From the IMG/VR virus record IMGVR_UViG_3300008262_002531, positions 1 through 21,191 of that record: DNA of 21,191 nt; one strand, given 5' to 3'. Positions 1 through 21,191 of this stretch are shown piece by piece; within the stretch, counting starts at the first letter, position 1, and every line of letters begins with the position of its first letter. The position numbers and the translations under genes are program-made. The DNA is from a virus. The notes under the pieces were generated by a model. That model was not told where the DNA came from, searched no databases, and worked only from the letters and a program-made list of their open reading frames with translations.

Positions 1-635
1 CTAATTGGATAATAGATATTTTGTGTTAGGCTGATAGTGCCACTTTGTTCAGCGACTCCATGTAGTCCTCCGTTTTGCACCACAGCGTTGGTATGAGTAT
101 ATCCTTCAATGGCACTGGGACCTATCCACATGTAACTGGCATCGTCTGTGCTGGTGAAAAAGGTGTATGTTTCTGTTGTTGGCGCAAGGAAATAACCTAT
201 CAACAGAATAGAATTGTATTGAGGCTGTGAGGTGATATTTAATGTGACTAAGGTGCCTTGTGTTTCAGTCACAGGTGCAACCACAGGATTGTCGAAGAAC
301 TCTAGATCATCATTTGTTGGCGTGAAGTCGAGGCCAAAATACCCATTGGCATTAGTAGTTCCTACTCTATTGTAGAAGTAAATGTCAGGATCAAATGTGA
401 TGCCGGCAATGTTGATCCAGGGACGTCCCTGGATTAATCCTCCAACGTTAGGATTGTCAACTACAGTATTACCACTATATTTTGTAGGCAGAGCATCTAT
501 GTTGTATGTATTATTCACACGATAATACGGCTTAGTAGTGTCGCCACCAGCTTGTCTTTTTGTTTGTGCTAAATCTAATTTAGCTTTCTGACGTAATTCT
601 CTAGTTGCTAATCTTGAAATACCGTTTGCTGACAT
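1..635 (-). CDS. Virion protein with PA14/GLEYA-like domain (C-terminus cut by window edge)
   Basis: The reading frame is open from an ATG at 635 to the window edge, about 211 residues, and lacks a stop. The N-terminus (residues 1-30) is polar and basic. From about residue 145 the chain reads IGYFLAPTTETYTFFTSTDD, then MWIGPSA and, near 190, NGGLHG. This resembles the PA14/GLEYA carbohydrate-binding beta-barrel, including the Asp-Asp pair that binds calcium in that fold. Phage proteins of this kind are usually virion surface or adhesion components. The start is supported by GAGGAG five bases upstream of the ATG. It lies 1 nt from the stop of the upstream gene, so the two are probably co-transcribed. 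The domain call comes from motif reading; the exact virion role is not visible. Confidence 0.75.
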   Translation of the reverse strand, partial: MSANGISRLATRELRQKAKLDLAQTKRQAGGDTTKPYYRVNNTYNIDALPTKYSGNTVVDNPNVGGLIQGRPWINIAGITFDPDIYFYNRVGTTNANGYFGLDFTPTNDDLEFFDNPVVAPVTETQGTLVTLNITSQPQYNSILLIGYFLAPTTETYTFFTSTDDASYMWIGPSAIEGYTHTNAVVQNGGLHGVAEQSGTISLTQNIYYPI

Positions 636-636
636 G

Positions 637-996
637 TTACTCTCCTCGTCTATGTTGATGATCAGGATACATGCTTGGATGCTGTACACGAATGTCGCTT
701 GGATGTTTAGGACCGTTAACTCCGCCGCCTGCGTCCACAGTAACAGCATCAATGTCTGCGTACTTTTCTTTAGGAGTATTACCGTAAGGCTCAACTCCGT
801 CATTGTCTGCCAAGTCTATAATTTGACGCAGTCTACGCATGTCATCGCCTGCGTGTGATAACGGGCTAGCATCTTCTGGCTCATCTATAGTAGCTGTAGG
901 ATGAGCAACAATAACTGTAGTTGTTTGCTCAGGCTCAGGTTGCTGATGTTGGTCAATCATATCTATAAAACCGCGTATAATATCTTGAATTCTCAT
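637..996 (-). CDS. Conserved phage protein of unknown function, MRIQDII N-terminus
   Basis: 119 residues. I chose the ATG at 996, preceded by AGGA at good spacing, because the longer frame from 1065 uses TTG and would run into hemA. It begins MRIQDIIRGFIDMID, has a Pro/Gln/Thr-rich acidic linker (about 17-45), a short helical stretch with DDMRRLRQIIDLAD (about 51-64), and a C-terminal segment with KHPSDIRVQHPSMYP. I recall this C-terminal pattern from small proteins of marine T4-like phages but know no function. The MR-x-x-[DE] start is shared with four other proteins here and could be a head-packaging signal. It lies directly upstream of the partial virion gene, which suggests a virion or assembly role. 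Only 42 bp separate it from the divergent hemA gene. Confidence 0.75.
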   Translation of the reverse strand: MRIQDIIRGFIDMIDQHQQPEPEQTTTVIVAHPTATIDEPEDASPLSHAGDDMRRLRQIIDLADNDGVEPYGNTPKEKYADIDAVTVDAGGGVNGPKHPSDIRVQHPSMYPDHQHRRGE

Positions 997-1016
997 AATC
1001 TTTTTCCTGTATTCTG

Positions 1017-1024
1017 TATTTAGT
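1017..1024 (-). promoter_or_regulatory. Weak late-promoter-like octamer for the 637-996 gene
   Basis: ACTAAATA on the minus strand differs at one position from the NATAAATA late consensus. It sits 20 nt upstream of the ATG at 996, a spacing like that of the better octamers in this window. It abuts the plus-strand octamer in front of hemA, so the 42-bp divergent gap could hold two back-to-back late promoters. This is weak evidence on its own. Confidence 0.3.
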
Positions 1025-1031
1025 GTAAATA
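1024..1031 (+). promoter_or_regulatory. Late-promoter-like octamer directly before hemA
   Basis: TGTAAATA on the plus strand has one mismatch to TATAAATA and lies 7 nt before the hemA ATG. By T4 late-promoter geometry, with the start about 6 nt after the octamer, transcription would begin near 1037, leaving essentially no leader. No Shine-Dalgarno sequence is present between octamer and ATG. I saw no convincing sigma70 -35/-10 pair here. Confidence 0.4.
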
Positions 1032-1038
1032 AAGTACT

Positions 1039-2259
1039 ATGATAAACAAAGAACCTTTTGAACAACTAATAGCAGAACTTAAAGAAAACGGCAAATACCG
1101 TGTGTTTAACGACATTGTACGTGAAAACGGCAAGTTTCCAAAAGCAATATGGTACGGACCTTACAATATTAAAAATATTGTAAACTGGTGTAGTAATGAT
1201 TATTTGGGCATGGGCCAACATAAAGTGGTAATTGATGCCATGCACACAGCCCTAGATCATACAGGTTCTGGATCTGGCGGAACACGCAATATTGGCGGTA
1301 CCAGTCACTATCATGTGGCACTAGAATACGAACTAGCATCGTTACACAAAAAGCAAAAAGCTCTGCTGTTTAGCAGCGCCTATGTTGCCAACGAATGGAC
1401 TATGATTGCTCTAAGTAAGATTATTCCTAACATTGAGTTTATAAGCGACAGTAATAATCATAACAGTATAATTGTTGGTATACAGCACAGCCGAGCCAAA
1501 AAAGTTGTGTTTAAGCACAATGACTTAGAAGATCTAGAACAGAAACTTAAAATTAGTTTTGCTCAGGGTAACACACCTTGTATAGTATTTGAAAGTGTTT
1601 ACAGTATGGATGGAGATGTTAGTCCAATAAAGGATATTTGTAGACTTGCTAAAAAGTATAAAGCAATTACCTATATTGATGAAGTACACGCTGTTGGCCT
1701 GTACGGATTAACTGGTGCTGGTAAAGTTGAAGAGTTAGGACTTGAAGATCAAATTGATATAGTCAACGGAACATTAGGCAAAGCGTATGGAACACAAGGC
1801 GGATATATTGCGTGTGATGGCGTTGTTGCTGATGCGATTCGTAGCATAGCCGCAGGATTTATTTTTACTACTAGTATGAGTCCTGTTACTTGTAGCGGAG
1901 CACTAGCAGCTATTAAGTTTCTAAAAGAACATAATGAAGTTAGAGAACGTCATCAGGACAGAGCCAGAAAATTAAAACAAGAATTGTCAAAAGCAGGAAT
2001 TACAGTTATGGATTGTTCAACAACACATATTGTTCCTGTGTTAATTGGTGATGCTAAGAAGTGTAAAGCTATTAGTGATTACTTACTAAATGAACATAGC
2101 ATTTATGTACAACCAATTAATTATCCTACTGTTGACGTTGGCACTGAGCGGTTGCGCTTTGCTCCTACTCCATACCATGACGATGGTATGATTGAAGATT
2201 TAGTCAATGCTCTTAAACAAGCATTTGAACTATTTGAGTTACACCGAAAACCAGCATAG
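1039..2259 (+). CDS. hemA: 5-aminolevulinate synthase (ALAS), Shemin pathway
   Basis: 406 residues, the usual length for bacterial ALAS. It condenses glycine with succinyl-CoA to 5-aminolevulinate, the first committed step of haem and other tetrapyrroles in Alphaproteobacteria, and acts in the cytosol as a PLP-dependent homodimer. Visible family hallmarks are Arg21 in [18 protein letters not shown] (50-61), [17 protein letters not shown] (76-92), [20 protein letters not shown] (184-193), [12 protein letters not shown] (212-223), and [17 protein letters not shown], where Lys248 is the PLP lysine at the same number as in the Rhodobacter enzyme. The C-terminus has [10 protein letters not shown] and ERLRFAPTP. 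No active-site residue appears to be missing, so I expect a working enzyme. It is the only plus-strand gene in the window, starts 42 bp from a divergent gene, has no clear ribosome binding site, and overlaps the convergent gene by 47 bp. It is probably host-derived. Confidence 0.97.
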
Positions 2260-2449
2260 AACGTGCTTCAGCGTTTGTTGCTTCTTCGTTTAACTTGTCA
2301 GTGTTAACTAGATCCTCTAACAAAGCACGAGCTTCGTCTGCACTGATCTCTCCGTTACGATTTGCTTCTGCAATTTGTAGTGCCATCTGAGCACGAGTTT
2401 CAGCCCAAGGTAAACCACATCCTGCTAATTGAAATAAACTATCTGACAT
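2213..2449 (-). CDS. Small hypothetical protein overlapping the hemA 3' end
   Basis: 78 residues from an ATG at 2449 with GGGAGA upstream. The chain is acidic and mostly helical, with [20 protein letters not shown] (about 28-47), then [16 protein letters not shown] and a hydrophobic C-terminus. The C-terminal 15 codons and the stop are antisense to the last codons of hemA. It directly follows the lipoprotein gene with no spacer. The function is unknown. The overlap suggests either that hemA was inserted so that it redefined this C-terminus, or that the gene was extended into hemA. Confidence 0.65.
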
Positions 2450-2833
2450 TTAGAATCTCCCTTGCACAGTATGAGCCAGCATATCTGCTTGTTGTATTAA
2501 AATCTTTTTCTTAATCTCGCAATAAGTTGGACTAACTGGACCTTTGCTTGTTCTATCCACTAACTCTTTTACAGAGTCATGCATCTTACCTACAGGAACA
2601 ATTACATCTCTAGTTGGTTTACTTTTGGCATAGATTTCAAACCATTCTACTTTTTGTGCTAGATCTTTTGACTGTTGAGCAATATCGCCTGCACAATTAA
2701 AACTACGTGTTGTTTGTTGTATTGTTGTAATTGATTGACTTTGATTTGTATCCCAGCGAACTGGTATCCATTGTTGGATAGTAGAACATCCTGTTAAACT
2801 TACAACTGCAATTATTAATAATAGTTTTTTCAT
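2450..2833 (-). CDS. Small lipoprotein, possible outer-membrane spanin or exclusion protein
   Basis: 127 residues. The N-terminus is a type II signal peptide: MKK, a hydrophobic core, then the lipobox LTGC with the lipidated Cys at residue 16. The mature part has TTIQQTTRSFNCAGDIAQQ and KDLAQKVEWFEIYAKSK, which may form helices, and two further Cys that could form a disulfide in the periplasm. Its ATG overlaps the stop of the HAD/deaminase/ART gene as ATGA, so translation is probably coupled. A phage lipoprotein of this size could be an o-spanin or a superinfection-exclusion lipoprotein. No i-spanin partner is visible next to it, so I do not assign either. Confidence 0.8.
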   Translation of the reverse strand: MKKLLLIIAVVSLTGCSTIQQWIPVRWDTNQSQSITTIQQTTRSFNCAGDIAQQSKDLAQKVEWFEIYAKSKPTRDVIVPVGKMHDSVKELVDRTSKGPVSPTYCEIKKKILIQQADMLAHTVQGRF

Positions 2834-4563
2834 TTCTTTTTTGCCCTTCCAGATTTCATATTAGCCATCCAATGTGCTAGTTGCCCTTTACGTCCACCTT
2901 GTTTAGCAACCTTACGCAATGTACTTACACTTGCCTTAGTAGGAACTCCGTGACGTTTGCTGTCACCTTTATCTTGAGGATTCTTACCGTCAGCAAAGTT
3001 TTCCGCCACACCTTGCTCTTTCATATTCTTTTTACGTAATTCCAAATCAGCAGGAGTTGCCTTCCTGATTAGATTAAGATATTTGTCTACCGGAACTGCT
3101 TTTATTTCTGTAGGTTTGATACCTTTTACTCCAGGTATTGAATAAAATTCCCTGTCATGGGCGCCCTGAACAAACTGCGGTTTACCATCTGGACTATAAA
3201 AAGGTAGTTTGTGTAGATACACATTTTCTCCTTTTCTAATCTTGCCACTAAACAAAACCATCTGTGGATCGTTAGGAAACATTGCGGTATCTGAATCGGG
3301 AGTAGTTAACCCACCAACTGCGATAGCAACTTTAGGATCACTGGTAGCATAGATAGCATTTTGATTGCTACCTGCGGCACCACCTGTATCAACTGATTGG
3401 CGTGGTTCTAACATAGGAATCTTTTGTCTTGAACCATGCCATAGATATTTTTGTTCTGAGGCCTCCGCCACACCTTTTGCCTTAACAAAGTTTTCACTAA
3501 GATGCAGAAATGTATCTGCGAATTCTTTACATATATCCCTAATGGAGCTGTTTTCTGTCTCCATTATGTTAAAGTCTCGATGTTCTTCTTCCTGTGTTGG
3601 ATCCATATAACCAGCATACACTTTCTTAACACCGTGTTGATTAATCAGCTGTGTGCAGTCTTCTCCGTATCGTTCATCCATATGTTCACTGCACGGACTA
3701 CATGTTGTAATTATAATACTACCTTTTAGAATATCTCCATACTGTTCTACATAATTGTCTATAGCTACACGTTCTGCATGGCGTCGTTTACCATTTGGAG
3801 CCGGCAAGTTAATACCTTTGACTAGATTATTATCGTTGTCTAATACTGCTGCGGCTACCATCCCATACTTGTCTGAATCTTTGCGCTGACCTTTAACTAC
3901 TAGATCAGCAAGTTCACTTAGAATACCGTCTAATTTTTCGTAATTGTGTATTTCGTATTCGTCTTGACTTTCAATAACTTGAGTACTGCCGCTTGGGCCA
4001 ACATAGATAGCACGGAAATCTACTTGTGGATATTCTTTTTTAAGATCCTTGAATACTTTTAAATTACTCATGCTGTCGTCATACAAACGAACATGTCCGT
4101 ATTGTTTAGTGTTCAAGTACTTGCGAACCCAGATAGCTTTTTTATAAGCAGGAGATTCGTTTCCTGGCAAATTACCAGCTCGGTGTACATGAACACGACT
4201 CATATCAATACCTAAGTCTGCAAATGTTTGTAAAAATGTTTCTTTGTCGTCAAAATCTGCACGAGCAGTCAGCATAATAACTTTAGCATTGCCAGCATGA
4301 CTTAGTATTGTTTTGAGTTTACGAATCATTGGAACAATTGGTTTACTTTCCTGGCGGAACTTTTCAGCATTACGAAACTCGCCAAAGTCAAATTGTTCGC
4401 CAGGTTGTAGTTTATAATTATTAAACTCTTGATTAGTTAATTCACGAACAATGTTTCCGTTAGCATCAACTACTTTAATTTTAGCTGTGGTATGAAGTAA
4501 AGTATCATCTATATCAAAGATGATTAAATCTCTATTACCAGGCGTAAATTCATTTGCTCTCAT
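2830..4563 (-). CDS. Fusion of HAD phosphatase, zinc deaminase and ADP-ribosyltransferase-like domains
   Basis: 577 residues from the ATG at 4563; the preceding gene ends inside the first codons, a 14-nt overlap. Residues about 11-200 are HAD-like: DIDDTL (nucleophile Asp17, Asp19), MLTAR with Thr99, and YDDS (Asp162, Asp163). Residues about 230-345 resemble CMP/dCMP-type deaminases: HAE at 262-264, then TCSPC with Cys291, and a second likely zinc Cys303 after an insert longer than the usual PCxxC. Residues about 373-500 resemble an ADP-ribosyltransferase: WHGS at 375-378, NAIYATSDPKVAIAVGG, and REFYSIPG with Glu472. The tail (545-577) is basic, with STLRKVAKQGGRKGQLAHW. GVAE occurs at 364-367 and 518-521, flanking the third domain. 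The MRANEF start resembles a capsid-targeting peptide. The first two domains suggest nucleotide metabolism or repair; the ART call is the weakest. Confidence 0.8.
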   Translation of the reverse strand: MRANEFTPGNRDLIIFDIDDTLLHTTAKIKVVDANGNIVRELTNQEFNNYKLQPGEQFDFGEFRNAEKFRQESKPIVPMIRKLKTILSHAGNAKVIMLTARADFDDKETFLQTFADLGIDMSRVHVHRAGNLPGNESPAYKKAIWVRKYLNTKQYGHVRLYDDSMSNLKVFKDLKKEYPQVDFRAIYVGPSGSTQVIESQDEYEIHNYEKLDGILSELADLVVKGQRKDSDKYGMVAAAVLDNDNNLVKGINLPAPNGKRRHAERVAIDNYVEQYGDILKGSIIITTCSPCSEHMDERYGEDCTQLINQHGVKKVYAGYMDPTQEEEHRDFNIMETENSSIRDICKEFADTFLHLSENFVKAKGVAEASEQKYLWHGSRQKIPMLEPRQSVDTGGAAGSNQNAIYATSDPKVAIAVGGLTTPDSDTAMFPNDPQMVLFSGKIRKGENVYLHKLPFYSPDGKPQFVQGAHDREFYSIPGVKGIKPTEIKAVPVDKYLNLIRKATPADLELRKKNMKEQGVAENFADGKNPQDKGDSKRHGVPTKASVSTLRKVAKQGGRKGQLAHWMANMKSGRAKKK

Positions 4564-4720
4564 TTGGTGTCTCTGGTGGGCAACAGAATCTAGGATCGCA
4601 CCAATCACTATATTCTTGTCCAACATATCCGCCATAGGCAAGACTCATGCTGATACTATACATAGCAAGGCCTGCTATAAAATTTTTAGTGAGGGCTGTA
4701 AGGATTTCTCGGGCGGTCAT
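4550..4720 (-). CDS. Small membrane or exported protein with Cys-rich tail
   Basis: 56 residues from the ATG at 4720, chosen because AGAGGAAG lies 6 nt upstream; the two in-frame upstream ATGs lack such spacing. Residues about 9-30 (LTKNFIAGLAMYSISMSLAYGG) form one hydrophobic segment, either an anchor or a signal peptide. The tail contains DWCDPRFCCPPETP with three Cys. It ends 14 nt inside the next gene, whose start it is probably coupled to. I do not recognise a family. Confidence 0.6.
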   Translation of the reverse strand: MTAREILTALTKNFIAGLAMYSISMSLAYGGYVGQEYSDWCDPRFCCPPETPNESK

Positions 4721-4762
4721 AACCATCTTCCTCTGGATAAACTGGATAATCATTTGGGTTCA

Positions 4763-5197
4763 TTATTGGCACCAACTTTGTTTTGCATCGCCAAAATACT
4801 CACGAGCAAATCCGTTGCGGATTAATTCTGCACGTAGACTAACGCCATTCAATATGATATCTCCCAATACACGACCACCAAACTTGTCCCACGCATAGAG
4901 TGTAACTTGATACTTTTGGGTAGTGGCCACTGCGTTCTTAGTAAAGGCTGAGGCGGCTTCTCCTCGTTGAGCTTCTGAAGCACATTGAGCTCTGTGTCCT
5001 TTTTCTGGAGTGTCAACTCCGTAGATTCTAACTGCAAGTTCTGGCTTGAGCGGTTTAGGAAGAAACGGCGCACTAATAACAATAGTGTCGCCGTCACTTA
5101 CCCTCAGTATTTGTGCGTCATATGTAACGCCTTGTGGTGTTTTTTGTGCAAATGCTAGTGTTGGCACTAACAATAATATAGCTAATAATTTTTTCAT
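4763..5197 (-). CDS. Exported SNase-type (thermonuclease-like) nuclease
   Basis: 144 residues. The N-terminus MKKLLAILLLVPTLAFA followed by Gln is a Sec signal peptide with an AFA cleavage site. The rest is a staphylococcal-nuclease (SNc) fold: VSDGDTIV with Asp35 and Asp37 for calcium, VRIYGVDTPE with the catalytic Arg57 and Glu65, and GGRVLGDI with Arg109. The C-terminal LNGVSLRAELIRNGFAREY is typical of the family. All three catalytic residues are present, so it should degrade nucleic acid in the periplasm or outside the cell, perhaps DNA of competing phages or host DNA after lysis. The ATG is preceded by AGAGGG, and a CATAAATA late octamer lies 24 nt further upstream, so late expression is likely. 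Confidence 0.9.
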   Translation of the reverse strand: MKKLLAILLLVPTLAFAQKTPQGVTYDAQILRVSDGDTIVISAPFLPKPLKPELAVRIYGVDTPEKGHRAQCASEAQRGEAASAFTKNAVATTQKYQVTLYAWDKFGGRVLGDIILNGVSLRAELIRNGFAREYFGDAKQSWCQ

Positions 5198-5221
5198 GCG
5201 TAGCCCTCTAATAACTACACA

Positions 5222-5229
5222 TATTTATG
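5222..5229 (-). promoter_or_regulatory. Late promoter octamer (CATAAATA) for the SNase gene
   Basis: CATAAATA on the minus strand matches the NATAAATA late motif of T4-like phages. It lies between the DUF454 stop codon and the SNase start, 24 nt before the ATG. The predicted transcript starts near 5216 and includes the AGAGGG ribosome binding site. Confidence 0.65.
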
Positions 5230-5664
5230 TTAAAAGCTATTGTTGAACCAGCCTATTTTGCGACCTTCAGCAATACGACGATCATGTTCTTCAACTGAAC
5301 TAGGATAACGCCAAGCCCATAGAGCCACGCAGGCCATGAAGAGCGCAGTAGAAATTATCCCTATGGGCTTAACACCACTACTCCACATTAAGACTAAACT
5401 TAAACTCATCATGGCAAGCATAAAGTATTTCATCTTTTGAGGAAATACTCGCTTCTCACCCCAGTTGGTTAAGAACAGACCAAACAGCTTGTGATTGTAC
5501 AACCAGGCATGCATCTTAGGCGATCCTTTGGCAAAGCAATAGGCCGCAAAGACCACAAACGGACTGTAGGGTATGCCGGGTGTTACCACTCCGACATACG
5601 CCATACCTAGACTAAGAAAGCCTAAGATTTTCCAAAATAACTTTTTTAAATGAATTGTAACCAT
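5230..5664 (-). CDS. DUF454 (YbaN-like) inner-membrane protein
   Basis: 144 residues with at least three hydrophobic segments (about 10-30, 35-46 and 80-118). The pattern VTPGIPYSPFVVFAAYCFAKGSPKMHAWLYNHKLFG, followed by NWGEKRVFPQKMK, matches the DUF454/YbaN family of bacterial inner-membrane proteins (usually about 120-130 residues). The family function is not established. The start overlaps the end of the HNH gene by 19 nt, with GAGG upstream of the ATG, so it is read from the same sigma70 promoter. Such a gene in a phage is probably host-acquired and may alter the host envelope. Confidence 0.85.
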   Translation of the reverse strand: MVTIHLKKLFWKILGFLSLGMAYVGVVTPGIPYSPFVVFAAYCFAKGSPKMHAWLYNHKLFGLFLTNWGEKRVFPQKMKYFMLAMMSLSLVLMWSSGVKPIGIISTALFMACVALWAWRYPSSVEEHDRRIAEGRKIGWFNNSF

Positions 5665-6158
5665 TCTTCAAACCTCAATGCGAAGCCTTGCTTCTTACGC
5701 TTATTTACAAGTTCGAAGTAGTCTGGCTTGTAAGGTTTGATTTTAGGCTTATGTGTATGGGTCTTATCTGCCTTGTCAGCATTACATGGGCCACACGCGG
5801 TAACACAATTTTCCCAAACAGTCTTTCCACCTTTTGAAATTGGATGTACATGGTCTAGCGTAGAATCTTTTCTTTCTACACTAATTCCGCAATATTGACA
5901 TTGTCCGCTATCTCGTAGGTAAACATTGCCGCGACTAAAGCGGACTGCATGTTTTGGCTTCATGTAGTCTTGCAACATGATTACACTAGGAACAGGAGTT
6001 TCCCAACGTGCGGATCTTACAATCCAATTTTCATGCCAAAATAATACATTGGCCTTGTCTAAGACCATATATCGGATAGCTTCTTGCCAATTAATAGTAC
6101 TTAATGGCAAGTAGCTGACTGGTTGACCATCAGCGTTCAAGACGAGGGTGTCTGACAT
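5646..6158 (-). CDS. HNH endonuclease
   Basis: 170 residues from the ATG at 6158, preceded by AAGGAAG; a longer in-frame start lacks support. The N-terminal half (VLNADGQPVSYLPLSTINWQ and following) is characteristic of the bacterial HNH family whose members begin V-L-N-A-x-x-x-P. The nuclease core has a zinc knuckle CQYC (87-90), LDHVHPISKGGKTVWEN with Asp102-His103 and Asn117, and ACGPCN (121-126). It binds a divalent metal and cuts DNA. This family is often a free-standing nuclease rather than intron-borne, and no intron is visible. It has its own strong sigma70-type promoter with an inverted repeat, unlike the late genes around it. Confidence 0.92.
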   Translation of the reverse strand: MSDTLVLNADGQPVSYLPLSTINWQEAIRYMVLDKANVLFWHENWIVRSARWETPVPSVIMLQDYMKPKHAVRFSRGNVYLRDSGQCQYCGISVERKDSTLDHVHPISKGGKTVWENCVTACGPCNADKADKTHTHKPKIKPYKPDYFELVNKRKKQGFALRFEEWLQFI

Positions 6159-6195
6159 TTTACTTCCTTTTCGATTGTGTTTACAGACCCAACCT

Positions 6196-6218
6196 ATGAG
6201 CTTATATTGTAAGCTCAT
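6196..6218 (-). repeat. Perfect 9-bp inverted repeat over the -10 element
   Basis: The arms are ATGAGCTTA and TAAGCTCAT, separated by five bases, CAATA. The -10 hexamer TACAAT of the HNH promoter begins in the last bases of the first arm, and the symmetry centre is near 6207. The position fits an operator for a dimeric repressor. It could also form a hairpin at the 5' end of a transcript reading through from upstream. Confidence 0.6.
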
Positions 6219-6234
6219 TAAGTACTTATGTCAA
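6206..6234 (-). promoter_or_regulatory. Sigma70-type promoter for the HNH / DUF454 pair
   Basis: On the minus strand TTGACA (6229-6234) is followed after exactly 17 bp by TACAAT (6206-6211). Predicted transcription starts near 6199, giving a leader of about 40 nt before the HNH ATG. It would be read by the unmodified host polymerase, which points to early expression in a region otherwise carrying late octamers. Confidence 0.75.
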
Positions 6235-6239
6235 GAGTT

Positions 6240-6788
6240 TTAAGCTAGTATGTTTTGGGCAAATTCCATGCCGGAACGGTCCAGTGCTTTGCACCACTGA
6301 TCCTTTTCATCTGTTCCAAAAACCATTTCTTCGTCGGCACTGGCAATGCACCAGCTATGTTGTTCGTTCCAAGGAGGACTACCTTTTATTTCGGAAACTA
6401 ATTGTCCGGGTGCCCAACCTGATAATCCTAAAAACAATCTCCATTGTTCAGGAGCATCTCCCATTGCCAGTCTTGGCAATATATCATCAGCCGAGCTTAG
6501 ACAAAATGTATCGTCTATTTGAAGTGTGTTTTTACTGATCCAATCAGTTGTATGTAAAAGGCAAAGACTCTTAGTGTTCACTGGTCCGCCTACATAAACG
6601 AATCCAGGTACATCGATTGAAAATCCTAATTGATCAGCAAATTCAACTACACTGAGATTGCTTCTTTTGTTAAGAACAAGGCCTACACTTCCTTTATTAT
6701 GATGTTCAGTTATCATAATAACGGTCTTGTGCCAAAAATTCCCCTTCATTGCAGGAGGAGCGATTAAAATGTTGCCAGCTAAATGCAT
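6240..6788 (-). CDS. UPF0301 / AlgH (YqgE) family protein
   Basis: 182 residues, close to the usual family length of about 185-190. Family signatures run through the chain: LAGNILIAPPAMKGNFWHKTV at the N-terminus, ITEHHNKGSVGLVLNKRSN (about 27-45), VYVGGPVNTKSLCLLH (about 65-80) and LFLGLSGWAPGQLVSEI (about 118-134). AlgH/YqgE is a cytosolic protein of unclear biochemical role; in Pseudomonas it has been linked to alginate regulation. Its presence in a phage is unusual. The ATG at 6788 has no ribosome binding site; instead a perfect TATAAATA lies only 4 nt before it. This implies a leaderless late transcript, or initiation on read-through mRNA from the gene 14 nt upstream. Confidence 0.92.
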   Translation of the reverse strand: MHLAGNILIAPPAMKGNFWHKTVIMITEHHNKGSVGLVLNKRSNLSVVEFADQLGFSIDVPGFVYVGGPVNTKSLCLLHTTDWISKNTLQIDDTFCLSSADDILPRLAMGDAPEQWRLFLGLSGWAPGQLVSEIKGSPPWNEQHSWCIASADEEMVFGTDEKDQWCKALDRSGMEFAQNILA

Positions 6789-6792
6789 GGAT

Positions 6793-6800
6793 TATTTATA
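6793..6800 (-). promoter_or_regulatory. Consensus T4-type late promoter (TATAAATA) touching the AlgH start
   Basis: A perfect TATAAATA on the minus strand lies in the 14-nt gap between two genes, and TATAAATAATCCATG is contiguous with the AlgH start codon. With normal late-promoter geometry the transcript starts on or within the ATG. Confidence 0.7.
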
Positions 6801-6802
6801 AG

Positions 6803-7513
6803 TTAACGACTACGTGCAAAAGATTTCACATCACCGACTGTGAAAGAATCACGACCTTTGCTTTTTGCATATAATGGATTTTGTTTCCACACTAAATGCA
6901 TACTTAGGCCTGATGGTTTTCCGTTAGGCAACATCAACATTCCGCCGCCTTTCTTTCCTAAAACTGTGCTGTCAGAAGAGTTTGCAAATGCTGGCATAAA
7001 TGTTCTCATTGAAATCATTCCAGCATCGTCTCCAGGCTTTACACCTACTTTTTTATAAAATTTATAAACATAGTCTAACTGTTGTAAAGCAGTCATTCTG
7101 CCTAATTCTTCTCTGCTTGTTCCTAGACTACGAGCTGTGTCCCTTGTAAACCCAATAAGGCCAATTGAAACTCCAAACGGATCTTTAGAGTCAGGTTTAA
7201 ATGTTCCAGCTGTTTCAGTTTTTATAATTTTATAAAGGTCTTCATATCTTACCCCAAGTGCATCAGCAATTTTTCTTAGTTTAGTGTGAAAGTCCTTATC
7301 TTGAGGTGCAGTTGCATCTTTAGCAGTACCTGGTGTAGATTTTGTAGCAGGTGTGGGTGTAGTTGACGTTGCAGGTTTATCAGTTTTTTCTGGTGATGTA
7401 ATTGATTGAATCTTTTGCTTTATTGCTCCCCATGCATCTAACCCAGATGGACCAACACCTAACATTTGTCTCATTACTGTATCTAAATCTTCTGTAAATT
7501 CTTTATATCTCAT
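6803..7513 (-). CDS. SLT-type lytic transglycosylase-like protein with MRYKEF leader
   Basis: 236 residues. Residues 1-30 are a leader starting MRYKEFTEDL. A Pro/Thr/Ser/Lys-rich linker follows (about 38-72), then a lysozyme-like domain: LGVRYEDLYKIIKTETAGTF with the likely catalytic Glu100, SIGLIGFTRDTARSLGTS, and MTALQQLDYVYKFY, as in SLT or phage tail/internal muralytic domains. It should cleave the glycan strands of peptidoglycan. There is no signal peptide, so delivery with the virion is more likely than Sec export. It sits 3 nt after the M23 peptidase gene, whose product has the same plan (MR leader, linker, enzyme). The two probably act together on the cell wall. Confidence 0.82.
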   Translation of the reverse strand: MRYKEFTEDLDTVMRQMLGVGPSGLDAWGAIKQKIQSITSPEKTDKPATSTTPTPATKSTPGTAKDATAPQDKDFHTKLRKIADALGVRYEDLYKIIKTETAGTFKPDSKDPFGVSIGLIGFTRDTARSLGTSREELGRMTALQQLDYVYKFYKKVGVKPGDDAGMISMRTFMPAFANSSDSTVLGKKGGGMLMLPNGKPSGLSMHLVWKQNPLYAKSKGRDSFTVGDVKSFARSR

Positions 7514-7516
7514 ATT

Positions 7517-8080
7517 TTAACCTACATTTTGCATTGGGTCAACTGGTTTGCCGGCAACATATTTAGACCAGTGTAAGTGCGGGCCAGTACTATATCCTGT
7601 GTTGCCACTTAAACCAACTACCTGACCTCGTTTAACTTTGTCGCCAGGTTTTACTTTAGTTGCACTTAAATGCATCAACTTGTGTTGAACATTTCCAGAA
7701 TTAATGGCTACCATGATGCCAGCATCGCCGCCCCATCCAGCCATCCAAACAACACCATCGTCGGGAGCAACAATAGGAGTTCCTACGGGCACACCAAAAT
7801 CTGTTCCGTAATGCATACCACTCTTTCGTCTTCCAAATCCACTGGTAATTGGGCCTTTAACTGGTAAGCCGCTTTTAACATCTGTCTGAACTATATTGTT
7901 TGATGTTGTTGGCGCATCTGTTCTAGGAGGTGTATTAGTCTTAGGATCAAACGGAGTATCTGTTTTAATTTCTGGATCTAAAGTTAGTCCCAGGGAACCT
8001 AACGACATAGGCGATTTGCCAATTAGACTGCCCATAACTTGGTCTAGAGTCATTTCATTACAAAATTCTCTGAATCGCAT
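7517..8080 (-). CDS. M23 (LytM-type) peptidoglycan endopeptidase with MRFREF leader
   Basis: 187 residues. The leader MRFREFCNEM is followed by a Pro/Thr-rich linker (about 35-66) and an M23 domain (70-187): ITSGFGRRKSGMHYGTDF with zinc ligands His90 and Asp94, MHLS with His137, and GPHLHWSKY with His168 and His170. Motif I is HxxxD and motif II HLH, so the zinc site is complete. It should cut peptide cross-bridges in peptidoglycan. Start and stop overlap as TAATG with the upstream 556-residue gene, and AGGAAGGG precedes the ATG. No signal peptide is visible. Together with the SLT gene it gives a glycan-plus-peptide cutting pair, probably used at DNA entry. Confidence 0.93.
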   Translation of the reverse strand: MRFREFCNEMTLDQVMGSLIGKSPMSLGSLGLTLDPEIKTDTPFDPKTNTPPRTDAPTTSNNIVQTDVKSGLPVKGPITSGFGRRKSGMHYGTDFGVPVGTPIVAPDDGVVWMAGWGGDAGIMVAINSGNVQHKLMHLSATKVKPGDKVKRGQVVGLSGNTGYSTGPHLHWSKYVAGKPVDPMQNVG

Positions 8081-9750
8081 TATTGTCCCTTCCTAGTACC
8101 ATAATCTGGCAAGGGTCCGCCATACTTCTTACCTTTGATTCTTTTTCCGCCCACTTTAATTCTAACAGAACTATTTCCATGGCCAATTAAGTGACTTTTT
8201 TCTCCGTCCCTTGCTCTGAGCCCTTGACTCTTACATGAAGCTAGATTGCTTGCTCCAAGATCATCATCTGGTTTAGAGCTCTTACAAAGTTGTCTGCTGG
8301 CTTTTTCTAAAATGCTGTCCATCTCTGCAAGGTCCAACATCTTGCCTTTGTTTTTAACATTACCCTGGTAACTTGTTCCATCCTCCTGGGCTTCTGCCAT
8401 ATCCCGTTTACTTCTATGTTGTCTATATGGATTAAGGAAATCTTTTTCCCATGTGCCTTCTTTCACAGCCCAGGCAAAATCTATAATGCGTCCTAAGCCT
8501 CCACCTATTTCACCAAACAAGTCACTAAGACGAAGTACTTCATTTGATGTGGCACCTGTGCCGTCTTGTATTAAACTAATGATCCAATCAGGATCATCAC
8601 CTTCAACAACTTCAGAATACTTGTCCCAAAGTTTTGGATTTTGCACAATGCGCTCACCAAGTCTACCTAATTTTTTAACTAAGGCAAATTCACGATCCAT
8701 AGGTTCAGCGTCTTCAGCCATATCCAACATCTTACCTTTGTGTTTAACATCACCTTGCTTCTCAGCTTTCTTTTTATCTTTGTGTGCGCCTGCACCACTT
8801 GTTGTTGCGTTCTTAGCTACAAAGTTGCGTGGCTTTGGAGATTGTTGTTGCTTTTGTGATTTAGCTTCCATTAAACCTTCGTTTTCCGGTTCGTAATACC
8901 AGCCCATGCCAGGAGAGTCGTTAAAATCTCTAGCAGCTTGTTGAGGATCATCAAATTTAAAATAAGCAATCTGTTTAAGTTCGCCGTCATAATCCCAATA
9001 GCCTTTGAACACCCCAGTCTTTTCATTAAAGTCTTCTTTGTCAAAGTGATCTGCTTCAAACTTTCCAAAGAAGTCTATGCTACGATTATAATATTCTGGG
9101 TTAGGTCTGCTGTAAGGATCATCGCCAGGATCATTGTCGCCCCAGGGATCTTTACCGGGTGTTTTAGGACCACGCGGAGGTTTCATACCCCCATTATCAA
9201 CAGGTGCAAACTCACTTACTTTTTGTTTAGGTTTCTTGCCTGCTTTCTTCATTGAGATAGCAATAGCTGCTTGTTGTGCGGCGTTAGCTGCTTCATCCAT
9301 ACTTTCTTTAGGTACACAGTTGGGTACGGTACGACCGCCTTTCTTTTTTGTTCCTACTGGATGATAACCTTTCCAGCATGGGTTACTATTCTTAAGAGTC
9401 TTTTTCTTTGCTTCTTCTAACTGTTGTTCAATTTCTTGAATGCTCTGTTCTATACTTTCGCAATTCCAACGACGTAGTGCTTTATTGATTGGGCTATCTG
9501 GATCTCGCTTGGTTTTCGCACTCGCATGGGCCTTCTTCATTCCGCTCATACGAGAACAAAAGCTCTTACGGCGCTTGGCACTTTTACTGCCTTTTTTTAA
9601 TTTGCTAGGCTTTGTGGTTACGGCAGTTTTAAGTTTACTGCCTGGATTTTCACGACGATAGGCTTTGACGGCTTTGTTACTCATGCCGTCAGTCTTGTCG
9701 CTTTTGTTTACTTTTTGCCAGTCTTCGTTTAGTATATCTTTTGCTCGCAT
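8080..9750 (-). CDS. Modular basic protein with repeated E-A / M-A-E sites, probably internal virion protein
   Basis: 556 residues. The start is MRAKDILNED. A highly basic part (25-95) ends in the module RRKSFCSRMSGMKK then DPDSPINKALRRWNC, and NPCWKGYHPVGTKKKGG follows (123-139); I recall both modules from T4-like marine phages. Residues 178-293 form an acidic, aromatic domain. GDVKHKGKMLDMAE (333-346) recurs as GNVKNKGKMLDLAE (463-476). Hydrophobic-x-Glu sites, often followed by Ala, separate modules: QLEEA (110-114), MDEAA (151-155), LMEAK (293-297) and DMAEA (450-454). These resemble T4 prohead-protease sites. The C-terminal 75 residues have three Cys/Lys-rich motifs and end in a basic tail. 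It is first in a run with the M23 and SLT genes, behind a late octamer. The enzymatic function is unknown; a DNA-bound, processed head protein fits best. Confidence 0.75.
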   Translation of the reverse strand: MRAKDILNEDWQKVNKSDKTDGMSNKAVKAYRRENPGSKLKTAVTTKPSKLKKGSKSAKRRKSFCSRMSGMKKAHASAKTKRDPDSPINKALRRWNCESIEQSIQEIEQQLEEAKKKTLKNSNPCWKGYHPVGTKKKGGRTVPNCVPKESMDEAANAAQQAAIAISMKKAGKKPKQKVSEFAPVDNGGMKPPRGPKTPGKDPWGDNDPGDDPYSRPNPEYYNRSIDFFGKFEADHFDKEDFNEKTGVFKGYWDYDGELKQIAYFKFDDPQQAARDFNDSPGMGWYYEPENEGLMEAKSQKQQQSPKPRNFVAKNATTSGAGAHKDKKKAEKQGDVKHKGKMLDMAEDAEPMDREFALVKKLGRLGERIVQNPKLWDKYSEVVEGDDPDWIISLIQDGTGATSNEVLRLSDLFGEIGGGLGRIIDFAWAVKEGTWEKDFLNPYRQHRSKRDMAEAQEDGTSYQGNVKNKGKMLDLAEMDSILEKASRQLCKSSKPDDDLGASNLASCKSQGLRARDGEKSHLIGHGNSSVRIKVGGKRIKGKKYGGPLPDYGTRKGQ

Positions 9751-9772
9751 AGTCCATGCCCTAGTAATAGTG

Positions 9773-9780
9773 TATTTATT
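9773..9780 (-). promoter_or_regulatory. Late promoter octamer (AATAAATA) for the 556-residue / M23 / SLT run
   Basis: AATAAATA on the minus strand lies 22 nt upstream of the ATG at 9750. It fits NATAAATA, and its predicted start near 9767 leaves a short leader with AGGG. Three genes follow without a terminator. Confidence 0.6.
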
Positions 9781-9784
9781 ACTA

Positions 9785-10603
9785 TTACTGAGCTAGGAAC
9801 TCAAATACATTGAGCCATTTACGTTTGCCAATTGTAGCTTTAAGATTAGTTAAATCAGCTTTAGTTGAGTGTCTAAAGCGGGTAAGTTCAACTTGAGGAA
9901 CTGGTTCGAACTCAATAGGAACATCTTCTTGTTCTGCTATTTCTTCTGCTATATCTAAAAAACTGTGTGTAAGCCCGCTACCAACATTCCAAATTCCAGA
10001 CCCATTAACTTGTTTAATGAAGTCAATGTGCAAACGGCATATATCGCCAACCCAAGTCCAATCACGACGAACATGTTCAGCGTTCTCCCATACAGTAATT
10101 TTACCCTCTTTGCGAGCTTGCTGGCGCCACTTGTGTATAGCGTTGGCTCGTTTGCCGCGTAAGTGCATGTATTTTCCGTATACGTTAAAGTAACGGAAAC
10201 CTTGAACCATTATAGTAAGTTTTTGTTGAAACACCCAACGATCAAATAGATACTTGCTCCAAGCATAAGGAGTCTGTGGATGACAAGCAGAGTGTTCACT
10301 AAAGTCTTTTGTATCGCCATAAACTGAACTTGAACTTGCGTATTGTAAATGTACACCGTGTTTATTACATTCATTAAACAGCCATTGACTGAATTCAAAA
10401 TTCTGTTTTAGGATGGCATCCACATCTGTGCATGTCATATCTGCAATAGCACCTAAATGTATAACCCAATCATACGAGTGAACATCAGGATAGTTTAGCG
10501 GATCCCATTCCCATCCGTCTACGTGCCAGCCTTCTTCTGCTGCACACCAGGCCAACATGTTGCGCCCAATAAAGCCTTCATGGCCAGTTATTAGAATTCT
10601 CAT
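9785..10603 (-). CDS. NAD(P)-dependent sugar epimerase, HldD-like extended SDR
   Basis: 272 residues. MRILITGHEGFIGRNM carries the Rossmann GxxGFIG (residues 7-13). ASSSSVYGD (89-97) supplies the catalytic Ser, and YAWSK gives Tyr113 and Lys117. FRYFNVYGKY (about 136-145) is close to the signature of ADP-L-glycero-D-manno-heptose 6-epimerase (HldD). The C-terminal part has WTWVGDICR and IWNVGSGL, as in extended SDR epimerases. At about 40 residues shorter than HldD, it may be a compact relative acting on another nucleotide sugar. It would modify LPS or glycan precursors in the cytosol. A CATAAATA octamer lies 17 nt upstream and AGAGG precedes the ATG. Confidence 0.87.
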   Translation of the reverse strand: MRILITGHEGFIGRNMLAWCAAEEGWHVDGWEWDPLNYPDVHSYDWVIHLGAIADMTCTDVDAILKQNFEFSQWLFNECNKHGVHLQYASSSSVYGDTKDFSEHSACHPQTPYAWSKYLFDRWVFQQKLTIMVQGFRYFNVYGKYMHLRGKRANAIHKWRQQARKEGKITVWENAEHVRRDWTWVGDICRLHIDFIKQVNGSGIWNVGSGLTHSFLDIAEEIAEQEDVPIEFEPVPQVELTRFRHSTKADLTNLKATIGKRKWLNVFEFLAQ

Positions 10604-10620
10604 ATATACCTCTTACTGGG

Positions 10621-10628
10621 TATTTATG
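10621..10628 (-). promoter_or_regulatory. Late promoter octamer (CATAAATA) for the epimerase
   Basis: CATAAATA on the minus strand lies 17 nt before the epimerase ATG and overlaps the last codons of the HNH gene upstream. The predicted start near 10615 leaves a short leader with AGAGG. It is the last late octamer seen going right; none was noticed from here to the right edge. Confidence 0.65.
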
Positions 10629-11076
10629 AAGCAGACCCTTTGAGGTAATCCTTTTCTTTATAAGTCTTAATCATATGGCAACGGCAACACAATGTTTGGA
10701 TATTTTCTGCTGTATCTGCTCCACCATCGCTTTTACGCTCCAAGTGGTCTCCATGCATCACTCCTCGCATACAACGTAACTTATGGAATGGATCTTCAAT
10801 GTCATCAAACTGTGGATCAATACGTGGATCGTATTTGCAACACTCGCATACCCATCCACGATAGAATGTATGTGGGCGGTCTGCTTTACCCATACCGCCA
10901 TACTCTGCAAGTTGTAACTGATGTTCACGGCAGTAACCGTCACTGCCCGGGCCATCAAAGATTGTGATATCGTTATCACAATCTTCTAACTTACACTTAC
11001 ATTGTAGGCGATACTGTTCCTTGAGGATACTTTGACTTTTAAGTTTATCCTTGCTTGGATCACGTAGCGTAGACAT
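10624..11076 (-). CDS. HNH endonuclease with extra Cys clusters
   Basis: 150 residues from the ATG at 11076, which has AAGGAC upstream and lies 1 nt from the previous stop; the longer frame would overlap that gene. The N-terminal half has a Cys/His cluster CKCKLEDCDN and GYCREHQLQL. Then come WVCECCKYDPR and the core RGVMHGDHLERKSDGGADTAENIQTLCCRCHMIKT, with Asp-His, Asn and a CxxC-His zinc site as in HNH nucleases. It probably cuts double-stranded DNA. It ends a run with a ParB-like gene and a DNA methyltransferase, so it could be the cutting partner of a modification enzyme or simply a free-standing homing nuclease. The spacing (1-2 nt between the three genes) shows one transcript. Confidence 0.85.
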   Translation of the reverse strand: MSTLRDPSKDKLKSQSILKEQYRLQCKCKLEDCDNDITIFDGPGSDGYCREHQLQLAEYGGMGKADRPHTFYRGWVCECCKYDPRIDPQFDDIEDPFHKLRCMRGVMHGDHLERKSDGGADTAENIQTLCCRCHMIKTYKEKDYLKGSAS

Positions 11077-11077
11077 A

Positions 11078-12223
11078 TTACCACAAGTCCTTCTTAGCAA
11101 CAGTAAAACCGTTGTTAGCTGAATATGTAGGAACAGACAGCTTGGTACTCTTCTTAACCTGTGCAATCAAGAACGGAATACCAGTACGCATTTCTGAAGT
11201 AAAGCCGCGTAGGCCTGACTCAGCGTATGACTCTGGGTTAGCCTTCTTATACCATTCTTCGTAGGACATTTTAACTTTATCCCAAAACGGACCGTTAGGA
11301 CCAAAGTCGCCATCAAAGTATTCTTTTGTAAATGCTGCAAACTCTAGCAAGTATGCTTCGTCAACTGTAATGTTTTGTTCAAAACACAAGTTGAAGTATT
11401 CATACAACTGCCTAGCTTCTTTAGGTTCAACTGCACGTTCTTGATTTAGATAAGTCCAATACGTGGCAAACATTCGAGTAACTTCTGGATCCTTGCGGGT
11501 CTTCAAGCTCTTACTCATAAGTGTGTCAGCCAGCAAACTAAATGCACCTGGTTGGTCTTCATCGCCAAACTTACTGTGTGTAGCAAACAAGCCTGCTGAG
11601 GCAAGGTAGTCGTTCTTCTTAGCTGTGTCAGTCCATTCAGTGTCGTCTGCTCCGTCAACTTTAGAGCCGTATACCATCTGCTTATACTTGTCAATAAAGT
11701 CTAGTTCTTCTTTAGCATCGCCGTTCAACAAAATAAAGTTACGACGAATTTCTAGTTTGTGTTTTACGTTGTACACAACAACAGGAATCATTGTTTGTGC
11801 TGTACGTTCGCCAAACACTTTTGTAAGAATAATATACAAACTGATTGCGGTGTGCTGCCCGTCCCACGCAATATAGTAACCGGGCTTACTGGCATCTTCA
11901 TACACTTGAATTGCCATAGTCATTGTGCTACGGAAGTGTTGAAGAATGTTTAACACATGTCGCAGATTAAGACTGCGTTGCATTGTAGTATCAATTAGAA
12001 TTTTGTCCATTGGGACCATAATCGCTTTACACAACAACAAGTCTGTAAAGGTTGTCCACTCTTTATGTCGACGTTTGAATTCGTCAACTACACCAGTTAG
12101 TAGTCCAACAAATAGTGGCGCAGTTTTTAATGATTCAGCTAGGCGTTCTTGTAGTGTTACAAAGTGACTGTCTGATTTAAGATATTGCTCGTTGATTGTC
12201 TGAGCGTGAGTCTTCGTTGTCAT
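11078..12223 (-). CDS. ParB / DGQHR-superfamily protein
   Basis: 381 residues. The recognisable part lies at about 65-185: AIMVPMDKILIDTTMQRSLN, an acceptor-like beta strand, then YYIAWDGQHTAISLYII with DGQHT at 121-125, and a strand with IPVVVYNV. This order is that of ParB/Srx-like domains, and DGQHT is close to the DGQHR motif of DndB-type proteins in DNA phosphorothioation and related systems. The C-terminal 200 residues are helical and unassigned. AAAGGAAA precedes the ATG. It lies between a DNA methyltransferase (2-nt gap) and an HNH gene (1-nt gap), which suggests sensing or nicking of modified DNA, but no biochemical role can be read from the sequence. Confidence 0.65.
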   Translation of the reverse strand: MTTKTHAQTINEQYLKSDSHFVTLQERLAESLKTAPLFVGLLTGVVDEFKRRHKEWTTFTDLLLCKAIMVPMDKILIDTTMQRSLNLRHVLNILQHFRSTMTMAIQVYEDASKPGYYIAWDGQHTAISLYIILTKVFGERTAQTMIPVVVYNVKHKLEIRRNFILLNGDAKEELDFIDKYKQMVYGSKVDGADDTEWTDTAKKNDYLASAGLFATHSKFGDEDQPGAFSLLADTLMSKSLKTRKDPEVTRMFATYWTYLNQERAVEPKEARQLYEYFNLCFEQNITVDEAYLLEFAAFTKEYFDGDFGPNGPFWDKVKMSYEEWYKKANPESYAESGLRGFTSEMRTGIPFLIAQVKKSTKLSVPTYSANNGFTVAKKDLW

Positions 12224-12225
12224 AG

Positions 12226-13254
12226 TTAATTTCCTTTTGCGGGCTTCACTTGCCCTTGTTTGCGGCCTTCTCTTGGCCTTGTATACACAACACTATTATT
12301 GTGTATGTTGTAATTATATATTCTCTCTTTGTGTAACATCTTTAATGTAGGTTCAACGTAAAGTTCAAACCATGCATCCATATTATTACAACGAACCATG
12401 CATTGTGTAGGCTCGTCACAGTATGTTTCTAAATTAAAGTAAGGAGGACTACTAAAAGCTGCATCATAACTACCTGCTTCAGGATCAAACTCTTCACTGA
12501 CTGTGTGATGCATGTCACAAGTTGTGCCAATTGTTTCGTGTATCAGGTCACCCAGGGCAACTAATCCGTTATATGTTTTGGTATTTGGGTCTATGCCTGT
12601 GTAGTGATATCGCATGTTACTGGTCATTGCACCTATCATACGGCCACCATATCCACTACTAAAATCCAATACACGACCCCACATAGTAGGACAGATGTAT
12701 TCCCAAACAGCTTTGGCATTAAGTGGCTTGAAGTTTTGTATTGTGCCGCCGTTTACAAGTTCTAATGCACGACGAATATTTTGTGGAATAACTGCTTTAT
12801 CGCCTTCGTCCCTGTGTTCGTAGCAAATTTTAATTGCACGTTTTAGTTTGGCGTCGTTATGAAATCTGCTGTCTAGACTAATATGTTTGGCTCCTAGTGT
12901 ATATGCTTCTTGCATATTAGGAAACCAAAAACGACAAAAACTCAAACCGCCAGTAGCACCAACACTTATCTTTCCGTTGCGAACTTCAGTGTGTTGTTGA
13001 TTAACACTTCGTATTTCATCTTCGCAACCTTGTTGGCTATAATAGAATATTGGTAATATATCTTTGGATCTGTAGATATCGAATACTTGTTGTTGTAATT
13101 GTTGTTTACCAACTTCATCTCTGTTGAGCCATTCAGACTTTGAACAGGCTACCAGCTGATCTATTACATCTTCGTAACCAGTACTAATATCTGTAGCTGG
13201 CGAAAAATCCCATCTGTTGCAGATGTCTTTATGATATTCAGTCCAACTGCTCAT
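12226..13254 (-). CDS. DNA methyltransferase-like protein with SPPY motif
   Basis: 342 residues. The AdoMet-binding strand and loop are at 195-204 (VLDFSSGYGG, followed by RMIGA). GIDPNTKTYNG (220-230) is the acidic strand 2, and AAFSSPPYFNLETYC (265-279) holds the catalytic SPPY (269-272) typical of N4-cytosine or N6-adenine amino-methyltransferases. The N-terminal 180 residues are a target or accessory region. The tail after SPPY is short, about 70 residues ending KQGQVKPAKGN, and less conserved-looking than usual, so a C-terminal shortening is possible; I see no clear frameshift partner. The product probably methylates phage or host DNA. It lies adjacent to the ParB-like and HNH genes on the same transcript. 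Confidence 0.85.
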   Translation of the reverse strand: MSSWTEYHKDICNRWDFSPATDISTGYEDVIDQLVACSKSEWLNRDEVGKQQLQQQVFDIYRSKDILPIFYYSQQGCEDEIRSVNQQHTEVRNGKISVGATGGLSFCRFWFPNMQEAYTLGAKHISLDSRFHNDAKLKRAIKICYEHRDEGDKAVIPQNIRRALELVNGGTIQNFKPLNAKAVWEYICPTMWGRVLDFSSGYGGRMIGAMTSNMRYHYTGIDPNTKTYNGLVALGDLIHETIGTTCDMHHTVSEEFDPEAGSYDAAFSSPPYFNLETYCDEPTQCMVRCNNMDAWFELYVEPTLKMLHKERIYNYNIHNNSVVYTRPREGRKQGQVKPAKGN

Positions 13255-13437
13255 CTAGTTTGAGTCTGGTAGTCGTGAAAACCGAGATAAAAAAGCTGCC
13301 TGGCGACAAGAGTATTCTTGCAGAGTTTTTACATTAACGTAGTCTACCCATGGATCGTTTTCGTCGTCCTTGGTATAAACACCTTTAATTTTAAACACAT
13401 TGCCTTCATAACTCGTGTACATCTCATTTAACTTCAT
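13255..13437 (-). CDS. Small hypothetical protein
   Basis: 60 residues, starting MKLNEMYTSYEGNVFKIKGVY. It is acidic in the middle (KDDENDPWVDYVNV) and basic toward the end, consistent with a small beta-rich domain. AAGGAT precedes the ATG, the start overlaps the upstream membrane-protein stop as TAATG, and the stop abuts the methyltransferase start. This tight coupling supports a real gene. I do not recognise the family. Confidence 0.65.
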   Translation of the reverse strand: MKLNEMYTSYEGNVFKIKGVYTKDDENDPWVDYVNVKTLQEYSCRQAAFLSRFSRLPDSN

Positions 13438-13724
13438 TAAAGCATCCTTATCAATCCAATAGTATCAATGGTTACCAGCAAGAGGTAGTTAGCCAACATG
13501 CCAAACGATTTCCTAGTATAACTAGCCCAAGCATACATGGAACAGCCAGCAATCCAAATAGGATAAAGTACCAATAGTGGCGGATTAGGAACAGTTGCTG
13601 CCATAGTAATTGAACAACCAATTGAGATTGCCCAAGCCAAGACTTCAATGCAGAATCTAAACTTGTTTGATTTCCAGTCATCTCGTATCCAATCAAGTGT
13701 GGGTTTAAAAATTTTATCAATCAT
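13437..13724 (-). CDS. Conserved phage membrane protein, three predicted helices
   Basis: 95 residues. A cytosolic, charged N-terminus (FKPTLDWIRDDWKSNKFRF) precedes hydrophobic helices at about 24-44, 47-67 and 73-92, including WAISIGCSITMAATVPNPP and FGMLANYLLLVTIDT. I recall near-identical patterns from marine T4-like phages, always without a known function. The ATG lies only about 12 nt after the T-run of a strong terminator and has no ribosome binding site, so expression must come from read-through or from a promoter I cannot see. Confidence 0.8.
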   Translation of the reverse strand: MIDKIFKPTLDWIRDDWKSNKFRFCIEVLAWAISIGCSITMAATVPNPPLLVLYPIWIAGCSMYAWASYTRKSFGMLANYLLLVTIDTIGLIRML

Positions 13725-13735
13725 ATTGTATGTAT

Positions 13736-13764
13736 AAAAAAAGCCCCAGCATGTGGGGCTTTTT
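13736..13764 (-). terminator. Intrinsic terminator, probably usable on both strands
   Basis: The stem arms GCCCCA and TGGGGC enclose a GCATG loop (13743-13759) and can be extended by A/T pairs. On the minus strand seven T follow the stem; on the plus strand five T follow. It ends the transcript of the winged-helix-like gene at 13794-14066 and stands directly before the membrane-protein gene. Confidence 0.88.
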
Positions 13765-13771
13765 GACTTTG

Positions 13772-13801
13772 GGATAGGCCTATCCTCTTTAAATTAAAGA
13801 G
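13772..13801. repeat. Two adjacent perfect palindromes between stop codon and terminator
   Basis: GGATAGGCCTATCC (13772-13785) is a 14-bp perfect palindrome. CTCTTTAA at 13785-13792 and TTAAAGAG at 13794-13801 form a second one around a single central base, and it includes the stop codon of the gene at 13794-14066. With the terminator this makes three hairpins in about 65 nt. Confidence 0.75.
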
Positions 13802-14066
13802 TGATACCCATTGCCTTTGCTTTGTAACCAAGCGCCACGATTTCACGTGAAGGCTTACCCATGACATACTCAGTAACAGTAACACCGTTACCTGCTGTGC
13901 GGCTGTTTGTGTAAACAGCGTAACCGTTCTTACGAATACGGCTTGCTTCAGCAGCCAAGTTCTTAACACCAAAACGCTTTTGCGCTGTTGATGCGGTCAA
14001 TGCTTCACCGTTGTAAAGTGCATTGAAAACTTTGTAAGTTTTTGTTTCTGGATTAAAAAATTTCAT
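13794..14066 (-). CDS. Small winged-helix-like DNA-binding protein
   Basis: 90 residues. It starts MKFFNPETKTYKVFNALYNG. ALTASTAQKRFGVKNLAAEA (about 22-41) looks like a helix-turn-helix, followed by SRIRKNGYAVYTNSRTA as a wing and GVTVTEYVMGKPSREIVALGY. I recall this family as common in T4-like marine phages. It should bind DNA as a small regulator or architectural protein. AGAGGAAA precedes the ATG, a sigma70-type promoter lies 46 nt upstream, and a dyad sits in the leader, so autoregulation is possible. It ends at a strong terminator, which makes it a one-gene early unit or the last gene of the unit upstream. Confidence 0.82.
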   Translation of the reverse strand: MKFFNPETKTYKVFNALYNGEALTASTAQKRFGVKNLAAEASRIRKNGYAVYTNSRTAGNGVTVTEYVMGKPSREIVALGYKAKAMGITL

Positions 14067-14089
14067 TTGTATTTCCTCTTTTAGTTTAT

Positions 14090-14104
14090 GCTGTAATTAA
14101 CAGC
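14090..14104 (-). repeat. Imperfect dyad in the leader of the winged-helix-like gene
   Basis: GCTGTTAATTACAGC on the minus strand has 5-bp arms GCTGT and ACAGC around TAATT. It starts at the predicted transcription start of the promoter at 14112-14140, a typical operator position. As RNA it would be a weak hairpin at the 5' end. Confidence 0.45.
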
Positions 14105-14111
14105 TTTTCAC

Positions 14112-14140
14112 AGTATATAACAAGACTGTATTTTATACAA
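14112..14140 (-). promoter_or_regulatory. Sigma70-type promoter for the winged-helix-like gene
   Basis: On the minus strand TTGTAT (14135-14140) and TATACT (14112-14117) are separated by exactly 17 bp. The predicted start is near 14105. The -35 element overlaps the end of the upstream gene. The -35 match is 4 of 6 and the -10 match 5 of 6. Confidence 0.65.
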
Positions 14141-14492
14141 GTTCTTTGGCTGGATCGCTATGAGGAATTAAGCCAAAAAATTTCTTACCTGGGAATCGTT
14201 TTTGGGCTTGATCAATTACGCTGGCCAAATCAGGACCTTGAGCTACAAATTGGTTATTTTCTTTGATAAACGCATACAAGACATCACCGTGGCGTTCAAT
14301 CTTAAGTTCGGTACCACTAGTTTTTGCATCGTCGTCTTTCATTTCCTCTGCATTAATTTCTTTAATCTTTTGCAGCAGTTTAATAAAATGATCAGGATCA
14401 TTTCCAAATCTAGAAAGAATGGTTATCCCTCTCAGATGCCAACCTACCCACATAGAAATCGCCACAACAACTAAGGTGCTTAAAAGATCCAT
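14133..14492 (-). CDS. Conserved phage protein with N-terminal membrane anchor
   Basis: 119 residues. Residues 3-19 (LLSTLVVVAISMWVGWH) form one membrane helix. The rest is soluble: a charged helix (about 33-60), then ELKIERHGDVLYAFIKENNQFVAQG and DLASVIDQAQKRFPGKKFFG, a small alpha/beta domain. A strong AAGGAG precedes the ATG at 14492. It probably faces the cytosol from the inner membrane. I recall similar proteins in marine T4-like phages but no function. Confidence 0.78.
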   Translation of the reverse strand: MDLLSTLVVVAISMWVGWHLRGITILSRFGNDPDHFIKLLQKIKEINAEEMKDDDAKTSGTELKIERHGDVLYAFIKENNQFVAQGPDLASVIDQAQKRFPGKKFFGLIPHSDPAKELV

Positions 14493-14516
14493 TTGTGTCT
14501 CCTTGATAGAGTAAAG

Positions 14517-14861
14517 TTATTTAATCAATTCCAGGTTCAAAATCTTAGCCACCCTAGCTCCTACATCTTCGCCGCTGGGTATAACATACGTTTGATTGTC
14601 ATGTCTATCCTTACGTTCATCATATCTGCGTACATTAAGAATACGGCCGCCAACTGCGGCAGTTAGTTCAAATGTAATACGATCTTGCCCTTCTGCGGCT
14701 CCACGTTCTACCATTGCCGTGCCCATTTGTAATCCTGACATTTTATTTGATGATATCCTATGTTTGTATTCTGCTTCTTCTATCTGTGCTTCGTACTTGT
14801 GTCGATTATCCCACATGTCACGCACTTTGAGATAAAGCCAACGATTAAGCCACTTCGTCAT
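14517..14861 (-). CDS. Conserved phage hypothetical protein
   Basis: 114 residues. An amphipathic N-terminal helix (MTKWLNRWLYLKVRDMWDNR) leads into a charged coiled stretch (about 21-40), then ITFELTAAVGGRILNVRRYDERKDRHDNQTYVIPSGEDVG, a small beta domain, and a helical tail. AGGAGAG precedes the ATG, which lies 17 nt inside the CDGSH-like gene, so the two are coupled. Function unknown. Confidence 0.72.
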   Translation of the reverse strand: MTKWLNRWLYLKVRDMWDNRHKYEAQIEEAEYKHRISSNKMSGLQMGTAMVERGAAEGQDRITFELTAAVGGRILNVRRYDERKDRHDNQTYVIPSGEDVGARVAKILNLELIK

Positions 14862-15051
14862 CTGGCTCTCCTACTGGTTTCTCTATACCAATTTTACCAC
14901 GACCCATGGCAATGTTGGCAAGGATTTGTGTTTTGCCTTCAATCCATTGCTGTTCGCTTAGGCTGTGTAATCCAATACACTTGCCTGTTGGACTGCGGCC
15001 ACATCCGCAGTTTCCAAAACTTTCTGAATTCTCAGTTGCTCTAATTTGCAT
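14845..15051 (-). CDS. CDGSH-like 3Cys-1His protein
   Basis: 68 residues. The motif at 15-29 is CGCGRSPTGKCIGLH: Cys15, Cys17, Cys25 and His29. CDGSH iron-sulfur domains use C-x-C-x2-[ST]-x3-P-x-C-D-G-[SAT]-H. Here all four ligand types, the Ser and the C-x3-H end are kept, but the middle is one residue shorter, the Pro is displaced and Asp is Ile. A 2Fe-2S or zinc site is therefore plausible. LSEQQWIEGKTQILANIAM follows as a helix. AAGGAG precedes the ATG. CDGSH proteins are redox or iron-sulfur transfer proteins; zinc binding is the main alternative. Confidence 0.7.
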   Translation of the reverse strand: MQIRATENSESFGNCGCGRSPTGKCIGLHSLSEQQWIEGKTQILANIAMGRGKIGIEKPVGEPDDEVA

Positions 15052-15052
15052 G

Positions 15053-15355
15053 TTAGTATGACTCCTTTTTAATTAAGAGAAACAAATGTTTCTTTTCTTT
15101 TGGTTCCCACCATTTACCTAATTCTCCACAACGATCTTCTCGTTGTGTGCTGCCAATACGATTGATTCCACAGAGATCGTATTTGCCTTTTACACTTTTT
15201 GCACCAACTACAGGATTTGGTTCTGCGTGTGTTGGTTTAAAACTTTTTTTACAGTAGTAGGCATACTCGCTAAACGGTCCGTGCGAAAGCATACCACCTA
15301 TAGTTCTAAAACTATGTTTACAATCTTTGCACAACAATTCACTCTGTTCTTTCAT
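15053..15355 (-). CDS. Zinc-ribbon-like conserved phage protein
   Basis: 100 residues with five Cys: CKDC (9-12), YYC near 35, LCGI near 62 and RCGEL near 76. The spacing fits a zinc-stabilised small fold. The C-terminus KWWEPKEKKHLFLLIKK resembles a tail I recall in several marine phage proteins. It overlaps the end of the previous gene by 17 nt with only a weak ribosome binding site, consistent with translational coupling. Function unknown. Confidence 0.7.
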   Translation of the reverse strand: MKEQSELLCKDCKHSFRTIGGMLSHGPFSEYAYYCKKSFKPTHAEPNPVVGAKSVKGKYDLCGINRIGSTQREDRCGELGKWWEPKEKKHLFLLIKKESY

Positions 15356-15809
15356 TATGTTCTTTCGTTAGTTCACAAATCAATAAAAATCGTTCGTAGG
15401 CTTTACGAACACTAGGATTCTCTAATAACTTCTCAGCTTCAATTGCCATGGCTTTTACGCCTTCTTCAGCAATCTCCCTTGCACTAGGAATCTCTACATA
15501 GTAACGATCGCTACCAAACGCCTTGGCTAAATTTTCCCAAGCCTTACGTTGCTTTTCAGTAATAGGCTTATTGTGTGGTCGCATCTCACTGGCCTTTTGA
15601 ACAGCCTTGCTGATAGCATCTTCGGCAACACGACCTGCGGCAATCATAGGAGCATAGGCAGGATCAATATTAAAACGGCGACTACTACCACCAGGATACA
15701 CCTGCACTAAATGACTGCCTTTTGGAAAACTATCCAAATACTCGTTATCATATTCTGCAACAGGAATATAACGGCGGCCTTGTTTTTTGTAGAAGATTGT
15801 TTTGCTCAT
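15339..15809 (-). CDS. Conserved phage protein with shared ENP-V-KAY C-terminal motif
   Basis: 156 residues. The N-terminal part (about 1-52) is beta-rich, with SKTIFYKKQGRRYIPVAEYD and GSHLVQVYPGGSSRRFNI. It is followed by helices, and the C-terminus LLENPSVRKAYERFLLICEL is shared with the protein at 17398-17760. The ATG at 15809 stands 5 nt after a perfect TATAAT -10 box and has no ribosome binding site, so the first gene of this early unit is probably read from a leaderless mRNA. Function unknown; I recall homologous patterns in T4-like marine phages. Confidence 0.78.
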   Translation of the reverse strand: MSKTIFYKKQGRRYIPVAEYDNEYLDSFPKGSHLVQVYPGGSSRRFNIDPAYAPMIAAGRVAEDAISKAVQKASEMRPHNKPITEKQRKAWENLAKAFGSDRYYVEIPSAREIAEEGVKAMAIEAEKLLENPSVRKAYERFLLICELTKEHNERTE

Positions 15810-15814
15810 GAGTT

Positions 15815-15843
15815 ATTATAGCAGAAGAATTACTTGTTGTCAA
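15815..15843 (-). promoter_or_regulatory. Full-consensus sigma70 promoter with extended -10
   Basis: On the minus strand TTGACA (15838-15843), exactly 17 bp, then TATAAT (15815-15820) preceded by TG-C, an extended -10. Both hexamers are perfect. It should be among the strongest early promoters of the phage. The predicted start falls on or next to the ATG at 15809. It heads the run of five genes down to 14133. Confidence 0.88.
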
Positions 15844-16195
15844 CTTGAGAATTGCCCCATTTAAGAGTCCACCAGGTATAATCAATATCTTTAAGTTTGG
15901 CTACAATCGCATATTGGTATCCGTAATTGGCAACATCTGCCATCCTATGCCATTCTGGAGTATCCACTGCTCGTTCCATTACCCACTCGCCCATTTCGCT
16001 GTTTTGCCAATCTAGTAACGGCTGTGCGGCATACAAGTCTGGATCTTCTACATCACCCATTCGAAAACGATGTACAACGACAGTATGTATTTCGTGTACC
16101 TTATCACCAAATAACATATACTTGCTGATAAAACGTTTTTCTTTTGGCTCTGCTAAAGGGCCTGTGTCCATCCAGTTTTGATCATTATTGGCCAA
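15830..16195 (-). CDS. Conserved phage protein ending in WWTLKW
   Basis: 121 residues if started at TTG 16195, which has GGAG 8 nt upstream; the alternative ATG at 16171 (113 residues) has no ribosome binding site. Features are FISKYMLFGDKVHEIHTVVVHRFRMGDVEDPDLYAAQPLLDW (about 22-63), TPEWHRMADVANYGYQYAIVAKLKDID, and the end YTWWTLKWG. I recall close relatives throughout T4-like marine phages with no known function. The C-terminal W-x-[LM]-[RK]-W resembles the small proteins upstream, though the rest of the chain differs. It overlaps the nucleotidase gene by 11 nt. Confidence 0.75.
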   Translation of the reverse strand: MANNDQNWMDTGPLAEPKEKRFISKYMLFGDKVHEIHTVVVHRFRMGDVEDPDLYAAQPLLDWQNSEMGEWVMERAVDTPEWHRMADVANYGYQYAIVAKLKDIDYTWWTLKWGNSQVDNK

Positions 16196-16676
16196 GCTCT
16201 TTCTCCAGCCAAACTTTGCAGTCGGTCCAGTTTTTGTAGAGGTGGGCTCGTCCTTTGTTTTCTATCCAATCTTCGTTGTTTCCAACGCGATCATCGATGA
16301 GGATATCTCCTGGCTGTTTAATATGTTGCCACTTGTCATGACTGTAAGGTCCAAAGAAAACAGGAATGCCTGGAAAGTATTTGTCTGCCCACCAAACTTT
16401 ATCATTAAATGCCCATTGCATATCATTGTTCCTTGGTACTGCTGTTAAGAAGGCAACAACAGTTTCTGGATGTGCTTGTTGGTAAGACAGTATCCACTGC
16501 ACCAACTCAACAGCACCTTCCTTAAGAGGCAAGTCTCTATACAATCTGGGATTGTCTCTAAGATGTTGCCATTCATGTTCAGGAAAACGTTCTCCTTCAT
16601 GCTTACTGCCTAATACTTTTCTAGCATAACTTTTAAAGTCTGCTACAACATCATCCATGTCTATATAAATGTTCAT
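16185..16676 (-). CDS. 5'(3')-deoxyribonucleotidase-like HAD phosphatase
   Basis: 163 residues. IDMDDVVADF (5-14) holds the catalytic Asp6 and Asp8. FLTAVP near 97 is HAD motif II and GDILIDDRVGNNEDW near 125 is motif IV. This arrangement fits the NT5C family of phage and bacterial pyrimidine 5'-nucleotidases, which dephosphorylate dUMP or dTMP. It acts in the cytosol and would adjust nucleotide pools for phage replication. GGAAAT precedes the ATG. It follows the small-protein array and precedes a conserved hypothetical gene. Confidence 0.87.
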   Translation of the reverse strand: MNIYIDMDDVVADFKSYARKVLGSKHEGERFPEHEWQHLRDNPRLYRDLPLKEGAVELVQWILSYQQAHPETVVAFLTAVPRNNDMQWAFNDKVWWADKYFPGIPVFFGPYSHDKWQHIKQPGDILIDDRVGNNEDWIENKGRAHLYKNWTDCKVWLEKELGQ

Positions 16677-16677
16677 T

Positions 16678-16929
16678 TTATTTCCAATATTTTATTTGAA
16701 AAAGCATAAATTTCTTAGGATCTGTGACTTTGTAGTTAGCTGTGTAGTTTCCTTCACCGTCTGTTTCCATTTGAAATCCATATTTCTGTTCAGCCCAATA
16801 ATGAACGCTAGGTCGACTCATACCATAATCACCTTTGTACTGTTCTATGTATTCTGGGCGCATATTATGTATGGCTTGCCAATATCTGTTACGTTCTTGT
16901 TTAAATGTTTCATCAGCATGATTGGTCAT
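16678..16929 (-). CDS. Small array protein ending in FMLFQIKYW
   Basis: 83 residues from the ATG at 16929, which overlaps the previous stop as ATGA. The N-terminal half is a charged helix (ETFKQERNRYWQAIHNM). The C-terminal half, HYWAEQKYGFQMET then ANYKVTDPKKFMLFQIKYW, follows the array plan: W...G, aromatic strands, then Asp/Lys residues and a hydrophobic x-x-[KR]-[YW] end. This is the most diverged member of the array. Function unknown. Confidence 0.72.
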   Translation of the reverse strand: MTNHADETFKQERNRYWQAIHNMRPEYIEQYKGDYGMSRPSVHYWAEQKYGFQMETDGEGNYTANYKVTDPKKFMLFQIKYWK

Positions 16930-17210
16930 TCTGTTCCCCAGCGCATGATAAACCAATTACGTTCAGCATCTGATTTTAGATATATTATAGTTCTATATTG
17001 ATCACGAGCCCATGCCCACCGTGCATTGCGAGGTTCGTTGATTGTTACAAGTTCTCTCCAAATGTCTACTTCAACACTAGGACCAAGTGTTTCCCAGCAC
17101 CATTGTCGCACTAAATCAAATCTTGCACCTTGCCAGTTCCAGCCAAAGTCTACACCATATTTGAATTCCCCGTAACCGGTCATTCTTTTATCTAATTTTT
17201 TTATTCTCAT
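16926..17210 (-). CDS. Small array protein ending in WFIMRW
   Basis: 94 residues from the ATG at 17210, overlapping the upstream stop as ATGA; upstream in-frame starts are possible but less natural. FGWNWQGARFDLVRQWCWETLG (about 22-43) and RWAWARDQYRTIIYLKSDAERNWFIMRWG define the fold. It aligns well with the C-terminal part of the P-loop protein at 17989: W-C-x-x-T-x-G, then R-W, an aromatic strand and DR-x-WF-x-[LM]-RW. The GGGGA in its last codons probably serves as ribosome binding site for the next gene. Function unknown. Confidence 0.75.
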   Translation of the reverse strand: MRIKKLDKRMTGYGEFKYGVDFGWNWQGARFDLVRQWCWETLGPSVEVDIWRELVTINEPRNARWAWARDQYRTIIYLKSDAERNWFIMRWGTE

Positions 17211-17401
17211 GACCATTTTAGCACAAACCATGTGCCTTTTTTATTATCTAAAAATTCAAGCACCTGACTACCTGTATCTGATTTGATTGAATATTCTTGT
17301 TCTAACCAGTCATAGATGTTATTGGGTCCACCTTCCCATTTGACATGATCATAGTAATGGTCAACAAGTTTATCCCAATAAGGGGATTTTTCAATTATCA
17401 T
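17207..17401 (-). CDS. Small array protein ending in WFVLKW
   Basis: 64 residues, the shortest array member. It has PYWDKLVDHYYDHVKWEGGP, then IYDWLEQEYSIKS and KKGTWFVLKWS. The start overlaps the previous stop as ATGA, with GGAG about 10 nt upstream, and the stop overlaps the next start as ATGA. It consists of little more than the shared module. Function unknown. Confidence 0.75.
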   Translation of the reverse strand: MIIEKSPYWDKLVDHYYDHVKWEGGPNNIYDWLEQEYSIKSDTGSQVLEFLDNKKGTWFVLKWS

Positions 17402-17760
17402 TTACGGCATAACTCCAATAGCATCAAATATTTCATATAGGCCTTTTGCACAGCAGGGTTTTCGATTCGTACACGTTCATCCTTGCGTAGCATTGCAACT
17501 ATTTCATTGTTATGTCGATTCTTCTGCTCTTTATCTTCGTACCATGAAATCATATCTTCTAGTTCTTGCAGTCGATCCACAGGCATGGTAACATCAACAC
17601 AGTCTACTTCTTCTACATCAAGGGTATGCTGATAAACTGCCGCATCACTGGCATCTATGTTCCATAGATTGGTATATTTTCTCATAGGAGGAATCCTACG
17701 CATCTTACGATGGCTAGGGTGGACATGCATATCAAATTTTTGAAAGAACTTACTGCTCAT
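17398..17760 (-). CDS. Conserved phage protein with shared ENP-V-KAY C-terminal motif
   Basis: 120 residues from the ATG at 17760, with AAGG upstream; longer in-frame starts would overlap the zinc-ribbon gene. The N-terminal half is basic (HPSHRKMRRIPPMRKYTNLW). The middle is acidic with VTMPVDRLQELEDMISWYED. The C-terminus, VRIENPAVQKAYMKYLMLLEL, matches that of the protein at 15339-15809, so the two share a helical C-terminal module on different bodies. It interrupts the small-protein array. Function unknown. Confidence 0.77.
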   Translation of the reverse strand: MSSKFFQKFDMHVHPSHRKMRRIPPMRKYTNLWNIDASDAAVYQHTLDVEEVDCVDVTMPVDRLQELEDMISWYEDKEQKNRHNNEIVAMLRKDERVRIENPAVQKAYMKYLMLLELCRK

Positions 17761-17770
17761 TGTATTTGCC

Positions 17771-17992
17771 TTAAAAGTATTCATCTGGTTCAGCAAAGTA
17801 ATCCCACCCCTTGCCTCCCAATGCTTTCCAATTTTCCCATTTCGCTTCTTCTTCCTTACAAGCCTCGGGCATGGCATCACTGCCTACTATACATTCACAT
17901 TGGGCGCAAAAGTAGTTCATACCATTAGTTGGTTCGTCATAGTAAGCTACGCCTCCGCAGGGCATGACCATGTAGTCTGTGTAATCAATCAC
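17771..17992 (-). CDS. Zinc-ribbon-like protein with GTG start
   Basis: 73 residues. I chose GTG 17992 because AAGGTGG lies 5 nt upstream and the codon overlaps the upstream stop as GTGA. The Cys pattern is PCGG, CAQCEC and ACKEE, giving a likely four-Cys zinc site in a small domain. GGKGWDYF follows near the end. I recall the start IDYTDYMVMPCGGVAYYD from other T4-like phages. Function unknown; nucleic-acid binding is possible. Confidence 0.75.
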   Translation of the reverse strand: MIDYTDYMVMPCGGVAYYDEPTNGMNYFCAQCECIVGSDAMPEACKEEEAKWENWKALGGKGWDYFAEPDEYF

Positions 17993-18411
17993 GAGTTCCA
18001 CCTTAATACAAACCAATCGCGGTCTTTTAATTCTTTAAACCAAAACTTGCGATTGTTAGTATACCATCGTTGCAAGGGTTCTGGTGTAAGATTTTTAGTT
18101 TCAGACCATATGTTGCCTGTACTACCAAAAGTATCCAAACACCATGTTTCCATATCAATCCAGCTACCACCAACAGGTTCTACCGTGTAGTAACGTGACC
18201 CATATATCGTACCTTCGCTCAATACAAGATCCTGAATGGGTTTTACCCATATATCATCAAACATTCGCTTGTAAGCGGTCATTTGACTATTAAGTATACT
18301 CTTACCTACACCTCGGCCTGACATCATAACTTTAAACTCGCGGCCTTTGTGTTGTTTAATTGTATCCAAGGCACGTTGTTGCCAAGGCTCTAGTTCTGCT
18401 GATTCACTCAC
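17989..18411 (-). CDS. P-loop protein fused to array module, ends in WFVLRW
   Basis: 140 residues from GTG 18411, chosen by the GTGA overlap and AAGGTGG upstream. The N-terminal 45 residues, EPWQQRALDTIKQHKGREFK then MMSGRGVGKS (29-38), resemble the Walker A region of terminase-type ATPases. No Walker B with acidic pair follows. Instead the rest is an array-type module: RYYTVEPVGGSWIDMETWCLDTFG (about 74-97), RWYTNNRKFWFKELKDRDWFVLRW. It could be a nucleotide-binding switch, a terminase antagonist or a remnant. The LRW codons supply the next gene's ribosome binding site. Confidence 0.75.
   Translation of the reverse strand: MSESAELEPWQQRALDTIKQHKGREFKVMMSGRGVGKSILNSQMTAYKRMFDDIWVKPIQDLVLSEGTIYGSRYYTVEPVGGSWIDMETWCLDTFGSTGNIWSETKNLTPEPLQRWYTNNRKFWFKELKDRDWFVLRWNS
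17998..18004 (-). promoter_or_regulatory. Ribosome binding site made of Leu-Arg-Trp codons
   Basis: AAGGTGG on the minus strand lies within TTA-AGG-TGG, the Leu-Arg-Trp codons near the end of the P-loop gene, and is 5 nt from the GTG of the zinc-ribbon gene. It decides that start over the upstream TTG and GTG codons in frame. Confidence 0.75.
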
Positions 18412-18701
18412 GCTAGCCACCTTAGTTTAAACCACATAGCATCGTCATCGTTTTCAAAGATAAAGTCAGAGCGATTTCGCTCGTGGGCTCCTTTGACATT
18501 TTTATCAACCCATGTGTGCATCTCTTTAAGATTGTCCATAGTCACTGGCCAAGGTAGAATAACACGTTGCCATCCTAGACTTTCTAACATGCTCCACAGT
18601 ATCTCTCTGTCCACATGATTGGCAAGTTCCTGTGCCTTTTGTTCTAGTATTTGGTTCTGGAGGTCGCCTGTACGATCTGTCAGCAGTTTCTTTTTAAGCA
18701 T
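18408..18701 (-). CDS. Small array protein ending in MWFKLRW
   Basis: 97 residues from ATG 18701, 6 nt after AAAAAGG; an ATG two codons earlier would touch that ribosome binding site. The basic start MLKKKLLTDRTGDLQNQILEQK leads to REILWSMLESLGWQRVILPWPV and MHTWVDKNVKG, then DFIFENDDDAMWFKLRWLA. It is a clear array member with W, G and F/W-x-LRW in order. The CTA-AGG-TGG codons serve as ribosome binding site for the P-loop gene. Function unknown. Confidence 0.75.
   Translation of the reverse strand: MLKKKLLTDRTGDLQNQILEQKAQELANHVDREILWSMLESLGWQRVILPWPVTMDNLKEMHTWVDKNVKGAHERNRSDFIFENDDDAMWFKLRWLA
18417..18423 (-). promoter_or_regulatory. Second ribosome binding site made of Leu-Arg-Trp codons
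   Basis: AAGGTGG on the minus strand lies in CTA-AGG-TGG, the Leu-Arg-Trp codons of the gene ending at 18408, 5 nt before the GTG start of the P-loop gene. The layout is identical to that at 17998-18004. Confidence 0.75.
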
Positions 18702-18924
18702 CGTCATCCTTTTTACAGCGTTTGCTAATTTCGTCGCTCCAGCGAAGTATGAACCATTCTCTGTGTGCTTCTTTTTTAAAACTCCACAAGCGTTCTGTCA
18801 TGCTCATACCTACACCTTCAGCTGATGCCCACTCCTGCATTTCTAACAGCAGATCTTCAGGCAGTTCTCCCCTGTCAAAAGCAAGGCCTGGCAACCTAAA
18901 AGGTCCTACTTCACAGTTTTCCAT
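18694..18924 (-). CDS. Small array protein with WFILRW and acidic tail
   Basis: 76 residues from ATG 18924, which lies 14 nt inside the upstream gene; a TTG three codons earlier is an alternative. It reads GPFRLPGLAFDRGELPEDLL, then EMQEWASAEGVGMSMTERLW and FKKEAHREWFILRW, followed by an extra tail SDEISKRCKKDDDA not found in the other members. Its last codons carry the ribosome binding site AAAAAGG of the next gene. Function unknown. Confidence 0.72.
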   Translation of the reverse strand: MENCEVGPFRLPGLAFDRGELPEDLLLEMQEWASAEGVGMSMTERLWSFKKEAHREWFILRWSDEISKRCKKDDDA

Positions 18925-19174
18925 TGTTACCAATCACTTCACTAAATTTCATTAAAAACATTGTACGTTTATTTTGACTGTAAAAATCTAAATGTATTTG
19001 ATAATCACTATAGCCACCGTCAGGTTTGGGTATCCATGATTTGTGTTCGCGGACAGTAAACCCTAATACACGTTTCATTTTGTCACGCAACATGAAAACA
19101 GTCTTAGGGTATTCTTCTTGCAAGGCTAGACGTATAGTCTGCCATTGTTCAACGGTCAATACTACGGGTTTCAT
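18911..19174 (-). CDS. Small array protein ending in MFLMKF
   Basis: 87 residues. It reads TVEQWQTIRLALQEEYPKTV, then RDKMKRVLGFTVREHKSWI and YQIHLDFYSQNKRTMFLMKFSEVI. The array plan is kept, but the final Trp is Phe and a short tail follows, as in the member at 20433. It starts 26 nt inside the SGNH hydrolase gene with no strong ribosome binding site, so translation is probably coupled. Function unknown. Confidence 0.72.
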   Translation of the reverse strand: MKPVVLTVEQWQTIRLALQEEYPKTVFMLRDKMKRVLGFTVREHKSWIPKPDGGYSDYQIHLDFYSQNKRTMFLMKFSEVIGNNGKL

Positions 19175-19571
19175 TGGCTATGCTTTTATATCCGTTGTAT
19201 GTAGGATGAACACCGTCTTTACCAAGCTCGTGTTTGCGAGAGTCAATAATAACATCGTTGAAGTGCGCCGCAACTTTTTCCACGTTAGCACGTTTAACGT
19301 CTTTGATTGCAGGCATGATCCAATAAACACGATCAGCTTTGACTAAGTGACGCAGAGTTCTAAGTTCTTCATAAGTGTTGATGCTTTTGTAATCATTCGA
19401 ACCTAGACTGATAATCACAGTCTTGGCCTGTGTATTACCGTTGGTGTGAAGCACATGCCTGTTAACGTAGTCATAACTGTTGATACCACTCTTAGCATAG
19501 GTAATACATTCTTTACGTATTTGTCCTACACCTACTGCAAGGCTATCGCCTAGAATTAAACATTCTAACAT
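19149..19571 (-). CDS. SGNH/GDSL-family hydrolase
   Basis: 140 residues, short for the family. All four blocks are present: LGDSLAVGVG with the nucleophile Ser10, AKSGIN with Gly29, SLGSND with Asn59, and KDGVHPTYNGY with Asp119 and His122. It should be an esterase or acetylhydrolase acting on a small ester, sugar or lipid. There is no signal peptide, so a cytosolic role is likely unless it is carried in the particle. The start overlaps the upstream gene as TAATG. Its place among early small genes suggests modification of host metabolites or glycans early in infection; the substrate cannot be told. Confidence 0.9.
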   Translation of the reverse strand: MLECLILGDSLAVGVGQIRKECITYAKSGINSYDYVNRHVLHTNGNTQAKTVIISLGSNDYKSINTYEELRTLRHLVKADRVYWIMPAIKDVKRANVEKVAAHFNDVIIDSRKHELGKDGVHPTYNGYKSIANETRSIDR

Positions 19572-19852
19572 TATTTCATTTCCTCTATATCAAATTGCCA
19601 CTGATCTTTATCCCAATGCCTGCTGTCATAGATTTTCCCATTGACAGCATAGCCCAATAGACCCAACCAAAGGTCTAGTCCTGCATGATCACATCCATGT
19701 GTGATTCTTAAATCAAAAGCGACAATGTCATCGCTTTTCATAATCTGCACTTCCCAAAACTTATGTTTAAATGGTGTAGCACCATGCCAGCAGTTGATGC
19801 TGGCAAATCTATCCCACCAAGGGTTTTCAATTGTAAACTTTATATTGATCAT
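19571..19852 (-). CDS. Conserved phage hypothetical protein (MINIKFTIENPW)
   Basis: 93 residues from ATG 19852, overlapping the previous stop as ATGA. It is rich in Trp and beta strands: FTIENPWWDRF, CWHGATPFKHKFWEVQIM, IVAFDLRITHGCDHAGLDLWLGLLGY and KIYDSRHWDKDQWQFDIEE. I recall this sequence type as widely conserved in T4-like marine and freshwater phages, without known function. The compact single domain is probably cytosolic. Confidence 0.82.
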   Translation of the reverse strand: MINIKFTIENPWWDRFASINCWHGATPFKHKFWEVQIMKSDDIVAFDLRITHGCDHAGLDLWLGLLGYAVNGKIYDSRHWDKDQWQFDIEEMK

Positions 19853-20217
19853 ATAATGGCCCAAATGATAAACAGATAAGTCAAATTGTGGGCCAGTTGA
19901 TCGGCACCTAACCAAGCCCAAAACTTAGGATGCTCGACAGTATAGTTATTTTGTTTGTTGATGTTTATCTTGGACCAGTCAATGTGATAGTGAAATATAA
20001 AGTCTAGTGCGCCAAAGAATACTGCTGTTTCAAAGTCCAAGTTAGTTACAGCAAACAGTACAATGGCTGTGCCCAAGCCTTGTTTTAGACTGTGTTTGAC
20101 ACCTCGCCAATCAAGGTAAGTGCCTTTCCATGCTACTTCTTCTGCTGTTTGGTTAACAAAGTCAATGTACCAATGTTTGATAAACAGTAGTGCTAAAATT
20201 AAAAGAATATGTTCCAT
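19849..20217 (-). CDS. DUF3307-like membrane protein
   Basis: 122 residues from ATG 20217; start and upstream stop overlap as TAATG and GGGAGAG precedes the start. Several hydrophobic segments occur (about 2-18, 50-75 and 108-122). Polar residues match the DUF3307 plan: DFVNQT near 20, HSLKQG near 42, FIFHYHIDWSK near 75 and WLGADQLAHNLTYL near 103, with conserved His and Asp. DUF3307 proteins are small inner-membrane proteins of unknown role, frequent in phages and plasmids. A function at the host membrane is likely. Confidence 0.82.
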   Translation of the reverse strand: MEHILLILALLFIKHWYIDFVNQTAEEVAWKGTYLDWRGVKHSLKQGLGTAIVLFAVTNLDFETAVFFGALDFIFHYHIDWSKININKQNNYTVEHPKFWAWLGADQLAHNLTYLFIIWAII

Positions 20218-20390
20218 TAAACTCTCCCGGACCAATGACGATATTCACGTTTTAGCCAGTATTTGTATTTGTTAAAATAGTGTTGGACATCATAGTCGCA
20301 ACGAATACCCAAACTGTCTAGTTCGTCTTTATGTTCCATCCACTTTTCCTGCAGCCAATTGCGGAAGCCTTTTGTACGAGCTGTTGTCAT
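20217..20390 (-). CDS. Small basic protein, first gene behind a strong promoter
   Basis: 57 residues, translated directly from the sequence: it starts MTTARTKGFRNWLQEKWMEH, has LGIRCDYDVQHYFN, and ends REYRHWSGRV. AAAGGAG lies 5 nt before the ATG, an excellent ribosome binding site, and a near-consensus sigma70 promoter is 33 nt upstream. It overlaps the next gene as TAATG. The chain is helical, basic and Trp-rich; binding to nucleic acid or to a host protein is possible. I do not recognise a family. Its position as first gene of an early transcript is typical of host-takeover proteins. Confidence 0.8.
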   Translation of the reverse strand: MTTARTKGFRNWLQEKWMEHKDELDSLGIRCDYDVQHYFNKYKYWLKREYRHWSGRV

Positions 20391-20423
20391 GTCAGCTCCT
20401 TTCTTACAGATTGCGATGTCGTT

Positions 20424-20452
20424 AGTATATAATTATTGACAGCGTCTGTCAA
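20424..20452 (-). promoter_or_regulatory. Strong sigma70-type promoter for the small early gene array
   Basis: On the minus strand TTGACA (20447-20452), exactly 17 bp, then TATACT (20424-20429). Predicted start near 20417, giving a leader of about 27 nt with AAAGGAG. The -35 element lies within the last codons of the gene upstream and inside a perfect inverted repeat. Confidence 0.82.
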
Positions 20453-20735
20453 CACTTTCGATTATGATGTCCATCCAACGCATGGCAAATAGTGTGGCTT
20501 TTTTTGGACTGCGAATGTTTACAGTCCACCATTTGTCATACTTGCCACCTTCATAGATAAACCAATCCTTGTACTGTTCTCCTAGGTATTGATTGCACCA
20601 TGCGTGGATATCATCTCTTTGGGCTGGATCTTTTTGAATTTTATAGTAGGCAAAGTTGCTCAAATACTCGCGTACCATCCGGGCAAAATTGGGATTGCTT
20701 TCACCCGGCAGTGAACGTTCATCATGCTCGATCAT
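20433..20735 (-). CDS. Small array protein ending in LFAMRW plus tail
   Basis: 100 residues. It has FARMVREYLSNFAYYKIQKD, DIHAWCNQYLGEQYKDWFIYEGG (about 42-64) and WWTVNIRSPKKATLFAMRW (about 69-87), then a tail DIIIESVDRRCQ. W-C-x-x-x-x-G followed by aromatic strands and F-x-MRW matches the array members at 16926 and 17989 well, so it belongs to the family although seven other genes separate it from the main cluster. Its last codons also hold the -35 box and the inverted repeat of the next promoter. It overlaps the previous gene by 14 nt. Confidence 0.78.
   Translation of the reverse strand: MIEHDERSLPGESNPNFARMVREYLSNFAYYKIQKDPAQRDDIHAWCNQYLGEQYKDWFIYEGGKYDKWWTVNIRSPKKATLFAMRWMDIIIESVDRRCQ
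20436..20452 (-). repeat. Perfect 7-bp inverted repeat over the -35 box
   Basis: TTGACAGACGCTGTCAA: arms TTGACAG and CTGTCAA around ACG. The first arm contains the complete -35 hexamer. It is a plausible operator for a dimeric repressor, and the same bases also encode the C-terminus of the gene at 20433-20735. Confidence 0.65.
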
Positions 20736-21081
20736 GTTCTACAAACTTGGCCAATAACTCAAAGTCGTCTTCGGCTTTTTTGATACGTTCTAGAATTTTC
20801 ATCAGTGCTGGATTGTTCTCTGCTAGGGTAAGACGGTTCATGGCCATAGTGCGTTGAGTTCGGGCCCATTGGATCACATCCAGTATTTCTTGATCTAGAC
20901 TTACAGTGGCATAACTGCTGGCGATCTGTTGCCACATGGTGCCATTAAACACTTCTAGCTCTGTATTGTTAATGCGTAGCATACCTTGTATAGGATTATT
21001 GGGATTTGGATTAACATAGGGCAGGGCTGTGTTGCCAGCTGATACTGTTACTCCGCATGTGCCCATTAGTCCTTTGATCAT
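20722..21081 (-). CDS. Conserved phage protein of virion type
   Basis: 119 residues. The N-terminal half is Gly/Asn/Pro-rich and beta-like: GLMGTCGVTVSAGNTALPYV, then GMLRINNTELEVFNGTMWQQI, a pattern of short tail or capsid decoration proteins. The second half is a coiled helix (SLDQEILDVIQWARTQRTMAMNRL and ILERIKKAEDDFELLAKF). I recall this combination from T4-like cyanophages, again without known role. The start overlaps the preceding gene as ATGA. Confidence 0.75.
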   Translation of the reverse strand: MIKGLMGTCGVTVSAGNTALPYVNPNPNNPIQGMLRINNTELEVFNGTMWQQIASSYATVSLDQEILDVIQWARTQRTMAMNRLTLAENNPALMKILERIKKAEDDFELLAKFVEHDRA

Positions 21082-21191
21082 TCTTCAACTCCGAAATGTT
21101 CTTTCATACGCTGATTAATAGTGTGAGCAGTATGCACTGGTTCTATCGCATAGTTATTCACCTTACCAACCCAAGTAGAACATGCCATACA
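21078..21191 (-). CDS. C-terminus of a further small gene (cut by window edge)
   Basis: The frame is open from the edge to a TGA at 21078-21080 that overlaps the next ATG. It gives 37 residues including ACSTWVGKVNNYAIEPVHTA and INQRMKEHFGVEE. An ATG lies one codon inside the edge, so the protein could be as short as 36 residues, or the gene may extend further. Family not recognised. Confidence 0.6.
   Translation of the reverse strand, partial: CMACSTWVGKVNNYAIEPVHTAHTINQRMKEHFGVEE

Follow-up and report, generated by a model that had tools for sequence, protein, structure and literature searches.

The window analysed here, the whole 21,191-nucleotide stretch of IMG/VR record IMGVR_UViG_3300008262_002531, holds one segment of a hitherto unnamed superfamily of small phage proteins. 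We found about 700 non-redundant members at 127 loci, sharing a module of about 65 residues with a β-α-β-β-α fold whose closing helix ends in FxLRW or FxLKW. Certain giant phages have over 150 distinct versions of this module each, and module proteins can account for as much as a sixth of a jumbo phage's genes. No description of the family was found in the literature.

Members in the window

The earlier note, made from the letters of the window, had reported nine small proteins with a common C-terminal motif, and the observation is confirmed: eight to nine end in [FW]x[LM][RK][WF] or a variant, all nine motifs being found where they had been placed, and the W-C-x(4)-G described for 16926, 17989 and 20433 is seen in all three. 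When the strict pattern was required within 15 residues of the C-terminus, 8 of the 43 ORFs in a non-overlapping set for the window matched, compared with a mean of 0.055 and a maximum of 2 in 2000 residue shuffles. One of these eight, the HNH-type protein at 5646-6218, is a chance match, and 16926 is missing from the set because an overlapping ORF masks it. Over-extended starts of four genes (17989, 16926, 16678 and 18694) were corrected from relatives and from stop/start overlaps, giving the following features:

15815-15843, minus strand: sigma-70 promoter-like site TTGACA-17-TATAAT, 12/12 and TG-extended, at the 3' end of 15830
15830-16195, minus strand: unproven member ending in WWTLKW; its 3' tail overlaps the perfect sigma-70 promoter
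16678-16929, minus strand: possible divergent module protein, motif LFQIKYW; start corrected to ATG 16929
16926-17210, minus strand: module protein, motif WFIMRW, with a WCWETLG helix; start corrected to ATG 17210 (ATGA overlap with 17207)
17207-17401, minus strand: module protein of 64 aa, motif WFVLKW; its 3' end AAATGGTCATGA is the start of the next gene
17989-18411, minus strand: module protein with a P-loop-like N-terminal head, motif WFVLRW; start corrected to GTG 18411 from relatives and a GTGA overlap: MSESAELEPWQQ
18408-18707, minus strand: module protein with a long N-terminal helix and the β-α-β-β-α module, motif WFKLRW; its 3' end CTAAGGTGGCTAGCGTGA holds the Shine-Dalgarno (SD) sequence for the next gene
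18409-18424, minus strand: dual-coding junction; the Leu-Arg-Trp codons serve as SD (TAAGGTGG), and 17989 begins with a GTG that overlaps the 18408 stop
18694-18924, minus strand: module protein, motif WFILRW; start corrected to ATG 18924
18911-19174, minus strand: probable divergent module protein, motif MFLMKF
20424-20452, minus strand: sigma-70 promoter-like site TTGACA-17-TATACT, 11/12, at the 3' end of 20433
20433-20735, minus strand: module protein with a WCNQYLG helix, motif LFAMRW; its 3' tail overlaps a sigma-70 promoter

Membership was tested with leave-family-out HMMs, from which every phmmer-detectable relative had been removed, and with 5000 decoys. The common descent proposed for the nine held strongly for six of them (E-values of 1e-9 for 16926, 1e-6 for 17207, 4e-11 for 17989, 7e-11 for 18408, 7e-6 for 18694 and 1e-9 for 20433) and marginally for two more: 18911 (0.018) and 16678 (0.12) score weakly, yet both outscore 5000 of 5000 decoys, and 18911 is probably, and 16678 possibly, a divergent module protein. 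It did not hold for 15830, already named as the least certain member, which was outscored by seven of the 5000 decoys at an E-value of 2.1 and reached 0.02-0.06 in other models; its membership is unproven. Profiles with the motif masked still linked 16926 (1.4e-6), 17989 (2e-6), 18408 (0.0013) and 20433 (0.004), and gave no link for 17207, 18694, 18911, 16678 or 15830. A point against the overall reading given below is that two window proteins need the motif for their link, two more have a weak link and one has none.

The module and its dual-use C-terminus

AlphaFold2 models were obtained for two of the nine window proteins. The model of 18408 has a pLDDT of 86.7 overall and 91-96 in the module, and that of 17989 has 87-95 in the module and 44-62 in the head; both contain the β-α-β-β-α arrangement and place the motif in its last helix, so the structural comparison proposed earlier agrees with a common C-terminal fold. 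The conserved columns are W, F, L and W plus an R/K position; there is no set of invariant polar residues such as an active site would show, and the isoelectric points of members extend from 4.1 to 11.4 with a median of about 6, which together point to a constant core under a variable surface. A PDB fold search with a well-predicted model gave nothing significant (best E 0.55), nor did a PDB sequence search, and BFVD structure matches were to uncharacterised phage proteins only. Across Pfam, PHROG and PADLOC, no curated family, known anti-phage defence included, had matches at 0.01 to two or more of the 55-78 module members compared.

The conserved end of the protein also has a second use in the DNA. 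Its Arg-Trp codons, AGG TGG, are positioned to serve the overlapping downstream gene as ribosome-binding site, such that the last codons TTG AGG TGG TCA TGA contain both this site and the next start. Start-stop overlap occurs in 69% of members, usually in a form like TTG-AGG-TGG-TC-ATGA. In codon and junction statistics for 502 genes, the motif arginine is encoded by AGG in 78% of cases with an overlapping next start and in 30% without a following start, over a background of 14%, while lysine, which yields no SD, takes the place of arginine in 27% of coupled genes and, in G012, in most cases. Judged by these codon patterns, the DNA sequence of the motif is explained in part by translation of the next gene. 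If this reading is right, it is a clear case of a conserved protein C-terminus doubling as the ribosome-binding site of its neighbour.

Near-perfect sigma-70 sites number 28 on the array strand and 6 on the other, with 2.3 expected. The 20433 site has a counterpart at the corresponding position in one related locus (L001), and the 15830 site has such counterparts in three others (L005, L007 and L008). Given these consensus promoters, the arrays are probably early genes, and the transcription units look early, as had been suspected. Rapid diversification was unsupported: dN/dS among orthologues of the window proteins is roughly 0.1-0.3, and this purifying selection indicates that the paralogues are old and have stabilised, unlike the members of an array in a fast arms race. 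The paralogues of G012, only 30-50% identical to one another, are likewise old. Low dN/dS in itself lends no support to an arms race.

Relatives and N-terminal heads

In a 561-kb phage contig, 220 ORFs matched the module at E < 0.01 with no reversed decoy, and module proteins made up 166 of about 986 greedily called genes. The best paralogue was adjacent for 21 of the 220, where 5 would be expected by chance. Cultured relatives came to light only with profiles based on members from jumbo phages; an initial profile search among eight cultured phages gave no match, and tblastn with single proteins and with a concatenate of 37 families returned nothing convincing among 50,697 phage records. Vibrio phage LV6 was set aside as a relative, having a single weak tblastn match and no profile match. 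One cultured carrier is Sinorhizobium phage Phosso (PV764938), in which 46 copies, all annotated as ‘hypothetical proteins’ (for example XYS97177, XYS97193, XYS97194 and XYS97208), lie in arrays of 80-110 aa genes, with a best profile E-value of 2.6e-13. Its major capsid protein is 81% identical to that of G012; Phosso has the same module by profile but is remote in sequence from the window, with no tblastn match. Three members occur in PA5oct, and module arrays co-occur with T4-like capsids. A search with the motif DNA through contigs of bacterial and archaeal genomes gave 22 chance matches, and HMM comparison showed no convincing module among them. The jumbo phages G and Escherichia phage 121Q also have tandem arrays drawn from a single small gene family, in which more than 30 similar genes have been read as products of duplication (Hua et al. 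2017, PMC5646251). These arrays belong to a different family, since NC_025447 and NC_023719 had no module match in a search with Phosso and G012 as positive controls.

The earlier picture of one module repeatedly duplicated and fused to different heads stands for the many-fold duplication and for some members with capsid or P-loop fragments, but about 89% of members have no head and consist of the module alone, divergent in its first strand and loop, leaving about 11% with a head. Six heads, all in relatives and none among the window proteins, match N-terminal fragments of Gp23 (best E-values 1.5e-11 in PHROG and 2.3e-11 in Pfam); the head in locus L080 scores 44.2 bits against PF07068, for which the curated cut-off is 24.4. 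They are homologous to about residues 95-131 of T4 gp23, the Gol region (PF07068 / phrog_138), and unlike the T4 protein are only 25-45 residue fragments with no capsid fold. In T4, the Gol region is conserved, binds EF-Tu and triggers Lit (PMC3014915). Three P-loop heads resemble the Walker A of DnaB-type helicases (z up to 8.4). Terminase is unsupported as the source of the P-loop heads. For the 17989 head, a TerL fragment is one possible origin: its TerL matches are weak (phrog_2, 0.024; phrog_4914, 0.053), and comparison with the relatives' own TerL gave z of at most 4.3 in an alignment away from Walker A. The P-loop noticed in 17989 is present as a P-loop-like head but is not an NTPase domain, because the head is not predicted to fold and the P-loop is missing from the orthologues in L005, L007 and L008; at about 50 aa it is also too small for an ATPase domain with a Walker B, and leaves no room for a Rossmann-type domain.

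Possible roles of the arrays

We give about even weight to a conserved scaffold that presents many binding surfaces and, through coupled early expression, serves host takeover and counter-defence. In this view the rigid core is a scaffold, and differences on its surface would give every paralogue its own partner during infection, for example a host enzyme, a defence protein or a protein of a competitor phage. Coupled translation would keep the set co-expressed early in infection. We infer this binding role from the logic of the scaffold, not from any interface. Members with a Gol-region head could be decoys or competitors for whatever recognises that part of the capsid. A more specific version is rather unlikely in our estimate: that aquatic and soil phages with T4-type capsids keep a diversified-scaffold effector repertoire, in which every gene bears the translation start signal of its neighbour, so that an inserted member is expressed immediately, and fragments of the phage's own proteins (the capsid Gol region, the helicase-like P-loop) are bait for host immune sensors. 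If the scaffold reading is right, one protein family would explain a sizeable share of the unannotated genes in jumbo T4-like phages and would give such genes a first testable function, for which Phosso, cultured on Sinorhizobium meliloti, allows a test; the capsid-fragment heads would be a natural test of phage self-protein decoys for sensors such as Lit.

Other explanations account for parts of these data. The module could be an RRM/ferredoxin-like half-fold that binds RNA or DNA, each paralogue regulating particular transcripts, since its strand and helix order is the same, there are weak PDB matches (without significance) to RRM-like proteins, the motif conserves a basic residue, and one member weakly matches NCBP3 (0.0057), an RNA-binding cap protein. 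However, the terminal strand of those domains is absent, no PDB match by structure or sequence is significant, most members are not basic, and no conserved pair of aromatic residues on the strands, like that of the RNP motifs, was seen, making this unlikely. Still less probable is interference with co-infecting phages, in which the six Gp23 fragments and three DnaB-like P-loop heads would be dominant negatives against a competitor's assembly or replication; so few members have heads, the window is without a Gp23 head, and a 40-residue capsid fragment would also endanger the phage's own capsid. That these are minor components of the virion, or internal proteins that enter the cell with the injected DNA, seems very improbable: jumbo phages do hold very many genes of unknown function and the arrays accompany T4-like capsids, but sigma-70 type promoters lie on the arrays and none of the three PA5oct members bears the ESI-MS/MS note by which other entries of that record are marked. 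Equally improbable, and largely refuted, is the view of the motif as chiefly a signal for translation, with RW arising from an in-frame AGGTGG SD in otherwise unrelated proteins. The AGG bias and its dependence on a downstream start fit this, as does the loss of 17207 and 18694 after motif masking, but the frequent lysine produces no SD, F, L and W are conserved as well, four window families remain linked without the motif, and two families have the same fold order.

Compared with the scaffold reading, largely non-adaptive cassette growth, in which arrays expand without a separate job for each member, has a small chance of being the full explanation, placed between nucleic-acid binding and co-infection interference. 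Because the ribosome-binding site for a gene sits in the 3' end of the one before it, duplications or insertions at a junction would be expressed automatically; the frequent start-stop overlap, the excess of adjacent best paralogues and the duplication precedent of phage G and 121Q all agree with this, whereas the window orthologues are individually retained under purifying selection and the G012 paralogues are old. As an account of how the arrays formed, cassette growth may apply, and the dual-use junction is a plausible route for it.

The C-terminal module in the window

The array genes of this 21-kb viral contig fragment lie on the minus strand, and their proteins are named here by first CDS coordinate. 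The earlier note had listed nine proteins ending in variants of [FW]x[LM][RK][WF], and all nine endings are real. The strict motif occurs near the C-terminus of 8 of 43 non-overlapping ORFs (a set without 16926, which was masked by an overlapping ORF), compared to 0.055 in residue shuffles; one of the eight, 5646-6218, encodes an unrelated HNH-type protein. When every phmmer-detectable relative of the tested protein was removed, profiles found six window proteins at E below 1e-5, 18911 at 0.018 and 16678 at 0.12, but not 15830. Because the motif had served to select the proteins at first, we repeated this test without the motif region; 16926, 17989, 18408 and 20433 were still linked, and the other five were not. 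The proposed common module (about 65 residues, ending in the motif) is therefore firm for four proteins, good for two, probable or possible for two and unproven for one.

AlphaFold predicts the order strand, helix, strand, strand, helix for 18408 (pLDDT 86.7) and also for the part of 17989 that forms the module (pLDDT 87-95 except for a weak loop); in both models the motif sits in the predicted last helix. Compared pairwise, as had been suggested, these two predicted C-terminal folds agree. Searches of the PDB with the module, by structure as well as by sequence, returned no significant match, and BFVD gave three matches at E below 0.001, each an uncharacterised protein of an uncultured phage.

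Distribution and heads

With the 17989 protein as query, we found the same arrays at nine loci, on viral contigs of at most 383 kb, with individual families retained, lost or swapped; a degenerate nucleotide pattern encoding DAM[WM]Fx[LM][RK]W gave at least 119 further stretches. Iterated profiles brought the non-redundant set of module proteins to about 700, drawn from 127 loci, and single-family profiles recovered most other families (E 1e-4 to 1e-9). All 20 viral records examined contain the module, which is no measure of prevalence because they were chosen for a motif-matching locus. Profile matches at E<0.01 (reversed decoys, 0) mark 220 module ORFs in the 561-kb contig IMGVR_UViG_3300046616_000314, in runs of up to 29 and with 30-50% identity to the best paralogue; of the contig's approximately 986 greedily chosen genes, 166 carry the module. 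A T4-type Gp23 capsid was found in 10 of 14 records searched, and the closest cultured relative of the 561-kb contig by capsid (81% identical) is Sinorhizobium phage Phosso. Profile searches found 46 module copies in Phosso, 5 in Atu_ph07, 3 in PA5oct, 1 in CBB and none in RaK2, 121Q or phage G, with no match to the same profile in T4, HTVC008M, P-SSM2 and S-CRM01. Thus, the tandem arrays published for 121Q and phage G (PMC5646251) are a different family.

At least 25 residues precede the module in 80 of the approximately 700 proteins. Six of 66 scanned heads (N-terminal stretches) matched the Gp23 capsid protein (best 1.5e-11 in PHROGs, 2.3e-11 in Pfam), aligning with T4 gp23 at about 95-131, which we take to be the Gol region. 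This 29-residue region, the most conserved part of gp23, binds EF-Tu and triggers Lit (reviewed in PMC3014915). Three P-loop heads resemble the DnaB-type helicase of relatives (z 3.8-8.4), and the module subfamily KYKFSRAKWY was found with both kinds of head. The P-loop noted earlier in one member is present in the 17989 head, but this head is not predicted to fold and is missing from some orthologues.

Short ORFs (117-165 aa) in searched viral records, matching only the first ~50 Gp23 profile positions:
G008:162706-162855
G015:64518-64652
G011:160527-160604, inside a module array

Another recurring module-fused head, RRFLxxHxCEx...YxxRYDPD with looser variants, has no convincing match in Pfam or PHROG and occurs at these relative loci:
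L054:905-1369
L116:2775-3227
L065:6075-6491
L011:4812-5255
L033:6661-7107

At three other loci (L143, L144, L149), the pre-module stretch of ~210-aa proteins resembles a second, diverged module copy.

Gene junctions and promoters

The start of the following ORF lies within the stop codon in 349 of 502 module genes. The typical 3' end, TTG AGG TGG TCA TGA, thus encodes Leu-Arg-Trp-Ser-stop and at the same time provides the following gene with its Shine-Dalgarno and start codon; in the window, the 18408/17989 junction reads TAAGGTGG then GTGA. AGG encodes the motif Arg in 78% of Arg-bearing genes whose stop overlaps the next start, versus 30% of those with no following start (p = 7e-9; background 14%). 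Among coupled genes, 27% have Lys in place of Arg, as do most module genes of the 561-kb contig, and the residue pattern is therefore held at the protein level too.

Near-perfect sigma-70 promoters number 28 on the array strand versus 6 on the opposite strand (2.3 expected), including these sites in the window and sites at the same place in relatives:
3' end of 15830, minus strand, sigma-70 promoter
3' end of 20433, minus strand, sigma-70 promoter

The tails of these two proteins beyond the motif (VDNK and VDRR) coincide with an in-frame TTGACA, the -35 box of the promoter that follows, and are another protein end serving too as an expression signal. Their orthologues at L001, L005, L007 and L008 have the same arrangement. 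By analogy with general T4 biology, the arrays are probably transcribed early.

Possible role and neighbouring genes

The conserved module positions are core aromatics and a single basic residue, whereas members differ greatly in net charge. We infer that the module may be a scaffold able to bind many different partners, since this reading fits its constant core and variable surface, the lack of any active-site signature, the early promoters, the coupling of translation and the long-term retention of the genes. Alternatively, module proteins might bind nucleic acid, interfere with competitors or have virion roles, or the arrays could represent cassette growth without selection. The window orthologues show dN/dS ratios of about 0.1-0.3 wherever dS is estimable, similar to neighbour genes; with dS saturated in many cases, this is a rough measure. 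Searches of Pfam, PHROG and PADLOC gave no family with matches to more than one module member, and no description of the family was found in the papers searched. Tandem small-gene arrays in jumbo phages are already known as a kind; what seems not to have been known before is this module family, with its scale and its dual-coding junction.

Other window genes:
1039-2259, plus strand, 5-aminolevulinate synthase (TIGR01821, E 5e-171), the sole large plus-strand gene
19149-19571, minus strand, SGNH/GDS hydrolase-like protein within the module array, beginning LILGDSLAVGVG
15339-15809, minus strand, array-neighbour protein with a second common C-terminal tail
17398-17880, minus strand, array-neighbour protein with the same tail

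AlaS encoded by aquatic phages is already known (PMC11480375). An NCBIfam search with the 19149-19571 protein gave no match. The tail of the last two proteins, (E)NP[AS]V[RQ]KAY..[FY]L...EL, suggests from sequence another small paralogue set, and the 17398 protein matches phrog_1796.
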